Positions 1-64,000 of a stretch of 64,000 nt of DNA are shown here, in pieces. The position numbers and the translations under genes are program-made. The notes under the pieces are model-generated. The model did not search any database. It was not told where the DNA came from and saw nothing but the letters and a program-made list of their open reading frames with translations. This stretch comes from Streptomyces dengpaensis. Its GTDB lineage: Bacteria > Actinomycetota > Actinomycetes > Streptomycetales > Streptomycetaceae. The first letter of the stretch is position 1; each line of letters begins with the position of its first letter. The stretch is from positions 5,952,001 to 6,016,000 of the forward strand of contig NZ_CP026652.1 in NCBI RefSeq assembly GCF_002946835.1, given 5' to 3'.

Positions 1-3000
1 GTCGGCGAGGACGTTGGCGTAGTTGATGCCGGTGAAGAGGGTGTGGGGGTGCTGTTCGCCCAGTACTTCGCCCATCCGGCGGAGCACCTGGCTGAGTACC
101 GTTGCCGCCTCCTCGGTGTCCCCGCAGCCCCAGTGGAAGATGCCCAGGTTGTTCATTGCGGCCTGGGTGTACGGATGGGCCTCGCCCGGCACCTTCATGT
201 ACTCGGCCAGAGCCTCCCGGGCGACCTCGCGCGCGGCCTCCCGCTCGTCGGCGGCGAACAGGTCGGCGGCCATGTTCAGATCGCAGGCGAGCGAGTCGGG
301 GGTGGAGGTCGGGTACTGGGCCCGGTACTGGGCGCGCGTGGCCGTCGTCAGCCGGCGGGCGTCCTCGAACTGGCCCGCCCTGCGCAGCGACACGGCGAGC
401 GACTTGGCGCAGCTCAGCGTGCCGGGGAACTCCTTTCCGAGGATCCGCTTATGGGCGTCGTACGCGCGGGAGAGCATCGACACCGACTCCGTGTAGCGGC
501 CCACCTCGCGCAGGTCGCGGCCCACGCGAGCCGCCGAGGCCAGCGTGTACGGGTGGTCGGGGCCCAGGACCTCGATGCGCCGGTCGTAGGTGTCCTGGTC
601 GATGACGCGGGCTTCGCCGTAGCGGCCGACCATGCGCAGCGCGAGCGCGAGGTTGTTGGCGGCGCTGAGGGTGCGCCGGTGGGACTCGTGGAAGATCTGG
701 CTGAAGCCCTCGTGCGCCTCGCGCGCGAACTCCACCGCCGAGCCGTACACGCCGAGCGCCGCGAGGTCACTGGCCAGGCCGGACATGGTGACGTACGTGT
801 GCGGGTGCGAGGGCCCGAGGACGCGCTGCTGGCGTTCGAGGAGTTCGGTGTTGATGTCGCGGGCTTCCACGTACCGGCCTTGGGAGCGCAGGACGTTGCC
901 GAGCTGGCAGCGCAGGTAGAGGTACTGGACGTCGTCCTCGCCGAGGATCGGCTTCCAGTGGTCGAGGAGGTCCTGGGCGAGCGCCTGGGCGCCGGGGAAC
1001 TCACCGCGCTTCCACAGATAGCGGACGCGGTCGATGAGCAGCCTGCGGGTCTCCGCCTCGGTGCAGTTGCGGGCGTCGGAGGCGGCCAGGTGCGGCCAGA
1101 TGACCGAGAACCGCGGCCAGGTCTCGGGGTCGTCGATGGGCTCGTCGCCGTCGGGCCGGCAGCCGGCGAGGACGGTGTGCACGACGTGCCGGGCCTGCCG
1201 CTGCTCCTCCTCGGTGAGCTGGGAGCGGATCACGGCCTGCACCAGACGGTGGACCTGGATGCTGTTGCTGACCTGGTCGACCTTGGCGAGCGCGAACCGG
1301 CCGATCTCGCGGATGACCCGGCCGAGCAGCAGACTCTCCTGGAGGGCGGGGTCGTACGGCTTGAGGGCGTCGATCATCTCCTTGCTGTAGAGCAGGTGGG
1401 AGGAGATCGGTTCCGCGGCGAGGAACGCGCACAGCTGGAGCAGGCGGACCGAGGCCGGGGAGCGTTCCCGGAGCCTGGCTATGGAGATGTTCCAGGTCGC
1501 GGCGACCGTCTTGGGGTAGTCGGAGGGCTGGTTGAGGTCGAGCACCTCGGTGGTCTGCTCGGCCAGCTGGCGCAGATACTCCTCGATCGGGGTGGCCGTC
1601 TCGGCGAGCCACGCCGCCGCCTGTTCGACGGCCAGCGGCAGATCGCCCACCGCGACCGCCACCTGGTCGGCCTCCTCGGGGGTGAGCCCGGAGGCGCGCC
1701 GGGTGAGGTGCTCGACGCTCTCCTCGCGCAGGAACACGTCGATCGCCAGGGAGTCGCCCTGCTGCGCCCACGCCTGGTTGCGGGAGGTCACCAGGATGTG
1801 GCCGCCGCCTCCGCTCGGGAAGTAGCGGGTGAGCTGGGTGGGATCGTCGGCGTTGTCGAAGACCAGGATCCAGCGCTTGGTCGGCGCGCCGCGGGACAGC
1901 ATCTGTACGGCTTCCTGGCTGGCCAGGTTGATGTCGTCGCCGCCGGGTGCGCCGATGCGGGCGGCGAGTTCGGCGAGCGAGGCGACGACGTTGCCGGTGT
2001 CCTCGGCGGAGATCCACCACACGAGGTCGTAGTCCGCCATGAACCGGTGCACATACTCCAGAGCGACCTGCGTCTTGCCGACGCCGCCGAGCCCGAACAG
2101 CGCCTGCGGCTGCGGCAGGACGACGGACATGCCGCCGCTGAGCTGGTCGCGGACCCGGTCCAGGATGAGGTTGCGGCCGGTGAAGGTGTTGTTGCGCTGC
2201 GGCGCGTTCCAGACGGCCGGGGTGCTGCCGGGGAAGCGGGGACCGGAGGGGCCGCCGTCGAGGGGCCGGCCCGGCAGCTCCAGGACGCTCAGCAGCGCGG
2301 TGACGCACTGGCCCTCGTCGAGCCGGTGCAGATCGACCGGATTGTGGTCGAGATACGACTCGGGCAGTCGCACCTCGTCGACCCGCAGCGGGACCAGGGT
2401 GGCGCCCGTGGCTTCCGAGTCGGACTCGATGAGGGAACGCCAGACGGCGTCGGCGTTGCGGGACTTGCGGAAGGCGTTCGAGAGGAGGACCAGGGTGCGG
2501 GTCGCCGGGTCGTGGTGCTCGACGGACCCGGTGGAGATGTCGTGCGGAATGACGTTGCAGCCGGACCGCTTGAGGAGGGACTCCGCCCAGTCGGCCCACA
2601 TGCGGTTCTCCGCCGCGTACGCGATGACGACGTCGGCGGCGGTGGTCATCGGCCGCCGACGCAGGAACGCGTCGCGGCAGCGCAGCCGCACCGGCTCCGG
2701 CACCGGCGGCAGCGCGGTGACATCGCCGTCTGTGATGACCGCGGTGAGCCGTTCGAAGGCGGACAGCAGCGAGTTGGCGATACCGCTCTCGTCGCCGACG
2801 GTGGCGAGGGTCTCTTCGTAGGCATAATAGGGCCTATAGGGTATTTCGACCGCCCCCCAGTACGCGGTCAGCTCCTCGCCGCCCAACTCCTCGCCGCCGA
2901 GTCCCTTGGGCAGTCCGTCGAACTTCAGCCGGGCGAGCGCCCGTCCGGCGTCGACCTTCTCCTTCTCGCCCTCGTCGATCCGCATCGGCACCGGCAGCAC

Positions 3001-3666
3001 CCGGATCTTGCGCTTGCGGTAGCCGTCCTCGACGCTGCGGGCCACGGCCGCCGCGCCGTCCAGGGACTGGTCGCTGAGGGTGAAGCAGTCCACGAGGACA
3101 TCCGGCATCTGCATGGTGCAGATGTCCGCGTTGTCGGACAGACCGGTCCGGCTGTCGACCAGGACATAGTCGTACGACGCCTTCATGTCGTCGCGCAGCG
3201 CGTCGAGGAAGAGCCCGCCGCCGAGCCGCTCGTAGAAGTTGTCCCACTCGAAGGACGACACGGTCGCGGAGTACGAGCGGTCCTGGCGTCCGGCGGAGAG
3301 GAAGTCCAGCGAGCCGCCCTCCTGGAAGCGCAGTCCCAGCCGCTCCGGTGTCAGCGAGATGGCGTGCTGCTCGACCCGCGCGTAGTCGAGGTGCCACTGT
3401 CCGGAGCGCTGGGTTCCGGTGGTCGCGGCCCAGGCGTACTCGTTGATGATGTCGATGACACCGGTGGTGGCCGCGAGCGCGTTGGGATCGAGGAAGGGGT
3501 GGAAGAAGCGGTGCAGACCCGGGGCCTCCAGGTCCCAGTCGACGGCCAGGACGCGCTTGCCGTTCGCCGCGAGGATCCATGCCGTGTTGGCCAGGGCCAT
3601 CGTGCGGCCGGTGCCGCCTTTGTACGAGTAGAAGGTGATGATGCGTCCGTCCTGCGCGGCCGTCAT
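1..3666 (-). CDS. fxsT: FxsT-type NTPase/TIR/NB-ARC/TPR protein (3' end cut by window edge)
   Basis: Last gene of the FxSxx-COOH peptide operon; about 1,220 codons are visible and no stop occurs before the left edge. Translation from the ATG at 3666 gives, in order: a ParA/MinD-like NTPase with a deviant Walker A (K16-GGTGRT) directly after FYSY; a TIR-like segment near residues 340-465 (AADVVIAYAAENRMWADW); an NB-ARC-like P-loop near residue 522 (GLGGVGKTQ) with Walker B VFDNADDP; then tetratricopeptide repeats from about residue 855 to the edge (blocks such as LGPSHPHTYV and LGPDHPYTLA). The start overlaps the fxsC stop as ATGA, so translation is probably coupled. This architecture matches the FxSxx-COOH system TPR protein family. 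The cellular role is not established; NB-ARC plus TIR plus TPR suggests a signal-transducing or conflict-type NTPase acting with the peptide. Confidence 0.88.
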   Translation of the reverse strand, partial: MTAAQDGRIITFYSYKGGTGRTMALANTAWILAANGKRVLAVDWDLEAPGLHRFFHPFLDPNALAATTGVIDIINEYAWAATTGTQRSGQWHLDYARVEQHAISLTPERLGLRFQEGGSLDFLSAGRQDRSYSATVSSFEWDNFYERLGGGLFLDALRDDMKASYDYVLVDSRTGLSDNADICTMQMPDVLVDCFTLSDQSLDGAAAVARSVEDGYRKRKIRVLPVPMRIDEGEKEKVDAGRALARLKFDGLPKGLGGEELGGEELTAYWGAVEIPYRPYYAYEETLATVGDESGIANSLLSAFERLTAVITDGDVTALPPVPEPVRLRCRDAFLRRRPMTTAADVVIAYAAENRMWADWAESLLKRSGCNVIPHDISTGSVEHHDPATRTLVLLSNAFRKSRNADAVWRSLIESDSEATGATLVPLRVDEVRLPESYLDHNPVDLHRLDEGQCVTALLSVLELPGRPLDGGPSGPRFPGSTPAVWNAPQRNNTFTGRNLILDRVRDQLSGGMSVVLPQPQALFGLGGVGKTQVALEYVHRFMADYDLVWWISAEDTGNVVASLAELAARIGAPGGDDINLASQEAVQMLSRGAPTKRWILVFDNADDPTQLTRYFPSGGGGHILVTSRNQAWAQQGDSLAIDVFLREESVEHLTRRASGLTPEEADQVAVAVGDLPLAVEQAAAWLAETATPIEEYLRQLAEQTTEVLDLNQPSDYPKTVAATWNISIARLRERSPASVRLLQLCAFLAAEPISSHLLYSKEMIDALKPYDPALQESLLLGRVIREIGRFALAKVDQVSNSIQVHRLVQAVIRSQLTEEEQRQARHVVHTVLAGCRPDGDEPIDDPETWPRFSVIWPHLAASDARNCTEAETRRLLIDRVRYLWKRGEFPGAQALAQDLLDHWKPILGEDDVQYLYLRCQLGNVLRSQGRYVEARDINTELLERQQRVLGPSHPHTYVTMSGLASDLAALGVYGSAVEFAREAHEGFSQIFHESHRRTLSAANNLALALRMVGRYGEARVIDQDTYDRRIEVLGPDHPYTLASAARVGRDLREVGRYTESVSMLSRAYDAHKRILGKEFPGTLSCAKSLAVSLRRAGQFEDARRLTTATRAQYRAQYPTSTPDSLACDLNMAADLFAADEREAAREVAREALAEYMKVPGEAHPYTQAAMNNLGIFHWGCGDTEEAATVLSQVLRRMGEVLGEQHPHTLFTGINYANVLAD

Positions 3667-4979
3667 TCTTCTTCTCCTCCGTTATCGGATCCGCCTTCGG
3701 GTAGCGGCGGGTGGACGGGGCCCATCAGGCGCGGCCTGCGGATGGTCGGGCCCGCGGGCGGATGAGCCTCGGCGTGCTTGAGGTACTGCCGGGTCGCGTG
3801 TGCCACGACGGCCGGGAGTACGTCGGTAAAGGCCTTCAGGGTGGGGACGCCGTTGACGGCGATCCGGCAGTCGGCGCGCCGGCCCCGGTCCAGGATCGAC
3901 GGAAGGGTCCGCTCCAGGTCGCCGGCCAGCTTGCGGCCCTCCTCGCCGTGACACTGGATGTCGGCCCGGTTCCAGGGGACGATCGCGCTGACCCAGGGGC
4001 GGGCGGTCGAGTCGAAGGCCCTGAGTCTGCGCTTGCGTTCCTCGTCGGTCAGCGACCACCGGTCGATGAGCAGAATCCCGGGGTGGCTCGGCGCCGCCTT
4101 CTCGGAGTCGTCCGTCACCAGGTCCTCGCCGGTGGTCTCGTCGTCGAAGGAGGACACCGTGATCCGGTAGTCGAGCGACCGGATCAGCTCCTCGGCGAGC
4201 GAGGGCAGCGGACGGGTGGACTCCGAGTGGTACGGATTCCAGTCCTGCGCGTCCTCGCCGTACGGGCGGGCGTCCCGGTGCTCGGGGATGGTGTGCCGGG
4301 TGGGCGCCGCCACGGTGAGGTGGATGCGCCGGGGGCCCTCGCCGCGCGGCTTGAACGCGCTCGGCGTTGACTCGTACGGGCGGGGCCTGCTCGACGGCAG
4401 CGGCGACTCGTGGGCGACCCGCACGATCCGCTGGGCGAGCCCGAGGACGGTCTCCTCGTACTCGTCGTGCAGCCGGTTGAGCTTGATCAGACCGTAGATC
4501 CCGTTGGCCGCGTACCGGTCGCCGAACGGCGCGTGGTCCACATGGATATGCCGTACGGAGTCCGGGAGTTGAGCGTAGTCGATATGCGTCCACAGCGCGG
4601 GGACGATCGCGGGAACGGAACCGGAACCGGTGGCCCGCGCGCGCAGAATACGTTCGTTGAACGCGAACCATTCCCGGCCGCAACTCTCACTCGTGAAGTA
4701 CCGCGGCGAGAACAGCGGCACGAACACCCGGCATGTCGCGAGGTTCTCGCTGAGTTTTTCCGGCCACCCGTCCCCCGAGCGCATCTCTCGGTCCATGAAA
4801 CCCGCGGGCGCGCCGGCCGGGAGATCCGTGAGCGCCATGATGTGGTCGCACAGGTCCGTGAAGAGGACGTGCACCCAGTGGTCCGGATCGCCGCCGCCGG
4901 GCCCCCAGGCCGGTGTGTGGGCGTAACTCAGGAAGAAATACGGCCGGTTGTCCGATGATGCCCGTTCAGGTATGTCCAC
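3663..4979 (-). CDS. fxsC: TIR-like protein FxsC
   Basis: 438 residues. The N-terminal half is TIR-like: YFFLSYAHTP at about residue 14 is the SYA beta-strand motif, followed by HWVHVLFTDLCDHI, a GFMDREMRSGDGW loop, and VFVPLFSPRYFTSESC, typical of TIR_2 folds. The C-terminal half has no motif I recognise apart from a basic, arginine-rich stretch. FxsC is a family found with FxSxx-COOH peptide precursors in actinomycetes. The GTG start at 4979 follows AGGGGGGCGC. The gene lies 93 nt after the acetyltransferase stop and overlaps fxsT by ATGA. Whether the TIR domain cleaves NAD or only binds partners cannot be told from sequence. Assignment is strong because of the adjoining fxsB and fxsA. Confidence 0.88.
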   Translation of the reverse strand: MDIPERASSDNRPYFFLSYAHTPAWGPGGGDPDHWVHVLFTDLCDHIMALTDLPAGAPAGFMDREMRSGDGWPEKLSENLATCRVFVPLFSPRYFTSESCGREWFAFNERILRARATGSGSVPAIVPALWTHIDYAQLPDSVRHIHVDHAPFGDRYAANGIYGLIKLNRLHDEYEETVLGLAQRIVRVAHESPLPSSRPRPYESTPSAFKPRGEGPRRIHLTVAAPTRHTIPEHRDARPYGEDAQDWNPYHSESTRPLPSLAEELIRSLDYRITVSSFDDETTGEDLVTDDSEKAAPSHPGILLIDRWSLTDEERKRRLRAFDSTARPWVSAIVPWNRADIQCHGEEGRKLAGDLERTLPSILDRGRRADCRIAVNGVPTLKAFTDVLPAVVAHATRQYLKHAEAHPPAGPTIRRPRLMGPVHPPLPEGGSDNGGEEE

Positions 4980-5072
4980 GCGCCCCCCTGCCTGTGGATG
5001 AGCCCCTACGGGATGTTCACCTGGCCGGAACCAACAATCTTCCCGACCATGCGCCCGTACGGTCCGCCTCTT

Positions 5073-5894
5073 TCACGTCAAACCGTGGCGATATCCAGAC
5101 ATCTGGACACCGCCCTGGTCGACAGCTTCCCGCATCCCGAGGAGCAGCACCGCTTTCCCCGCCATTTCCCGTTTCGTCATGAGATCACGCGGCAGTCGTT
5201 CCCCGATGGCTCCGAAGTCCCCGTCGTACAGGGTGATGTCCTCGTACGGGGTCCAGTTCCCCTTCTCGCCCTCCACGCCGTGGTACGTCCGCTTCGGGGG
5301 CGTGGGCCGCAGCCGGTACTCGGCGAGATGGAACGCGGTGCACACCTCGAACCCCACCCGGAACAGCAGGACTTGGGCGTCCGCGGCGTACAGCCGGGCC
5401 AGCGGGGAGCGCTCGCCGAGAAGGCAGTGCGGATCGTGGTCGCCCAGCAGCTCCGCGGCCCGCGGACCGAGCCCGGCGAACGAGGTGTGCGGATGCCCGC
5501 TGCGTACGGCGCCCGGCGTGGTCCGTACGCACTCGGCGAGCACGCCCATCGTCGGACAGGGCGTCGCGTCGGGCTCGAACGGCGGCCTCGACTCCCGGAA
5601 CTCCCTCTCCTCACGCTCGGACATGCCGTCGGTGAGCTCCTTGTACGCCCGCGAGGTGAACGAGTTCTCCGGCGTGAAGGCGGGCACGACGAGCGTGCCG
5701 TCGGGGCCCAGCGCCTCGAGCAACGCCTTCTGTACGTCGGTGTCACGCAGCCCCGTGCCGCCGAGGGAGGCGTGGACCATGAGGACGCTGCCGGGGCGGA
5801 CCCCCACCTCCAGGAATAAGTCGGCCAGTTGCCCGCACTCGAGCCCGGCCGGTCGCCTGCGCTCGAGCTCGGGCAGTTGTGTGTGGTCAAGCAC
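5073..5894 (-). CDS. AAC(3)-family N-acetyltransferase inside the fxs operon
   Basis: 273 residues from the GTG at 5894 (VLDHTQLPELERRRPAG). The protein has the aminoglycoside 3-N-acetyltransferase fold signatures: VLMVHASLGGTGL near residue 33, LVVPAFTPENS, a TPTMG-like CPTMGVLAE segment, and SGHPHTSFAGLGPRA. These enzymes move acetyl from acetyl-CoA to an amine. The start codon sits inside the fxsB coding end (GTGCTTGA, 8-nt overlap), so it is translationally coupled to the radical-SAM maturase. I infer that the natural substrate is more likely the matured peptide or a product derived from it than an aminoglycoside, but a resistance or self-protection role is not excluded. A longer in-frame reading upstream to 5984 would overlap fxsB by almost 100 nt and is not favoured. 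Confidence 0.8.
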   Translation of the reverse strand: MLDHTQLPELERRRPAGLECGQLADLFLEVGVRPGSVLMVHASLGGTGLRDTDVQKALLEALGPDGTLVVPAFTPENSFTSRAYKELTDGMSEREEREFRESRPPFEPDATPCPTMGVLAECVRTTPGAVRSGHPHTSFAGLGPRAAELLGDHDPHCLLGERSPLARLYAADAQVLLFRVGFEVCTAFHLAEYRLRPTPPKRTYHGVEGEKGNWTPYEDITLYDGDFGAIGERLPRDLMTKREMAGKAVLLLGMREAVDQGGVQMSGYRHGLT

Positions 5895-8070
5895 GGTAGT
5901 CCTCCCACTCGGCACGCAGCTCCTCCGCCAACACCGCGCCGGTCTCGGTGAGTTCACCTTCCGGCCGGGCGGCCAGCTGCTCAAGGGCGCGGCCCGCCCG
6001 CTTTAGTGCGCCGGCGCGTGCGCCGTCATCGCCCCGCCAGTAGGTGGCGTTGCCGAGCTCGCGGCTCGCCTCGTCGAGCAGCCGCCCGGCCCTGTTGCCC
6101 GGCACGTTCAGGTCCGCCGTCTCGCGCAGCGCGGTCAGCCTCGCCAGGCGTCCGGTGCGCGGCAGTTCGCGCACGAACTCCTCCGGGTCGACGTCGACGG
6201 CCACGCCGACCGCGCCGAGCCCGTGGGCGCCGAGCCGTACGCCCGAGCCCGCCACGAGCGGGGTGACCGTGGTGGCGAGCAGCGCGTTGACGTCGTCCCG
6301 GCGGCCGGGCTGACGCTCGTCCAGCAGCGCGTACGCCGTGCGCAGCCGTTCGGCGAACGCGGCGAGGTCGCCGGGGCCGAGGGGAGGGGCGACGGGTACG
6401 GGGTAGCAGTCGCGGAGCGGGTCGGCGTCGTCGATGAGCAGCCGGGTGCCGTCCGGGAGGGGGAGGGTGCGCAGGGGGCGCCACGGGGTGCGGCCGTCTT
6501 CGGGGGCGTAGTCGGTGCCGTCCTCGGGGGAGTACTCGGTACCGTCCTCGGTGCGCACGTGGACGCGGCCCGCCGCCACCTGGACCTCGACGCGACCGGG
6601 CCCGGCCAGCGCGAGGGTGCCCAGGGTGGGGAGGTGCAGCTCGGGAGCGGGCTGGTCCCAGGTGAGCTTGAGGTCGGCGCGGGCGCGGGCGGCGATGGCG
6701 ACCACCGCCGAGGCGAGGGGTTCCGGGGTGGTGACCCGGCCGTGCAGACAGTGCTTGAGCGTGGTGTGCAGATAGGGGTGGGCGAGGACTTCGTCGATGT
6801 CCGGTGTGCCGTCCGTCATGCCGTCGAGGTCCAGGAAGGCCCGCCATACCTCGTCCCAGTCGGCTTCCCCGGCGTGCCGGGCCGCCACGACGGCGATGAG
6901 ATGGCGCACCAACTCGACCTGGGCGAAGCGGAGTTCGTCACTGTCGCGGACGGCCGGGCTGAGCGCGTGCTCGGTGATGCGCTCGGCCACGCCGTCGACG
7001 AAGGCGCGCAGGTCGGAACAGAAGACGGACGGGTTGTCGAAGCCGCTGCCGTTGCTGTACCGGTGCGCGTAGAGGCCTCCGCCGCACGACTCGATCACCG
7101 GGCAGCGACGGCAGGTCGCGCTGACACCGGCGAGGCCGAGCTGGCGGGCACGTACGCCGGGGTGGCGCGCGAACTCCGCGAAGCTGTGCCGGAAGACGTC
7201 GTAGCCGGTCGAAGGGGCCCCGTCGTACGCGGTCTTGAGGGAATCCGCCTGCTCAAAGCTGCCGTCGGTCTCCACCACCGCGAGATCGCTCGGCGCGAGC
7301 CCCATCGCCTCCGTCAGGCTCGGCCCGCCCCGCAGGGTGCTGAGCACCGACTCGAAGGTCCGCACCTCGACGGTACGCCCCTGCCGGTCCCAGCGATCGA
7401 AGATCTTGAGCAGCCAATCGGCGTACTCGGTGGGTGAGTTGGCCGGTCTGAGCGGAGGACTGTCCCATGTGGAGTGCGGCAGCAGGTAGTCGATGCGGGG
7501 CGGACGGAGCGCGGCGAGCGCGTCGTGCACGGCGACGGGATCATTGGCCACGTCCACGGTGCACAGCAGACCGCTGTAGAGATGCCGGTACTCGGGGGTG
7601 CGCAGCAGTCTGATCGCGCGCAGCACCCGGTCGTAACTGCTGCGCCGCCTCCGGTCGCGTCGGTGCCGGTCGTTGGCGGCACGGTCGCCGTCGAGCGAGA
7701 TGCTGACCCTGACGCCGAATTCCTTGAACACATCGAGATGGCGGGTGTTCAGCTGAACGCCATTGGTGTGGATGCGGAGATCTAATGCGGTGACCGGGGT
7801 AATAGCACGGGTGAGTTCCGCACAAATGTTTCTCATCCGGATGGGGCCTACGAGAAGAGGTTCACCACCGTGAAGGATCACGGAAACGGAGGCGAGTTTT
7901 TGTTCTTCCGCATAGTCCGCGAATCGCCGGGCCACTTTTCCGAGCGTTTCTTCGGAAATGAAGGTCGGGCGCCCTTTCCAGCTTTGATCGGCATGCTCGT
8001 ACACATAACAGTGATCACAGGCGAGGTCGCATCGACTGTGGATCTTGAGGACGAGCTGCTGCAGCTTCAC
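5887..8070 (-). CDS. fxsB: Radical SAM/SPASM peptide maturase FxsB
   Basis: 727 residues from the GTG at 8070 (VKLQQLVLKIHSRC). The radical-SAM cluster motif is C14-x3-C18-x2-C21 (CDLACDHCY), followed by VILHGGEP and a SPASM-type Cys cluster (CRRCPVIESCGGG ... FCSDL) near residues 320-360 that binds auxiliary Fe-S. The remaining 350 residues are the long C-terminal extension of FxsB, described for this family as an inactivated metallohydrolase-like domain; no HExxH is seen. The enzyme should crosslink the C-terminal FDS of FxsA; FxsB relatives are reported to form three-residue cyclophanes by C-C bonds from Phe. A GTG at 8166 is also in frame, but the hairpin at 8112-8136 would then be inside the gene, and family members begin close to the KxHSRC motif, so 8070 is chosen. 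Its ribosome site is weak. Confidence 0.9.
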   Translation of the reverse strand: MKLQQLVLKIHSRCDLACDHCYVYEHADQSWKGRPTFISEETLGKVARRFADYAEEQKLASVSVILHGGEPLLVGPIRMRNICAELTRAITPVTALDLRIHTNGVQLNTRHLDVFKEFGVRVSISLDGDRAANDRHRRDRRRRSSYDRVLRAIRLLRTPEYRHLYSGLLCTVDVANDPVAVHDALAALRPPRIDYLLPHSTWDSPPLRPANSPTEYADWLLKIFDRWDRQGRTVEVRTFESVLSTLRGGPSLTEAMGLAPSDLAVVETDGSFEQADSLKTAYDGAPSTGYDVFRHSFAEFARHPGVRARQLGLAGVSATCRRCPVIESCGGGLYAHRYSNGSGFDNPSVFCSDLRAFVDGVAERITEHALSPAVRDSDELRFAQVELVRHLIAVVAARHAGEADWDEVWRAFLDLDGMTDGTPDIDEVLAHPYLHTTLKHCLHGRVTTPEPLASAVVAIAARARADLKLTWDQPAPELHLPTLGTLALAGPGRVEVQVAAGRVHVRTEDGTEYSPEDGTDYAPEDGRTPWRPLRTLPLPDGTRLLIDDADPLRDCYPVPVAPPLGPGDLAAFAERLRTAYALLDERQPGRRDDVNALLATTVTPLVAGSGVRLGAHGLGAVGVAVDVDPEEFVRELPRTGRLARLTALRETADLNVPGNRAGRLLDEASRELGNATYWRGDDGARAGALKRAGRALEQLAARPEGELTETGAVLAEELRAEWEDYRA

Positions 8071-8111
8071 TCGGAGAAGAGTAGTGCCGACGGGATGTCG
8101 CCCGTACCACC

Positions 8112-8136
8112 AACCCCTTGATCCCTCAAGGAGGTT
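8112..8136 (-). promoter_or_regulatory. Hairpin between fxsA and fxsB
   Basis: On the minus strand AACCTCCTTGA, loop GGGA, then TCAAGGGGTT forms a 10-pair stem with one bulge. It lies 77 nt after the fxsA stop and 41 nt before the favoured fxsB start. No T-run follows, so it may be a partial terminator or RNA-stabilising stem that lets the precursor transcript outnumber the maturase transcript, as is common in RiPP operons. The function is inferred. Confidence 0.5.
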
Positions 8137-8212
8137 GACGGCTCCGGCGCACACGCACGGGCGCACCGGACGGTTGTCGTACCGCCGGATGCGCCCGTGT
8201 CGAAGTCTGTGT

Positions 8213-8395
8213 CTACAGTGCCGAGTCGAAGGTGATCGGCTTGGCCGGACGTCGTCCGGGGATGTCGGTCACTCGTCCGGCGGACCGCACGGCTGCGGCG
8301 CCGCGGGGGTCGATGGCCGACAGGGGAGTGTGCTGCTTGCGAGCGGGCCGAGGAGCGGCGGAGCGGTGCGTCGTCGGCGTCACCGAAACGTTCAT
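8213..8395 (-). CDS. fxsA: FxSxx-COOH RiPP precursor peptide FxsA
   Basis: 60 residues. The last five are FDSAL followed by the stop, an exact fit to the F-x-S-x-x-COOH rule that names the family. The leader is Ala/Pro/Arg-rich (THRSAAPRPARKQH) and the conserved core region PAKPITFDSAL lies at the end. The ATG at 8395 is preceded by GGAAACTCTCCA, a weak ribosome site. It is the first gene of the fxsA-fxsB-acetyltransferase-fxsC-fxsT operon. The 200 nt upstream (8396-8594) must hold the promoter; TTGATC near 8456 is a possible -35 but no convincing -10 is paired with it. The predicted crosslink joins the Phe ring to Ser of FDS; whether the product is released by proteolysis, and what it does, are unknown. 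Confidence 0.92.
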   Translation of the reverse strand: MNVSVTPTTHRSAAPRPARKQHTPLSAIDPRGAAAVRSAGRVTDIPGRRPAKPITFDSAL

Positions 8396-8594
8396 TGGAG
8401 AGTTTCCAGTCTGAGGTGGGGATATCTATCTGCTTACGCGGACCCTACAGGAGATCAACAGTTATGGCCTGGCGACGGGTGGATTTCATCTGCATAGCTC
8501 TATGTCCGCTCGGGGCAATGGGGGAGGCGGCGGAAGTCGGGCCGCTACGCCATCCGTGGGATTTGTAGACATGTGTTCGATGTGTGCCGGTTGT

Positions 8595-9404
8595 TCACAA
8601 CGGTGACTGCCACGTGACCGTCGTGCCCCCGCCACCGTCGCCGCCTGTCCGGCTCCGGCCGTCGTCCGTCCGGTGGTCGTCCGTCCGGTGGTCGTCCGTC
8701 CGGTGGTCGTCCCTCGCGCCGTCGTCGTGGACGGTCAGGCGGGCGGCGGAGCGGCCGTCGGGCAGAGTCGCCGTCGTGTCGACCGTGACCCCGCCTGGAG
8801 GGGCAGCAGTATGTTCGGCCCGAAGCGTGACCGCACCTGCGTGGTCATCCGTGGATCGGTCGCCGAGTCCTCGAAAGGGGCTGGAGGATGACCCCGGCCG
8901 ACGCGGCCGCGAGGATCCGGGCCCGTTCGGCGACGGTCATCAGCGCGTCGGCGGCGGCCCTCCGGTGAGCAGCGCGGTGGTGACGGCGGCCGCGCCCTCG
9001 ATCCAGCGCTCGCGCTGCCGGGCCGTCTCGTACAGCCGGGCGTTGGCGATCGCGATACCGGCCTGGGTGGCCGGCGCGCGCAGCAGATGCTCGTCCTCGC
9101 CGGTGAACGGGCCGCCGGGTTTGCCGGCGAGGTAGAGACTCCCGAACTCCTCGTCATTGACGCGGATGGGCACCTCCAGGCGGTCGCCCGTCTCCGCCTC
9201 GTGCGCGGCCGCAGCCGTACGGATCTCGACGAGACCGATGTGCCCCCGATCGGGATCGGCGATCCCCAGCACCGCGCAGCGGGCCTCCGTCAGCTCGGCC
9301 GCGCCGTCCACGATGTTCTGGAGCGTGGCCCGCAGTTCGAGGTCGGAACCCGCGGCGAGGACGGCTTCCAGGAGGGCCGCGAGGCGGGGGACCGGGTCGG
9401 TCAT
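8595..9404 (-). pseudogene. Decayed GAF sensor histidine kinase
   Basis: The intact part is a 154-residue frame (8940-9404, start MTDPVPRLAALLEAVL after GGAGGGG) containing one GAF domain and the linker RERWIEGAAAVTTALLTGG. It then frameshifts. In another frame the kinase continues as ALMTVAERARILAAASAG, then a third segment reads EDSATDPRMTTQVRSRFGPN and LLPLQAG, typical of the second GAF domain of DevS/DosS-like kinases. Right after LQAG, in the last frame, comes VTVDTTATLPDGRSAARLTV and finally TTVTWQSPL-stop at 8595, the end of an HATPase domain. The dimerisation/phosphoacceptor helix and most of the ATPase are therefore deleted. No response regulator gene is adjacent. The short GAF frame could still be translated. 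Confidence 0.75.
8661..8713. repeat. 15-bp tandem repeat in the kinase remnant
   Basis: Three full copies of GTCGTCCGTCCGGTG (8661-8705) plus a partial fourth. On the minus strand it reads as DDHRT repeats in the ruined ATPase end, most simply replication slippage in a gene no longer under selection. Confidence 0.85.
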
Positions 9405-9430
9405 ACGAGGCCCCTCCGACACCGGGGGCC

Positions 9431-10468
9431 TCAGGCCGTCAGCGGGTCCAGGATCAGCGGCTCGATCTTGCCCTCCAGCATGTAGCCGAGGCCCTGGACG
9501 GCACACACGTCGGGCCGCTCGGCGATATTGACGGGCATTCCGGTCGCCTGCCGCAGCATCTGGTCGAACCCCGGGAGCAGCGCGCTTCCGCCGACCATCA
9601 TGATCCCGCGGTCCGCGAGGTCGGCCACCAGGTCGGGCGGGCAGCAGCGCAGTACCTTGCCGATGCCGTCCAGTACGGCGGTCAGCGGAGTCTGGATGGC
9701 ATCGCGTACGGCGGCGGTGTCGACCTGGACGCTGCGGGCCAGGCCCGTCGCGACGTCCCGGCCGTGGATCTCGGTGGAGGCGGGGCCCTGCGAGGTGAGG
9801 CCGTTCCCGGAAAGGGCGAGCTGCAGCGGCCGGACCGACTGGCTCGGCAGCATCAACTCGTGCTCGTGCCGCAGATGCTGCACGATCGCGCGGTCGACGG
9901 CCTCGCCGCCCACGGGGATGCGCTCGGCGGTCACGATGGAGCCGAGGGAGAGGACGGCGACCTGGGTGGCGGCGGCCCCGCACACCAGGATCATGGTGGC
10001 CTCGGGCTTCTCGACGGGCAGCCCGCAGCCCACGGCGGCGGCGATCAGCGTGTCCACGAGTTCGACCCGCCGCGCGCCGAGCCCGACGAGCGTCTCGACG
10101 GCTGCGCGCTGCGCCAACGGGTCGGCGTCGTGCGGGGTGCAGGCGGCGGCCCGCAGCCGTGGCTTGCGGCGCAGGGTGCGGCGGACCTTGTCGCCGAGCA
10201 GATGGCGCAGCATGCGCTGCGCCATCTCGATGTCGACCACCGTGCCGCCGGTCACGGGCCGTACGACCCGGATGTAGTCGGGCGTACGGCCCGTCATCTT
10301 CTCCGCGAACTCGCCCACCGCGATCAGCGCGCCCGTCTTCGTGTTGATCGCGGCGACGCTCGGCTGATCGACGACCAGGCCGGCGCCCTTCACGTACACA
10401 CGGGTCCTCGCCGCGCCCAGGTCGACGGCGAAGTGGCAGCGGCGCAGCTGCTCCAGACTGGCGGTCAT
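9431..10468 (-). CDS. mbl: MreB-like actin homologue Mbl
   Basis: 345 residues. Actin/MreB-fold signatures are present: FAVDLGAARTRVYVKG at residue 13 (phosphate-1 loop), VVDIEMAQRMLRHLLG, ATMILVCGAAATQVAVLSLG (phosphate-2 region), VGGEAVDRAIVQHLR, and GIMMVGGSALLPGFD (adenosine loop). The protein is diverged from classical MreB, as is known for the second streptomycete copy, Mbl, which functions with MreB in spore-wall formation. The ATG at 10468 follows GGGAGGACCTGCC, a strong ribosome site; upstream in-frame codons lack one. The position two genes from matB agrees with the S. coelicolor arrangement, which supports mbl rather than mreB. It is transcribed toward the GAF remnant, 26 nt downstream. 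Confidence 0.85.
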   Translation of the reverse strand: MTASLEQLRRCHFAVDLGAARTRVYVKGAGLVVDQPSVAAINTKTGALIAVGEFAEKMTGRTPDYIRVVRPVTGGTVVDIEMAQRMLRHLLGDKVRRTLRRKPRLRAAACTPHDADPLAQRAAVETLVGLGARRVELVDTLIAAAVGCGLPVEKPEATMILVCGAAATQVAVLSLGSIVTAERIPVGGEAVDRAIVQHLRHEHELMLPSQSVRPLQLALSGNGLTSQGPASTEIHGRDVATGLARSVQVDTAAVRDAIQTPLTAVLDGIGKVLRCCPPDLVADLADRGIMMVGGSALLPGFDQMLRQATGMPVNIAERPDVCAVQGLGYMLEGKIEPLILDPLTA

Positions 10469-10717
10469 GGCAGGTCCTCCCGAGAGCGCAGACCGTGGGG
10501 GCCGCCGGGTGGCGGGCCTCTTTCGCATCGTGCGGGGGCCTGGGCGGGGGCGCCTTTCGTGGGGGGCCGGGAGGGGGGCCGCTGGACGGGTGGACTTGCG
10601 CGTGGCGCGGGTCGGTGAGGCGGATCGCCTTGGGGCTGTCCCGGTTTGCGCGGCTCGTGCCCGCCTGGTCCGGTGGGAAGCCGGCTGCCGTACGCCTTGC
10701 CGGTGGCGGGTAGCCGC

Positions 10718-10817
10718 CAGCCCGTCCGGCGTTCGAGGACGAGCGCGAGGCGCGATAAGGGGGGTCTGGAGGGGCGGAGCCCCCCAGATACGGGACGGGT
10801 AGGGGCGGAGGGGGCGA
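10718..10817 (+). repeat. Dispersed intergenic hairpin repeat, copy 1
   Basis: Begins CAGCCCGTCCGGCGTT, runs through GAGGACGAG, then GGGGGGTCTGGAGGGGCGGAGCCCCCC (a long stem) and ends ACGGGACGGGTAGGGGCGGAG. Related copies occur at 20375-20470 and 54301-54400, all on the plus strand and all between genes. The rest of the 414-nt gap (10469-10882) is G-rich and shows no recognisable promoter or gene; the mbl promoter must lie there. Confidence 0.8.
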
Positions 10818-10882
10818 AAGGACCCAGCTTCCGGCCCCCTGCCGCCCCGACCCGCTCCCGGCCCCCCGCCGCCCCACCCCGC

Positions 10883-12298
10883 TCACGGCGCCTGCGCGAT
10901 CCCCCGGACCACCCCCAGCTGAAGCAAGTCCTGCGGACGGACCCGGAGTTGGTCCGCCGTAGATCGCACCTGCTCCGGCGCCCGCTTGAGAATCGCGGCG
11001 GCAAGCTCCGGCGCGATGACGGAGAAGTAACTGTCCGGCGTGGCCCAGGTATTGCCATGCGCGGCCAGCGCAAGCGCACCCCCGGACCCGCCCTCGCCGA
11101 TCACCAGCGTGGTGACCGGCGTACGGGCGGTGGCGACCGCCGCGAACAGGTCCGCGATCGCGGCACCGACCCCCTGCCGCTCGGCCTCCGCGTCATTCGC
11201 GGCGCCCGGGGTGTCCACCAAGGTCAGCACCGGGATACCGAGCCGACCGGCCAGCCGGATCAGCCGGGCGGCGGTGCGGTAACCGGCGGGGCGGGTCGGG
11301 GTCCCGCACTGGGCGGCGTACGCGATGGACCGGATGGAGCCTCCGTCGTGCGCGAGACCGAAGCCGCACAGCATGCCGTCGTCGGTGCCGCCGCAACGGT
11401 CGCCGCTGATGGTTGCTCGTCGGGTGAAGTACGCGTCCAGGTAGGCGGCAGCGCGGGGCCGCTGGGGAGAGCGGGCCCGCTGGACGGCCTCCCAGCCGGT
11501 GGCGGGGAGGTCGAGCGCGCCCAGCGCGGGCGGGACGGGTGCGGGCTGGACGGGTCCGGGTGGGACGGGGGCGGCCTCGGCCTTCGCGCCGGCCTCGGCC
11601 TTCGCGCCGGCCTCGGCCTCCGCAGAGGGCCGGGTGAGCAGCCGCAGCCACAGCGCGAGCGTCTCCCGCAGCTCCGCCGTCGGTACGACGGCGTCCACCG
11701 CCCCCGCCGCCAGCTGGGCCTCGGCCGTGTAGGCGGACGGGTCCGCGCCGGGCGGACGGACCCGGGAGCCCGCGAAGCCCAGCTGCGCGCCGGGCAGCGC
11801 CAGCGTCACGTCGGCGCCCGCGCCCAGCGTGGCCCAGCCGCCGCCCGTCGCCGGGTCGCACGCCACGGCGATCTGCGCGAGCCCGGCCTCGCGCGTGAGC
11901 GCTGACTGCCGTGCCACCCGCTGGAGTTGGGTGAGCGCGAGCATGCCCTCCTGCATCCGGCTGCCGCCCGTCGCGACGAGCGAGACGACGGGGAGGCGGT
12001 GCTCACGGGCGTGGAAGTACGCGGCCTCCAGCCGGTCGCCGGTTCGCTCGCCGAGCGAGCCGCCGAGGAAGCCGAACTCGAAGACGATCAGTACGGCGGG
12101 GGTGTCGCCGATGGTCGCCGTACCGCAGACGGCGGACTCCACCTCGCCGGTGCGGTCGCCGGCCCGGGCGCGCGAGTCGTCGTACCCCTCCCAGGAGATA
12201 GGGCCGTCGGGCTTGAAGTGCCTCATGGGTGCGCGGAGTTCGCTGAAGTCATCGCTGACCAGGGCGACGGCCTCGCGCGCCGAGAAGCGCTCAGTCAC
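10883..12298 (-). CDS. Fused beta-alpha acyl-CoA carboxyltransferase
   Basis: 471 residues with two crotonase-fold halves. The AccD-like N half carries FGFLGGSLGERTGDRLEAAY and ATGGSRMQEGMLAL; the AccA-like C half carries ISGDRCGGTDDGMLCGFG, CGTPTRPAGYRTAARL, LTLVDTPGAAN and EGGSGGALAL. They are joined by an AEAGAKAEAGAKAEA linker near residues 230-245. The beta-type zinc finger is absent. Such enzymes transfer carboxyl from biotin-BCCP to an acyl-CoA such as acetyl- or propionyl-CoA. The GTG start overlaps the matB stop by 8 nt (GTGACTGA), so the two are coupled; both make (methyl)malonyl-CoA-type extender units by different routes. No biotin carboxylase or BCCP is adjacent, so partners must be encoded elsewhere. 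Confidence 0.82.
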   Translation of the reverse strand: MTERFSAREAVALVSDDFSELRAPMRHFKPDGPISWEGYDDSRARAGDRTGEVESAVCGTATIGDTPAVLIVFEFGFLGGSLGERTGDRLEAAYFHAREHRLPVVSLVATGGSRMQEGMLALTQLQRVARQSALTREAGLAQIAVACDPATGGGWATLGAGADVTLALPGAQLGFAGSRVRPPGADPSAYTAEAQLAAGAVDAVVPTAELRETLALWLRLLTRPSAEAEAGAKAEAGAKAEAAPVPPGPVQPAPVPPALGALDLPATGWEAVQRARSPQRPRAAAYLDAYFTRRATISGDRCGGTDDGMLCGFGLAHDGGSIRSIAYAAQCGTPTRPAGYRTAARLIRLAGRLGIPVLTLVDTPGAANDAEAERQGVGAAIADLFAAVATARTPVTTLVIGEGGSGGALALAAHGNTWATPDSYFSVIAPELAAAILKRAPEQVRSTADQLRVRPQDLLQLGVVRGIAQAP

Positions 12299-13784
12299 GG
12301 GTCAGCTCCCGCTTCAGGATCTTGCCCATGTCGTTGCGGGGCAGGGACTCCAGGAAGTGCACGGTGCGTGGCCGTTTGTGCGGGGCGAGGCGGTGGGCCA
12401 CGTGGTCGGCCAACTCGTCCGCGGAGGGAGGGGATTGAGGGTCGGCGGGCACGATCCAGGCGACGACGCGCTCGCCGAGGTCGGCGTCGGGCTCTCCGGT
12501 GACGGCGGCCTCACGCACTCCCGGGTGTTCGAGGAGCGCGTTCTCGATCTCGCCCGCGCCGATCTTGTAGCCGCCGCTCTTGATCAGGTCGGTGGCCTTG
12601 CGGCCGACGATCCGTACGGAGCCGTCGGGGTCGATGACCGCCATGTCGCCGGTGCGGAACCAGCCGTCCTCGGTGAACGCGGCGGCGGTGGCGTCGGGCC
12701 GGTTCAGATACTCGGTGAACAGGTTCGGCCCGCGCACCTGGATCTCGCCGACGCTCTCGCCGTCGTACGCGCCGGTCGGGGTGCCGTCGGTGTCGTACGA
12801 GGCGATCGTCGTCCCGTCCTCCTCGACGAGCCGCAGGTCGACGCCGGGAAGCGGTACCCCGACCGTGCCGGGCCGCGGCTCCCCGTCCGCCCGCACGCTC
12901 GTGTTCATCAGGGTCTCCGTCATGCCGTACCGCTCGATGACCCACCGCCCGGTCGCGGCCGTGATCCGCTCGTGGTCGTGCACGGGCAGCGCGGCGGAAC
13001 CCGACACGAGCAGCCGCGCCCGGCCGAGCGCCATGGCCGGCTCGGCGTTCTCCGCGTTTTCCGCGACCGCCTCGGCGAGTCGGTGGTACATCGTCGGCAC
13101 CCCGAACAGCATCGTCGCCCCGGCGTTCAGCTCCCGTGTCACGCCCTCCACGCTGAACCGGCCCAGATGCCGTACGGACCCGCCACGCCGCAGCGGCCCC
13201 AGAATGCCCAGGATCAGCCCATGCACATGGAACAGCGGCAGCCCGTGCACCAGCACGTCGTCGCCGGTCCACTGCCAGGCGTCGGCGAGCGCGTCCAGGG
13301 TCGCGGCGATCGAGCGACGGGGGATGACGGCGCCCTTGGGCGGGCCGGTGGTGCCGGAGGTGTAGACGATGAGGGCGGGGGCGGAGGGGGCGGGCTCGGG
13401 GGGTGGTTCGGCCACCGCTCCGGTGCCGTATACGTCGACATCGAGCCGTTCCCATCCCCGTACGGCCTGCGGCAGTTCATCGTCCGGGCCGGCGAGGATC
13501 GCCGACGGCGCGCTGTCGTTGAGGATGTGGCCCAGTTCGCCCGTTCCCGACTTCGGATTGAGCGGCACGGCCGGTACCCCGGCGAGCAGTGCGGCCACGA
13601 CACCGACGGCCGTCTCCAGCGTCGGCGTCGCCCACACGGCGACCCGCCGGGCGCCACCGAGCCGCCCGGCCAGTTCACCCGCCGAGGCGGCGAGCTCCGC
13701 GTACGTCAGGGACCGGTCACCGAACCGCAGCGCGGACCGCTCCGCGACCGAAACGCCCACCAGGGCCGGGAAGAGGGAGGACAC
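12291..13784 (-). CDS. matB: Malonyl-CoA synthetase MatB
   Basis: 497 residues, ANL (AMP-forming) superfamily. Motifs: YTSGTTGPPKGAVIPRRS (P-loop, about residue 152), GLPLFHVHGL, RYGMTETLMNTS (adenine/acyl binding), GWFRTGDMAVIDPDG, and the catalytic Lys in RNDMGKILKREL at the C-terminus. The RYGMTETLMNTSV motif and overall sequence are those of the streptomycete MatB that activates malonate and methylmalonate with CoA, supplying polyketide and fatty acid extender units. The GTG at 13784 has AAGGAG 6 nt upstream. It is first in a two-gene operon with the fused carboxyltransferase. A short extra stretch, YDTDGTPTGAYDGESVG, is present compared with the S. coelicolor enzyme as I remember it. Confidence 0.93.
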   Translation of the reverse strand: MSSLFPALVGVSVAERSALRFGDRSLTYAELAASAGELAGRLGGARRVAVWATPTLETAVGVVAALLAGVPAVPLNPKSGTGELGHILNDSAPSAILAGPDDELPQAVRGWERLDVDVYGTGAVAEPPPEPAPSAPALIVYTSGTTGPPKGAVIPRRSIAATLDALADAWQWTGDDVLVHGLPLFHVHGLILGILGPLRRGGSVRHLGRFSVEGVTRELNAGATMLFGVPTMYHRLAEAVAENAENAEPAMALGRARLLVSGSAALPVHDHERITAATGRWVIERYGMTETLMNTSVRADGEPRPGTVGVPLPGVDLRLVEEDGTTIASYDTDGTPTGAYDGESVGEIQVRGPNLFTEYLNRPDATAAAFTEDGWFRTGDMAVIDPDGSVRIVGRKATDLIKSGGYKIGAGEIENALLEHPGVREAAVTGEPDADLGERVVAWIVPADPQSPPSADELADHVAHRLAPHKRPRTVHFLESLPRNDMGKILKRELTRD

Positions 13785-13970
13785 GCGTACTCCTTGCCAC
13801 TAGGACTTCAGGGACTTCGCCGGTAGGGACCAGGGACCTGGCCTTCCTACACGATGCCGCACGCCGTTACGGGGTGGCGGGCGCCGCAAGGTCTCAAGTG
13901 GATGGTGGGCCGCCCGTGCGGTCGCGGTGTGTGGCGCGGGGCGATCCGGACACGTAGTCTCGGCCAATAG

Positions 13971-13995
13971 TGACAACTTGAGGAGTCAACTGTCG
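13971..13995. promoter_or_regulatory. Imperfect dyad upstream of the HELWH cassette
   Basis: TGACAACTTGA-GGAG-TCAACTGTCG is an imperfect inverted repeat ending 13 nt before the GTG of the 27-residue peptide, with AT-rich CAATAGT next to it. It could be an operator for a DNA-binding partner; this is inferred only from position and symmetry. Confidence 0.3.
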
Positions 13996-14007
13996 GGAGC
14001 CGCCTTG

Positions 14008-14091
14008 GTGAGTGAGTCCCCGCCGCCTCTTCCCGAGACGGTCGCCGGCCTCGACGCGCAGATCTTGAGCAGCGAGGAGGCGGAGCGATGA
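14008..14091 (+). CDS. 27-residue peptide coupled to the metallopeptidase gene
   Basis: GTG start after GGGAGC, reading SESPPPLPETVAGLDAQILS and ending SEEAER, with its TGA overlapping the next ATG as ATGA. Related cassettes usually have an XRE-type DNA-binding protein upstream of the HExxH gene; this may be a leader peptide or the relic of that regulator. No helix-turn-helix is encoded. The exact stop/start overlap is the main evidence that it is translated. Confidence 0.4.
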   Translation: MSESPPPLPETVAGLDAQILSSEEAER

Positions 14092-14729
14092 AGAGGGGCG
14101 GCCGGGTCCGGAAGCTCATGGCCGCGCTGCGGTCACCGAGGAACGACTCCGAGATGCGTGCCCTGGCCGTGGAGCTGAGCGGCGTGCTGCGGAAGAGGTT
14201 CGACGCCCCCGTCGACGTACGGGAGCTGGCGGGCGCGCTGTGCGAGGAGATGAGCAGACGCCGTAACGGCCGTCCCGTCCAGCTGCGCTTCGAGCGCTTT
14301 CCCGACGAGTTCGAGGTCACCGGGCTGTGGATGGAGTTCCACGACTTCGACCTCGTCATCGTCGAGGAGCGTGCCGAGACGGTGCAGCAACTCGTCATCC
14401 TCGGGCATGAGTTGTGGCATATGAAGGAGGGGCATCGCGATCACCACGTCGACGGTGCGGCCGCTGCCGCGCATGCTCTGTCGGACGGCTCCCAGTCGGA
14501 CGGCTCCCCTTCGGACGGGCCGAACGGTTCTGTCTGGCGGGAGATCGCCCTCACCGTCGCCGCCCGTAACGGATCCCATGAAGCCGACGAGGCCGAGGCC
14601 GAGGACTTCGGGCTGCACCTCGCGAGTGTCTTCCGCTCGTGGGTGACCGGCCCTCGCAGCAGTGGGCCCGGCGACCCGGTGGGGCGGGCCATCCAGGCAT
14701 CCCTGGGCTATCGCGGACCCCAGGACTGA
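14088..14729 (+). CDS. ImmA/IrrE-like HELWH metallopeptidase-like protein
   Basis: 213 residues. H107-E108-L109-W110-H111 in LVILGHELWHMKEGH is a zinc HExxH motif, and a preceding LWMEFHDFDLVIVEE strand pair fits the ImmA/IrrE (DUF955-like) fold, whose members cleave or sense cognate repressors and are often annotated as toxin components. Residues 125-150 hold a Ser/Asp/Gly linker (SDGSQSDGSPSDGP). Translation is coupled to the 27-residue peptide upstream (ATGA), and the membrane-protein gene begins 6 nt downstream. The substrate is unknown; a partner repressor is expected but no intact one is encoded here. Confidence 0.72.
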   Translation: MKRGGRVRKLMAALRSPRNDSEMRALAVELSGVLRKRFDAPVDVRELAGALCEEMSRRRNGRPVQLRFERFPDEFEVTGLWMEFHDFDLVIVEERAETVQQLVILGHELWHMKEGHRDHHVDGAAAAAHALSDGSQSDGSPSDGPNGSVWREIALTVAARNGSHEADEAEAEDFGLHLASVFRSWVTGPRSSGPGDPVGRAIQASLGYRGPQD

Positions 14730-14735
14730 CCGGCG

Positions 14736-15953
14736 ATGGATCCTTCCCGCCTCTTCGACGGCCTCTACATCTCCTTCTGGATACCGGCGGCCGTACTGAC
14801 CGCCGCCCTGGCGATCAAGCTGCCCAGCATCATCAAGCTCTGGAAGGACCCGTTGCTGCGGGCCGTCGGCGGTCTGCTCGTCCTCGCCTGCGGTGTTTTC
14901 GTGTTCGCGGCTCCGCCCACCATTGCCTGGACCAACCGGGTCACCGGCGTACCCAACATCTCGGCGCCCCTGGTCTACAGCCTCATCACCGCGTTCTGCG
15001 GATCCTGTCTGCTGCTGATCACCGCGTGGCGCAACGGCATCTCCGACCGCTCGGAGACCACCCGCCGCACCACGCGATGGGTGGTGAGCGTCTACTCGGG
15101 CGTGATCGTCGCGCTGTGGGCGCTGTTCGCGCTCGCCGACGCCGATGTCGAGCGGGTGCGGGACCTCGACACGTACTACGCCACGACCGCCTTCATGCGC
15201 GAAGAGATCGTGCTCTACCTGCTCGCGCACACCGTCGCCTGCCTGATCACGTACCGGCTGATCTGGAACTGGATCCGCACCGACGGACTCGACGTATGGC
15301 TGCGCGGCGGCCTGAAGTGCCTCAGCGTCGGCTACGCGATGAACCTCATCTACGACTCCTTGAAGATCACGGCCGTCTTCGCCCGGTGGACCGGCCACGA
15401 CCTGGACTGGCTGAGCACGGACGTGTCGCCGCCCGTCGCCTGCGTCTGCGCCATCCTCATCGCCGTGGGGTTCATCCTTCCGCACGCCGGCCAGTATCTG
15501 CACCGCCGGGTGCGTACCCGGCTCAGCCACTGGCGCCTGCGGCCCCTGTACCGGCTCACCCGCAGCATCACCGGCGGCCGCGTCCCCTTCAAGCTGCGCG
15601 CCACCCCAGAGCTGCGCCTGACGCGCCGCGAGACGTTCATCCGGGACGCGCTGCTCCACCTCGCCCGGTACGTCGACGAGGACCTGGACCGACGTGCGTA
15701 CGAGGCGGCGGTCGCGCTGGGGCGCGGGGCCGACCGGGCGAGGCCGCTCGCCCATGTGGTGGCGATCCAGGACGCCATCGAGACCAAGCGGCGTTCCCGG
15801 GCGGACGACTCCACGGCGCCCCTGCCGTCGGCCGGCCCCGACATCGAAGACCTGCTGGAGGGGATCGAGGCCGTGTCCCGGGCTCTCCGCCACACCGACG
15901 ACATCAGAGCGGTCCGCGCGGCCGCCGCAGCAGAGAGCGTGCGCGCCCCATGA
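14736..15953 (+). CDS. MAB_1171c-type integral membrane protein
   Basis: 405 residues with about seven hydrophobic helices in the first 260: FWIPAAVLTAALAI, AVGGLLVLACGVFVF, LVYSLITAFCGSCLLLI, VVSVYSGVIVALWALFALA, VLYLLAHTVACLITY, LSVGYAMNLIYDSLKI and VACVCAILIAVGFIL. A cytoplasmic tail of about 140 residues follows and is basic then acidic. The topology resembles signalling membrane proteins as much as a transporter; the family name calls it a putative transporter without biochemical proof. It lies between the HELWH protein (6-nt gap) and the FAD monooxygenase (ATGA overlap), an arrangement recurring in streptomycetes, which suggests one shared process. Confidence 0.72.
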   Translation: MDPSRLFDGLYISFWIPAAVLTAALAIKLPSIIKLWKDPLLRAVGGLLVLACGVFVFAAPPTIAWTNRVTGVPNISAPLVYSLITAFCGSCLLLITAWRNGISDRSETTRRTTRWVVSVYSGVIVALWALFALADADVERVRDLDTYYATTAFMREEIVLYLLAHTVACLITYRLIWNWIRTDGLDVWLRGGLKCLSVGYAMNLIYDSLKITAVFARWTGHDLDWLSTDVSPPVACVCAILIAVGFILPHAGQYLHRRVRTRLSHWRLRPLYRLTRSITGGRVPFKLRATPELRLTRRETFIRDALLHLARYVDEDLDRRAYEAAVALGRGADRARPLAHVVAIQDAIETKRRSRADDSTAPLPSAGPDIEDLLEGIEAVSRALRHTDDIRAVRAAAAAESVRAP

Positions 15954-17383
15954 GCCACAGCCCGACGAGCATCAACTCCGTGGGTGATCGCCCCCTGAGA
16001 TCCGCCGTCGTCCTCGGCGGCAGCCTCGCCGGGCTGCTCGCGGCCCGCGCCCTGGCCGAGTTCGCGGACGTCGTCACCGTCGTCGAGCGCGACGTGCTGC
16101 CCGAGGGGCCCGAGCCCCGCAAGAACCTGCCGCAGGCACAGCACGTCCACCTGCTGTGGTCCGGCGGCGCGAAGGCCATGGAGGAACTCGTCCCCGGCGT
16201 CACCGGGCTGCTGGCGCGGGCAGGCGCGCACCGGCTGCCGCTGCCGACGGACATGGTCGCGCTGTCGCCCCAGGGCTGGTTCCGCCGCTGGAACGAGTCC
16301 CACCACATGGTCCTGTGCAGCCGTGACCTCCTCGACGCGACCGTCCGCGCGCAGATATTCGGCGACGACCGGATCCGTCTCGTCGAGCGCACCGAGGCAC
16401 TCGGCCTCGACGGTACGGCGGCAGGCGTCACCGGTGTCCACGTCCGCGGTCACGACGGCGCGGAGCGCACCCTCCCCGCCGACCTGGTCGTCGACGCCAC
16501 CGGACGCGCCTCGCGCGCACCGGAGTGGCTCACCGCCCTCGGCCTTCCCGAACCGGAGGCGCGGCAGGTCAACTCCGGCCTCGCGTACGCCAGTCGGGTC
16601 TTCCGCGCCCCGGAGCACGCGCGGCACGGCTTCCCCGTCCTCAATGTGCAGGCCGCCCCGCGCGACGGGTGCCCCGGCCGGGCAGGCGTCCTGCTGCCCA
16701 TCGAGGACGGGCGCTGGCTGGTCACCCTGTCGGGTACCCGGGGCGGCGAACCCAGCGCCGACGAGGCCGACTTCGAGCGGTACGCCTCCGAGGAACTGCG
16801 CCATTCCGTTCTTGGCGAGTTCATCGCCGGTGCCGAACCGCTGACCGGTGTCGCCTTCACCCGGACCACGGCCAACCGCCGCTACTACTACGAGCGTTCG
16901 CGACACTGGCCCGAGGGCTTCCTCGTCATCGGCGACGCGCTGGCCGCGTACAACCCCATCTACGGGCACGGCATGTCCGTCGCGGCCCAGAGCGCCGTCG
17001 CCCTGCGCGAGGTGATCCGCCGCCGGGGCTGGGGCACGCCCCGGCTGGCCCGTGCGCTGCAGAAGGCGGTGGCCCGGCCGGTCAACGCGGCCTGGGATCT
17101 CGCCACCGGCCAGGACGTCTTCTACCCGGGCGCCACCGAGGCGGGCCCCACGCTCCGCGACCGCGTCCTGGCCGCGTACGTCGACCGGCTCCTGTACACC
17201 GCCACCGGCAACGGCCGTGTCGCCCGACGCTTCACCGACGTGTCCTCCCTCGAACGCGGCGCGCACGTCCTCCTCGCCCCCAGCGTGCTCCTCGCCGCCG
17301 TGATCGGTCCGCTCCAGCCCCAGCTCACCGGACCGCCGCTGGCGGACGAGGAGTGGAAGGCGGCGGGCACCCGCTCTGGCTGA
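15950..17383 (+). CDS. FAD-dependent monooxygenase/oxidoreductase
   Basis: 477 residues. Rossmann FAD-binding motif SAVVLGGSLAGLLAARAL at residue 18, ERDVLPEGPEPRKN (ribose-binding Glu and following loop), ADLVVDATGRAS (DG-type motif) and VIGDALAAYNPIYGHGMSVA (second FAD motif GD). It resembles flavin oxidoreductases of the geranylgeranyl-reductase/PHBH-like class; the substrate is unknown. The start overlaps the membrane-protein stop as ATGA. The stop codon lies inside a 25-bp tandem duplication, and the 3' end is overlapped antisense by the MerR-PP2C gene for about 260 nt. Confidence 0.8.
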   Translation: MSHSPTSINSVGDRPLRSAVVLGGSLAGLLAARALAEFADVVTVVERDVLPEGPEPRKNLPQAQHVHLLWSGGAKAMEELVPGVTGLLARAGAHRLPLPTDMVALSPQGWFRRWNESHHMVLCSRDLLDATVRAQIFGDDRIRLVERTEALGLDGTAAGVTGVHVRGHDGAERTLPADLVVDATGRASRAPEWLTALGLPEPEARQVNSGLAYASRVFRAPEHARHGFPVLNVQAAPRDGCPGRAGVLLPIEDGRWLVTLSGTRGGEPSADEADFERYASEELRHSVLGEFIAGAEPLTGVAFTRTTANRRYYYERSRHWPEGFLVIGDALAAYNPIYGHGMSVAAQSAVALREVIRRRGWGTPRLARALQKAVARPVNAAWDLATGQDVFYPGATEAGPTLRDRVLAAYVDRLLYTATGNGRVARRFTDVSSLERGAHVLLAPSVLLAAVIGPLQPQLTGPPLADEEWKAAGTRSG

Positions 17384-18486
17384 GCGTGCGGGCACCCGCT
17401 CTGGCTGAGCGGCCGGGAGCCGGTGCCGGCCTCCGCCACGACATCGGCGACGACGCAACTCACGTTGTCCGGACCGCCGGAGTCGTTGGCGACCCGGACG
17501 AGCGCCCCGGCGGCCTGGTCCGGGAGGGGGTGCGACGACAGAACCCGCGCGATCTCCTCATCCGGTACGACACTGGAGAGACCGTCCGAGCAGAGCAGGT
17601 ACCGGTCGCCCGCCCTGGCGTCGTGCAGCCGCAGATCGGGGACGGAGCCGGCGGCGGTGCCCAACGCCTTGAGCAGCAGGGCCCGTTGGGGGTGAGCGGT
17701 GGCTTCCTCCGGCGTCAGCCGGCCCTCGTCGATCAACGACTGCACGACCGTGTGATCGTGGGTGATCCGGAACAGCTCCCCGTCGCGCAGCAGATACGCG
17801 CGCGAGTCCCCGATGTGGACGAGCGCGAGCCGGGAGCCGGTCCACACCATCGCGGTGAGGGTGGTGCCGATGTCCGCCTCGTCCTTCCGTTCCGAGGCGA
17901 TGTCCTGGACGGCCCGGGCGGCACCCTGGATTGCGTCCTCAAGGAGATTGAGCACATTCCCGGCAGGGAGCGGCTCGTCGTCCAGGAACTTGAGGGCCTC
18001 CACCGCCGCCGTACTGGCGGGCGCCCCGCCCGGCCCGAAGCCGTCGGCGACGGCGAGGACGCGGGCGCCCGCGTAGGCCGTGTCCTGATTGGTGCCCCGG
18101 ACCAGCCCGGTGTCGGAGAGCGCGGAGTAACGGAGCTCCAGCATGCTGGTGTCCTTCCTCGGTGGCGGCGAGAGATGGTCCACGAGGAACGCCGCCAGAT
18201 CCCGGCGCGCGGCCGTCTCGGCCTCGACCTGCGCCCAGTACGCCCGGATCTCCCGCGCGGCCGCCCCCGGCTCCAGGGCGCACACCCGCCGGATCCGGGC
18301 CAGCGGCATCCCCAGCCGCCGCAGCCACGCCACCAGACGTGCCTGCTCCAGCTGCCCGGCCGCGTAGTACCGGTACCCGGTCTCCGGGTCCACCCGGGCG
18401 GGCCGCAGCAACTCCAGCTCGTCGTACAGCCGCAGCGCCTTCGGCGACAGCCGGCACGCCTTCGCGAAGGCGCCGATCGTCAGCAT
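17122..18486 (-). CDS. MerR regulator fused to a PP2C-type phosphatase
   Basis: 454 residues from the ATG at 18486 (MLTIGAFAKACRLSPKALRL). Residues 1-110 are a MerR winged-helix with RLYDELELLRPARVDPETGY; a PP2C phosphatase follows with SDTGLVRGTNQD, VLAVADGFGPGG, DIGTTLTAMVW, ALVHIGDSRAYL and GGPDNVSCVVADVV, so the metal-binding Asp residues are kept. A DNA-binding protein with its own phosphatase is unusual but recurs in streptomycetes. The last 70-80 residues (after SRPLSQSGCP) are an antisense reading of the monooxygenase gene, produced when a 25-bp duplication shifted the frame past a stop that would otherwise lie near 17325. Expression is probably autoregulated from the 19-bp-spacer promoter at 18552-18582. 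Confidence 0.82.
   Translation of the reverse strand: MLTIGAFAKACRLSPKALRLYDELELLRPARVDPETGYRYYAAGQLEQARLVAWLRRLGMPLARIRRVCALEPGAAAREIRAYWAQVEAETAARRDLAAFLVDHLSPPPRKDTSMLELRYSALSDTGLVRGTNQDTAYAGARVLAVADGFGPGGAPASTAAVEALKFLDDEPLPAGNVLNLLEDAIQGAARAVQDIASERKDEADIGTTLTAMVWTGSRLALVHIGDSRAYLLRDGELFRITHDHTVVQSLIDEGRLTPEEATAHPQRALLLKALGTAAGSVPDLRLHDARAGDRYLLCSDGLSSVVPDEEIARVLSSHPLPDQAAGALVRVANDSGGPDNVSCVVADVVAEAGTGSRPLSQSGCPHAQPERVPAAFHSSSASGGPVSWGWSGPITAARSTLGARRTCAPRSREDTSVKRRATRPLPVAVYRSRSTYAARTRSRSVGPASVAPG
17363..17412. repeat. 25-bp perfect tandem duplication at the convergent gene ends
   Basis: GCGGGCACCCGCTCTGGCTG plus AGCGT at 17363-17387 is repeated at 17388-17412 with only the last base changed. 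It covers the monooxygenase stop (17381-17383) and shifts the frame of the opposing PP2C tail. This looks recent. Confidence 0.9.
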
Positions 18487-18551
18487 GTCCAAGCTGCCCA
18501 CCCCCGTGGTCGTGGTGACCGGTGACCCAGTCGTTCCCCGTTCCGCCACCG

Positions 18552-18582
18552 ATGCTGGGGCTTCACCCATGGTGAAGGTCAA
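18552..18582 (-). promoter_or_regulatory. MerR-type promoter with 19-bp spacer
   Basis: On the minus strand TTGACC (18582-18577) and CAGCAT (18557-18552) are separated by exactly 19 bp, the long spacing characteristic of MerR-controlled promoters, and the spacer holds the perfect inverted repeat CTTCACC-ATG-GGTGAAG. It lies 66 nt upstream of the MerR-PP2C start, implying autoregulation; the divergent ATP-grasp gene may share it. Confidence 0.72.
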
Positions 18583-18662
18583 ATGGGTTGCGGCGCACAC
18601 ACACGCCGTTGTTAGCCTGCGGCGGGATCCCCCCGAGACGTCGTACGAGGATGGAGTCCTCC

Positions 18663-19556
18663 GTGGCCAGCACCGCCGCCGCCCGCACCCGTGTCGCGCT
18701 CGCCACCTACGATCCGGGGGAGGAGCCGAGCGTCGACAGTGACCTGCCCGTGCTGAAGGCTGCCATCGAGGACGCGGGCGCCGAGGCGGTCGTCGCGCCT
18801 TGGGACGACCCCGAGACCGACTGGGCGGCCTTTGACCTCGTCGTGATCCGGTCGACGTGGGACTACAGCTGGCGGGTGGCCGAGTTCGTGGAGTGGGCCG
18901 AGCGGTGTGCGCGGGGTACGCGGCTCGCGAATCCGGCGGCGGTCGTGCGGTGGAACACCGACAAGCGGTACATCGGGGATCTGGCGGCGGCGGGGGTTCC
19001 GGTCGTGCCGACGCGGTATCTCGCGCCGGGTGATCCCGCCGACCTGCCCGACGACCACGAGTTCGTCATAAAGCCCACCGCCGGGGCGGGTGCGCGGTAC
19101 GCCGCCCGGTACACGCCCGAGGAGCGGGAGACGGCCGTGCGGCAGCTCGCGCGGATGCACGCGGAGGGGCTGACCGCGATGGTGCAGCCGTATGTGAGGA
19201 ACATCGACGCGGGAGGGGAGCGGGCTCTGCAGTTCTTCGGCGGGCGACTGGTGCATGCCAGCCGGAAGGGCGCCGTGCTGGCCCCCGGTACGCCGTACGA
19301 CGGGGACAAGGTGCCGCATCCCCAGCTCGAGGCCTGGGAGCCGACGGCCGCCGAACTGGCCGTCGCCGAACGGGCGTTGGCGGCCGTTCCCGGTGCGCCC
19401 GAGCTGCTCTACGCCCGCGTCGATCTCGTCGACGGTGACGACGGCGAGCCCCGGGCGATGGAGCTGGAGCTGATCGAGCCGAATCTCTTCCTCGGGCTGC
19501 ATCCGGAGTCGGTGCCCCTCGTCGCGGAGGCGATCGTCAAAGCGGCTGGTCGCTGA
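18663..19556 (+). CDS. ATP-grasp domain protein
   Basis: 297 residues. An N-terminal Rossmann-like part (VALATYDPGEEPSVDSDLPV) is followed by an ATP-grasp core: WNTDKRYIGDLAAAGVPVVP, FVIKPTAGAGARYAARY (ATP-binding Lys), MVQPYVRNIDAGGERALQFF and RAMELELIEPNLFLGLHPES (metal-binding Glu/Asn). Family members ligate a carboxylate to an amine or thiol with ATP; the substrate cannot be assigned. The GTG at 18663 has GGAG 6 nt upstream; an ATG at 18651 lacks a spaced ribosome site. The gene is divergent from the MerR-PP2C gene, and its end overlaps the hypothetical gene on the other strand by 20 nt. Confidence 0.72.
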   Translation: MASTAAARTRVALATYDPGEEPSVDSDLPVLKAAIEDAGAEAVVAPWDDPETDWAAFDLVVIRSTWDYSWRVAEFVEWAERCARGTRLANPAAVVRWNTDKRYIGDLAAAGVPVVPTRYLAPGDPADLPDDHEFVIKPTAGAGARYAARYTPEERETAVRQLARMHAEGLTAMVQPYVRNIDAGGERALQFFGGRLVHASRKGAVLAPGTPYDGDKVPHPQLEAWEPTAAELAVAERALAAVPGAPELLYARVDLVDGDDGEPRAMELELIEPNLFLGLHPESVPLVAEAIVKAAGR

Positions 19557-20172
19557 CGGCCAGCCGTTGGAGGAGGCCCCAGGTGAACTCCGCCGCGCAC
19601 GCGTGGCGTACGCCCGACGCGTCCGGGGCCGTGAAGGCCAGGCCCCAGCGTGTCGGGGCCGTGCCCTCCAGGGGGCGGGCGGGGGCGAAGGCTCGGGCGA
19701 CCTCGTCGACGGTGCAGGACCAGGGGGTCAGGTCGTCGAGCGTCGAGAGGACCGGGCCGGGGGCGCCAGGGGCCCGAACCAGCCATTCGTTCCAGGCCAC
19801 CCCGTTCGGGGCGACCAAAACCTCGAAGCGGAGGTCGGGCCACAGGGGGACCGGCCAGAGCAGGGCCTCGCAGGCGAGGTCGCCGATCTGGCGGGCCTGC
19901 ACGGACTCAGGGGCGCCCAGGATCGACCGGATGGGGGTACCTCCCATGCCCTTAAGGCTATGGGGGAGGGAGACGGCCGCCCGCGAGCGCGGGGCGTGCA
20001 GCATCGCCTGCCAGCGGCGGTTGGCCTCGCGCATCTCCGCGATGGACACGCCCAGCTCCCGGCGGGCGTCCTCGACGAGCCCGGGGTTGTGGTCGGCCAT
20101 GCGGCGCAACAGAACCAGCTGGAAGTCGAGAGGGGTGAAGGGGGTGGCGGGGCGACGTTTCTTGGCGGGCAT
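19537..20172 (-). CDS. Conserved hypothetical protein interrupted by a palindromic insert
   Basis: 211 residues from the ATG of MPAKKRRPATPFTPLDFQLV, chosen because the longer frame upstream runs into a repeat. I do not recognise the family. The N-terminal 60 residues are basic and helical, and the C-terminal half contains WPDLRFEVLVAPNGVAWNEW and TPWSCTVDEVARAFAP. Residues around 68-80 (SLPHSLKGMGGTPI) are encoded by a mobile palindrome (19932-19969) that has apparently been inserted in frame. It is transcribed away from the Trm112 gene. Confidence 0.62.
   Translation of the reverse strand: MPAKKRRPATPFTPLDFQLVLLRRMADHNPGLVEDARRELGVSIAEMREANRRWQAMLHAPRSRAAVSLPHSLKGMGGTPIRSILGAPESVQARQIGDLACEALLWPVPLWPDLRFEVLVAPNGVAWNEWLVRAPGAPGPVLSTLDDLTPWSCTVDEVARAFAPARPLEGTAPTRWGLAFTAPDASGVRHACAAEFTWGLLQRLAVSDQPL
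19932..19969. repeat. Short palindromic insert, copy A
   Basis: TGGGGGTACCTCCCATGCCC then TTAAGGCTATGGGGGAGG. The arms CCTCCCATGCC and GGCTATGGGGGAGG pair across a short loop. It lies within a coding sequence and keeps the frame. It is nearly identical in plan to the copy at 23395. Confidence 0.75.
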
Positions 20173-20202
20173 GGGGTCCAGTTTTAACCCGGCAGGCACG
20201 TC

Positions 20203-20470
20203 GCAGCCCGCCCGGCCTTCGAGGACGCGGCAACGAGTCGCGCCCCCACCCACCCCGCCGCACCCTCAACCCCGCGTGGCGAAGTTTTCAGCCCGTCCGG
20301 CGTTCGATGACAAGGTAACGAACTCCCCTCCACCTACCCCCGCCGCACCCCCACCCACCCCGGGCGGCACATTTCAGCCCGTCCGGCGTTTGAGGACGAG
20401 GCCGTTCAGGCCGATAGGGGGGTCTGGGGGCGGCAGCCCCCAGATACGGGACGGGTAGGGGCGGAGGGGG
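20203..20470 (+). repeat. Dispersed intergenic hairpin repeat, copies 2-4
   Basis: Three head sequences related to CAGCCCGTCCGGCGTT start near 20204, 20289 and 20375, spaced 85-86 bp apart. Only the third continues into the full hairpin (GGGGGGTCTGGGGGCGGCAG, CCCCCAGATACGGGACGGGT). The first two end in C-rich CCCACCC runs. The block fills the gap between the hypothetical gene and Trm112. Confidence 0.8.
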
Positions 20471-20503
20471 CGGAAACCCCTCGTGGCCGGTCCCCTCCGG
20501 CCG

Positions 20504-20731
20504 TCATGGGGCCATCCGTTTGAGGAGTTCCTCGTGCTCGTCCTCCGTGACCTGCTCCCCGGAGGACGGCAGCAGTTGCGGTATGCCGTCGACGATCGGG
20601 TAGCGGCGGCGCAGCCGCGGATTGTAGAGCGCCTCCTCGGAGGTCAGGGCCTCATCCGGCACCAGCAGATGGAGCGGCCCCTTGTCGAGCGGACAGGCCA
20701 GAATCTTCAGCAGCGGGTCGTCGGCGTTCAT
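20504..20731 (-). CDS. Trm112 family protein
   Basis: 75 residues: LLKILACPLDKGPLHLLVPD and YPIVDGIPQLLP are the hallmark segments of Trm112/YcaR-like small proteins, which in other organisms stabilise methyltransferases. Only one Cys (ACPLDKG) is present, so the zinc site of eukaryotic Trm112 is not conserved. The start overlaps the stop of the EamA transporter gene by ATGA. Two SAM methyltransferases lie in the same operon and are plausible partners; that link is inferred. Confidence 0.82.
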   Translation of the reverse strand: MNADDPLLKILACPLDKGPLHLLVPDEALTSEEALYNPRLRRRYPIVDGIPQLLPSSGEQVTEDEHEELLKRMAP

Positions 20732-21645
20732 GGGGGCGTCAACTCCTTGGTATCAGTGGAGGGTTGCGGTGCGGCATCGTGCTTGGGCATGGCAAGCAGA
20801 ACCGACACCGCGAGCACGGTGCCCGCCAGCCGCAGCGCCAGCCGCACCGGCTGGTCCGGCAGCGCCTCGCCGAACGCGAGCGTGCCGAGCACCGCCGTGA
20901 ACAGGCAGGTCACCGTCGTGCAGACCGGCACGATCAGCGAGGCCCGGCAGCGCTGCAGCGCCGCCTGCGACATGACCAGGCCGAACGCGCCGGTGAAGAG
21001 CAGGAGATAGGGGTATGGGGAGCGCAGGAGGCCAACAACCGCTCCCCCAAGGTTACTTGTCGTCAGATAGCTCGACACGCCCTTGATGGCGAGCGAGCTC
21101 ACCCCGTACAACAGGCCCACCGCCACACCGTATTCGACGCCCGTGGTCGGCATGCGGTGCCGGTGCTTAGCACGGCGCTCGGCACTGCCGTACAGCCAGA
21201 CGCCCGTCGCAAGGGACGGCAGGCACACGGTGAGGATCAGCGGCGCGGGGGCGCCGCGGCTCACCGTGTCCGTGCTCTCGCTCAGGGACAGGACGACCAT
21301 CAGCAGGGCGGCGAGGATGGCGCCGAGCGCGTACCGTTCGCGGCCCGTGGTCTCCTCGCCGAGCAGCCGGGAGGAGAGCAGCACCAGGAGGACGAGGCCG
21401 GAGACGAACAGGCCCTGGGCTGCGGCGATCGGCAGCGTGCGGTAGACGGCGAGCTGGGCGCCGAAGCCCGCGGCGAGGGCCAGCGAACCGCCGATCCACA
21501 GCGGGCTCCCGAGGACCAGGCGCAGCAGCCGCGCGGGGCGGTGGATGTTCACCTCGGGCAGGGCGGCCAGCGCGCGTTTCTCCAGGACGAATCCGGTGCT
21601 GTACAGGACGTTCGCCAGCAGGGCCGCGGCCACTCCCCACCACAT
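20728..21645 (-). CDS. EamA/DMT-type membrane transporter
   Basis: 305 residues with nine or ten hydrophobic helices. It begins MWWGVAAALLANVLYSTGFV, then LVLGSPLWIGGSLALAAGFG, AAQGLFVSGLVLLVLLSSRL and GALAALLMVVL-like segments, with a repeat-like second half (VGLLYGVSSLAIKGVSSYL, AALQRCRASLIVPVCTTVTC). This is the drug/metabolite transporter fold in which two five-helix halves repeat. In this locus a polyprenyl-sugar or glycan-precursor flippase role is plausible but unproved. It starts 3 nt after the methyltransferase stop and overlaps Trm112. Confidence 0.75.
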   Translation of the reverse strand: MWWGVAAALLANVLYSTGFVLEKRALAALPEVNIHRPARLLRLVLGSPLWIGGSLALAAGFGAQLAVYRTLPIAAAQGLFVSGLVLLVLLSSRLLGEETTGRERYALGAILAALLMVVLSLSESTDTVSRGAPAPLILTVCLPSLATGVWLYGSAERRAKHRHRMPTTGVEYGVAVGLLYGVSSLAIKGVSSYLTTSNLGGAVVGLLRSPYPYLLLFTGAFGLVMSQAALQRCRASLIVPVCTTVTCLFTAVLGTLAFGEALPDQPVRLALRLAGTVLAVSVLLAMPKHDAAPQPSTDTKELTPP

Positions 21646-21648
21646 GGT

Positions 21649-22389
21649 CTACGTCCTTCGCGCGTGCAGGAGCAGGATGGAGGAGAACGAGGGCGCGGCG
21701 CAGGCCAGCCGGTCCAGCGGCCACAGCGGACGCGGTACGCCGTGGAAGGGGGCCCCCGCGAGGCGCACCACCTCGAAGCCCGACGCGGTCACGAACTCCC
21801 GTAGCGCGCGGGCGGTGTAGAGCCGCAGGTGTCCCACGACCTCGCGGCCCGGGCGGCCGTGGATCGCGCGCAGGCTCACCTCCGAGAAGACGGGCTGGAC
21901 ACCGGCGAGCAGCAGGGCACGGTTGTACCAGGCGGCGAGGTTCGGGGTGGACAGCATCAAGTGGCCGCCGGGGCGCAGGACTCGGCGAATCTCGTCCAGT
22001 GCGCCATCCGGGTCCACGAGGTGCTCGACGACCTCGCTGAACAGCACCGCGTCGGCGGCGCCCGTCGCGAACGGCAGCCCGCCGTCGGTGAGTTCACCGC
22101 GGACCGTGTACGGCATGTGGGCGTGGGCGCGTCTGAGTGCGTCCTGCGACCAGTCGACGCCGATCAGGCGGTGCCCGGCGAGGAGGGGAGCGGCGGTGGC
22201 CGCGGCTGTGCCGTCGCCGCAGCCGATGTCCAGCACGGTCTTCGCGCCCGCCGTGGCCGGACCGAGCACGTCGGCCAGCATGCGGGCCTGGCGGAGGCTG
22301 CGGGGGGTGCCGGAGGCCACGGGGACGGTGGGGTCCTCGTAGAAGTCGCGGAGTCCCGTGCGGGCCGGGGTGGTTGTCGAGGTCGTCAT
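21649..22389 (-). CDS. Class I SAM-dependent methyltransferase
   Basis: 246 residues from the ATG of MTTSTTTPARTGLRDFYEDP. SAM motif I is VLDIGCGDGTAAA near residue 50, motif II is LIGVDWSQDALRRA, and the post-I segment AVLFSEVVEHLVDPDGALDE with VLRPGGHLMLSTPN is typical of the Methyltransf_11 family. The C-terminus (LLLHARRT) is short. The start overlaps the condensation-protein stop (ATGA at 22386-22389). It probably methylates a sugar or lipid of the surface glycan; the substrate is not determined. Confidence 0.8.
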   Translation of the reverse strand: MTTSTTTPARTGLRDFYEDPTVPVASGTPRSLRQARMLADVLGPATAGAKTVLDIGCGDGTAAATAAPLLAGHRLIGVDWSQDALRRAHAHMPYTVRGELTDGGLPFATGAADAVLFSEVVEHLVDPDGALDEIRRVLRPGGHLMLSTPNLAAWYNRALLLAGVQPVFSEVSLRAIHGRPGREVVGHLRLYTARALREFVTASGFEVVRLAGAPFHGVPRPLWPLDRLACAAPSFSSILLLHARRT

Positions 22390-23906
22390 GCGCCGGGCTC
22401 CTTCGTCGGCTTCGACTCCTCCGTCGCGTGCAGGTAGTGCTCGAAGAGGTCGCGGAGGTGGGCGCCGTCGCCGTGGCCGAGCAGAGTGCGCGACCAGCGC
22501 AGGGCGAGGTGCAGACGGCCCGCGGTGGACGCGGTCGTGACGGTCAGGCCGCGGGGCATACGGGCGGGGGCCGAGAACCACACCGCGCGGGCGCGGCCGG
22601 CCTCCTCGCCGAAATCGAGCGGGTACGGGACGCGGCCGATGTTGCTGAGCAGGGTGGTCGACGTCCATGGGCCCGCCGCTCGGCGGAGGCCCCGGGTGAC
22701 GGCCGCGCGCCATGCCACGGGGACGACAGGCGCGGTCAACAGGGCTGCTCCATGGCCGAGTTGGGGTCGGTCGGCCGCCTTCAGCGCACGGGTGCGGTTC
22801 GCTGTACGGCGCAGGAGCTCGCCCATGCGGTCCGGGTTCAACTCCTCCGGTGCGAAGGTGACTTCTACGAGCCTTGTTCCGTTACCGATCGGCATGTCCT
22901 CGCCCCTGGGGCGGTCGTCGACCGGCATCGTGATGCGGAGGGGGCGCGGGTGTGCGCCGTGCTCTCTGTTCCAGTGGGCGATCATCAGGGCCGTGGCGGC
23001 CATGAGCTGGTCGTTCACGGTGTAGGGGGCGGCCTTGGGGCGGCGCGGGACGGTGAGTTCGCTGACCAGCAGGCCGTTGCCGGGGGAGGGTTCGGGGGTG
23101 CCGGGGGCGACCCGGGCGGGTGGGGTCCAGGTGGAGGGGGCGTCCACCTGGTCGGTGTGCGGTGTGTCGGGGGTGCGCACCGGGGCTGCGGCGGGGGAGT
23201 TGTCCCGGCCGCCGTACAGCTGCGCTGCCGTGGCCAGGATGCGGAGGCAGGCGGGGCCGTCCAGCGCGGTGTGGTTGATGGTGAGGAAGAGGACGGTGCC
23301 CTTGGGGTCCGGGCGCCCGGGGGTGTGGCCGGCCGGGGGGTGGGTGCGCTGCTCGGCGCTGTGAGGTGCCGCTCTCCTTGGGACGGGTGCCGCCTGGGGG
23401 TCCCCCCACGCCGTTAAGGCAGTGGGGGAGGCTGGATTGCCCGCAGCTACGTCGGCTCCCACCGCGCCCTTCGCCTCGCTCCCCACCGCCGGGCCCGCGT
23501 TCTCGACCACCTCCAGGCGGATCGGTGGGGACAAGGACAGCGGCGGGGCCTCCATGAGTGCTCTGGTTCTCGCGTTTCTGAGTGCGCCGCGGACCGGGGG
23601 CGAGAAGGTCACGACCTCCACATCCGGGCCGGGGGTGAGCTCCCATTCGTAGCGGCGGCGGTACCACCGGCCCGGGGCCTGGCGCATGAGGATGCGGGGG
23701 TGCCGGTGCAGGGCCTCGGCGAAGGCCGATCGGAGCCGGGCGGGGTCGAGGCGGCCCGGCAGGTGGACCTCGATGTGGACCGTTTCCGGTTCCTCGTCCT
23801 GGAGGCAGTGGCGGGCGACCTCGTCCACCACCGGGAACGGAACGCGTACCGGAGGCCGGCGCGGACCGTCCGTGCCGTTCCGTGCCGGGTGCTCCACTGC
23901 TGTCAT
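22386..23906 (-). CDS. Condensation-domain-like acyltransferase
   Basis: 506 residues. The fold resembles NRPS condensation, PapA and WS/DGAT enzymes: an N-terminal EPETVHIEVHLPGRLDPARL, active-site region FLTINHTALDGPACLRILAT (NHxxxDG instead of HHxxxDG) near residue 215, MPVDDRPRGEDMPIGNG and STTLLSNIGRVPYP (the DFGWG-like lock region). Such enzymes esterify hydroxyls with acyl groups. Residues 160-180 contain LTAWGDPQAAPVPRR, partly encoded by a mobile palindrome (23395-23431). It sits between AftD and the methyltransferase with 4-nt overlaps on both sides, suggesting acylation of the same glycan or glycolipid. Confidence 0.72.
   Translation of the reverse strand: MTAVEHPARNGTDGPRRPPVRVPFPVVDEVARHCLQDEEPETVHIEVHLPGRLDPARLRSAFAEALHRHPRILMRQAPGRWYRRRYEWELTPGPDVEVVTFSPPVRGALRNARTRALMEAPPLSLSPPIRLEVVENAGPAVGSEAKGAVGADVAAGNPASPTALTAWGDPQAAPVPRRAAPHSAEQRTHPPAGHTPGRPDPKGTVLFLTINHTALDGPACLRILATAAQLYGGRDNSPAAAPVRTPDTPHTDQVDAPSTWTPPARVAPGTPEPSPGNGLLVSELTVPRRPKAAPYTVNDQLMAATALMIAHWNREHGAHPRPLRITMPVDDRPRGEDMPIGNGTRLVEVTFAPEELNPDRMGELLRRTANRTRALKAADRPQLGHGAALLTAPVVPVAWRAAVTRGLRRAAGPWTSTTLLSNIGRVPYPLDFGEEAGRARAVWFSAPARMPRGLTVTTASTAGRLHLALRWSRTLLGHGDGAHLRDLFEHYLHATEESKPTKEPGA
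23395..23431. repeat. Short palindromic insert, copy B
   Basis: TGGGGGTCCCCCCACGCCG then TTAAGGCAGTGGGGGAGG, sharing the loop TTAAGGC and both ends with copy A. It lies inside the condensation-like gene and keeps the reading frame. Confidence 0.75.
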
Positions 23907-26900
23907 GCGGTGTCACCCCTCCCCGTGTCGTCCTCGGGCGGTGTCGCCCTGAACCTCGGCTTGCGGAACCCGATGCGGGCGGTCGGCGGGTCGGGCTCGG
24001 GTTGCGCCGACTCCGGGCCACGCGCGGAGACGGTCGGCCCCGAGGTGACCCCGGATGCCTTCGGTTTCGGCGCGCCCGGCGTCTCCGCGGTCGCCCTCGG
24101 TTTCGGTGCGCCCGGCGTCTCTGCGGTCGCCCTCGGTTTCGGTGCGCCCGGCGTCTCTGCGGTCGCCCTCGGTTTCGGTGCGCCCGGCGTCTCTGCGGTC
24201 GCCCTCGGTTTCGGTGCGCCCGGCGTCTCTGCGGTCGCCCCCGGCCCCGACGCACCCGCCGCCTTCCCGGACACCCCCGGAGCCCTCGAGGCCCCCGGCC
24301 CGCTCCGGCTCTCCCCCCGCACCCGTCGCGGCAGCGGTGCCGTCGGTGCCTCCCGCCGGGACCACCGGGAAGCGGCCGCCCCGGACGGGCCCGGTTCCCG
24401 TACGCTCACCAGCCCCGCGAACAGCCCGATCAGCGCGAGCAGTTGGGCCGTCGGCCCGAACGCCCCCTCGTCCGCCGACACCGGCGATCCCGCCCCTGTC
24501 GCGGCGGCGATCCCGGCACCCGCGAGCGCGAGGAACGCGATCGGTACGAGCAGGGCGTGCCGCCTGCGGGCGAGCAGGGCCAGCGCCGGGACCAGGAGGG
24601 CGAAGAAGCCCGCGATCACGACCCCGGCCAGGGTGAGCGCGACCAGGCCGAGCCACATCCCGGGCAGCGGCGGCACCGGCTGCGGCTCGTCGGGGTTCGC
24701 CGAGCGGCGGCGCCACACGACGAGGCACACCAGGGCCGCCACCGCGACACCGCCACCGATCAGCCCGACCTCGTACGTCGTCGAGGGCTCGTACGACAGC
24801 TTGACCGCGCCGCCCGGGCCAGACGGGATCTGCCAGCCCTGCTGCCAGCCGTCGAGCCGTACCGGCGTGAGTTCCTTGCCGCCCAGCGTGGCCTTCCAGC
24901 CGTCGTTGTAGTTCTCGTACGTCGTCAGGTACGAGGCGGCGCCCGAGCCGACCGTCACCTCGCGGCGGTCGCCCAGCCAGTCGCGTATCCGGAGATCACG
25001 CCCGGCGGTGGCCGCCTCCGTGACCGTGCCGCGTGTCAGCGTCACGGCGGTGACGGTCAGCGGTCCCGCGTCGCCCGCCTCGACCCGGTGCGAGCCGCCG
25101 GCCAGCTCCAAGGAGCCGTCCTCACGCCCTTCTTGGCAGAGCGTCACGTCGAACGGACGCCGCTCCACCAGATCCCGTACCGTCCCCTGCGCGCTCGTCT
25201 CGTGCAGCTTTCCGTCGACCGCGACGACCGGGCCCTTCCCGCAGGGGAGCGAGAACGAACGGGAGCCGGACGGCTGCGGGGTGCGGTACTGGTCGAGCGC
25301 CGGGATGTAGGCCTCCGTCAGTCCGACCGGGAGCTGCAGGTCGGCGTCCGCGACCGGGTTGTGGACGGTCAGCGGTGCGGTCTCGGTGACGGTGATGTCG
25401 AGGCGGTCGGTGGTGATGGGATCGAAGCGGGCCCAGCCGTTCTCGTCGACGGCGACGATCGCCGCCCCGTCCGGGGAGCTGATGTTCACCTTCGTCGGCC
25501 GGGCCGACAGGCCGCCCGCCGGGGCCAGGACGATGGAGGCGACCGGCTGTTTGTCCGGCCAGCTCAGGTGGATCGCCGGGTTGTCCCCGGCGATCCACGC
25601 CGTCGTCAGGTCGCCGTCGGTGAGGTTGCGCGCCGACAGGCCGGCGCCCAGCTCGGCCGTGGAGTCGGCCGTCGCGACGATCCGGCTCCGCCGGTCGGGC
25701 GCGACCTCGTACAGCAGCCTGTCGAGCTCCTCGCCCGGGACGGGGACCGCGCTCGCCTTGATCGCGTACGTCCCCGCCGTCGACGTCGAGAAGCTGCGGT
25801 GCAGGCCCGCCTCGGTGCCCGTCGGGGAGAGCCCGGTGGGGTCGGCGGTGCGGTGCAGCGAGACGATGTCGGCGGAGGCGTCCGAGCCGGCGGCGTCCGT
25901 CGGGAGTCGCAGCAGACGCGTGACCTGGACGTCCGGCAGGTCGACCTCGGAGAAGCCCGCACCGGTCAGTCCGGCGTGCTGCCGCGTCGAGCCGGTGATC
26001 GTGATCTTCAGCCAGCTCGTCGAGCCGGGGCGGGCCTTGACCGACTGGGCCATGCCGTTCGGCTGGAGATAGCTGCTGACGGAGCCCTTCTCCGTCTCCA
26101 CCCGCACCCGCGTCGCCGCCGACCGTACGCCGTCCTGCGGCAGCGGGGTCATCTTGAACGACGACGGCATGTCCAGCGAATCGTCGAAGCGGATCCGCAG
26201 CCACTGCCCGTTCGCCGAGCCCGCCGCGCCCTCGGCCCACGCCGTGCCGGGGTTGCCGTCGAAGGCGTTCACGGGGTCGTACTGGGGGAGGTGGAACAGC
26301 CAGTTGCCGGTGGACGACGCCGTCACCGAGCGGGCACCGCGCAGTTCCGCCACCGTCTGGTGCCGGATCCCCTTGGCCGGCAGGATCTGGTGCGGCTTCT
26401 CGCCGGCGTCCTGGACACTGTCGCTGTCATTGCGCTGGTCGCGCGTGTACGTGTACGAGGTGTTGGCGTTGACCAGGCCGAAGCGGGTGTCGGCGCGGCG
26501 CAGCCCGTCGCCCACCACCTGCACCGCGGGCGTGCCGAGGCCGGGATGGTTGTCGCCGGTCAGCACGGTGGCGCGGCCCCGCATCGAGGGGTCGGCGGCC
26601 AGCGGGAGGAGCGCCTCGGGGCCGCCGGACACGACGGCCGTGTCGGCGATCGGCTTCAGCCCGGCCTGTCCGGGCCTCGGCACGTCCTGGCCGGCCGGCT
26701 CGTAGATCTCGACGGCGCGCTGGCGCGGATACAGGCCCTCGACCCGGAGCGGGGTGTCGTCCGCGATCCGACCCCCGGTCATGACCGGGCCGAAACCGGT
26801 CACGCGCCGGTACCCGGACTGCTCCAGGGTGCGCTTCACGGTGGTGGTCGGGACGTAGCCGATCTGGTCGGGGTCCAGGTCATTGCGTACGACGACGTAG

Positions 26901-28504
26901 TAGAGGCCGGCCCGGCTCAAGTAGTCGGCCATGCCCGGGACTTCGCCGCCCGTCATCAGCGCCTGCTCGACCGCGTCCATGGCGCGCCGGTTGCCCGCGC
27001 TGCCGAAGGGGACGTAATCCCTTTGGGCCCAGCGGGATTCGGCGAGCACGTCGAGGGGCTGGTCGATGGGGGAGCCCCAGGTGTAGATGCCGTGCGTGGT
27101 GGCGGGGACGACGAGGGCGCGCGAGTCGGGCGAGTACTTCTCCAGCCAGTCGGCGGTCGTCTGCCAGTACTTGGGGAGTTCCCGGAACGACCCCGGCTGC
27201 AGGACCGACCCGTTGAGATACGGCCACGCCAGCCCCGGCAGGATCAGTACCGCCGCCACGAGCGACGCGAAACGGCGGCCGCGTACGGGACGGGCGCCGC
27301 GTGTCTGCGACGCGACACCGACCAGATGCGCGATCCCGAAGACGAGCGCGAGCGCCAGGCCCGTCTGGAACTTGTAGATGTTGCGGAAGGGGGCGAGCCC
27401 GCCGTTCAGCCAGTCCTGGACGATGCCGTGGAAGGGCGCGCCGAACGAACCGCCGTACCCGGCCAGGGTGATGAGCGCGACCGACAGTACGGTCACGACG
27501 AGCCAGCGGCGTTCGGGCATGTCGCGTCGCGCGAGCCCGGCCAGGCCGAGACCGGCCGCGAGCGTCGAGCTGACGATCACGATGACCGAGGACGCGACGG
27601 TCCAGCCGGCCGGCAGCCAGGCCTCGCCGAAGTGCAGATACGCGACCCAGTTCCCGGCACCGCGCAGACTCTCCGTGGCCGACATCGTGGCCGTCGTGGT
27701 ACCCGAAGTCTCCACGTAGGGAAGGAAGTTCTCGCCGTAGATGCCGAGCATCAGCAGCGCGATCCACCACCAGGCGGTCGCCAGGATCACGCCCGGCACC
27801 CACCAGGCGATCAGCTTGCGCTGCCGGGGCCCGGGCGGGCGCGACAGGAGATACAGGCCGACCGGGAGCAGGGACGCCAGGGTCGCGGCCGCGTTCACGC
27901 CGCCCATGAAGGGGACGACGAGCGCCGAGCGCAGGGCCGCGATCCGGGCGGTGTGGCGCTCGTTCGTCAGAGGCAGCAGGACCCAGGGGAGGAAGGCGCC
28001 GGGCAGTGCGGCCGCCGATGTCGAGCCGACGACGATCGTGAAGACCGGCCACAGTGCGTACGCGACGGCGGCGAGCAGCCGGGACGCGGCACTGCCGATC
28101 CGCAGCCGCTCGGCCAGCCGCAGCGCGCCCCAGAAGGCGACGGACACGACGAGCGACAGCCACAGCCGCTCCGCCAGCCACACCGGCAGATGGATCAGCT
28201 TGCACAGGCCGTAGAACGGCAGCATCGGCCAGGCGTAACCGACGTACTGGTCCTGGATGCCGCCGAAACCGCCCCGGTCGTGCCACAGCTGGCCCAGATC
28301 GGCGAGGAATTGCCACGGATCGAGCGCGACGCCGAGCTTGGTGTCGAAGGTCGTCCGCCCCGGGTGTACGGCCAGGAACAGCACGAACACCACGGCCCAG
28401 AAACCCAGCAGCCACCGCCGCGAGCGCGGCCCCTCCGGAGGGCCCGAGGCCGTGGCGGCGGGGCGGACGGCTGCCGGGGGAGGAGCCTGGACCGTGCTGG
28501 TCAT
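23903..28504 (-). CDS. AftD-like alpha-(1->3)-arabinofuranosyltransferase
   Basis: 1,533 residues. The N-terminal 450 are polytopic (WLLGFWAVVFVLFLAVHPGR, LLAAVAYALWPVFTIVVGST and others), a GT-C fold with polyprenyl-phosphate-arabinose as expected donor. A long extracytoplasmic middle includes an F5/8-type sugar-binding segment (YDPVNAFDGNPGTAWAEG) and beta-rich domains. C-terminal helices follow around residues 1320-1430, then a cytoplasmic tail with five ATAETPGAPKPR-type repeats. This matches AftD of mycobacterial arabinan synthesis; in Streptomyces, which lacks mycolyl-arabinogalactan, it presumably builds another arabinan or surface glycan. The ATG at 28504 overlaps the upstream methyltransferase stop (ATGA) and the stop overlaps the condensation-like gene. 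Confidence 0.85.
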   Translation of the reverse strand: MTSTVQAPPPAAVRPAATASGPPEGPRSRRWLLGFWAVVFVLFLAVHPGRTTFDTKLGVALDPWQFLADLGQLWHDRGGFGGIQDQYVGYAWPMLPFYGLCKLIHLPVWLAERLWLSLVVSVAFWGALRLAERLRIGSAASRLLAAVAYALWPVFTIVVGSTSAAALPGAFLPWVLLPLTNERHTARIAALRSALVVPFMGGVNAAATLASLLPVGLYLLSRPPGPRQRKLIAWWVPGVILATAWWWIALLMLGIYGENFLPYVETSGTTTATMSATESLRGAGNWVAYLHFGEAWLPAGWTVASSVIVIVSSTLAAGLGLAGLARRDMPERRWLVVTVLSVALITLAGYGGSFGAPFHGIVQDWLNGGLAPFRNIYKFQTGLALALVFGIAHLVGVASQTRGARPVRGRRFASLVAAVLILPGLAWPYLNGSVLQPGSFRELPKYWQTTADWLEKYSPDSRALVVPATTHGIYTWGSPIDQPLDVLAESRWAQRDYVPFGSAGNRRAMDAVEQALMTGGEVPGMADYLSRAGLYYVVVRNDLDPDQIGYVPTTTVKRTLEQSGYRRVTGFGPVMTGGRIADDTPLRVEGLYPRQRAVEIYEPAGQDVPRPGQAGLKPIADTAVVSGGPEALLPLAADPSMRGRATVLTGDNHPGLGTPAVQVVGDGLRRADTRFGLVNANTSYTYTRDQRNDSDSVQDAGEKPHQILPAKGIRHQTVAELRGARSVTASSTGNWLFHLPQYDPVNAFDGNPGTAWAEGAAGSANGQWLRIRFDDSLDMPSSFKMTPLPQDGVRSAATRVRVETEKGSVSSYLQPNGMAQSVKARPGSTSWLKITITGSTRQHAGLTGAGFSEVDLPDVQVTRLLRLPTDAAGSDASADIVSLHRTADPTGLSPTGTEAGLHRSFSTSTAGTYAIKASAVPVPGEELDRLLYEVAPDRRSRIVATADSTAELGAGLSARNLTDGDLTTAWIAGDNPAIHLSWPDKQPVASIVLAPAGGLSARPTKVNISSPDGAAIVAVDENGWARFDPITTDRLDITVTETAPLTVHNPVADADLQLPVGLTEAYIPALDQYRTPQPSGSRSFSLPCGKGPVVAVDGKLHETSAQGTVRDLVERRPFDVTLCQEGREDGSLELAGGSHRVEAGDAGPLTVTAVTLTRGTVTEAATAGRDLRIRDWLGDRREVTVGSGAASYLTTYENYNDGWKATLGGKELTPVRLDGWQQGWQIPSGPGGAVKLSYEPSTTYEVGLIGGGVAVAALVCLVVWRRRSANPDEPQPVPPLPGMWLGLVALTLAGVVIAGFFALLVPALALLARRRHALLVPIAFLALAGAGIAAATGAGSPVSADEGAFGPTAQLLALIGLFAGLVSVREPGPSGAAASRWSRREAPTAPLPRRVRGESRSGPGASRAPGVSGKAAGASGPGATAETPGAPKPRATAETPGAPKPRATAETPGAPKPRATAETPGAPKPRATAETPGAPKPKASGVTSGPTVSARGPESAQPEPDPPTARIGFRKPRFRATPPEDDTGRGDTA
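24063..24242. repeat. 36-bp tandem repeat, five units, in the AftD-like gene
   Basis: Five consecutive 36-bp units beginning GGTTTCGGYGCGCCCGGCGT, with only C/T changes. They encode a 12-residue Ala/Pro/Lys/Arg/Thr repeat in the cytoplasmic tail. Copy number is likely to vary between strains. Confidence 0.92.
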
Positions 28505-29319
28505 GGTGGACACCGCCGGAGGATGAGGAGGAGGTTCCAGGTGGCGAACTCGCGCAGCCCCGGCGCCTTCGCGACGGCTCCCGCGAGGAACGGCCAGTAG
28601 CGGGAGCGCGCCGCGACGACCCTGACGTCGTCGCGGGCGCGCACCTGCCGCAGGGTGGTGCCGATGTGCACGGCGAAGAGGTTCTCGCCGAGGGTGTGCT
28701 TGGCGGCCTTTCCGGTACGGCGCCGGTAGCGGGCCCGCGCCCGCTCGGCTCCGAAGTAGTGCCAGGGCGCCCACTCGTGACCGCCCCACGGGGAAAGCCA
28801 GTTGGTGAACGCCATGTAGATCAGCCCGTCGGGCCGGGTCACCCGCACCATTTCGCTCAGGAACGTCTGCGGATCGGCCACATGCTCCAGCACGTTGGAG
28901 GAGAAGCAGACGTCGGCGACCCCGTCCGCGAGCGGCAGCAGATACCCGTCCGCGACGACCGCCGAGCGGGGCGGCTTCGGCCCCAGCTCCCGTACGTCCG
29001 GCTCGAAGAGGTAGGCGTGGGCGCCGCGCCGCCGGAACTCCTCGGTGAAGTATCCGCTGCCACCGCCGACGTCCACGACCGTACGGCCCTCGACGGCGCC
29101 GTACGCCTCGACCTGGTCGGCGGCGTCCCGGGCGAGCAGCGTGTAGCAGGACTCGGGGTCGTCCTGCTCGTGCAGGAAGGCGCGGAAGAGGGCGAGGGAG
29201 CGGCGTATGGACGGGTCCTTGAGGCCTGTGCCTGTACGGCTTCTGGTCCCTGTGCCTGTGCCCGTCTCCGTACCTGTACCGGAACGTTTCCCCACGCCCT
29301 CGCCCTTCGGGGCCGTCAT
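28501..29319 (-). CDS. Class I SAM-dependent methyltransferase
   Basis: 272 residues from the ATG of MTAPKGEGVGKRSG. A low-complexity Thr/Gly stretch (TGTETGTGTGTRSRTGTG) occupies residues 14-32. The core has SAM motif TVVDVGGGSGYFTEEF, FEPDVRELG, DVCFSSNVLEHVADPQTFLS and RVTRPDGLIYMAFTNWLSPW, a Methyltransf_11 pattern. It sits between GT4 and AftD with ATGA overlaps at both ends, so it is part of the glycan operon. It likely methylates a sugar or prenyl-linked intermediate; the substrate is unknown. Confidence 0.8.
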   Translation of the reverse strand: MTAPKGEGVGKRSGTGTETGTGTGTRSRTGTGLKDPSIRRSLALFRAFLHEQDDPESCYTLLARDAADQVEAYGAVEGRTVVDVGGGSGYFTEEFRRRGAHAYLFEPDVRELGPKPPRSAVVADGYLLPLADGVADVCFSSNVLEHVADPQTFLSEMVRVTRPDGLIYMAFTNWLSPWGGHEWAPWHYFGAERARARYRRRTGKAAKHTLGENLFAVHIGTTLRQVRARDDVRVVAARSRYWPFLAGAVAKAPGLREFATWNLLLILRRCPP

Positions 29320-30578
29320 GGTGCCCAGCTCCTCACCGCCTCCGCGGCCACCGCTCCGAACTGGCGGACCGTGTGGTTCCAGCGGTACTGGGCGGCGCGG
29401 TCGCGGGCCGCCTTGCCCATGAGGGTGCGGCGGTGCGTGGACAGGGCGAGGGTGCACCAGGCCGCCGCGAACGAGGACTCGCCGCGGGCCAGCAGACCCG
29501 TCTCCCCGTTCACCACGGAGTCGCGCAGTCCGGGTACGTCGAAGGCGACCGCCGGGGTCTCGCGCGCGGCCGCCTCGGTGACCACCAGACCCCAGCCCTC
29601 GACGGCGGAGGGATGCAGCAGCAGCCAGGCGGCGCACAGCAGCCGGTGTTTCTCGGCCTCGGATACATGACCTGTGAACTCCACGCCAGGACCGGCGAGT
29701 TGCTCCAGGCGTTCCCGCTCGGGCCCCTCTCCGACGATCACCAGACGGCCGCCGGTGACCGGGCGGACCCGCTCCCACAGCCGCAGCAGCAGATCGATCC
29801 GCTTGTACTCGACGAGCCGCCCCATCGCCACGAACAGCGGCTCCGGTGAGCGCGCGGCGCGCGGCCCCGGCTCCTCGACCCCGTTGTGCACGACCCGGAT
29901 GCGGTCCCGCTCGACCCCGATCGCGCGCAGGGCGTGTGCCGTCGACGGAGAGACGGCGACCAGCAGATTGCGGCGCCGCCCGCCGGCCAGCGCCCAGTGC
30001 TCGAGTCTTCGTCCGAGCCGTGCGGCGGGTGTCAGCGGTCCGCCGAACCGCATCGCCCACAGGTCCGTGTGGACGTGGTTGACCAGGCAGAGGGTGGGGC
30101 CGTGATGCCACAGGGGTGCCAGGTACGGCATGCCGTTGCACACCTCGACCAGGAGGTCGCAGTCGCCCACGTGACGGTGGAAGGCGGGGCGGGCGCCGAG
30201 ATAGTGGCCCAGGTCGCCGCCCGCCGACACCACCCGGTACTCGCGGAGGGGGGCACCTCCCGCGCGAGCGTGTTCGAGCGTGGGGGAGGCGGGTCCGCCG
30301 CACAGCAGGGTGACCTGGTGGCCGAGCTGCGTCAGCCCCTCGGCCAGGCGGTCGACCAGGAGCTCGGAGCCGCCCGCCGCCGGATTGCCGAGATCGCGGC
30401 GGGCGAGGAAGACGATGCGGCGCGGCGGTGGGGGGAGCGCCGGAAGGTGCTGCGGCGCCGGGCTGGGGACCGTGGCGCGATGGGGGTCCCCCCGCTCATG
30501 GGGGTTCCCCCGCTCGAGAGAAGCCGAGAGTGGGGGAGAAGCCGAGAGTGGGGGAGGGGACGGCACGTGCTGGGGCAT
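29316..30578 (-). CDS. GT4-family glycosyltransferase
   Basis: 420 residues. GT-B fold: N-terminal RRIVFLARRDLGNPAAGGSE, linker region VAVSPSTAHALRAIGVERDR, and C-terminal donor site FVAMGRLVEYKRIDLLLRLW, VIVGEGPERERLEQL, EFTGHVSEAEKHRLL and LHPSAVEGWGLVVTEAAA, the EX7E-type motif of GT4. The first 50 residues are Pro/Ser-rich and are encoded by a palindromic repeat cluster (30481-30557), so the authentic N-terminus may begin nearer PPPRRIVFL. Another palindrome lies in the gene at 30247. The ATG at 30578 has GGAG upstream. First gene of the methyltransferase-AftD-condensation-methyltransferase-EamA-Trm112 series. Confidence 0.82.
   Translation of the reverse strand: MPQHVPSPPPLSASPPLSASLERGNPHERGDPHRATVPSPAPQHLPALPPPPRRIVFLARRDLGNPAAGGSELLVDRLAEGLTQLGHQVTLLCGGPASPTLEHARAGGAPLREYRVVSAGGDLGHYLGARPAFHRHVGDCDLLVEVCNGMPYLAPLWHHGPTLCLVNHVHTDLWAMRFGGPLTPAARLGRRLEHWALAGGRRRNLLVAVSPSTAHALRAIGVERDRIRVVHNGVEEPGPRAARSPEPLFVAMGRLVEYKRIDLLLRLWERVRPVTGGRLVIVGEGPERERLEQLAGPGVEFTGHVSEAEKHRLLCAAWLLLHPSAVEGWGLVVTEAAARETPAVAFDVPGLRDSVVNGETGLLARGESSFAAAWCTLALSTHRRTLMGKAARDRAAQYRWNHTVRQFGAVAAEAVRSWAP
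30247..30289. repeat. Short palindromic insert, copy C
   Basis: GGGGGGCACCTCCCGCGCGA, GCGTG, TTCGAGCGTGGGGGAGGC. The arms GCCTCCCCCACGCTCGAA and GCGCGAGCGT/CCTCCC pair imperfectly. It encodes PASPTLEHARAGGAPL in the GT4 protein and keeps the frame. Confidence 0.7.
30481..30557. repeat. Compound palindromic repeat at the GT4 start
   Basis: TGGGGGTCCCCCCGCTCATG, then GGGGTTCCCCCGCTCGAGAG, then two copies of AAGCCGAGAGTGGGGGAG. It looks like a palindrome inserted inside another, with a local duplication. It encodes LSASPPLSASLERGNPHERG at the protein N-terminus. Confidence 0.72.
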
Positions 30579-30885
30579 GGGTGCTCCAACTCGTCTCAGG
30601 GTGCGGAACTCAGCGTGGGGGGCTGGGCGAGGCGCGGATCTGTTGTGACGGAAACTGCTGGGGGACTGTGCTGGGGTCTGTGCTGGGGATCTTGCTGGAT
30701 TTCGTACGGGGATTCCCTACTGGATTTTGTGCTGGGAATCTGACGAACCGTGGGGGTTCTGGGCGTTCGCCGTGGCGGGGATGTGGGTGGGCTGTGCTCG
30801 GGTGGGGTGGATAGTTTTAGCCTGAAGGTTCGATGCGGCTACTCACCGGGATGACAATTTCGGGCTTTGTGGAGCTGACGGAACA
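30579..30885. other. Intergenic region between GT4 and DUF3068
   Basis: 307 nt without a supported gene. 30655-30745 holds degenerate repeats of TGTGCTGGGG and CTGGATTT-like units. An AT-rich GATAGTTTTAGCC at 30808-30820 could be the -10 region of the minus-strand glycan operon, but no matching -35 was found. Confidence 0.4.
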
Positions 30886-31863
30886 TCACATCGTGGGCGA
30901 AGGCTGGGAGGACTCGGACGTATCGGGATGCGGACGCCCCCGCACCACCAAAACGACCCCCACCGCGGCCAGGACGATACCCAGCACACCGGCACCTATG
31001 GGCAACGTCTGTCCCACCATGCGCAGTTGACCGCTCTCCTCCTTCGCCCGGCTCACCGCGAACTCCTGTGTGTCCGTGGTGAAGGCGAGCTTCTCGCTGT
31101 CCAGGAGCACCGCCGCGTCCTTCGTGCCGCCCGGGGCGCGCAGCGTCTTACGCGGTCCGACCTGCGCGTACAGCACCCGGCCCGTGCGCTGGTCGACGAC
31201 GAGCTCGATGCCGTGGTTGGCGTACCACTCCTCGGCGAGCACCTGGCTGCGCTCCGGCTCGTCGACGATCGTGCCCGGTACGAGCCTGGTCCCGGTCCTG
31301 GTCGCCGGGACGGTGCCGGTGAACCGGTAACCCTCGTACCCCTGGATCTTCTTGGTGCCCCGGTAGGTCAAAGTGACCGTCGCGCCAAGGGAGTTGTCCC
31401 ACCAGCGGTACGCGCGTTTCTGCACGTCGAAGGGGAACTTGAGGTAGGCCTCGCCCTGGATGTACGGCTTCTCGTCGCAGCAGTGCACCGGCATGTTGGT
31501 CCTGCGGTCGGTGACCCAGCGGTGCGGCACGAACTCCAGGGCGTCGTGCGGGTCGGCCGCCGGCAGCGACTTGTCCGTGTCGACCGTGGTCGTCACGTCC
31601 CAGACGGCCTTGCCGCTGCGCGCGCTGTCGGCGACGTTGCCGCGTACCCGCTGGGTGACGGTGATCTTCCGGTCGGGCACGGTCGCGACCTCGTCGACAT
31701 CGAAGACGCTGCCCGTGCCGGTGTAGACGGCGGTCTGGTCGACGTCGATCGGATTCACGGCGGCTCGTGGTGCGACGTACCACGCGAGCATCGGGGCCAG
31801 CACGAGCAGGAAGGTGCCGAGGCCAAGAAGGATGAGCGAGAGGGGTGAGGGGTTCCGGCGCAT
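30886..31863 (-). CDS. DUF3068 (PorA-family) membrane protein
   Basis: 325 residues. It has one N-terminal membrane helix (LILLGLGTFLLVLAPMLAWY) and one near the C-terminus (LPIGAGVLGIVLAAVGVVLVV), with a 240-residue extracytoplasmic domain between them containing YTGTGSVFDVDEVATV, a CCDEKPY motif with adjacent cysteines, KFPFDVQKRAYRWWDNSLGA and YEGYRFTGTVPATR. These are diagnostic of DUF3068 proteins, common in actinobacteria and of unknown function. It lies upstream of the glycan operon in the same direction, 307 nt away. Its promoter region has two inverted repeats. Confidence 0.82.
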   Translation of the reverse strand: MRRNPSPLSLILLGLGTFLLVLAPMLAWYVAPRAAVNPIDVDQTAVYTGTGSVFDVDEVATVPDRKITVTQRVRGNVADSARSGKAVWDVTTTVDTDKSLPAADPHDALEFVPHRWVTDRRTNMPVHCCDEKPYIQGEAYLKFPFDVQKRAYRWWDNSLGATVTLTYRGTKKIQGYEGYRFTGTVPATRTGTRLVPGTIVDEPERSQVLAEEWYANHGIELVVDQRTGRVLYAQVGPRKTLRAPGGTKDAAVLLDSEKLAFTTDTQEFAVSRAKEESGQLRMVGQTLPIGAGVLGIVLAAVGVVLVVRGRPHPDTSESSQPSPTM

Positions 31864-31930
31864 GCGGGCACTCCAGGGGCGTGAGATGACGGAGTTTGGG
31901 CCGCTCTATGGGCCGGGAACCGTAGGAGCC

Positions 31931-31973
31931 CCTTGACGGGGTGTCAATTGTCTGTCGACACTGGGCTCGACAG
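31931..31973. promoter_or_regulatory. Two inverted repeats upstream of DUF3068
   Basis: TTGAC-GGGGT-GTCAA (31933-31947) and CTGTCGA-8 nt-TCGACAG (31952-31973) lie 70-110 nt before the DUF3068 start. Both are perfect and non-overlapping, which fits operator sites or a double hairpin; the binding factor is unknown. Confidence 0.42.
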
Positions 31974-32038
31974 GCAGGGGTGAGACGGCCTCCGGACGGA
32001 GACGCTCGCCAATCGGATTAGCGGAACGTAGCTATCCT

Positions 32039-32169
32039 GTGGCAGACCGTTAAGCGCACGCCCGGCGCCCAGGCGACGTCGGGCACCCTCCTCGGTGAGG
32101 CCGCGAGGCCTTACCGACCAGCGTCCGGAGGGACGTGCCACGCGGGCTGGCGGCTCCGGCCGTTCAGCA
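32039..32169 (+). promoter_or_regulatory. Highly structured leader RNA upstream of the DUF2613 gene
   Basis: A closing stem GTGGCA (32039-32044) with TGCCAC (32136-32141) encloses three hairpins. These are GCCCG/CGGGC (32060-32084), an 11-pair stem TCGGTGAGGCC-GCGA-GGCCTTACCGA with a GNRA tetraloop (32092-32117), and CGTCC-GGAG-GGACG (32122-32135). A further stem GCTG-CGGC/GCCG-CAGC follows (32146-32169). No peptide is likely. It resembles a cis-acting leader, but I could not match it to TPP, cobalamin, SAM, glycine or c-di-AMP riboswitch signatures. A TAGCTATCCT sequence just upstream could be the -10 region. Confidence 0.5.
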
Positions 32170-32248
32170 CCAGGGCACGAAGGCGATTGACCCACACCCC
32201 TGAGCAACACACAGGAGCACTAAGTCGATCAGAGACGCTGACCCTGCG

Positions 32249-32401
32249 ATGTCCAGACTACTTGCCGTCGCGCTGGCCGTGGTGCTCGCCGCCGTCCTGG
32301 CGGTGGGCGCCGCGCTCGGCATCGTTGCGCTGCTCGAGGCCACGCCCGACCAGCCGAACACCCCGCTCATCACATACGAGAACGCCGCGCAGGAGCGCTG
32401 A
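32249..32401 (+). CDS. DUF2613-type small membrane protein
   Basis: 50 residues: MSRLLAVALAVVLAAVLAVG forms the start of one hydrophobic helix of about 28 residues, then EATPDQPNTPLITYENAAQE. The TPDQPN...TYEN tail is characteristic of the DUF2613 family of small actinobacterial proteins. The function is unknown. The ribosome site is weak and the structured leader lies 80 nt upstream, so translation may be controlled by RNA folding. The stop is 2 nt before the PucR-type regulator's GTG, which implies a two-gene operon. Confidence 0.75.
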   Translation: MSRLLAVALAVVLAAVLAVGAALGIVALLEATPDQPNTPLITYENAAQER

Positions 32402-32403
32402 CC

Positions 32404-33648
32404 GTGGCCGCCCACCCGGGAACCGTCACGACGCGCTCGGCCTGGCACGATGTTCCCCGCCTCCAGGTGCGGCAGTTCGCGGAGCTGGCGATGGCCGAGG
32501 CGCCGGTGCTCGCCGAGGAGATCCTGCGCGAGATCCGCCGCGAGCACCCGCAGCTGCCCGTCGTCCTCGACGACTCCGGCGAGCCGATGGCGCTCGTCGG
32601 CATCCGCCGTGCCATCGAGGTCTTCGTGCAGCACCTGGAGACCGCCGAAGGGCGCCCGCGTGTCCACCCCGAGGTGTTCCAGGAGTTCGGCCGGGGTGAG
32701 GGGCTGCACGGCCGCAGCCTCGACTCGCTCCAGGCGATGTACCGGCTGGGGGTCAGGCTCGCCTGGCGCCGGTTCGCGGAGATCGGGCAGCGGGTCGACA
32801 TCCCGCCACCGGCGATGTACGAGCTGGTCGACGCCGGATACGAGTATCTGGACGGCCTGGTCGAGCAGTCCGTACGGGGCTACGCCGAGGCGGCGGCCAG
32901 ACAGGCGGGCGAGCGGCTGCGGCTGCAGCGCCGGCTGATGGAGCTGCTTCTCTCGGAGCACCACCCTCGGGGCGACGCCGCCGAGGCGCTCGTCGAATGT
33001 GCCGCCCGGATCGGCTGGCCGCTGCCCGACCGGGTCGCCGTCGGGGTGCTGCTGCGCCCGGCGCGGGAGGCCGTCGCACCCGCCGTCGGGCAGAGCGTGC
33101 TGCTCGACATGGAATACGAGCAGCCGCGCATGGTCGTGCCCGAGCCGGACGCCGCGGGGCGGCCCGAGCTGCTGCACCGGGCGCTGACCGGATGGTCCGG
33201 GGCGATCGGGCCGCCGGTGCCGCTCGCCGACGCGGCGAAGTCGCTGCGCTGGGCGGAGGCGGCGGTACGGCTCATGGAGCGGAGGTTGCTTCCCGCCGGG
33301 GAGGTGCTCCACTGCACCGAGCACACGGAGGCGCTGGTGCTCCTCCAGCCCGAGGAGCTGATCGACGACCTGGCGTTGCGGTGCCTGGCTCCGCTGGCCC
33401 ACTGCGGGCCCGCCCATGGGCGCCGCCTCGCCGAGACGCTGCTGGCCTGGCTGGAAACACGCGGTGGCGCCCCCGAGGTCGCTGCGCGGCTCGGGGTGCA
33501 CCCGCAGACCGTGCGTTACCGGCTCCGCCAGATCCGCGAACTCTGGGGCGACGAGATCGACCATCCCGACCGGCGTTTCGAGCTGGAACTGGTGCTGCGG
33601 GCGCAACGGCTGCGGGGAGAGCTGGGAGATCCGCGGGCGCGCCGCTGA
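32404..33648 (+). CDS. PucR-family transcriptional regulator
   Basis: 414 residues. The C-terminal helix-turn-helix is TRGGAPEVAARLGVHPQTVR with YRLRQIRELWGDEIDHPDRR, the PucR HTH_30 signature. The middle and N-terminal regions (FAELAMAEAPVLAEEILREI, GLHGRSLDSLQAMYRLGVRL) are GGDEF-like/sensor regions without a recognised ligand pocket. Such proteins are often activators. The GTG start follows the DUF2613 stop by 2 nt, so it has no promoter of its own. Its target is unknown; it is not the same protein as the FasR-like regulator at the right end of the window. Confidence 0.8.
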   Translation: MAAHPGTVTTRSAWHDVPRLQVRQFAELAMAEAPVLAEEILREIRREHPQLPVVLDDSGEPMALVGIRRAIEVFVQHLETAEGRPRVHPEVFQEFGRGEGLHGRSLDSLQAMYRLGVRLAWRRFAEIGQRVDIPPPAMYELVDAGYEYLDGLVEQSVRGYAEAAARQAGERLRLQRRLMELLLSEHHPRGDAAEALVECAARIGWPLPDRVAVGVLLRPAREAVAPAVGQSVLLDMEYEQPRMVVPEPDAAGRPELLHRALTGWSGAIGPPVPLADAAKSLRWAEAAVRLMERRLLPAGEVLHCTEHTEALVLLQPEELIDDLALRCLAPLAHCGPAHGRRLAETLLAWLETRGGAPEVAARLGVHPQTVRYRLRQIRELWGDEIDHPDRRFELELVLRAQRLRGELGDPRARR

Positions 33649-33689
33649 CCTCACGTGGGTAACCAGGCCTGTCACCCGGTGCCCGCCCA

Positions 33690-33757
33690 TTGCCCGCCCA
33701 AGCCTCCTATGACTAGCCTGTGTTCGCCATGCCGATCGCCTGTTGAAATTTCGAACA
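33690..33757 (+). promoter_or_regulatory. iclR promoter and operator
   Basis: TTGCCC (33690-33695), 18-bp spacer, TAGCCT (33714-33719). Downstream of the expected transcription start is TGTTGAAATTTCGAACA (33741-33757), an imperfect palindrome of TGTTCGAAATTTCGAACA that recurs at 47651 before the dehydratase gene. This is consistent with autorepression. Confidence 0.62.
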
Positions 33758-33775
33758 CAAGGGAGGGGGCCGGTT

Positions 33776-34549
33776 GTGGGACGCCTCGTACCTGCCGTGA
33801 CCCGGGCTCTCGACATACTCGAGCTCTTCCTGGACGGGGACGGCACACTCTCCGCCCCCGACATCGTGCGTAAGCTGCGGCTGCCCCGCACGACGGTGCA
33901 CGAGCTGGTCACCACCCTCGCCGCCCGGTCGTACATCGTCCAGGTGCCCGGGCAGCCGGGACGCTACCGACTCGGCGTGCGGCCGTACCAGCTCGGCAGC
34001 CGGTACGCCGAGCAGCTGGACCTCGCCGCCGAGGGCCAGCAGGTCGCCCGCTCCGTCGCCGAGACCTGCGACGAGACCGTGCACGTGGCCATCCTGGAAG
34101 GCACCGACGTCATCTACATCGCGAAGGTCGACTCCACGCACGCCGTGCGCATGGTGTCGGCCGCGGGCCGCCGCCTGCCCGCGCACTGCACCTCCGTCGG
34201 CAAGATGCTGCTCGCCTCGCTCCCCGAGCCGGAGCTGGCGTCCCGCATCCCCGACGACGCCGAGCTGGTCGCGATGACGCCCAACAGCATCACCGAGCCG
34301 GCCGCGCTGCGCGAGGCCCTGGCGGGGATCCGGCACCGCGGCATCGCCGTGGAGAGCCGCGAGTCCAACCCGGACGTCAGCTGCGTCGCCGCCCCGGTGC
34401 GCGACCGCACGGGACAGGTCGTCGCCGCGCTCTCCATCTCCGTACCGATGATCCGCTGGAGCGACGAGCGCCACGCCGAACTGGAGCAACTCGCCGCGAA
34501 GGGCGCCGCCGAGCTGTCCGAGCGGCTCGGCCACCGGAGCGTCGGATGA
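33776..34549 (+). CDS. IclR-family transcriptional regulator
   Basis: 257 residues from the GTG at 33776, which has GGGAGGGGG at a 7-nt spacing. The N-terminal winged helix (RALDILELFLDGDGTLSAPD, LPRTTVHELVTTLAARSYIV) and the effector domain (SVAETCDETVHVAILEGTDV, RRLPAHCTSVGKMLLASLPE) are textbook IclR. The gene overlaps the SMP-30 lactonase by ATGA. Palindromes near TGTTCGAAATTTCGAACA upstream of itself, of the dehydratase-ADH operon and of the U32-like/ABC operon suggest it represses all three; a sugar acid or lactone would be the likely inducer. Confidence 0.85.
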   Translation: MGRLVPAVTRALDILELFLDGDGTLSAPDIVRKLRLPRTTVHELVTTLAARSYIVQVPGQPGRYRLGVRPYQLGSRYAEQLDLAAEGQQVARSVAETCDETVHVAILEGTDVIYIAKVDSTHAVRMVSAAGRRLPAHCTSVGKMLLASLPEPELASRIPDDAELVAMTPNSITEPAALREALAGIRHRGIAVESRESNPDVSCVAAPVRDRTGQVVAALSISVPMIRWSDERHAELEQLAAKGAAELSERLGHRSVG

Positions 34550-35415
34550 CGTCCGTCGAGGTAGCGGTACGCGCGTACGCGGCCCTCGGTGAGGGCCCCA
34601 CCTGGGACAGCGCGGCCGGGCGGCTGCTCTGGGTCGACATCCTCGGCTCCCGGGTCCACACGTACGACCCCGTCTCTGGCCGCCGCACGGTCATGGCCAC
34701 CGAACAGCACGTGGGCGCCGCCAAGCCCCGCGCGGGCGGCGGTCTGGTCGTCAACCTCCGTGACGGCGTGGGGCTTTACGAACCGAAGGGGCCGAAGGAG
34801 TTTGCCGGGGCCTTCCGCTGGCTGCACCGCGACCCCGTCCCCGGCCGCCGCGGGAACGACGCGGCGGTCGCCCCCGACGGCTCGCTCTGGTTCGGCACCA
34901 TGCGCTACGACGAGGCGCCGGGCGGCGGCACGCTGTCCCGGCTCGCCCCCGACGGCACGGTCCGCACGGTCCTCGACGACGTCGCCGTCAGCAACGGCAC
35001 CGGCTGGAGCCCCGACGGGCGGCTGATGTACTACATCGACTCGCCGACCCGTCGCATCGACGTCTTCGAGACGGACGGGGATCAACAACGACCAGCCCGT
35101 AGACGGCAGTTGGCAGCCGTCGTAGAAGGCGAAGGCTTCCCCGACGGCCTCACGGTCGACGCCGACGGCTGCGTCTGGGTCGCCCTCTGGGACGGCGGCG
35201 CCGTCCGCCGCTACACCCCCGACGGGGAGCTCGACCGGATCATCGAACTCCCCGTCCGCCGCCCCACCGCCTGCGCCTTCGGCGGCCCCGGCCTCACCGA
35301 CCTCTACATCACCACCGCCCGCACAGGCCTGGACTCACCGCACCCGCTCTCCGGCTCGCTGCTGGTGATCCCCGGCGCGGGGAGGGGCCTGCCGCAGCCC
35401 GCGTTCGGCGGCTGA
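34546..35415 (+). CDS. SMP-30/gluconolactonase-type sugar lactonase
   Basis: 289 residues, six-bladed beta-propeller of the SMP-30 family: LGEGPTWDSAAGRLLWVDIL (metal-binding Glu at residue 16), RRGNDAAVAPDGSLWFGTMR (Asn of metal site), VAVSNGTGWSPDGRLMYYID and GFPDGLTVDADGCVWVALWD (Asp of metal site). These enzymes hydrolyse aldonolactones to aldonic acids. It is coupled to the IclR gene by ATGA. It ends 6 nt from the convergent beta-galactosidase stop with no hairpin between. In pathway terms it would feed galactonate or a related acid to the dehydratase-like enzyme at 46464. Confidence 0.85.
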   Translation: MTSVEVAVRAYAALGEGPTWDSAAGRLLWVDILGSRVHTYDPVSGRRTVMATEQHVGAAKPRAGGGLVVNLRDGVGLYEPKGPKEFAGAFRWLHRDPVPGRRGNDAAVAPDGSLWFGTMRYDEAPGGGTLSRLAPDGTVRTVLDDVAVSNGTGWSPDGRLMYYIDSPTRRIDVFETDGDQQRPARRRQLAAVVEGEGFPDGLTVDADGCVWVALWDGGAVRRYTPDGELDRIIELPVRRPTACAFGGPGLTDLYITTARTGLDSPHPLSGSLLVIPGAGRGLPQPAFGG

Positions 35416-35421
35416 ACCACC

Positions 35422-38373
35422 TCATGGGGAGTCCACCAGCGTCACCGGTACTCCTCCGGCCGCGCTGCCCAGCAGCGTCAGCTCCACCTGGCCGGGGCCC
35501 GCGGGTGTGGTCCCGTCGGACAGGACGGCGAGGGCCAGTGTGTTGGAGCCACGGGTGCGCAGCAGCCCGTTCGGCAGGACGAAGATGTGCTGGGGGCCAA
35601 CGTCATTGATGTACTGGCCCATGTTCCAGCCGTTCAGGAAGATCTGGACGCGGTAGGCGCGGGCCGGGTCATCGGTGAGGGTGAGCCCGATCGAGGCGTC
35701 CACGGCGGTGTCGATGGCGAGCCGGAAGCCGGTGCGGTACCAGATGACGCCCTGGTGCCGCTCGGCGCGGGGGAAGCCGACGGTCTTCCAGTCACCGTCG
35801 GCGTGCCCCGGCAGATGCCAGCCGTGCCGCTCCCCGTGCAGCCCTCCGTTGTTGACCGGGCCGCGCACCGGGTCGGGTGAGACCTCGCCCTGGATCCGCC
35901 AAGTGACCGCCGGGGATGCTCCGTTGAAGGTCACGGCCGTCAGGCCCCGGGCCACCTTGTGGGTGTCGCGGGCCGTCCCGTCCTGGTCGTGCTGCATACG
36001 GCGGACGAGGACGGACAGGACATGGGGGCCCCGGCCGTCCGGCTCGACGGGGAAGGTGGCCGTGGCGGCCCATGTCCCTTGCCTGACCGTCTTCTTGTCC
36101 GGCACCGGCATCCGGTGCGTGCCCAGCGGCCGCCCGTCCAGCCACGCCATCAGCAGCCCCTGCGAGCCCGAGATGTAGGAGAGGGAGACGGAGTCCGCGT
36201 CGCCCGCGTCCGTGAGGTGCCCCCGGTACCAGACGTCGCCGTAGTGGTAGCCGTAGTCGTCGGCGAACAGCACGGGCTGGCCGGCGGGTACGGGGGTGAC
36301 GCTGTACGAGGATGTCTTGTCGGCGGCCTTCCAGTCCGAGTCGTCGTAGTCGGCGGCGGACTCCGGGTTCTCCACGGAACGGCGCCAGTCGGTGAGGGCG
36401 GGCAGCCGGACGCCGGGCACGCCGGGCAGTTGCCGCTCGGCCCGCAGGCTTCCCGACGCGGTGGCGAGCGTCTTCACCGCGCCCTGGTTCCAGACCACGT
36501 CACGGATTCCGCGCGGCCCCCAGACCTCCAGATCCGCAGCCTCGACGGTGTCTCCGGTGAGATGGACGGTCGCATCGCGCAGGGCGGCGGTGCGCAGGAG
36601 CGCGGGGCCGTGCACCAGCACCGGCCCCGACGGGGTGTCGTACCGCCACAGCCGTCGGGAGGTCTCGTCGTCGGCGAGCAGCAGCAGGAGAGGCGTCGAG
36701 GTGCCGCCGCCCTCCACCAGCACGCGGGTGAGTCCCGACAGTTCGGCGTCCACGCGCAGCACGCCGTCGGCGTACGCGCACGCGGCGTCGCCCTCAAGGA
36801 CGGTGACCTTCGGTTCGCTCGCGCACTCCAGCGCCGTCTGTGTCGACTCCCCGAGCCGGCCCGTGAACACGGCGATGTCCTGGCGTCCGGCGGTCAACCA
36901 CAGCATCGGCTGGGCGCTGGAGTACCTCAACGTCCGGCGCCCGAGGGCGATTCCGGTGGCGAGCAGCCGGGCGTCGAGGCCGGGAACCGGCACGCGAACG
37001 GTCGTCCCGGCGAGCGGGACGGAGGCGACGACCTCGGTGGAGGAGTCGTTGCGCAGCACGTAGACGTGCGCTTTCGTGTCCGGGTTGACGAGGTGGTACG
37101 CCTTGATGTCCGGGCCGACCGTGATGTCGGCCGCCCGGTCCAGTTTGGCGAGGTCGGGCACGGAGTGCAGGAGCTGGCCGATCTGGTGCATCGGGATCAG
37201 CTTCGCGGTGGGCTGCCGGGCCTCGTCGAGGGCGGCCCCGTAGTCGTACGAGGTGTAGACGACCGGCGCGGGCAGCCAGCCCCAGCTCGTGCCGCCGAAG
37301 GACATGTAGACGTTGTGGACCTTGATGCCGTTGGCGAGGTTGGTGAGGTAGAAACGCCGCTCGTACGCCGCGTCCCGGGTCCGGCGGGACTCCGCGTACC
37401 CCTTGCCGCCGAACTCCACCCCGCCCCACGGATCGAACCAGCCGCCCCCGAACTCGGCGATGAATCCCGGGGTTTCGGGACTCGCGGTCGAGCCGCCCCG
37501 CGTGCCGCCGATACCGAAATAGCCCCAGTCCGGCGGCTGCCTGAAAGGCGACGGATAGCCGTCGAAGGCGTACAGGTAACGCCCCGTCTCACCGTCCGTG
37601 TCGAAGGTCCCGGGGGCCCAATAGCCGTTCCTGCCCTTGTCGTTGTGGAAGAGGGGCACGTCGATGCCGTCCGCGCGCACCTTGGCGTAGAGGTGGGCCA
37701 TGTAGTCGCGGCCGAGAGGGCTGTCGACGTGGTCCGCGTACTCGTTCTCCAGCTGGTAGAGGACGATCGTGCCGTCGCCCTTGGTGTAGAGGTGCCGGGC
37801 GGCGATCCGGTCGACGGCGGTCAGCCATTCGTCGACGTACTTCAGATAGGTCGGGTCGGAGGTCCTGGCGGTGCCCTGGGTGGCGGTCAGCCAGCCGGGG
37901 AAGCCGCCCGCGTCGACCTCGGCGTTGATGTACGGGCCGGGGCGGAAGATGACGTACAGGCCCGTCTCGGCGGCCGTCCGCAGGAACAGGTCGAGGTCGC
38001 GGACGCCGGTGAAGTCGTACGTTCCGGGCGCGGGCGAGTGGTAGTTCCACGACACGTAGATGCTGATCGCGTTGTAGCCGTGGGCGCGCAGTTTCTCCAG
38101 GACGTCCCGCCACAGCGACGGGCTCGGCAGCCGGAAGGGGTGGACCTCGCCGGACCAGAGCACCAGGCGCTTGCCGTCGATCAGCATCGAGTAGCGGTCC
38201 AAGCCGACGGTGTGCGCGGCGCGGTCGGCGGCGGGCGGTCCGGGCGCGGGCCCCGTCGGAGCGACGTGTGCCCGTCCGGTTGCGGAGGCTGCACCGCCCG
38301 CGCTGCCGCTCAGCGAGAGGCCGAGCGCGGCGCTTCCCGCGAAGGCACTGAAGGTACGTCGGCTCAACACCAT
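35422..38373 (-). CDS. Secreted GH35 beta-galactosidase
   Basis: 983 residues from the ATG of MVLSRRTFSAFAGSAALGLS, a Tat signal (SRRTFSA). The GH35 TIM barrel carries IDGKRLVLWSGEVHPFRLPS, FRPGPYINAEVDAGGFPGWL, the acid/base Glu211 in QLENEYADH and nucleophile Glu307 in FIAEFGGGWFDPWG, followed by beta-rich jelly-roll domains (YGDVWYRGHLTDAG, VIWYRTGFRLAI). It should release galactose from exported substrates such as galactans or lactose-type glycans. The ribosome site is CAGGAGGACCCGC. Placed next to the lactonase and the monosaccharide ABC operon, it likely generates sugars for that importer; no operator palindrome was found upstream. Confidence 0.88.
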   Translation of the reverse strand: MVLSRRTFSAFAGSAALGLSLSGSAGGAASATGRAHVAPTGPAPGPPAADRAAHTVGLDRYSMLIDGKRLVLWSGEVHPFRLPSPSLWRDVLEKLRAHGYNAISIYVSWNYHSPAPGTYDFTGVRDLDLFLRTAAETGLYVIFRPGPYINAEVDAGGFPGWLTATQGTARTSDPTYLKYVDEWLTAVDRIAARHLYTKGDGTIVLYQLENEYADHVDSPLGRDYMAHLYAKVRADGIDVPLFHNDKGRNGYWAPGTFDTDGETGRYLYAFDGYPSPFRQPPDWGYFGIGGTRGGSTASPETPGFIAEFGGGWFDPWGGVEFGGKGYAESRRTRDAAYERRFYLTNLANGIKVHNVYMSFGGTSWGWLPAPVVYTSYDYGAALDEARQPTAKLIPMHQIGQLLHSVPDLAKLDRAADITVGPDIKAYHLVNPDTKAHVYVLRNDSSTEVVASVPLAGTTVRVPVPGLDARLLATGIALGRRTLRYSSAQPMLWLTAGRQDIAVFTGRLGESTQTALECASEPKVTVLEGDAACAYADGVLRVDAELSGLTRVLVEGGGTSTPLLLLLADDETSRRLWRYDTPSGPVLVHGPALLRTAALRDATVHLTGDTVEAADLEVWGPRGIRDVVWNQGAVKTLATASGSLRAERQLPGVPGVRLPALTDWRRSVENPESAADYDDSDWKAADKTSSYSVTPVPAGQPVLFADDYGYHYGDVWYRGHLTDAGDADSVSLSYISGSQGLLMAWLDGRPLGTHRMPVPDKKTVRQGTWAATATFPVEPDGRGPHVLSVLVRRMQHDQDGTARDTHKVARGLTAVTFNGASPAVTWRIQGEVSPDPVRGPVNNGGLHGERHGWHLPGHADGDWKTVGFPRAERHQGVIWYRTGFRLAIDTAVDASIGLTLTDDPARAYRVQIFLNGWNMGQYINDVGPQHIFVLPNGLLRTRGSNTLALAVLSDGTTPAGPGQVELTLLGSAAGGVPVTLVDSP

Positions 38374-38543
38374 GCGGGTCCTCCTGGGGACGGCAGCGGG
38401 GGTGCGGCCATTGTCCACAGCGGGGCGTCCCACCCTGGTCATATGAGGATCACGGCGCGGGCGGATTACGCGGTACGGGCGGATGACGCCGTATGGGCGG
38501 TTGGCGCGGTACGGGCGCCCGGACGGCCCCGGCGCCCCGGTCG

Positions 38544-40157
38544 TCAGCCCGCCCGGTTGTACAGCATGGCCCCCACGGCCGGCCACCCGGTCGCCTGCTG
38601 GGGCTGGGGCGGCGGTTCCGGCTGGGTCCGGCCGCGGACCTGGGCGGCGGTCAGGCCTCCCTGGGCGCCCAGGGAAGCGGCGGCCGGCGCGGGAGCCGGC
38701 GCGGGAGCCGGGGCCGGAGCCAGGCCCGGCATCGCTCCGGGAGCCTGCGCGGCGGCCGGCGCCGGCCAGGCGATGGGCTGCGGCTGCGGCTGGGGCGGCG
38801 GCTGCGGGGCCGGGAAGCTCGGTGCCGGGATCTGTGCGGGGATCTGTGCGGGGATCTGTGCGGGGATCTGTGCGGGGATCTGCGCCGGTGCCTGTGCCGG
38901 AGAAGGCGCCGCCGGCCACGCGCCCACCTGCCCGGTCAGCCCCTGCATGCCCGCCCCGTTGGTGGCGCTGACCAGGCGGTCCACCGCCGCCGTACCCGAG
39001 CTGTAGCTGGTCCCGTTGCCCAGCTCGGGCACGGCGGCTCCCCTCCTGGTCCCGTAGAGCACCTGTTCCAGGCCGGACACCAGGCGTCGCACATCCACCT
39101 GGGGGCGCACCACGAGTCTCAGGAAGCGGCTGGACGAACCGATCTTGTTGCCGCACTCGCGGACCAGGATCCGGTGCTCGGTGAGCAGCCGGTCCCGGAC
39201 CACGGTGCCTTCGGCGCCCACGGGGAGGCGCACGAAGAGGAAGTTGCCCTGCGACGGGTAGACCGTCAGACCGGGCAGGGCGGAGAGCTGGCGGGCCATG
39301 TCGAGCCGGTCGCGGCGGACCATGTGCAGGCTCTCCAGGTATTCCGCGCCGTGCTCCTTGAGCATGAACACCACGGTCTCCGCGAAGGAGTTGAGGTTCC
39401 ACTTCGGCAGCATCGAGCGGACTTTGCCCGCGAGGGCCGGGTTGGCGACGAGGTAGCCGAAGCGGATGCCGTGCAGTCCGAAGTTCTTGCCGAGGCTGCG
39501 CAGCACGATGACGTTGGGCCGCATCACCGCGTCCTCGACCACGCTCGGCTCGGACTCCGCGTCGGCGAACTCCAGGAACGACTCGTCGATGACGATCAGG
39601 TCCAGGTCCGCCATCGCGTCCATGAACTGGATGACGGACTGGCGGGGGAGGAAGCCGCCGTCCGGGTTGTTCGGGTTGCAGATGACGGCGACCCGGCTGC
39701 CGCGGGCGCGGATGAACTCGGCGTACTGGGCGAGGTCGAGGGTGAATCCGGAGGACTCCTGGAGCGGGAACATGTCGACCCGCTTGCCGGTTTCCATCGG
39801 CTGGTCGGTCCAGCGGCCGAAGGTGGGGACGGGGATCGCGAGGGACTCCCGGACCAGCAAATGGTCGATCCAGGTGATGAGTTCGGTGGAGCCGTTGCCC
39901 ATCGCGACGCACTGCGGCGGGAGTTGGAGCAGCGAGCACAGTTCGGCCGTGATGGTCTCGGCGCTGCTCGGGTAGTACGTGATGATCTCGCGCAGCCGGC
40001 CCGCCAGTTCGTCGAACATCGTGGGCGTGGGGAAGTACGGGTTGCACGGGATGCAGAAGTCCACCGGACCGGCCCCGTCACTTTCCCGCGCCAGCGCGGC
40101 CATCGACGGGCTGTGCGCCGCGGTTCCGCGAAAGAGCGAGGTGACGTTGCCGGCCAT
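38544..40157 (-). CDS. PLP-dependent class I/II aminotransferase with a Pro/Ala/Gln-rich tail
   Basis: 537 residues. Residues 1-370 are a HisC/CobD-like fold: FCIPCNPYFPTPTMFDELAG, VAMGNGSTELITWIDHLLVR, VAVICNPNNPDGGFLPRQSV, LIVIDESFLEFADAESEPSV, and the PLP lysine in VLRSLGKNFGLHGIRFGYLV. It acts on an amino acid or phosphorylated amino-alcohol type substrate. The tail from about 390 is low complexity: five PAQI/AQIP units, then APAPAPAP and PPQPQPQP runs, ending YNRAG. The tail is about 160 residues longer than typical members and looks expanded by slippage. Its PEPPPQPQQ pattern suggests a disordered interaction region. The function in this sugar region is not evident. Confidence 0.8.
   Translation of the reverse strand: MAGNVTSLFRGTAAHSPSMAALARESDGAGPVDFCIPCNPYFPTPTMFDELAGRLREIITYYPSSAETITAELCSLLQLPPQCVAMGNGSTELITWIDHLLVRESLAIPVPTFGRWTDQPMETGKRVDMFPLQESSGFTLDLAQYAEFIRARGSRVAVICNPNNPDGGFLPRQSVIQFMDAMADLDLIVIDESFLEFADAESEPSVVEDAVMRPNVIVLRSLGKNFGLHGIRFGYLVANPALAGKVRSMLPKWNLNSFAETVVFMLKEHGAEYLESLHMVRRDRLDMARQLSALPGLTVYPSQGNFLFVRLPVGAEGTVVRDRLLTEHRILVRECGNKIGSSSRFLRLVVRPQVDVRRLVSGLEQVLYGTRRGAAVPELGNGTSYSSGTAAVDRLVSATNGAGMQGLTGQVGAWPAAPSPAQAPAQIPAQIPAQIPAQIPAQIPAPSFPAPQPPPQPQPQPIAWPAPAAAQAPGAMPGLAPAPAPAPAPAPAAASLGAQGGLTAAQVRGRTQPEPPPQPQQATGWPAVGAMLYNRAG
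38827..38884. repeat. 12-bp tandem repeat encoding AQIP units
   Basis: Four full copies of GGGATCTGTGCG plus a partial fifth, encoding AQIP repeats in the aminotransferase tail. Confidence 0.9.
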
Positions 40158-40330
40158 GGAACCTCCGTATGGTGCGGGCCTGTTGGGGTGGACGGGCCCT
40201 CCGTCTTTGGGTGGCCCGCGCGGGGGAGCACGGGCCGACCTCCTGTACGGATACGAACGTGGCGCTGTTCAACGAATGCGTATTCGTGCGGAAGCTGTGA
40301 ACAGGCCGTGAGGGGCCGGTCACGCAGGAC

Positions 40331-40358
40331 GGGCCCCGCCGTACGTACGGCGGGGCCC
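40331..40358 (-). terminator. Terminator of the sugar ABC operon
   Basis: Perfect 14-bp palindrome GGGCCCCGCCGTAC/GTACGGCGGGGCCC, 10 nt beyond the permease stop. Confidence 0.8.
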
Positions 40359-40367
40359 GGGCCAGGC

Positions 40368-41611
40368 TTACGAACCGGACTTGCGCTTGTTCCACACGTC
40401 GAAGCCGACCGCGGCCAGCAGGGCCATGCCCTTGATGACCTGCTGCCAGTCGGTGCCGACGCTGAGGAGGTTCATGCCGTTGTTCAGCACGCCGAGGACC
40501 AGACCGCCGATGATCGCGCCGAGGACGGTACCGACACCACCGCTCATGGACGCGCCGCCGATGAACGCCGAGGCGATCGCCTCGAGTTCGTAGTTCAGTC
40601 CCGCCTTGGGCGACGCCGCGTTGAGGCGGGCCGCGATCGCCAGGCCCGCCAGGGCCGCGAGCGCGCCCATGTTCAGGAAGACGTAGAACGTGACCTTCTT
40701 GTCCTTGACGCCGGACAGCTTCGCCGCCGGCAGGTTGCCGCCGATCGCGTAGATGTGGCGGCCGAACACGGAGTTGCGCATGACGTAGCCGTACCCGACC
40801 ACCAGCACGCCGAGGATCAGCAGCACGATCGGGGTGCCCTTGTAGCTGGCGAGCAGCAGCGTGACGACGAGGACCGCGGCGACGATGGAGACGAGCTTGA
40901 GCAGGAAGACGTTCCTCGGCAGCACGTCCAGCGAGAACTCCTGCTGGCGCCTGCGGTCGCGGACCTCCTGAATGACCACGAAGGCGATCAGGACGAGGCC
41001 CAGCAGCAGCGTGAGGTTGTGGTAGTTGGTGTTCGGGCCGGCCTCCGGCAGGAAGCCGTTGCCCATCTTCTGCAGCCCGTCCGGGAACGGGCCGAGGGTC
41101 TGGCCCTCCAGGAGGATCTCCGTCAGGCCCCGGAACAGCAGCATCCCGGCGAGGGTGACGATGAACGACGGTATGCCGAGATACGCGATCAGGAATCCCT
41201 GCGCCGCGCCCGCCACCGCGCCCACCAGCAGGCACAGCACCACGGCGACCGGCCACGACACATCGTTCTGCACCGTCAGCACGGCCGCCGTCGCGCCCAC
41301 GAACGCCGTCAGCGAGCCGACCGACAGATCGATATGGCCCGCGATGATCACCAGCATCATGCCGATCGCGAGGATCAGGATGTAGCTGTTCTGCAGCACC
41401 AGGTTGGAGACGTTGCGCGGCAGCAGCAGGTCGCCGCCGGTCCACACCGCGAACAGGGCCACGATCAGGCCGAGCGCGAGCAGCATGCCGTACTGCCGCA
41501 TGTTGCGGCGCATGCCGTCCAGCATCAGCCGCAGCAGGCCGGTGCCCGCGGCCGGTCCCCCGCTCTTCCCGGGCGGCGCGGGCGCCGGGCTCGGGGCGGT
41601 CACATCCGTGC

Positions 41612-41615
<4 letters not shown>
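40368..41615 (-). CDS. Monosaccharide ABC transporter permease
   Basis: 415 residues from the ATG of [20 protein letters not shown]. About ten hydrophobic helices, with the AraH/XylH-type signature [20 protein letters not shown] and [18 protein letters not shown] near residue 95, [20 protein letters not shown], and [20 protein letters not shown] (the permease coupling helix region). It belongs to the CUT2 class with a single permease gene. The start overlaps the ATPase stop (ATGA). The terminator hairpin follows at once. The substrate is a monosaccharide, probably galactose or arabinose-like, inferred from neighbours. Confidence 0.85.
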
Positions 41616-43162
<1,547 letters not shown>

Positions 43163-43203
43163 GGTCGTGCCTTCCAATCTGTGCTTGTCAGGGGGGCGAC
43201 GGA

Positions 43204-44310
43204 TTACTTGAGGTCGGACTCGGTGTAGTAACCGCCGTCGACCAGCACCTGCTGGTAGTTGCTCTTGTCGACGCTCACCGGCTGCAGCAGATAGGCCGGG
43301 ACGACCTTCGAGCCGTTGTCGTACGTCTTCTCGTCGTTGACCTCGGGCTTCTTGTCGCCGAGGACGGCGTCGACCATGTTCGAGGCGACCTTGGCCAGCT
43401 CGCGGGTGTCCTTGTAGACGGTCATCGTCTGCTCGTCCGCGATGATCGACTTCACCGAGGCCAGCTCGGCGTCCTGGCCGCTGACGACGGGCAGCGGCTT
43501 GCTCCCGGAGCCGTAGTTGTCCGACTTCAGCGCCGACAGGATGCCGATGGAGATGCCGTCGTACGGCGAGAGCACCGCGTCGACCTTGCCGCTCTTGTAC
43601 GACTTGGTGAGGATGTCGTCCATGCGCCGCTGGGCGGTGGCGCCGTCCCAGCGCAGGGTGGTGACCTGGTTGAGCGCGGTCTGGCCGGACTTGACGACCA
43701 GCTTCTTGCTGTCGATGTACGGCTTCAGGACGCTCATCGCGCCGTTGAAGAAGTACTTGGTGTTGTTGTCGTCGTTGGAACCGGCGAACAGCTCGATGTT
43801 GAACGGGCCCTTGCCGTCCTTCAGGCCCAGCTTGTCAACGATGTAGGTGGCCTGGAGCTCGCCGACCTTGGTGTTGTCGAAGGACGCGTAGTAGTCGACG
43901 TTCGGCGTGCCGAGGATCAGACGGTCGTAGGCGATGACCGGGATGCCGGCGTCCTTGGCCTGCTGGAGGACGTTGTTCAGCGACTTGTTGTCGATCGCGG
44001 CGACGATCAGGGCCTTCACGTCCTGCGTGATCAGGTTCTCGATCTGCGAGACCTGCTGGTCGGGGTCGTCCTCGCCGTAGACCAGCTTGGTCTTGTAGCC
44101 CTTGGACTCCAGGTCCTTGACCACGTTCTTGCCGTCGGCGATCCAGCGCTCGGAGGACTTGGTCGGCATCGCGATGCCGATGGTGCCGCCCTTGGCGTCG
44201 CCCTTGTCCTCCTTGCTGCCGCCCTCACCGCTCTGGCCGCACGCGGACAGCGTGAGGGCGAGGGAGGCGGCTGTGGCCATCGCGGCGAGGGCGGCTCTGC
44301 GGTTGCGCAT
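43204..44310 (-). CDS. Monosaccharide ABC transporter substrate-binding lipoprotein
   Basis: 368 residues. Lipobox LTLSAC with lipidated Cys24, after an [19 protein letters not shown] signal. The periplasmic-binding-protein type 1 fold follows: [60 protein letters not shown], and [20 protein letters not shown]. The closest resemblance is to ChvE/multiple-monosaccharide binding proteins, which recognise galactose, arabinose and related pyranoses. It lies 37 nt downstream of the U32-like gene, so it is probably cotranscribed and IclR-controlled. Confidence 0.88.
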
Positions 44311-44347
44311 GGTGATCAGTCCCTGTTCTTCTCGTTGTGGTGAGGTG

Positions 44348-45313
44348 TCACAGCGTGGGAAAGCGGTGGAGCGGTCCGGGCAGCCGGGAGCCGAGCGGCG
44401 CCATGTCGCCGTCCGCACCGTGCCGGGCGAGCAGGTCCAGGGCGAGGCGGCCGCGCCGCACCCGCTCCCGGGCGGTGTTCAGGGTCAGGTCCCGCAGATG
44501 GGTGCCGTACGGGTAGATCCCGGGGGCCTTGGACAGGCCGAACTTCAGATAGAGCGGTGCGCCGCGCCGGATCAGCTCGGCGACCTCGTACATCCGCACG
44601 TACCCGCCGAGGTCGTCGGGCGCCTCGATGTAAAGGTCCATGGGAGCGGCGGAAACCCGCCGGATCTCGGTGAGATGATCAAGCGTCAGATCACTCGGCA
44701 CATTGACGGAGTCGGCACCGAGGTGCTCGTACACGGCGTACGAGGCCGGGTTGACCGGGCCGATCAGCGCCGAGACCTTGAGCGTCGTGTCGGCCGGGAT
44801 GATCCCGGCCTCACGCGCCCGGTGCAGCGTCCACAGCACGCCCTCGTCGGCGACCAGCAGGCACCTGACGCCCAACTCGGTGGCCCGGACGGCGTCTTCG
44901 ACGCATCCGGCGACCGCGTCGTGGCCCCGGGCACGCAGCCCGCCGCCGCGCGAATCGGTGCGTACGGAGGCACCGATGTCCCAGGTGCCGCGCGGACCGG
45001 TGAACAGGCACAGCTCGATGCCGCGCTCACCGGTGGCCTCGACCATCTCGGTGATCTCGGCGTCGGTCAGCATCCAGACACCGCTGCCCTGGCTGATCCG
45101 GTGGATCGGCACATCGAGCCGCGAGGACTCCTTGAGGACCACGGCCAGGGCTTCGGGCCCCTCGACGGACGGGACCTCGGTGCGCCAGCGGCCGCCTCCC
45201 GGGAAGGTGTGGGGCGAGGCGTCGGCGGGGGAGAGGGCGGGCGCGCCCAGGCCGAGCGCGGCGAGCGCCTGCTCACCGGGTCGACGGGCTGCCGTAACGG
45301 AGGCGTCGGTCAC
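44348..45313 (-). CDS. U32-peptidase-like TIM-barrel protein
   Basis: 321 residues. Segments [80 protein letters not shown] and [20 protein letters not shown] fit a U32-peptidase-like barrel that probably binds a sugar-derived ligand. No protease catalytic set is evident, so an aldolase/isomerase-like role is possible. It is first in the ABC operon. The GTG at 45313 follows AAGGAC, and a GTTCGGTATTTCGGAC operator-like site lies 15 nt upstream. This family often accompanies dehydratase-containing sugar operons, which agrees with the neighbours. Confidence 0.62.
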
Positions 45314-45327
45314 AAGCTGTCCTTCAC

Positions 45328-45343
45328 GTTCGGTATTTCGGAC
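45328..45343. promoter_or_regulatory. IclR operator-like site before the ABC operon
   Basis: GTTCGGTATTTCGGAC matches the GTTCGAAATTTCGAAC palindrome at 13 of 16 positions. It ends 15 nt before the U32-like start, so a bound repressor would block initiation. Confidence 0.5.
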
Positions 45344-45380
45344 GGGGGTTGCGACTTGGGTGTGCGGTAGCTGGGGGGTA

Positions 45381-45418
45381 CGCCGGTACGGGGCTCGTCA
45401 GATGACCCCGTACCGGCG
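45381..45418 (-). terminator. Terminator of the dehydratase-ADH operon
   Basis: Perfect 13-bp stem CGCCGGTACGGGG / CCCCGTACCGGCG with a 12-nt loop, 15 nt after the alcohol dehydrogenase stop. It separates that unit from the U32-like/ABC unit. Confidence 0.82.
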
Positions 45419-45432
45419 CACGGCCTGCGGTG

Positions 45433-46467
45433 TCAGGGCCTCATCAGGACCTTTCCGACCTTGGGATCACCGGATCCCGCCAACTCGATGGCCTGCGGGA
45501 ACTCGGCCAGCGGCAGCTCATGCGTGACCAGCGGCAACGGGTTCAGCAACCCCGTGCCGAAGACCCGCACCGTGTGCGCCCAGGCCTTGGGCGGCGCCCC
45601 GAACACGGTGTGCACCTCCAGCTGCCGTACGACGAGATCGGTGGGGTCGAGTCCCTCGGCGCCCGGCGCCGGGATCCCCGTGAGGACCAGACGTCCGCCG
45701 CGCCTGAGCAGGGAGGCGGAGGTGCGCGCGGCGGACGCGGACCCCGCGGTCTCGATGACGACATCGATGTCGTCGGGGAGCTTCTCGTCCCGCGTACGGA
45801 AGTCGGTGGCCCCGAAGGCCCTGGACAGCTCCGCCCGGTCCGGGCGCGTACCGACCACCAGCAGTTCGCCCGGAGAACCCGCGGCGAGGAACTGCACGGC
45901 GAACATCCCGAGCGTCCCCGTCCCCACCACCGCGACCCGCTCGCCGGGCCGGGCGTCCGCCTTGAGGGCGGCGGCGGCGATACAGGCGGCGGGCTCCAGC
46001 AGGGCGGCAGCAGTCAAGTCGGCATCGTCCGGCAGGACATGGAGCAGCCGGGCCGGGAGCGTCAGCGTGGCGGCCATCGCGCCCGGCTGGGTGAAGCCGG
46101 TCTCCTCGTACCCCGCCGTGCACAGCGTGGTCTCACCCGCGTGACAGCGGTCGCAGACCTGGCAGTTGCGGAAGCCCTCGCCGACGACCTTGCGCCCGAC
46201 GAGGTTGTGCGGCACTCCCGCGCCGACCCTCTCCACGGTCCCGGACCACTCGTGACCGGGCGTGAGCGGATACCGGACGTACCCGTCGGGCCGGTTGCCC
46301 TGGTACACCTCGCGGTCGCTGCCGCAGATGCCGACGGCGTGGACGCGTATCAGGGCCTCGCCGGCGGACGGCTGCCGGGGCTCGTGGGCGGTCAGCCGGT
46401 GCTCGCCCGGCGCCTCGACGACGACCGCGGTGCTTATGGCGTCGGTGCTCCCCGCGGCGGTGCTCAC
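45433..46467 (-). CDS. Zinc-dependent alcohol/polyol dehydrogenase
   Basis: 344 residues from the GTG of STAAGSTDAIST. MDR fold: AVGICGSDREVYQGNRPDGY (catalytic-zinc Cys), LTPGHEWSGTVERVGAGVPH (His-Glu), structural zinc loop CQVCDRCHAGETTLC, and the cofactor motif VAVVGTGTLGMFAVQFLAAG. Such enzymes oxidise sugar alcohols or sugar-acid derivatives with NAD(P). The start overlaps the dehydratase stop (GTGA, 4 nt). It shares an operon with the dehydratase-like enzyme and probably works in the same oxidative route. Confidence 0.83.
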   Translation of the reverse strand: MSTAAGSTDAISTAVVVEAPGEHRLTAHEPRQPSAGEALIRVHAVGICGSDREVYQGNRPDGYVRYPLTPGHEWSGTVERVGAGVPHNLVGRKVVGEGFRNCQVCDRCHAGETTLCTAGYEETGFTQPGAMAATLTLPARLLHVLPDDADLTAAALLEPAACIAAAALKADARPGERVAVVGTGTLGMFAVQFLAAGSPGELLVVGTRPDRAELSRAFGATDFRTRDEKLPDDIDVVIETAGSASAARTSASLLRRGGRLVLTGIPAPGAEGLDPTDLVVRQLEVHTVFGAPPKAWAHTVRVFGTGLLNPLPLVTHELPLAEFPQAIELAGSGDPKVGKVLMRP

Positions 46468-47621
46468 TGTGTCCCCTTCGGCTTGCGCTGCTCCCAGCCG
46501 TCCGCCCAGAGGTCGAAGCGCGCCTGTTGCTGCGGGAATTCGGCCGCGGCATCGGTGTCCAGCTCGACGCCGAGACCGGGCGCGTCGGACAGGTGGAAGT
46601 AGCCGTCGACCACCTGCGGGGCGCCCTTGACGACCTTCTTGATCTCCGCGTCCGCGAAGTCGTTGAAGTGTTCCAGGATCTTGAAGTTCGGGGTGGTGAA
46701 GCCGACTTGGAGGGAGGCGGCGGTGAGGACGGGCCCGCCGACGTTGTGCGGCGCGACGAGTACGTAGTGGGTCTCGGCGGTGGCGGCCAGCTTCCTGGTC
46801 TCCCAAATTCCCCCGATATGACCGACATCGGGCTGGATGATGTCGGCGGCCTGGCTCTCGAAGAGCTCCCGGAACTCGATCCGGTCGTGGATGCGCTCAC
46901 CGGTGGCGACCGGGATGTCGACCTTGGCCGCGACCTTTTCCAGGGCCTTGAGATTCTCCGGCGGAACCGGCTCCTCCAGCCAGGCGGGCTTGAAGGGCGC
47001 GAGCTCGCGGGCGAGCCGGACGGCGGTGGCGGGGGAGAAGCGCCCGTGCATCTCCAGCATCAGCTCTGCATCGGGCCCGATCGCATCCCGTACGGCCTCG
47101 ATGAGGGAGACGGAGTAGAGCGTGGCATCGTTGTCGAGCTCGAAGTGCCCGGTGCCGAAGGGGTCGATCTTGAGGGCCTTGTACCCCCGCGCGACGACCT
47201 CCTGGGCGGCCTTGTGATAAGCCTCCGGGGTCCGCTCCGTGGTGTACCACCCATTGGCGTACGCCTTGACCTTGTCGGTGACCTTGCCGCCGAGCAGCTG
47301 CCAGACGGGGACGCCGAGCGCCTTCCCCTTGATGTCCCAGCACGCCATTTCGATGACGGCGATCCCCGACATGACGATCTCGCCGGCCCGCCCGTAGTCG
47401 CCGTACTTCATCCGGCGTACGAGGTCTTCCGTGGCGAACGGGTCGGAGCCGAGAATGTGGTTGGCCTCCGCCTCCCGCAAATAGCCGATCAGCGCGTCGG
47501 TGCGACCCAGCATCCGGGTCTCGCCGACTCCACTGATGCCCTCGTCGGTGTGCACCTGGACATACGTCAGGTTCCGCCAAGGCGTCCCGACCACGTGTGT
47601 GCTGATTCCGGTGATGCGCAC
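46464..47621 (-). CDS. Enolase-superfamily sugar acid dehydratase (galactonate dehydratase-like)
   Basis: 385 residues from the GTG at 47621, after AAGGGG. Mandelate-racemase fold with ISGVGETRMLGR, base lysine in KALKIDPFGTGHF, metal ligands Glu in LMLEMHGRFSP, WLEEPVPPENL and ATGERIHDR, PDVGHIGGIWETRKL and base His in VLVAPHNVGGPV. The EMHGRFSP and GERIHDR patterns are like those of D-galactonate and related acid dehydratases; the exact sugar acid cannot be fixed from sequence. Gene order (lactonase, beta-galactosidase, ADH, monosaccharide importer) favours a galactonate-type oxidative pathway. It is the first gene of the ADH operon under a strong promoter with IclR operators. Confidence 0.82.
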   Translation of the reverse strand: MRITGISTHVVGTPWRNLTYVQVHTDEGISGVGETRMLGRTDALIGYLREAEANHILGSDPFATEDLVRRMKYGDYGRAGEIVMSGIAVIEMACWDIKGKALGVPVWQLLGGKVTDKVKAYANGWYTTERTPEAYHKAAQEVVARGYKALKIDPFGTGHFELDNDATLYSVSLIEAVRDAIGPDAELMLEMHGRFSPATAVRLARELAPFKPAWLEEPVPPENLKALEKVAAKVDIPVATGERIHDRIEFRELFESQAADIIQPDVGHIGGIWETRKLAATAETHYVLVAPHNVGGPVLTAASLQVGFTTPNFKILEHFNDFADAEIKKVVKGAPQVVDGYFHLSDAPGLGVELDTDAAAEFPQQQARFDLWADGWEQRKPKGTQ

Positions 47622-47650
47622 GGCAGTTGCCCCTTGTGCTCTTCGACCTT

Positions 47651-47717
47651 GTTCGAAATTTCGTCACACGTTCGAAATGTTGGCGTGACAGTAGGGACGC
47701 GGCCCCAGGGGTGTCAA
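47651..47717 (-). promoter_or_regulatory. Promoter and double IclR operator of the dehydratase operon
   Basis: On the minus strand TTGACA (47717-47712) and TACTGT (47693-47688) with an 18-bp spacer. Downstream, overlapping the expected start, are GTTCGAAATTTCG (47651-47663) and TTCGAAATGTT (47671-47681), flanked by GTCAC/GTGAC arms. This is a classical repressor-roadblock layout. Confidence 0.72.
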
Positions 47718-47886
47718 TGGGTCGAACGCATAACGGTTTCGACGCGATGGGTGGGGGCGGCTCGGGGGTGAGGGGGAGATTGACGGGGATGTCTCAACTC
47801 GGCACGCCGGAACGCGCGGTTCCCTACACAATTTTCACAGCGGCGCCTATCAACGTTACCTGTGAGGAACTTAGTCTTCCGGCGTC

Positions 47887-48648
47887 ATGGACTACTGCCA
47901 CCCGTGCCGAAGGCACCTCAACGGCGCCCTTGCCTGCCCGGGGTGCGGCACACCAGCCGAAGAACTCCGCGCGCATGCGGAGGAGACCGACGTACGCCCG
48001 CAAACGGGCGCGGACGCGGACGACGCGTCGTACGAGGACGACGACGCGGACGAGCGACCCGGACGGGCCGCCCGGCGGCGGAACCGGGGCCGCGTGCGCG
48101 TTGCCGAGGGTCCCGACGACCTGGAGGCCGACGAGGCCGGCCCGGGCGTCGCGAGCAGACGTGACCGCAAGGCCGCCGCGCACCGCCGTCGCCGCCGTCG
48201 GACCCTGTTCATCGCCACGGGCTTCGTCCTGGCGGCGGGCGGGCTGAGCCTCGCCGAACTCGGCATAGACGGGCCGGGGTTGCTCCCGAAGCCGGCGGCG
48301 GCCGAGGGCGACTCGGCCAGCTCGGCCTCCCCGGAAGCCGACGAGACGGCGACGCCGTCGGGCAGCGCGTCGGGATCCGGCGGCGCCTCGGCCTCCGCGT
48401 CCCCCGACGCGTCCGAGTCCGCCTCTCCCTCGGCCTCCCCCTCGGCGTCGCCCTCCGAGAAGGACGACGAGAAGTCCAAGGACGAGCAGTCGGCCACCGC
48501 GGGAACGCCTCCCCGCAGCGCACCCTCGACCCCCGCCGCCCCACCGCCCCCCGAGACGTCCGCCCCTCCCGCCACCACGCCCACCGCTCCGCCGCCGGAT
48601 CCGACGCCTTCGGAGACGTGCGACCGCTTCTTGTGGTGGTGCACGTAG
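47887..48648 (+). CDS. SCO2400-like membrane-anchored zinc-ribbon protein
   Basis: 253 residues. N-terminal Cys pairs (MDYCHPCRRHLNGALACPGC) form a zinc ribbon. A 60-residue acidic/basic region with DDASYEDDDADERPGRAARR follows, then RRDRKAAAHRRRRRRTLFIA and a single membrane helix, and finally an extracytoplasmic Ser/Ala/Pro tail of about 130 residues ending CDRFLWWCT. The layout is that of the SCO2400 family, restricted to streptomycetes and of unknown function. A cytoplasmic zinc ribbon and a disordered cell-wall-spanning tail are seen directly. No good ribosome site precedes the ATG; GAGGAA lies 17 nt upstream. Confidence 0.7.
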   Translation: MDYCHPCRRHLNGALACPGCGTPAEELRAHAEETDVRPQTGADADDASYEDDDADERPGRAARRRNRGRVRVAEGPDDLEADEAGPGVASRRDRKAAAHRRRRRRTLFIATGFVLAAGGLSLAELGIDGPGLLPKPAAAEGDSASSASPEADETATPSGSASGSGGASASASPDASESASPSASPSASPSEKDDEKSKDEQSATAGTPPRSAPSTPAAPPPPETSAPPATTPTAPPPDPTPSETCDRFLWWCT

Positions 48649-48684
48649 AGGGTTTTCGCCCCCTCCGCGTCAGCGCGACAGGCG

Positions 48685-48795
48685 CGTGAGGTGTACCGCG
48701 AGGTGCCACCCAAGGTCGAGTACTCCCTGACAGAGCACGGCGTCTCGCTCAACGCCGCCCTGGCACCCTTGAGCACATGGGGAACCGAACATGCG
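48685..48795 (+). pseudogene. Fragment of an HxlR-family regulator (C-terminal wing)
   Basis: In the plus frame AREVYREVPPKVEYSLTEHG and VSLNAALAPLSTWGTEHA match the wing and last helix of HxlR-type winged-helix regulators (usually R-EVPPRVEYSLT-G-SL-P-L--L--WG). The DNA-recognition part upstream is missing, so this is a relic about 35 codons long. Confidence 0.6.
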
Positions 48796-48821
48796 GCGGA
48801 TCGGAGCCGAAAAGGTCTCCG

Positions 48822-49721
48822 TCAACGATGCCGCGACAGTTCGGCGATAAGAGAGCTCCAAACCGGGGTCACCGCGACCACCACCCCCCGCTCCGCCGCA
48901 GGCGACACCGCCGCCGAGACGCGGACCGCGGCGGCCCGGGCGACGCGCCCCGCGCGGGACGCGGAGGCCAGCAGCAGCGGCTGGAGCTGTTCGAGGCCGG
49001 CCACGAACAGCTCCTCCGTCGCGATGAGCAGCGGCCGGGCCGCCTTCATCGCGGCGGCCCCCGCCTCCGTGAGATCGGCGAGCGGCGGAAGCCCGGCCCG
49101 CACGACCCCCGCCCCGGCGGCAGTCGCCCGCTCCGCCAGGGCGGCCTGGAGCGGCAGCAGCGGAGCCAGCGCGGCGGTCAACGCATCGGCGATACGCCGC
49201 AGTTCGGGTGACCCGTCGCGCAGGACGTCCGCGGCGGCCCGTATCACCGGAGTCAGCGCAAGGAGCGCCCCCGCCGCGGCCCCCGCCGCCGCGGGCAGCA
49301 GGGGCGAGCCCGCCTCCACCAGCTCGCCGAGCGCGACGGCGGCCTCCTCCACGGCGGGTGCCACGGCGTCGAGGATGGGCAGCAGGCTGTCGCCGAGCGC
49401 GGCGAGCAGCGCCTGCGTGGGTTCGCTCACGGGATGCACCGCGAGCGGCGCCCCGCTGGTGCCGAGCCGGGTCAGCGTGTCCACGATCCGGTAGAACGCC
49501 TCCTGCGCCTGCGGCGACGCGCTCGCCTCGGCCAGCTCGGCCGTCGTCTCACGCAGGACGCGCAGCGCCTCGGCTCCCGACCCGTCCCGGGGATCGAAGG
49601 TGTTGATGGCGATTCTGGTGATGTTCCCGGCCGTGTCGAGGAGTTGGCCGGTGATGTCGGTCGTGTTGCGCGCCATGCGCAGCACGTCCTCCCTGCTGGG
49701 GAGCGACGGAATCGGGGACAT
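48822..49721 (-). CDS. Hypothetical Ala/Leu-rich protein
   Basis: 299 residues from the ATG of MSPIPSLPSREDVLRMARNT, preceded by GGAGGGCCC. Very Ala/Leu-rich and helical throughout, with repeated hydrophobic runs (LLPAAAGAAAGALLALTPVI, LTAALAPLLPLQAALAERAT) and few charged residues. These could be amphipathic or coiled bundles, but no transmembrane topology is certain. I do not recognise the family. It diverges from the M14 carboxypeptidase gene, with 237 nt between that show no clear operator. Confidence 0.6.
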   Translation of the reverse strand: MSPIPSLPSREDVLRMARNTTDITGQLLDTAGNITRIAINTFDPRDGSGAEALRVLRETTAELAEASASPQAQEAFYRIVDTLTRLGTSGAPLAVHPVSEPTQALLAALGDSLLPILDAVAPAVEEAAVALGELVEAGSPLLPAAAGAAAGALLALTPVIRAAADVLRDGSPELRRIADALTAALAPLLPLQAALAERATAAGAGVVRAGLPPLADLTEAGAAAMKAARPLLIATEELFVAGLEQLQPLLLASASRAGRVARAAAVRVSAAVSPAAERGVVVAVTPVWSSLIAELSRHR

Positions 49722-49958
49722 GGGCCCTCCTCGCCTCGCGCGTCGCCGCCGGGACCTGTCCGGCGGGACAGCCCGGAGCAAGGCCGGGTGTCGCACCCAG
49801 CATGCCCGCTCCGGGCCCTCGGGGATGCGCCGTCCGGGGCATCCACGGGCTATCCATGACGTCTGTCGTGACGGCAACGCCCTCTTGTTGCGGGAGAGTC
49901 GAACAGGTACACCTCGCCGTACCGATCTCAGGAACCGCTTGCCCCGGAGGTACGACGC

Positions 49959-52547
49959 GTGCGCTCACCGAAGCTCCTCCAGCATCTCCAGCCTCTCCCG
50001 AGACCCGTCCTGATCGCCATCGTCGCCGCCACCGCCGGCGGCTCACTCCTGTTCGCCCCGCACACCGCCACCGCGGACCGCGAACGACCACCGGTCCGTG
50101 AGCGATCCACCGACGCGGACAGCGCCGCCAACGCCCCCGCGAGCGCCGCCCGCAACGCCCTCACGGCCCCGGTCACGGACCTCGCCGACGCCGATGACGG
50201 CAGTACAGACACAGACAAAGGCACCGGCGGCTACCCCCGCGAACAGGTCCTCACCCCCGACCCGGAGAACCCCGCCGACAAGTCCATCAAGCTCGGCCTC
50301 ACCCCGTACCACGCCATCGCCCCGAAGCTGAACGCCCTCCAACAGCTGGGCGACCGGGTGAGCGTGGAGATCGCGGGGCGTTCCGCAGGCGGTCACCGGC
50401 TGTACCTCGTCACCGTCACCGCCCCGGAGACCGCCCGCCAGGCCCGGGCCCAGGACCGTATGCGCGAACTCATCGAGAACGCACCGCGGTTGGCCGCGAA
50501 GGACCCCGCCGTCAAAGCGGCCTACAAGACCCCGGTCTTCTTCAACAACAACATCCACGGCAACGAGTGGGAGGGCACGGACGCCGCCCTCGACCTCATC
50601 GAGCGGCTCGCGACGGCCAAGGACAAGAAGACCACCGACCTCCTCGCCCGCAACCGGCTGTACTTCAACATCACCGCGAACCCGGACGGCCGTATCGCGG
50701 GCACCCGCGCCAACGCCAACGGCTTCGACATGAACCGCGACTTCGTCACCGCCTCGCAGCCCGAGGTGCGCGCGATGCGCGAGATCGAGATCGACAAGCA
50801 GCCGGCCGTCATGCTCGACCTGCACGGCTACGTCAACGGCACCCTCATCGAGCCGACGACCCCGCCGCACGGCGAGAACTACGAGTACGACCTCTTCCTC
50901 AAGAACACCTACGCCAACGCCCTCGGCATGGAGGCCGCCGTCAACGGCCTCGGCTACACGCCGGCGAAGGACGGCGTCGAACCCGCCCAGATCCCCTTCC
51001 GGGACCAGCAGGAGGGCTGGGACGACTGGCCGCCGATCTTCACGCCCCAGTACGCGGCGTTCCACGGCACGGTCGCCGCGCACACCGTCGAAATCCCGCT
51101 GACGGTGAACAACTCGGCCTACGACAGCCTGCCCGTCGCGGAACTCAGGCGCCGCTCGGCCATCAACGTCGACGTCGCGGGCGCGGCCATGCGCGCGACC
51201 CTCGACTTCGCCCAGTCCCACCGGGCATCCCTCATCGCCGACCAGATCGAGGTCTTCCGGCGCGGCGCGGCGGGCGCCGCCCAGGTGCCGGTCTCCGCCG
51301 AGACGGTCCCCGGCGTCCCCGGCATCGGCCCCGAGGACGTCTACACGACCGCCTTCCCGCGCGCGTACGTCATCCCGGCGGGCGCCTCCCAGCGCTCCGC
51401 CACCGCCGCCGCGCGCCTGGTCGACCACCTCCTCGCCAACGACGTACGCGTCAGCCGCGCGACCGGCGACTTCCGGCTCGCGGGACGGTCGTACGCGAAG
51501 GGCTCGTACGTCGTCGACCTGCGTCAGCCCAAACGCGGCCTGGCGAACGTGCTGCTGGCGGACGGCCGGGACATCAGCGACGAGGTGTCGACGATGTACG
51601 ACATCTCGGGCTGGAGCCTGGGCCGCCTGTGGGGCGCGACGGTCGAGCGCGTACGGGGCGGGGGCCTGTCCGGCGCTCCGCTGCGCGCGGTCGACGAGGC
51701 CGCACACGTCGGATACGTCGCCCCGCGTGGCGACCTCCGCCTGCGGCTCGACACCCCGCAGGAGATCGCGGCTCTCAACTCCCTTCTGAAGCAGGGAGTT
51801 TCGGTACGACAGGACCGCGACGGCAGCGCGCTCGTGCCCGCCTCGGCCCGCGCGAAGGCGGCCGCTGCCGCCCGCGCGTACGACGTCGCCTTCGACGCGA
51901 CGAAGGCCTCCGGAGGGACCGTCCTGCATCGCGTACGCGTCGCCGCCGCCGTCACCTCGGGCGAGCTCTTCGCCCTCCGCGAGATGAACTTCGACGTGGT
52001 CCCTGTGTCGACGGCGATCCTCAACGCGGGCTTCGACTGGTCCACGGCGGACGTGCTGTTCGTGTCGTCGGGGCTGGACCGCTCGGCCCTTACCCCGGCC
52101 GCGCGGACGGCCCTCGACGCCTTCCTGGGCAACCACGGTCTCGTCGGAGGCGGAGCCACGGGCGCCGCGCTCAACACCGCCACCGGACTGCTTGCGGTAC
52201 AGCCGGTGGAGGGCAACGAGGACGCCAACGGCGTGGTGAGCGTGGTCAATTCGGGCGGTCTCGTCACGTCCGGCGCTCCCGACCACAGCTTCGTGTACGC
52301 GCCCGTCTGGTTCACCGATCTCGGGCCCGGCGTCCGCGTCGAGCAGTGGTACGCGACGGGCAATCCGCTCGTCTCCGGCCACTGGCGCCCGCGGAACGAC
52401 GGCACCGGCGGCCCCTCGGCGGCAGCCGGCCAGGCGGCGGTGGTCAGCGGCCCGCACGCGGTGCTGTTCGGCACGGAACCGCTCTTCCGCGACCATCCAA
52501 AGGGGGAGTTCCCGCAGGTGGGGCGGGCGTTGCTGACGGTGTCCTGA
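49959..52547 (+). CDS. Secreted M14-family zinc carboxypeptidase
   Basis: 862 residues from the GTG after CCCCGGAGG. A signal-like segment (RPVLIAIVAATAGGSLLFAP) is followed by an acidic propeptide-like part. The M14 catalytic domain has zinc ligands His200 and Glu203 in NIHGNEWEG and His289 in MLDLHGYVNGTLIEP, with the catalytic Glu378 in AHTVEIPLT. The C-terminal 480 residues are beta-rich (DEVSTMYDISGWSLGRLWGA, TSGELFALREMNFDVVPVST) and unusual in length, giving a protein twice the size of a classical M14 enzyme. It should cleave C-terminal residues from extracellular peptides. A strong hairpin terminator follows. Confidence 0.88.
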   Translation: MRSPKLLQHLQPLPRPVLIAIVAATAGGSLLFAPHTATADRERPPVRERSTDADSAANAPASAARNALTAPVTDLADADDGSTDTDKGTGGYPREQVLTPDPENPADKSIKLGLTPYHAIAPKLNALQQLGDRVSVEIAGRSAGGHRLYLVTVTAPETARQARAQDRMRELIENAPRLAAKDPAVKAAYKTPVFFNNNIHGNEWEGTDAALDLIERLATAKDKKTTDLLARNRLYFNITANPDGRIAGTRANANGFDMNRDFVTASQPEVRAMREIEIDKQPAVMLDLHGYVNGTLIEPTTPPHGENYEYDLFLKNTYANALGMEAAVNGLGYTPAKDGVEPAQIPFRDQQEGWDDWPPIFTPQYAAFHGTVAAHTVEIPLTVNNSAYDSLPVAELRRRSAINVDVAGAAMRATLDFAQSHRASLIADQIEVFRRGAAGAAQVPVSAETVPGVPGIGPEDVYTTAFPRAYVIPAGASQRSATAAARLVDHLLANDVRVSRATGDFRLAGRSYAKGSYVVDLRQPKRGLANVLLADGRDISDEVSTMYDISGWSLGRLWGATVERVRGGGLSGAPLRAVDEAAHVGYVAPRGDLRLRLDTPQEIAALNSLLKQGVSVRQDRDGSALVPASARAKAAAAARAYDVAFDATKASGGTVLHRVRVAAAVTSGELFALREMNFDVVPVSTAILNAGFDWSTADVLFVSSGLDRSALTPAARTALDAFLGNHGLVGGGATGAALNTATGLLAVQPVEGNEDANGVVSVVNSGGLVTSGAPDHSFVYAPVWFTDLGPGVRVEQWYATGNPLVSGHWRPRNDGTGGPSAAAGQAAVVSGPHAVLFGTEPLFRDHPKGEFPQVGRALLTVS

Positions 52548-52564
52548 TCCCGGGCGCAACGGCG

Positions 52565-52593
52565 GAGGCCGCACCCCACGTCCTAGGGTGCGG
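52565..52593 (+). terminator. Terminator of the M14 gene
   Basis: Perfect 10-bp stem GGCCGCACCC / GGGTGCGGCC with a 9-nt loop, 18 nt after the stop. Confidence 0.8.
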
Positions 52594-52689
52594 CCCCTGC
52601 CGTATGCAACGAGTGCCGTCAGCAAAGTGTCACGGCAGCCATCGCAGGCGTCCGTACCCGTGCGCGTCCTGCACGCTCCCAGCGCCAGC

Positions 52690-52729
52690 GACTCGGCGGT
52701 CCCCGTGCCAGCCGGTGGACCGCCGAGTC
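52690..52729 (-). terminator. Terminator of the MDR oxidoreductase gene
   Basis: Perfect 13-bp stem GACTCGGCGGTCC / GGACCGCCGAGTC with a 14-nt loop, 10 nt beyond the stop at 52740. Confidence 0.82.
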
Positions 52730-52739
52730 GTGATCGGTG

Positions 52740-53762
52740 TCAGAGCTTGACGATCATCTTCCCGATGTTGTCGCCGCGCAGGACCCCGAAGAACGCCTCC
52801 AGGTTGTTCTCGATGCCCTCGACGACCGTCTCGCGGTACTTGAGCTCGCCCGAGCGGACCCAGGGGCCGACCTCCTGGACGAACTGCGGCTGCAGGTCGT
52901 AGTGGTCGCTGACGAGGAAGCCCTCGATGCGGCCGCGGGTCTGGATGAGGCGGGCCAGGTTCCTCGGGCCGGGGGTCGGCTCGGTGTCGTTGTAGACGGA
53001 GATCATGCCGCAGACGGCGATGCGGCCGTCCCGGTTCAGGGAGCCGATGGCGGCCTCCAGGTGTTCGCCGCCGACGTTGTCGAAGTAGACGTCGATGCCG
53101 TCGGGAGCGGCCTTGCCCAGCTGCTCGCGCACCGGCGCGTCCTTGTAGTTGAAGGCGGCGTCGAAGCCGTACTCCTCGACGAGCAGCTTGACCTTCTCGT
53201 CGGACCCGGCGGAGCCGATGACGCGCGAGGCGCCCTTGAGTTTGGCGATCTGGCCGACCTGGCTGCCGACGGCGCCGGCGGCACCCGACACGAAGACGGA
53301 GTCGCCCTCCTTGAAGGAGGCGGTGCGCAGGAGACCGGCGTAGGCGGTGAGGCCGGTCATGCCGAGGACGCCGAGGTACGTCGACAGGGGCGCGGCCTCG
53401 GGGTCGACCTTCACGGCGTGCTGGGCGTCCAGGACGGCGTACTCGCGCCAGCCGAAGAAGTGCAGGAGGTGGTCGCCGACCTCGATCCCCTCGGCGTTCG
53501 AGGCGACGACCTCGCCGACCGCGCCGCCCTGCATGACCTTGCCCAGCTCGTAGGGGGCGGCGTACGACTTGGCGGCGCTCATGCGGCCGCGCATGTACGG
53601 GTCGACGGACACGTACTCGTTCCGCACGAGGACCTGGCCCTCCCCGGGCTGCCGGACCTCGGCCTCGACGAGGGCGAAGTCCTCCGGCTTGGGCCAGCCG
53701 ACCGGGCGGCTGACCAGGTGCCATTCGCGGCTGACGGCGGGAAGCTGGGGAGTGTCGGACAT
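52740..53762 (-). CDS. NADP-dependent MDR oxidoreductase (LTB4 12-hydroxydehydrogenase-like)
   Basis: 340 residues. Zinc-free MDR family: SREWHLVSRPVGWPKPEDFA, VRNEYVSVDPYMRGRMSAAK, GVLGMTGLTAYAGLLRTASF, VFVSGAAGAVGSQVGQIAKL (NADP motif AxxGxxG), YFDNVGGEHLEAAIGSLNRD and GRIEGFLVSDHYDLQPQFVQ. These enzymes reduce alpha,beta-enals and enones. It is divergent from a MarR regulator, 100 nt apart, with a TTCAG-TAC-CTGAA dyad between, so redox or electrophile control is likely. The gene is monocistronic with its own terminator. Confidence 0.88.
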   Translation of the reverse strand: MSDTPQLPAVSREWHLVSRPVGWPKPEDFALVEAEVRQPGEGQVLVRNEYVSVDPYMRGRMSAAKSYAAPYELGKVMQGGAVGEVVASNAEGIEVGDHLLHFFGWREYAVLDAQHAVKVDPEAAPLSTYLGVLGMTGLTAYAGLLRTASFKEGDSVFVSGAAGAVGSQVGQIAKLKGASRVIGSAGSDEKVKLLVEEYGFDAAFNYKDAPVREQLGKAAPDGIDVYFDNVGGEHLEAAIGSLNRDGRIAVCGMISVYNDTEPTPGPRNLARLIQTRGRIEGFLVSDHYDLQPQFVQEVGPWVRSGELKYRETVVEGIENNLEAFFGVLRGDNIGKMIVKL

Positions 53763-53794
53763 GGCGGGCGCCTTTCCTTCGCTACGGGTAATAC

Positions 53795-53807
53795 TTCAGT
53801 ACCTGAA
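53795..53807. promoter_or_regulatory. Dyad between the MDR reductase and marR-type gene
   Basis: TTCAG-TAC-CTGAA is a perfect 5-bp inverted repeat in the divergent 100-bp region; a second half-site ATTTCAGG occurs near 53828. A candidate MarR operator. Confidence 0.5.
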
Positions 53808-53862
53808 ACAACCATGCTCTCGAATATTTCAGGATGTCAAGTAACGCGCTAGCCTGGAAGCC

Positions 53863-54297
53863 ATGGCCACCCAGAAGACACCCCGGATCGACCCCCTCAC
53901 CCTGGAGGTCGTCGACCTCATCGGCACGGTCGTGGCCCGCTACCACGAGGAGTACGAGGAGGCGGCGGCGGAACACGCCCTGACCGGCGCCCAGGCGCGC
54001 CTGCTGAGCCTGCTCTCCCTGGAACCGCTGCCGATGCGGCGCCTGGCCCAGAATCTGAAGTGCGAGCCGTCCAACGTCACCGGCATCGTGGACCGCCTGG
54101 AGGCACGCGGCCTGGTGGAACGCCGCCCGGATCCGGCGGACCGCCGCGTCAAGCTCGCCGCGGCCACGCAGCAGGGCCGCCGCGTCGCCCGCAGCCTCCG
54201 CGAGTCCCTGCGCTTCGCGCGCGAACCGCTGGCGGGGCTGTCGGAAGAGGAGCGACTCGCTTTGCGGGGGCTGCTGTTGCGGATGCTCGAGGCGTGA
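53863..54297 (+). CDS. MarR-family transcriptional regulator
   Basis: 144 residues. Winged-helix core LTGAQARLLSLLSLEPLPMR, RLAQNLKCEPSNVTGIVDRL (recognition helix) and the wing VERRPDPADRRVKLAAATQQ, the classic MarR DRR wing. A lone Cys (K-C-E) sits at the recognition helix, which could be redox sensitive, though this is speculative. Diverges from the MDR reductase that it probably represses. A dispersed repeat follows 4 nt after the stop. Confidence 0.85.
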   Translation: MATQKTPRIDPLTLEVVDLIGTVVARYHEEYEEAAAEHALTGAQARLLSLLSLEPLPMRRLAQNLKCEPSNVTGIVDRLEARGLVERRPDPADRRVKLAAATQQGRRVARSLRESLRFAREPLAGLSEEERLALRGLLLRMLEA

Positions 54298-54300
54298 AAT

Positions 54301-54400
54301 CAGCCCGTCCGGCGTTTCAGGACGAGCGCGAAGCACGATAAACGCGGGTCTGGGGGGCGGAGCCCCCAGGTACGGGACGGGTAGGGGCGGAGGGGCGAAA
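54301..54400 (+). repeat. Dispersed intergenic hairpin repeat, copy 5
   Basis: CAGCCCGTCCGGCGTT, then CAGGACGAGCGC, GCGGGTCTGGGGGGCGGAGC, CCCCAGGTACGGGACGGGTA and GGGGCGGAGGGGCG. Same order and orientation as copies at 10718 and 20375; fills the MarR-EI24 gap. Confidence 0.8.
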
Positions 54401-54446
54401 AACCCCTGAGCCCAGCCCAGCGAAGCGCCCCGCTAAAGTTCCCCCC

Positions 54447-55259
54447 ATGCGCGATCTTGGAGTGGGATTCGGCTACTTGGTGCGAGGCCAGCGGTGGGTG
54501 GCCCGGCATGGGAAGCAGTACGGGTTCGGGCTGCTGCCGGGGCTCGTCACGCTCGTGCTGTACGCGGCGGCGCTCGTCGCCCTGGCCCTGTACGGCGCGG
54601 ACTTCACCACCTGGGCGACCCCGTTCGCGGACGACTGGTCCAGCCCCTGGCCGGGCCTCTTCCGCGGCTTCCTCACGGCCGTGCTCTTCGCCCTCGCCCT
54701 CCTCCTCGCCGTCCTCACCTTCACCGCGGTCACCCTGCTCATCGGCCAGCCCTTCTACGAGAACCTCTCCGAGAAGGTCGACCGTGACGTCTCCCCGGAC
54801 GGCACGGCCCCTGAGTCGGGGCTCCCGCTCTGGCGGGAACTGTGGATCTCGGGGCGGGACAGCCTGCGGATCCTCGTCAGGGCCGCGCTCTGGGGCGTGC
54901 TGCTCTTCGGCCTCGGCTTCATCCCCGTCGTCGGGCAGACGGTCGTCCCGGTGATCGGCTTCTTCGTCACCGGCTTCTTCCTCACCGAGGAACTCACCGC
55001 CGTCGCCCTCCAGCGCCGCGGTGTCGACCTCCGCGCACGCCTCACCCTGCTGCGCTCCCGCAAGACGCTGGTCTGGGGCTTCGGTACGCCCCTGGGCCTG
55101 GCCTTCCTGGTTCCGTTCGTCGCGGTCTTCCTGATGCCCGGAGCCGTCGCGGGCGCCACCCTCATGGCCCGCGACCTCCTCGGCGAGGTGAGCGCCGGGG
55201 ACGCCCCCGAAGAGCCCGAAGGCTCCATAGGCTCCGACGAGCAGCGCGTCACCCCCTGA
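54447..55259 (+). CDS. EI24/CysZ-like membrane protein
   Basis: 270 residues with four or five hydrophobic helices: FGLLPGLVTLVLYAAALVAL, LFRGFLTAVLFALALLLAVL, AALWGVLLFGLGFIPVVGQT, VVPVIGFFVTGFFLTEELTA and GTPLGLAFLVPFVAVFLMPG. The linker TFTAVTLLIGQPFYENLSEK with PFY is typical of EI24/CysZ proteins. CysZ homologues import sulfate; whether this one does is unknown, as no cysteine-pathway genes are adjacent. The last 11 nt overlap the convergent C15-like gene. Confidence 0.75.
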   Translation: MRDLGVGFGYLVRGQRWVARHGKQYGFGLLPGLVTLVLYAAALVALALYGADFTTWATPFADDWSSPWPGLFRGFLTAVLFALALLLAVLTFTAVTLLIGQPFYENLSEKVDRDVSPDGTAPESGLPLWRELWISGRDSLRILVRAALWGVLLFGLGFIPVVGQTVVPVIGFFVTGFFLTEELTAVALQRRGVDLRARLTLLRSRKTLVWGFGTPLGLAFLVPFVAVFLMPGAVAGATLMARDLLGEVSAGDAPEEPEGSIGSDEQRVTP

Positions 55260-56538
55260 CCGCGACCGCCAGAATCGCCCTCACCTGCGCGATGATGTCC
55301 AGCCGGTTCCGCACGAACTCCGGATCGGTGACCGTCCCGGTCGCCGGGTCCGTGTTGCCGGTGCCGAACTGCAGGACCGGCGTGTGCACATGCCCGCCCG
55401 GCAGCACCTCGCGCAAGCCCAGCCGGTCCCGCAGCAGCGTCGCGCGGTAGGCGATCTCGTTGGAGAGGTAGTTGCCGCCGCCCCCGGCACGGGCCGTCGA
55501 CCCGGCGGTCGGTCCGTCCGGCCGTACGACCGGATCCGTACCGCCCGCCGGGATCTCGGTCACGGACGTGTTGTCGTACACGGGGAAGCGGCCGGTCTGC
55601 GCGGCCACGATCTCCTCGTACGGGAGGGTCGTCGACGTCCACTGAGGCTGCGAGGCCGGGTCGGTGACCGGGACGGTTCCGGTCTCGGACACGTTCAGGT
55701 TGTCGGGGAAGCCGCCCCGCCAGGCCCCGTTGGTCCGCTCCACGTCGAAACGGCCGACGCGGCCCTGGCTGACGGTCGTGAACAGGTCTACGTGCGGGAG
55801 GTGCGACTGCACGGTCCGCTCCACCGTGCTGTCCGCGAAGTCCTGCCAGCGGACGGGGAACAGGGCGGTCTCGACGCGGGCCGGACCGTCCGCGGTCTGG
55901 ATCGTCGTGCCGTCGAGGGCGAGCGCGGTGGCCCCGGACGGGTTGGAGATCCGGATGTCGCGGTCCAGCGTGAACGGGTCAAACCCGGTGACCAGGATCC
56001 GCTTCACGCCCTTGGCGTGCGGGTAGCGGATGGCGTTCTGACCGCGCGAGTTCCGCTCCAGGGCGTCCAGCAGACCTGCGCGCTGGGCGTCCGTGAGGCC
56101 GAACTCCGGCTCCCACGCGCGTACTTCACGCGTCATGCCCAGCCGCGCCCAGTACAGCGGCCGGTCGTCGTCCCGGCTCAGGCCCGCCTGTCGCCCGCCA
56201 CCACCCTTCCAAGGAAGCGCTTCGCGCCTTTCATATTCCGCCGGACCCCGCCCCTGCGCCCGGTCGACGGCCCGCCGCCACAACCGCGCCCCCTGCTGTA
56301 CGACCACACGCCGGGCCTGCGCGTACGACTCGGCCCGGCCCAGCGCCCGCGCGAACTCCGGTGCCACGGTGTTGAATCCGGAACGCCGCAGGATCTCCTG
56401 GGGCGCCGCCTTGTCGAGCCGCTGCTCCTCTACGGTCACCGAGGGCGCCGCCTCGGCAGCGGTCGCGGTCGATGGCACCGACAGCCCCGCCAGCATCGCG
56501 AGTCCGAGTACGCCGATCCGAACACGTAGGGGATTCAA
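55249..56538 (-). CDS. Secreted pyroglutamyl-peptidase-I-like protein with Ser at the nucleophile position
   Basis: 429 residues. A TTG start at 56538 gives a signal peptide (GVLGLAMLAGLSVPSTATAA). After about 165 extra N-terminal residues, a C15 fold begins: KRILVTGFDPFTLDRDIRIS and NPSGATALALDG, then SQGRVGRFDVERTNG with the catalytic-Glu region and GHVHTPVLQFG with the catalytic His. The nucleophile segment reads NYLSNEIAYRATLL where C15 enzymes have Y-x-C-N, so residue 359 is Ser instead of Cys. The protein may be an inactive or Ser-based relative; secretion is also unusual, since classical C15 enzymes are cytoplasmic. Confidence 0.68.
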   Translation of the reverse strand: MNPLRVRIGVLGLAMLAGLSVPSTATAAEAAPSVTVEEQRLDKAAPQEILRRSGFNTVAPEFARALGRAESYAQARRVVVQQGARLWRRAVDRAQGRGPAEYERREALPWKGGGGRQAGLSRDDDRPLYWARLGMTREVRAWEPEFGLTDAQRAGLLDALERNSRGQNAIRYPHAKGVKRILVTGFDPFTLDRDIRISNPSGATALALDGTTIQTADGPARVETALFPVRWQDFADSTVERTVQSHLPHVDLFTTVSQGRVGRFDVERTNGAWRGGFPDNLNVSETGTVPVTDPASQPQWTSTTLPYEEIVAAQTGRFPVYDNTSVTEIPAGGTDPVVRPDGPTAGSTARAGGGGNYLSNEIAYRATLLRDRLGLREVLPGGHVHTPVLQFGTGNTDPATGTVTDPEFVRNRLDIIAQVRAILAVAVRG

Positions 56539-56763
56539 GTGAGTTCAGCCCTTCCGTCGCCGTGGGAGCGTGCTGCCGACGGCCGCAGTATCGCGTGACG
56601 GGAGTGATGTGCGCCATGGTGCGGGGCTCATGGGGGACCTTCGCCGCCGGCTCCCCTCGGGCGTGGCCGATTGTGAAGGGTTCGTACGAGATCCACGTGA
56701 GCCGCTCGATCACGGACCGCCGCCTCACCGCGGCGATTAACGTCTGACCCGGGACGAGTCTCC

Positions 56764-56812
56764 CCACGAGCAGCCCCGGTCCGGGCCCTGACACCTGGGC
56801 CGGGGCTCGTGG
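56764..56812 (-). terminator. Terminator of galM
   Basis: CCACGAG and GCCCCGG (left) pair with GGGCCGGGGCTCGTGG (right), with a 2-nt bulge; the hairpin lies just beyond the galM stop. The remaining gap 56539-56763 shows no gene or clear promoter. Confidence 0.65.
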
Positions 56813-56814
56813 CG

Positions 56815-57801
56815 TCAGGACAGCTTCTGACGTGCCGCGAGGCCGTACACGGTCTCCGACCGGTACACGTCGCCCGGCCGCAGCACCGTGCTGGGGAACT
56901 CCGGCCGGTTCGGGGAGTCGGGGAAGTGCTGCGTCTCCAGTGCGATGCCGTCGCCGGGAGCGAAGGGGGCGCTCAGGTGGCCGCCGGTGTACAGCTGGAT
57001 GCCCGGCTCGGTCGTCGCCACGGTGACGACCCGCCCGGACACCGGATCGTGCAGCTCGGCCACCTCGACGGCATCATCCGTCACGCCCTTGTCGAGCACG
57101 AAGTTGTGGTCGTACCCGGAACCGGCCTTCCCCGCCGCCCGGAAGTCGTAGCGCGTGCCGTCGACCTCCGCGAGCTCCCCGGCGGGAATCAGATCCGCGT
57201 CGACCGGTGTGAACCGGGAGGCGGCGAGCCGCAGTTCGTGGCCGCCCGCGTTACCGGAGCCGCTCAGGTTCCAGTACGTGTGGTTCGTCAGGTTCACCAC
57301 GGTCGGCTCGTCGGTGACGGCCTCGTACGCCATCCGCAGCGCGCCGTTCCCGTCGAGGGTGTAGGTCGCCGACACCTCCAGACGGCCAGGGAAGCCCTCC
57401 TCGCCGTGCGGGCTGACCCGCGTGAGCCGCACCCCGTGCTCGACCGGCTCCGCGTCCCACACGCGCTTGTCGAAGCCGAACTCGCCGCCGTGCAGGGAGC
57501 TGGTCCCGTCGTTCTGCGCGAGGTGGTACGTCAGCCCGTCGAGCGGGAAGCGGCCGCGCGCGATTCGGTTCGCGTACCGGCCGACCAGCGCCCCGAAGTA
57601 CGGCTCCGGATGCGTGAGGTAGCCCGCCAGGTCCTCGAACCCCAGCACCGCGTTGCCGGCCTGCCCCTCCCAGTCCGGGACCTCGACCGACTGCACGATC
57701 CCGCCGTACGTCAGCACACGCACCCGTACGCCGGAACGCTCCAGCGTCCAGCGGTGGACCTGAGTGCCGTCGGGAAGGGTGCCGAAGAGTTCAGCGCGCA
57801 T
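56815..57801 (-). CDS. galM: Aldose 1-epimerase (mutarotase)
   Basis: 328 residues. The GalM signature set is complete: VRVLTYGGIVQSVEVPDWEG, ALVGRYANRIARGRFPLDG, QNDGTSSLHGGEFGFDKRVW (catalytic His pair region), VVNLTNHTYWNLSGSG (second catalytic His) and GIALETQHFPDSPNRPEFPS (catalytic Glu). It interconverts alpha and beta anomers of galactose and glucose. It is on its own here, with a terminator; the nearby sugar region makes a link to galactose use plausible but the genes are 9 kb apart. Confidence 0.92.
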   Translation of the reverse strand: MRAELFGTLPDGTQVHRWTLERSGVRVRVLTYGGIVQSVEVPDWEGQAGNAVLGFEDLAGYLTHPEPYFGALVGRYANRIARGRFPLDGLTYHLAQNDGTSSLHGGEFGFDKRVWDAEPVEHGVRLTRVSPHGEEGFPGRLEVSATYTLDGNGALRMAYEAVTDEPTVVNLTNHTYWNLSGSGNAGGHELRLAASRFTPVDADLIPAGELAEVDGTRYDFRAAGKAGSGYDHNFVLDKGVTDDAVEVAELHDPVSGRVVTVATTEPGIQLYTGGHLSAPFAPGDGIALETQHFPDSPNRPEFPSTVLRPGDVYRSETVYGLAARQKLS

Positions 57802-57862
57802 GATCGAAAGCGTAGGCGAAAGATCTGTGGGTAACTGGTTAGGCCACGGGTTGAGTCACCGG

Positions 57863-58765
57863 TCAGGCCACCGGATCCTTCGCCGTCACCGTCCGGTACG
57901 CGATCTCCGCGAGCCGCGCCTGACCCTCCTTGCTCGGGTGGAACCAGTCCCAGTGGCTCAACTGGTCCGTCCCGAAGCGGTAGTCGAAGACCGCGTTGCC
58001 GTCGAAGCGGCAGTGGCGGTCCTCGGCGCACACCTCCCGCAGGACCTGGTTGTACGCCTCCACCCGTTCCCGCACCTGGGAACGCCGCTGGGTCGCCGCC
58101 GAGTCCAGGGCGTCCGCGTCACCCAGCATCGACGGGCAGATCCCCAGCTTCCACACCTGCTTGCCCAGCGGGTTGCTGCTGCCCTGGGACCACAGCCGCT
58201 TCAGGTCCGGCACGCTCGACACGTACACCTGGGTCTTGGGCAGGGGGCCGCGCAGCGTGTCCATCGCGTCCTCGAACGCGGTGCGGAAGTCGGTGACCGA
58301 GGTCATCGTCGAGGCGGAGGAGCGGCACGCGTCGTTGGCGCCCGCCATCACCGTGACCAGCTCCGGCTTCTTCGTCACCGCCTGCGCCATCTGGCCCGGC
58401 AGGTCCTCCATCCGCGCGCCGGTCACCGCGTAGTTCCAACTGCGCTCGGCGGCCCCGGCCTTCCCCAGCAGCCGTACGGCGAGGCTGCGGACCTTCGCGT
58501 CGCTGCCCGTCGCCCAGGACGCCTCGGGGCAGTCCGACAACACGCTGCAGGCATCGAAGCCGCGGGTGATGGAGTCGCCGACCGCGGCCAGGGATTCCGG
58601 GCTGCTGTCCCAGGTGGGCGTGGGTTTCGGGGACGGCTGTGCCTTCGCCGTGGTGCCTCTCGGGGCGGGGGAGTCGCCACCGGAGGCATCGCACCCGGCG
58701 ATGCCCAGGAGAGCCGCCGCCGCGATGGCGAGGCCGGCCCGTGAACGGTGACTGCGCTTGCGCAT
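57863..58765 (-). CDS. SGNH/GDSL-family lipoprotein hydrolase
   Basis: 300 residues. Signal with lipobox LGIAGC (lipid Cys25), Pro/Thr-rich linker, then block I SLAAVGDSITRGFDACS (catalytic Ser), block III AGANDACRSS (Gly-x-Asn-Asp) and block V SHWDWFHPSKEGQARLAE (Asp-x-x-His). This is a complete SGNH catalytic set, giving an extracellular membrane-anchored esterase or lipase. The substrate is unknown. Two 37-bp direct repeats occur in the promoter region. Confidence 0.85.
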   Translation of the reverse strand: MRKRSHRSRAGLAIAAAALLGIAGCDASGGDSPAPRGTTAKAQPSPKPTPTWDSSPESLAAVGDSITRGFDACSVLSDCPEASWATGSDAKVRSLAVRLLGKAGAAERSWNYAVTGARMEDLPGQMAQAVTKKPELVTVMAGANDACRSSASTMTSVTDFRTAFEDAMDTLRGPLPKTQVYVSSVPDLKRLWSQGSSNPLGKQVWKLGICPSMLGDADALDSAATQRRSQVRERVEAYNQVLREVCAEDRHCRFDGNAVFDYRFGTDQLSHWDWFHPSKEGQARLAEIAYRTVTAKDPVA

Positions 58766-58825
58766 CCGCTGGTCCCCTCGTTCCTTCTGCTGGATCGGTC
58801 AGCATCCATCGGACACGGATGGCCC

Positions 58826-58954
58826 ACCCCCAGCCGCGGAGTCCGGTACGCATCCCGCCGAGCGGCAGTGTTCCCCCGGGGGATGCGTAGTCCATGTGCG
58901 GCTCCGCCGCGGGCCGGACCCCCAGCCGTGGAGTCCGGTACGCATCCCGCCGAG
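58826..58954. repeat. 37-bp direct repeat pair upstream of the SGNH gene
   Basis: ACCCCCAGCCGYGGAGTCCG then GTACGCATCCCGCCGAG occurs at 58826-58862 and 58918-58954, differing at one base. A partial inverse, GGGGGATGCGTAGTCC, lies between (58879-58894). The gap of 329 nt (58766-59094) holds no other gene. Confidence 0.85.
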
Positions 58955-59094
58955 TGAAACCTCCGTGTTCAAGGCGCCGGGACCGACGGTACGTCACACT
59001 CCTTGCGCCGCCGCACGGTAGCCTCGCCCCGTGGCCGCCCTGCCACTGCCGTTCCGCCAAGTTACAAGATGTCTCGCTCTGTCCGGAGGCCCCA

Positions 59095-59589
59095 GTGACG
59101 ACACGTGGAGTTCTCTACGTGCACTCCGCGCCCCGCGCGTTGTGCCCGCACGTCGAGTGGGCGGTCGCGGGGGTGCTCGGCACGCGCGTGAACCTCGACT
59201 GGATCCGGCAGCCCGCCGCGCCGGGCACCTGGAGATCCGAGTTCTCCTGGAAGGGCGAGGTCGGCACCGCCTCCAAGCTCGCCTCTGCGCTGCGCGGCTG
59301 GCATCTGCTGCGCTTCGAGGTCACCTCCGAGCCGGTCCCCACAGCCGAGGGCGAGCGCTACAGCTGCACACCCGAGCTCGGCATCTTCCACGCGGTCACC
59401 GGAATCCACGGCGACATCCTGATCCCCGAGGACCGGTTGCGCGCCGCCCTGCACCGCTCCCAGCGCGGCGAGACCGACCTGGAGGCCGAACTCGCCAAGC
59501 TCCTCGGCAAGCCCTGGGACGACGAACTGGAACCCTTCCGCTACGCGGGCGAGGGCGCCCCGGTCCGCTGGCTCCACCAGGTCGTCTGA
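59095..59589 (+). CDS. DUF3145 domain protein
   Basis: 164 residues from the GTG of TTRGVLYVHSAPRALCPHVE, with GGAGG 5 nt upstream. The segments ALCPHVEWAVAGVLGTRVNL, WIRQPAAPGTWRSEFSWKGE and YSCTPELGIFHAVTGIHGDI are those of the actinobacterial DUF3145 family, always found beside fabF in streptomycetes. The function is unknown; its conserved place next to the fatty acid synthase genes suggests a linked role. It is convergent with fabF across a strong bidirectional hairpin. Confidence 0.85.
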   Translation: MTTRGVLYVHSAPRALCPHVEWAVAGVLGTRVNLDWIRQPAAPGTWRSEFSWKGEVGTASKLASALRGWHLLRFEVTSEPVPTAEGERYSCTPELGIFHAVTGIHGDILIPEDRLRAALHRSQRGETDLEAELAKLLGKPWDDELEPFRYAGEGAPVRWLHQVV

Positions 59590-59646
59590 CCCTGACACGC
59601 CGTACGCCGTTGAGAACCTGACACTCCGTTACGCCGTCACGAACAC

Positions 59647-59683
59647 GTGAAGGGCCCCCACCAAGTTGGTGGGGGCCCTTCAC
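59647..59683. terminator. Bidirectional terminator between DUF3145 and fabF
   Basis: A near-perfect palindrome with arms GTGAAGGGCCCCCACCAA and its complement, one unpaired base at the centre. The minus-strand fabF stop is 18 nt away and the plus-strand DUF3145 stop 58 nt away. Confidence 0.88.
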
Positions 59684-59700
59684 ACACGTACGAGCGACCG

Positions 59701-60972
59701 TCAGACCGTCCGGAAGGCCAGCACCACGTTGTGGCCACCGAAACCGAACGAGTCGTTCAGCGCGGCGATCCGGCCCTCGACCGGCAGCTTGCGCGCCTCA
59801 CCGCGCACGATGTCGGCGGCGGCCTCCGCCTCGGGGTCGAGGTTGTCGATGTTGATGGTCGGCGGCGCGATCCGGTGGTACAGAGCGAGGACCGACGCGA
59901 CGGACTCGATACCGCCCGCGCCACCGAGCAGGTGGCCGGTCATCGACTTGGTTCCGGAGACCGCGAAGTGGTCCGCGTCGTCGCCGAACACCTTGCGCAG
60001 CGCCTTCAGCTCGGCGACGTCACCGGCCGGGGTCGAGGTGGCGTGCGCGTTCACGTGCACGATCTCGGCCGGGTCCAGGTCGGTGTTGTCGAGCAGGTTC
60101 TGCAGGGCGTGCGCGATGCCGCGGCCCTCGGGCTCCGGCTGCACGATGTCGTGGGCGTCGGAGGAGATGCCCTGGCCGACCGCTTCCGCGTAGACACGGG
60201 CGCCGCGCTTGGCGGCGTGTTCGGCCGACTCCAGGACGATGACGCCGGCGCCCTCGCCGAGGACGAAGCCGTCACGGGCGACGTCGTAGGGGCGCGAGGC
60301 TCCCTGCGGGTCGTCGTTGTTCTTGGACATCGCCATCATGTTGCCGAACGCGGCGATGGGCAGCGGGTGGATGGCCGCCTCGGTGCCGCCGGCGACGACG
60401 ACGTCGGCACGGCCGGTGCGGATCATCTCGATGGCGTAGCCGATGGCCTCGGCGCCGGAGGCGCAGGCGGAGACCGGGGTGTGCACACCGGCGCGGGCGC
60501 CCACGGCGAGGCCCACGTTGGCGGACGGGCCGTTCGGCATCAGCATCGGCACGGTGTGCGGAGAGACACGGCGTACGCCCTTCTCCTTCAGCACGTCGTA
60601 CTGGTCGAGCAGGGTCGTCACGCCGCCGATGCCGGAGGCGATGACGGCGCCGAGCCGGTCGGGGTCGACGTTCGCGTCGTCCCCCGCCCTGTCGGTGTAA
60701 CCGGCGTCCGCCCAGGCCTCCTTGGCCGCGATCAGCGCGAACTGCGCCGACCGGTCCAGGCGGCGGGCCTGCGGGCGGGGGATGACCTCGCCCGGCTCCA
60801 CGGCGATCTGCGCCGCGATGCGGACCGCCTGCTCGGCGGCCCAGTCCTGCTCCAGGGGGCGGACACCGGACTTGCCGGCGATCAGGCCCTCCCAGGTAGA
60901 GGCTGCGTCGCCACCCAGCGGTGTGGTTGCGCCGATACCGGTGACGACCACGGTGCGATTGGTCGGGCTCAC
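59701..60972 (-). CDS. fabF: Beta-ketoacyl-ACP synthase II
   Basis: 423 residues. Nucleophile Cys170 in PVSACASGAEAIGYAI, His in HVNAHATSTPAGD, His in GHLLGGAGGIE, and GFGGHN near the end: the complete KAS II C-H-H set. It elongates acyl-ACP in type II fatty acid synthesis. The GTG start is preceded by GGAGAAAGAG. Last gene of the fabD-fabH-acpP-fabF operon. The gap to acpP holds a four-copy repeat that could change the relative amounts of ACP and KAS II. Confidence 0.95.
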   Translation of the reverse strand: MSPTNRTVVVTGIGATTPLGGDAASTWEGLIAGKSGVRPLEQDWAAEQAVRIAAQIAVEPGEVIPRPQARRLDRSAQFALIAAKEAWADAGYTDRAGDDANVDPDRLGAVIASGIGGVTTLLDQYDVLKEKGVRRVSPHTVPMLMPNGPSANVGLAVGARAGVHTPVSACASGAEAIGYAIEMIRTGRADVVVAGGTEAAIHPLPIAAFGNMMAMSKNNDDPQGASRPYDVARDGFVLGEGAGVIVLESAEHAAKRGARVYAEAVGQGISSDAHDIVQPEPEGRGIAHALQNLLDNTDLDPAEIVHVNAHATSTPAGDVAELKALRKVFGDDADHFAVSGTKSMTGHLLGGAGGIESVASVLALYHRIAPPTINIDNLDPEAEAAADIVRGEARKLPVEGRIAALNDSFGFGGHNVVLAFRTV

Positions 60973-61035
60973 GGGAACTCTTTCTCCAACGGATGCGAGG
61001 ATTCAGCGGCGCCACCGCCGGGTGGCGGGGCATGC

Positions 61036-61125
61036 GGCCCGGGCGAACCCGGGCCATCAGCTCAGGCGAACCCGGGCACGGGGGCCCCGGCGAACCTGGA
61101 CACTCGGCCCGGGCGAACCCGGGCC
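61036..61125. repeat. Four-copy 23-24 bp hairpin repeat between acpP and fabF
   Basis: CGAAC cores at 61044, 61067, 61091 and 61114 are spaced 23, 24 and 23 bp. The first and last units are the perfect hairpin GGCCCGGGCGAACCCGGGCC; the middle two are degraded. The array lies in the 176-nt intergenic gap. Confidence 0.85.
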
Positions 61126-61148
61126 TTCCTGCCCAGGTGATCGGAAGA

Positions 61149-61397
61149 TCAGGCCTGGTGCTTGAGGATGTAGTCCGTGGCGTCGCCGACGGTCTTGAGG
61201 TTCTTGACGTCGTCGTCCGGGATCTTCACGTCGAAGCGCTCTTCAGCGGCGACGACGACCTCGACCATGGACAGCGAGTCGACGTCCAGGTCGTCGGTGA
61301 AGGACTTGTCCAGCTGGACGTCCTCGGTGGGGATCCCGGCGATCTCGTTCACGATCTCGGCGAGACCTTCGACGATCTCTTCCTGAGTGGCGGCCAT
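61149..61397 (-). CDS. acpP: Acyl carrier protein of fatty acid synthesis
   Basis: 82 residues, acidic. The phosphopantetheine Ser41 is in DDLDVDSLSMVEVVV, the standard DSL motif. It carries the growing chain in type II fatty acid synthesis. The gene is between fabH (75-nt gap) and fabF (176-nt gap with hairpins), a layout that commonly allows higher ACP expression by processing. Confidence 0.95.
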   Translation of the reverse strand: MAATQEEIVEGLAEIVNEIAGIPTEDVQLDKSFTDDLDVDSLSMVEVVVAAEERFDVKIPDDDVKNLKTVGDATDYILKHQA

Positions 61398-61472
61398 GTC
61401 AGGCGCTCCTTCGGTGTGTATCCAGAGGGTTGGCGGTAGTCCGTACGGACCTGGTGATCCGGCACGGAGTGC

Positions 61473-62540
61473 CTAGGGGAGGGTAACGACCGTCGCGGCG
61501 TACGCGAGACCCGCCCCGAAGCCGATGACGAGCGCGGTGTCGCCGCTCTTCGCCTCGCCGGTCGCCAGGAGCCGCTCCATCGCGAGCGGGATCGAGGCGG
61601 CCGAGGTGTTGCCGGTGGTGCGTACGTCACGCGCGACCATGACGTGCTCCGGCAGTTTCAGCGTCTTCACCATCGAGTCGATGATCCGCTCGTTGGCCTG
61701 GTGGGGAATGAAGACGTCCAGGTCGTCCGGCGAAAGTCCGGCGACGTCCAGCGCCTCCTTGGCGATCTTCGCCATCTCGAACACGGCCCAGCGGAACACC
61801 GCCTGGCCCTCCTGCGTGATCGCAGGGAACTTGATCTCGCCCTTGGAGTCGAGCGGGAGCTCTGACACGTCGCCGGTGGGGGTGCCCTCGCTCGAGCGAA
61901 TTCGAGATTGGGCGAGGAAGCGGTCCCACGGCACGGTCTGCTTGATCGTGCCGGACTTGTCGCCCTCGGAACCCCACACGGTCGGGCCGATGTGCGGCTC
62001 CTGCGAGGGGCCGACGACGACCGCGCCCGCGCCGTCGCCGAACAGGAAGGCCGTCGCGCGGTCTTCGAGGTCGGTGAGGTCGGACAGCCGCTCCACGCCG
62101 ATGACAAGGACGTACTCGGCCGAACCCTCGACGACCATGCCCTTGGCCAGGGTCAGTCCGTAACCGAAGCCCGCGCAGCCGGCGGAGATGTCGAAGGCGG
62201 CGGCCTTGTTCGTGCCCAGCTTGTCGGCGATCTCGGTGGCGACGGCCGGGGTCTGGCTGAAGTGCGAGACGGTGGAGACCACCACGGCACCGATCTGGTC
62301 GGCGTTGATCCCGGCGTCGGCAATTGCCTTGCCGGACGCCTCGATCGACATCGCGGCGACGGTCTCGTCGTCGTTCGCCCAGTGCCGGGTCTGGATGCCC
62401 GAGCGCGAGCGGATCCACTCGTCGGAAGAGTCGATCTTCTCCAGGATCACCTCGTTGGGCACCACCCGGACGGGGCGGTAGCCGCCGACGCCGAGAATGC
62501 GTGCGTAGGGCGCGCCCTTGGGTGCCTTGATCTTCGACAT
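61473..62540 (-). CDS. fabH: Beta-ketoacyl-ACP synthase III with a small palindromic insertion
   Basis: 355 residues. Catalytic Cys122 in ISAGCAGFGYGL, His in VFIPHQANERII and Asn in GNTSAASIPLAM make up the KAS III triad. It primes fatty acid chains with acyl-CoA; in streptomycetes branched-chain starters are preferred. It is about 12 residues longer than the S. coelicolor protein as I recall it (343). The excess lies at residues 208-222 (FLAQSRIRSSEGTPT), encoded by a repeat (61877-61917) of the same family as other palindromes in this window. The insert is in a surface loop after the KQTVPW strand and evidently tolerated. Confidence 0.93.
   Translation of the reverse strand: MSKIKAPKGAPYARILGVGGYRPVRVVPNEVILEKIDSSDEWIRSRSGIQTRHWANDDETVAAMSIEASGKAIADAGINADQIGAVVVSTVSHFSQTPAVATEIADKLGTNKAAAFDISAGCAGFGYGLTLAKGMVVEGSAEYVLVIGVERLSDLTDLEDRATAFLFGDGAGAVVVGPSQEPHIGPTVWGSEGDKSGTIKQTVPWDRFLAQSRIRSSEGTPTGDVSELPLDSKGEIKFPAITQEGQAVFRWAVFEMAKIAKEALDVAGLSPDDLDVFIPHQANERIIDSMVKTLKLPEHVMVARDVRTTGNTSAASIPLAMERLLATGEAKSGDTALVIGFGAGLAYAATVVTLP
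61877..61917. repeat. Short palindromic insert in fabH, copy E
   Basis: TGGGGGTGCCCTCGCTCGAG, CGAATTCGAGATTGGGCGAGG. The CTCGAGCGA..TTCGAG centre and GGGGGT..GGGCGAGG ends parallel copy C (GGGGGCACC..GAGCGTG TTCGAGCGTGGGGGAGG). It is degenerate but clearly of the same type. Confidence 0.65.
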
Positions 62541-62553
62541 GCTCTGGGACTCC

Positions 62554-63477
62554 TTAGGACGCGCTGTGCTCGGCGATGAGCTCGCGAGCCGCGTCGAGGT
62601 CGTCGGGGGTCTTCAGCGCCAGCGTCTGGACGCCGGGCAGCGCGCGCTTGGCCAGACCGGTCAGGGTGCCGCCGGGGCAGACCTCGACCAGCGCGGTCAC
62701 GCCGAGTTCCTTGAACGTCTCCATGCACAGGTCCCAGCGGACCGGGTTGGCGACCTGGCCGACGAGACGCGCCAGGACGTCGGCGCCGGTCGTGACGACC
62801 TGCCCGTCCTTGTTCGAGACGTACGTGACCGTCGGCTCCGCGGGCTGCAGGTCCGCGGCGGCCTCGGCCAGCGCGTCGACGGCGGGAGTCATGTGGTGGG
62901 TGTGGAACGCGCCCGCGACCTTGAGGGCCACGACACGGCGTACGCCCTCGGGCTTGTCCGCCTCCAGGGCGGCCAGCTCCGCCAGCGTGCCGGCGGCCAC
63001 GATCTGGCCCGCGCCGTTCACGTTCGCCGGGGTCAGACCGAGCTTCTCCAGGTGCGGAACCGTCGTCTCGGGGTCCCCACCCAGCAACGCCGACATACCG
63101 GTCTGCGTGATCGCCGAGGCGTCGGCCATCGCCAGGCCCCGCTTGCGTACGAGCCGCAGTGCGGTGGCGTCGTCGAGCACTCCCGCGAACGCGGCGGCCG
63201 TGATCTCGCCGACGCTGTGGCCCGCGACGGCACCCGGGGTGAAGTCACCGAGTGCCGCGGCCGACAGCAGTCCCGCGGCGACGAGGAGCGGCTGAGCGAC
63301 AGCCGTGTCCCGGATCGCGTCCGCGTCGGCCTGCGTGCCGTAGTGGGTGAGGTCGAGCCCGATGGCGTCCGACCACACGGCGAGGCGGTCGGCGGCCCCG
63401 GGAAGTTCGAGCCAAGGAGTCAGGAAGCCGGGGGTCTGGGAACCCTGGCCGGGAGCGACGAGTACGAGCACTCTCAC
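62554..63477 (-). CDS. fabD: Malonyl-CoA:ACP transacylase
   Basis: 307 residues. GHSVGE with catalytic Ser88, preceded by VAPGQGSQTPG near residue 7, RKRGLAMADAS (Arg of malonyl binding) and catalytic His in AGAFHTHHM. It loads malonyl onto ACP. The GTG at 63477 begins VRVLVLVAPG; a second GTG two codons in is equally usable. First gene of the fab operon, with fasR ending 83 nt upstream; that gap must contain the promoter on which FasR acts. Confidence 0.94.
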   Translation of the reverse strand: MRVLVLVAPGQGSQTPGFLTPWLELPGAADRLAVWSDAIGLDLTHYGTQADADAIRDTAVAQPLLVAAGLLSAAALGDFTPGAVAGHSVGEITAAAFAGVLDDATALRLVRKRGLAMADASAITQTGMSALLGGDPETTVPHLEKLGLTPANVNGAGQIVAAGTLAELAALEADKPEGVRRVVALKVAGAFHTHHMTPAVDALAEAAADLQPAEPTVTYVSNKDGQVVTTGADVLARLVGQVANPVRWDLCMETFKELGVTALVEVCPGGTLTGLAKRALPGVQTLALKTPDDLDAARELIAEHSAS

Positions 63478-63560
63478 ACTCTCTCTTGTGGACGGCTACG
63501 GCCGCCCGTGAGGACAAGGACGAAGAACACGAAGGGGAATTGTAGGCCCCCGACAAAAGG

Positions 63561-64000
63561 CTAGGTTTGCGGATCTCTATCAGCCAGGCGCCCCAGGATC
63601 AGTGCGATCCGCAGGGTGAACGCGGAGCGTACATCCGAGGGCGACCAGCCGGTGACGTCCGTCACACGTCGAAGCCGGTAGCGCACGGTGTTGGGATGCA
63701 CGAACAGCATCCGGGCCGCGCCTTCGAGGCTGCTCGCCTGTTCCAGGTAGACGCTGAGTGTCTCGAGGAGGGCGGAGCCGGCCTCCTCCAGCGGTCTGTA
63801 GATCTCCTCCACCAACTGCTCGCGGGCGGACGGGTCTCCGGCGATCGCGCGCTCCGGCAGGAGATCGTCCGCGAGAACCGGCCGCGGGGCGTCCTGCCAG
63901 GCGAAACACGCCTTGAGCCCGGCCGCGGCGGCCTGCGCGGAGCGGGTCGCGGCGAGCAGATCGGACACGACCGGCCCGGCGACGACCGGCCCGGAGGCGT
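63561..64000 (-). CDS. fasR: PucR-family regulator FasR (5' part beyond window)
   Basis: The last 146 codons are visible; no start occurs within the window, and the frame runs to the right edge (SGPVVAGPVVSDLLAATRSA). It ends with the PucR HTH_30 signature: LSVYLEQASSLEGAARMLFV and HPNTVRYRLRRVTDVTGWSP. Located immediately upstream of fabD, where streptomycete FasR activates the fabD-fabH-acpP-fabF promoter and controls fatty acid synthesis. The preceding DAPRPVLADDLLPERAIAGD is also typical of FasR. Confidence 0.85.
   Translation of the reverse strand, partial: ASGPVVAGPVVSDLLAATRSAQAAAAGLKACFAWQDAPRPVLADDLLPERAIAGDPSAREQLVEEIYRPLEEAGSALLETLSVYLEQASSLEGAARMLFVHPNTVRYRLRRVTDVTGWSPSDVRSAFTLRIALILGRLADRDPQT

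Follow-up and report, generated by a model that had tools for sequence, protein, structure and literature searches.

The DNA examined here, hereafter the window, is a 64,000-nucleotide stretch of the soil bacterium Streptomyces dengpaensis (NZ_CP026652.1, assembly GCF_002946835.1, positions 5,952,001-6,016,000 of the forward strand). On its minus strand lie five co-directional genes in the order fxsA, fxsB, an AAC(3)-type acyltransferase gene, fxsC and fxsT. The gene set is real and its clustering is far beyond chance; all 52 Streptomyces operon loci of our genus set carry fxsB, fxsC and fxsT co-directionally and in this order. The locus adds another example of an operon type that is already named and published. 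The core family is named in NCBIfam; the pattern of TIR glutamates and the hydrolase and SLATT associations described below are new here. A second, named set began as 80 loci, of which 10 without both FxsB and ParA-FxsT were dropped before counting, leaving 70; it has strains in common with the genus set, so the two sets of counts are not independent. A class-level sample comprised 20 of 21 non-Streptomyces genomes above the FxsC cut-off.

The first-pass annotation called the operon complete and described overlaps of 4 or 8 nt throughout. All five genes are present on one strand, as it stated, but fxsT (1..3666, minus strand) overruns the window edge by 270 bases: 1222 codons of the 1311-residue protein lie inside. 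Only two of the four junctions overlap, fxsB/acyltransferase by 8 nt and fxsC/fxsT by 4 nt, while a 93-nt gap separates the acyltransferase gene from fxsC; fxsA and fxsB are no less than 46 nt apart, and a strong hairpin lies between them. The hairpin (8150..8199, minus strand) is a candidate attenuator judged from its predicted folding energy (MFE -45.5 kcal/mol for 8120-8215, z -2.85, with 3 of 200 shuffles equally good); no T-run is found at it. The GTG at 8166 falls inside the hairpin, so the true start of fxsB is perhaps near 8070. In relatives a TAGAxT element precedes fxsB and may mark a transcript start.

fxsA (8213..8395, minus strand) encodes a 60-residue precursor whose translation ends in ITFDSAL, bearing out the FDSAL terminus reported earlier; the end has the FxSxx-COOH form and stands beside FxsB. 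Against TIGR04268 the protein scores 19 bits (E 0.0013), below the cut-off of 28, and its identification rests on terminus, position and relatives. In 50 of the 52 Streptomyces loci the 1.5 kb upstream of the FxsB domain hold an ORF with an FxSxx end, one of the 50 being spurious (L106, at 1499 nt), and two loci (L101 and L102) have none; the background rate in the same stretches is 59 of 15033 ORFs, precursors included. The terminus is likewise found upstream of fxsB in 64/70 named-set loci, and the core varies little, reading FNSAL, FSSAL or FDSAL in 38 of those 64.

The product of fxsB (5887..8166, minus strand) was correctly recognized as a radical SAM/SPASM maturase: it matches TIGR04269 with 590 bits (cut-off 370) and NF040587 with 330 bits, and its CX3CX2C motif and four further cysteines are conserved across 158 aligned sequences. 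Its C-terminal extension lacks HExxH, as do the FxsB frames of 48 of the 52 relatives; in L056 the extension sits in another frame, outside this reading. We take the family of MscB, IPR026335, to be that of FxsB. MscB forms a three-residue cyclophane by linking Phe, at C4, with the C-beta of Ser, in agreement with the chemistry the first-pass annotation attributed to FxsB-type enzymes, and the related triceptide enzymes XncB and OscB are also SPASM radical SAM proteins that act from an aromatic residue i to i+2, according to the parts of the source consulted (PMC11002830); the MscB crosslink is reported there, whereas the window locus is known from its genes.

An acetyltransferase had also been noted, and PF02522 (Antibiotic_NAT) indeed matches the gene at 5073..5894 (minus strand) with 205 bits. 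This aminoglycoside-3-N-acetyltransferase-like protein matches five AAC(3) models, each with a score under its cut-off, and is encoded in a peptide operon; we therefore rejected a role in antibiotic resistance and assume no action on aminoglycosides. The gene lies between fxsB and fxsC in 28/52 relatives. Outside those 28, L080 and L084 carry it past fxsT on the opposite strand. In L103 it shares a frame with FxsB.

The assignments of FxsC and FxsT hold. FxsC (3663..4979, minus strand) scores 233 bits against NF040588 (cut-off 130) and 173 against TIGR04276 (cut-off 55), and consists of an N-terminal TIR domain (residues 13-190) and an FxsC_Cterm domain. FxsT matches NF040586 with 965 bits (cut-off 300) as well as NF047398, TIR_2, NB-ARC and TPR, its ParA/MinD-like part lying at 3645-2719, a pseudo-TIR at 2631-2314, NB-ARC at 2106-1546 and TPRs at about 912-1. 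The model of FxsC has a TIR fold that matches the TIRs of AbTir, SPARTA and SARM1; a Foldseek search with the whole model returned nothing at E 0.001 or better, and a search of its sequence profile against PDB sequences gave ribosomal chance matches only. Glu103 (codon 4673-4671) is placed in helix 98-116, after strand 85-90, which makes it the candidate catalytic residue by motif and helix placement rather than by residue-level superposition. It is present in 119 of the 119 homologues that have a residue there (best 120 of 1060 matches).

FxsT shows the reverse pattern. Valine (codon 408, 2443..2445) stands where the catalytic Glu would be, and Glu occupies this position in none of the 119 homologues with a residue there (best 120 of 5396 matches). 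Three locus sets gave 0/53, 0/76 and 1/19, the single Glu coming from the 19 class-level proteins, where the alignment is loose. The contrast between FxsC and FxsT recurs in other sets. Conservation is also lower in the FxsT TIR than in its ParA part: the commonest residue has an average share of 0.62 in the former and 0.85 in the latter. These patterns suggest that the TIR of FxsT is catalytically dead and that of its partner intact; FxsC would then be the enzyme and FxsT the switch. NAD cleavage had been proposed for both: the retained Glu and the NADase-like model are compatible with it for FxsC, whereas the lost Glu speaks against it for FxsT. The NB-ARC P-loop of FxsT, by contrast with the ParA P-loop, which is altered to KGGTGRT in 52/52, is intact as G[LM]GGVGK[TS] in all 52, and together with the TPR repeats it gives FxsT the make-up of a STAND/NLR sensor.

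Just beyond the window edge lies an alpha/beta-hydrolase gene that adjoins 51 of the 52 Streptomyces operons, or 51 of 55 when three further loci are added (L163, L164 and L167, which lie outside the 52, were picked for absence of the hydrolase and carry FxsB, FxsC and ParA-FxsT). Its Ser-Asp-His is kept. A SLATT 2TM gene, a predicted pore, flanks 42/52 operons, and SLATT_3 is found in 55 of 68 genomes with FxsC vs 6 of 131 others. In nine of the 52 loci the hydrolase is on the opposite side of the operon, and SLATT switches sides too; this looks like inversion between fixed flanks, so the switched loci are not independent evidence.

These two genes could be mere neighbours through chromosomal synteny, outside the system, which we think unlikely. 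Related hydrolases do occur without fxs. Such copies frequently adjoin a gene for an alpha-lytic-type protease, which is likewise seen at the side of many operons and recurs in one FxsT clade, and SLATT is missing from ten of the 52 operons and from the window. To call the hydrolase a dedicated partner from adjacency alone would over-read the data; the copies beside the protease gene prompted a tree (16/71 named-set and 49/51 genus-set hydrolases) which separates them. Thirteen of the 14 sampled fxs-free hydrolases form their own clade (99/96; the root is unsure), including all from the nine FxsC-less genomes with a match of at least 300 bits; seven FxsC-less genomes with weaker matches (G005, G020, G033, G045, G062, G105 and G112) are outside the tree, and the G005 gene, beside the protease gene, is perhaps what remains of an operon since lost. 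Against synteny, too, the hydrolase adjoins 9/9 operons in two other families, and 50 of 63 SLATT_3 matches lie within 8 kb of FxsC, where chance would give about 0.1% per match. The pattern suggests that both genes accompany the operon outside the usual description of the system, and they offer two handles beyond those reached by deleting only fxsABCT; they would link a peptide made by radical SAM chemistry to NLR-like signalling in a genus that is easy to work with.

In the parts consulted of Kaur et al. 2020 (eLife, PMC7159879), a standalone peptide-processing system with an AP-ATPase and an 'inactive MinD/ParA-like' domain is described and the peptide is proposed to be a toxin or a signal, the same proposal that applies here, so an earlier verdict that the role is largely undescribed was too strong. 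That system (TIGR04268, TIGR04269, NF040588/TIGR04276, NF040586) shares with ours the precursor motif, the maturase and the ParA-TIR-NB-ARC-TPR protein. Section 24 of the paper has no mention of FxsC, of the TIR Glu being divided between two proteins, or of a hydrolase or SLATT gene next to this system; in other passages both families are named in other conflict systems, with SLATT predicted to be a pore effector responsive to nucleotide signals. The FxSxx-linked VMAP ternary systems in the same source likewise combine an FxsB-type maturase with a TIR-AP-ATPase-TPR protein. We see FxsB-bearing loci without FxsC, whose link to VMAP is taken from that paper; unlike ParA-FxsT, their FxsT-like proteins lack ParA and keep the TIR Glu (18/19). 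Of the neighbouring genes, four were scanned for vWA, MoxR and VMAP and proved MreB-like, carboxyltransferase, AMP-binding and abhydrolase. We found no paper on FxsC or functional study of the family in literature that covers few subscription journals.

The gene set, motif patterns and recurring neighbours can be read from the DNA; the crosslink in this strain, the ligand role, the NADase activity, recruitment and outcome we infer. Our main reading, to which we give a little under an even chance (about 45%), is a peptide-gated, NLR-like intracellular switch, with FxsT as sensor and FxsC as the TIR enzyme that it turns on. FxsB would crosslink Phe56 of FxsA to Ser58 (the F and S of FDSAL), and the acyltransferase and neighbouring hydrolase would finish or release a small C-terminal product. 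This would stay inside the cell and be read as a ligand by the TPR/NB-ARC sensor; alternatively, the peptide could be a self-signal whose disturbance FxsT senses. FxsT would oligomerise on ATP, its Glu-less TIR would act as a scaffold recruiting FxsC through TIR-TIR contact, and the intact TIR of FxsC would cleave or cyclise NAD. Where SLATT is present, as in most Streptomyces relatives, it could be opened by the resulting nucleotide. This pore step cannot apply to S. dengpaensis as described, because its genome encodes no SLATT_3 protein (tblastn finds no SLATT near the window, and one weak SLATT_1 match lies elsewhere in the genome); here growth would be halted by the depletion of NAD as such or through some other target.

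TIR-NLR immunity (plant TNLs, SARM1, SPARTA and AbTir) offers a parallel in its mode of action, an NB-ARC sensor coupled to a TIR with Glu at the catalytic position; in fxs, sensor and enzyme are two proteins, Glu is missing from the sensor TIR and the operon also makes a modified peptide. A fuller version, rather doubtful as a whole, is a split TIR-NLR: the sensor TIR became a non-catalytic adaptor, a second protein took over catalysis, a locally made crosslinked three-residue peptide gates the pair, the SLATT pore opens in most Streptomyces, and the hydrolase makes or removes the peptide. If true, it would be a bacterial TIR-adaptor circuit with a RiPP as internal ligand, in logic like animal and plant receptor-adaptor TIR pairs.

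AfsR has an NB-ARC-TPR architecture like that of FxsT, and FxsT might be a comparable developmental or metabolic regulator, an integrator that takes the crosslinked peptide as a signal of the cell's own; its action and that of FxsC would be directed at differentiation or at antibiotic production, not at phage. The operon's similar relative chromosomal position across many species would suit such a regulator (0.06-0.40 of the length from the contig end on 28 chromosome-sized contigs, taken as chromosomes, with 25 at 0.14-0.34), as would the neighbouring genes in the window, which are of ordinary metabolic kinds and in part common to close relatives; the same positions led us to reject a mobile defence island, since such islands are scattered. 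We nevertheless judge this regulator improbable: FxsT residues 1-1222 contain no DNA-binding Pfam domain, FxsC keeps the Glu at its catalytic position, a predicted pore gene flanks most operons, and presence is patchy (68/199 genomes above the FxsC cut-off). Still harder to credit is a secreted RiPP toxin with FxsC and FxsT as producer immunity or regulation. The maturation set with extra tailoring enzymes would fit a weapon, and Kaur et al. 2020 (PMC7159879), in the parts consulted, leave 'peptide toxin or signal' open; against it stand the short, little-varied core and the flanks, read across nine FxsT clades with families partly annotated, which hold no transporter conserved throughout, the hydrolase being the only family in more than four of the nine clades. 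The first-pass view of a signalling, immunity or conflict system, not an antibiotic, thus gains in its signalling and conflict parts, which the transporter result, SLATT beside most operons and the Glu of FxsC favour, short of demonstration.

The chromosomal positions, unlike those of scattered mobile islands, weigh against the peptide-gated switch, as does the comparison with PADLOC 2023 models, which gave no match over most of a component, only shared-domain matches: pVip to the radical SAM core (34 bits) and the candidate PDC-M28B to the ParA domain (77 bits). Three loci (L165, L166 and L168), which also count against it, have FxsC and FxsT and no FxsB in the stretch read, so the peptide may be dispensable there. 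Relatives of FxsC (E 1e-20) occur in 4 of 72,556 plasmid records, and according to its name one pair among the homologues listed (P0042 and P0222) is carried on a plasmid; the operon therefore moves at times.

The operon lies on the minus strand of the window (G000:C1:5952001-6016000 of an 8.71 Mb genome) and begins with the precursor gene fxsA (8395-8213), assigned by the FxSxx terminus of its product and by its place, with a model score of 19 against a cut-off of 28 bits. It continues with fxsB, which ends at 5887 and encodes a TIGR04269 domain plus an NF040587 extension, an Antibiotic_NAT acyltransferase gene (5894-5073), fxsC (4979-3663; TIR and FxsC_Cterm) and fxsT, which starts at 3666 and crosses the window edge. 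Full-length FxsT has 1311 residues, with a KGGVGR-type ParA domain, TIR, NB-ARC and TPRs, and its stop is at window coordinate -269, 270 bases beyond the edge. The family matched by the FxsB extension is named “inactivated beta-hydroxylase”, and a motif search found HExxH absent from 48 of the 52 FxsB frames in Streptomyces operons.

These 52 operons derive from a search of 199 Streptomyces genomes, 68 of which gave FxsC matches over the model cut-off (94 in total). Sixty stretches were fetched around such matches, including the second copy in the window’s own genome: 52 contain FxsB and a ParA-bearing FxsT, and the other eight have FxsC within a longer frame, without FxsB or ParA-FxsT. The order fxsB, fxsC, fxsT is consecutive and on the same strand in all 52 operons, and 28 have the acyltransferase gene between fxsB and fxsC. 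An open reading frame (ORF) ending in FxSxx precedes fxsB in 50 (one of them, at L106, spurious); across these stretches, 59 of 15033 ORFs end this way, operon ones included. The ParA Walker A motif is KGGTGRT in 52/52, with the Lys-to-Arg change fixed, and the NB-ARC P-loop is unaltered in every operon. Kaur et al. 2020 (PMC7159879) termed the ParA part of FxsT inactive; the invariance of KGGTGRT suggests that the domain retains some role.

Upstream of fxsA is a GAF fragment (8943-9404), and a close relative’s locus (L086) has a longer two-GAF histidine-kinase frame there (GAF-GAF-HisKA_3). The element TAGA[CAT]T stands 4-8 nt 5' of the ATG or GTG before FxsB in 32/52 genus operons, in 33/70 operons of the set with organism names, which shares strains with the genus set, and in 0/19 non-Streptomyces operons, with a background of 3 in 2000 random stretches. 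It looks like the -10 box of a leaderless start.

The most constant neighbour is an α/β-hydrolase gene (PF00561, PF12146; about -1339 to -305, outside the window), which points at fxsT and ends ~32 bases from its stop. Homologues adjoin 51/52 genus operons: in 42 the gene follows fxsT in convergent orientation at a distance of up to 0.5 kb, and in nine it is on the opposite side at 0.45-5.1 kb. None was found at 51 comparison loci (8 FxsC-only stretches, 3 from the window’s genome and 40 FxsT loci). The gene also accompanies 69/70 named operons, the exception (L225) being a stretch with just 48 bases past fxsT, and 9/9 operons of two more families; in f18, a family with a different layout, no hydrolase was found at any of ten operons. 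When flank genes are grouped at ≥40% identity, the hydrolase family turns up in 8 of the 9 FxsT clades and the next most widespread families in 4. Matches of at least 300 bits occur in 71/199 genomes: 62/68 with FxsC and 9/131 without. In the hydrolase tree, which leaves out matches below 300 bits, 13 free copies group in a single clade separate from operon-linked ones (support 99/96; root unsure): those of the nine FxsC-less genomes, that of genome G022 and three that are second copies. One more free row, L162, is long and has no assigned position. Ser97, Asp243 and His271 are identical throughout the alignment (131-132 sequences), and the closest solved relative is 9wlv (205 bits). At L154, a free-clade hydrolase adjoins an FxsB gene, with no FxsC or FxsT in the stretch.

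One of the families recurring in four clades is a SLATT_3+SLATT_1 two-transmembrane protein, mostly divergent from fxsA. Its gene adjoins 42/52 genus operons (34 upstream on the opposite strand, 8 downstream on the same strand), 64/70 named operons and, by a weak match, 1/19 non-Streptomyces operons, and none of the 51 other genus loci. SLATT_3 was found in 55/68 FxsC genomes versus 6/131 others, and 50 of 63 matches lie within 8 kb of FxsC. It was not found anywhere in the window’s genome, and is also missing in its close relatives L086, L169, L170, L172 and L211. In genome G057, SLATT lies ~0.4 kb from a protease gene which at other loci is found on the far side of the hydrolase, a spacing that would fit loss of the operon together with the hydrolase in one block.

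The gene set, order, motif patterns and neighbours are directly established. The core carries NCBIfam names, and Kaur et al. 2020 (PMC7159879) report FxSxx peptides encoded together with radical SAM/SPASM enzymes, both VMAP-linked and standalone, propose that the peptide is a toxin or signal, and present SLATT as a pore effector predicted to respond to nucleotide signals in GTPase-centred systems. The open-access literature, which covers few subscription journals, yielded no publication on FxsC and a single relevant one on FxSxx; as far as searches show, the proposed division of TIR roles (catalytic-position Glu kept in FxsC, gone from ParA-bearing FxsT), the hydrolase and SLATT are apparently undescribed there for the fxs system. 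MscB makes a Phe-Ser crosslink (PMC11002830), and FxsA of this strain would likewise be crosslinked. Its product may stay in the cell and serve as the FxsT ligand, the one point favouring retention being the lack of a transporter gene shared by the operon flanks of all nine FxsT clades in the flank-family comparison. FxsC would then consume NAD, and SLATT could respond to FxsC activity. The acyltransferase may join in peptide maturation, because one open frame spans it and FxsB at a single locus (L103:9727-12759).

Variant loci were also seen. The window’s genome has a second FxsB locus (G000:C1:2867564-2881468; L010, L011) with two ParA-less TIR-NB-ARC-TPR proteins, in one of which Asp replaces the TIR Glu, and a third FxsB-type gene (G000:C1:6993791-6999267; L012) that is divergent from the gene of an FxSxx_TPR-family protein whose N-terminal part weakly resembles ParA. 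At L095:7740-10643 a complete FxsC is fused to a SAV_2336 N-terminal domain; further long frames bearing FxsC occur at L057, L062, L088, L096, L097, L104 and L108, and tandem pairs of FxsC-type TIR frames at L107 and L264. The FxsC-FxsT loci L166 and L168 have no FxsB in the stretch and encode a separate divergent protein resembling the FxsT ParA domain. In f18 (L254, L256, L258-L263, L265, L266), FxsB is divergent from fxsC-fxsT and accompanied by a second NB-ARC protein.
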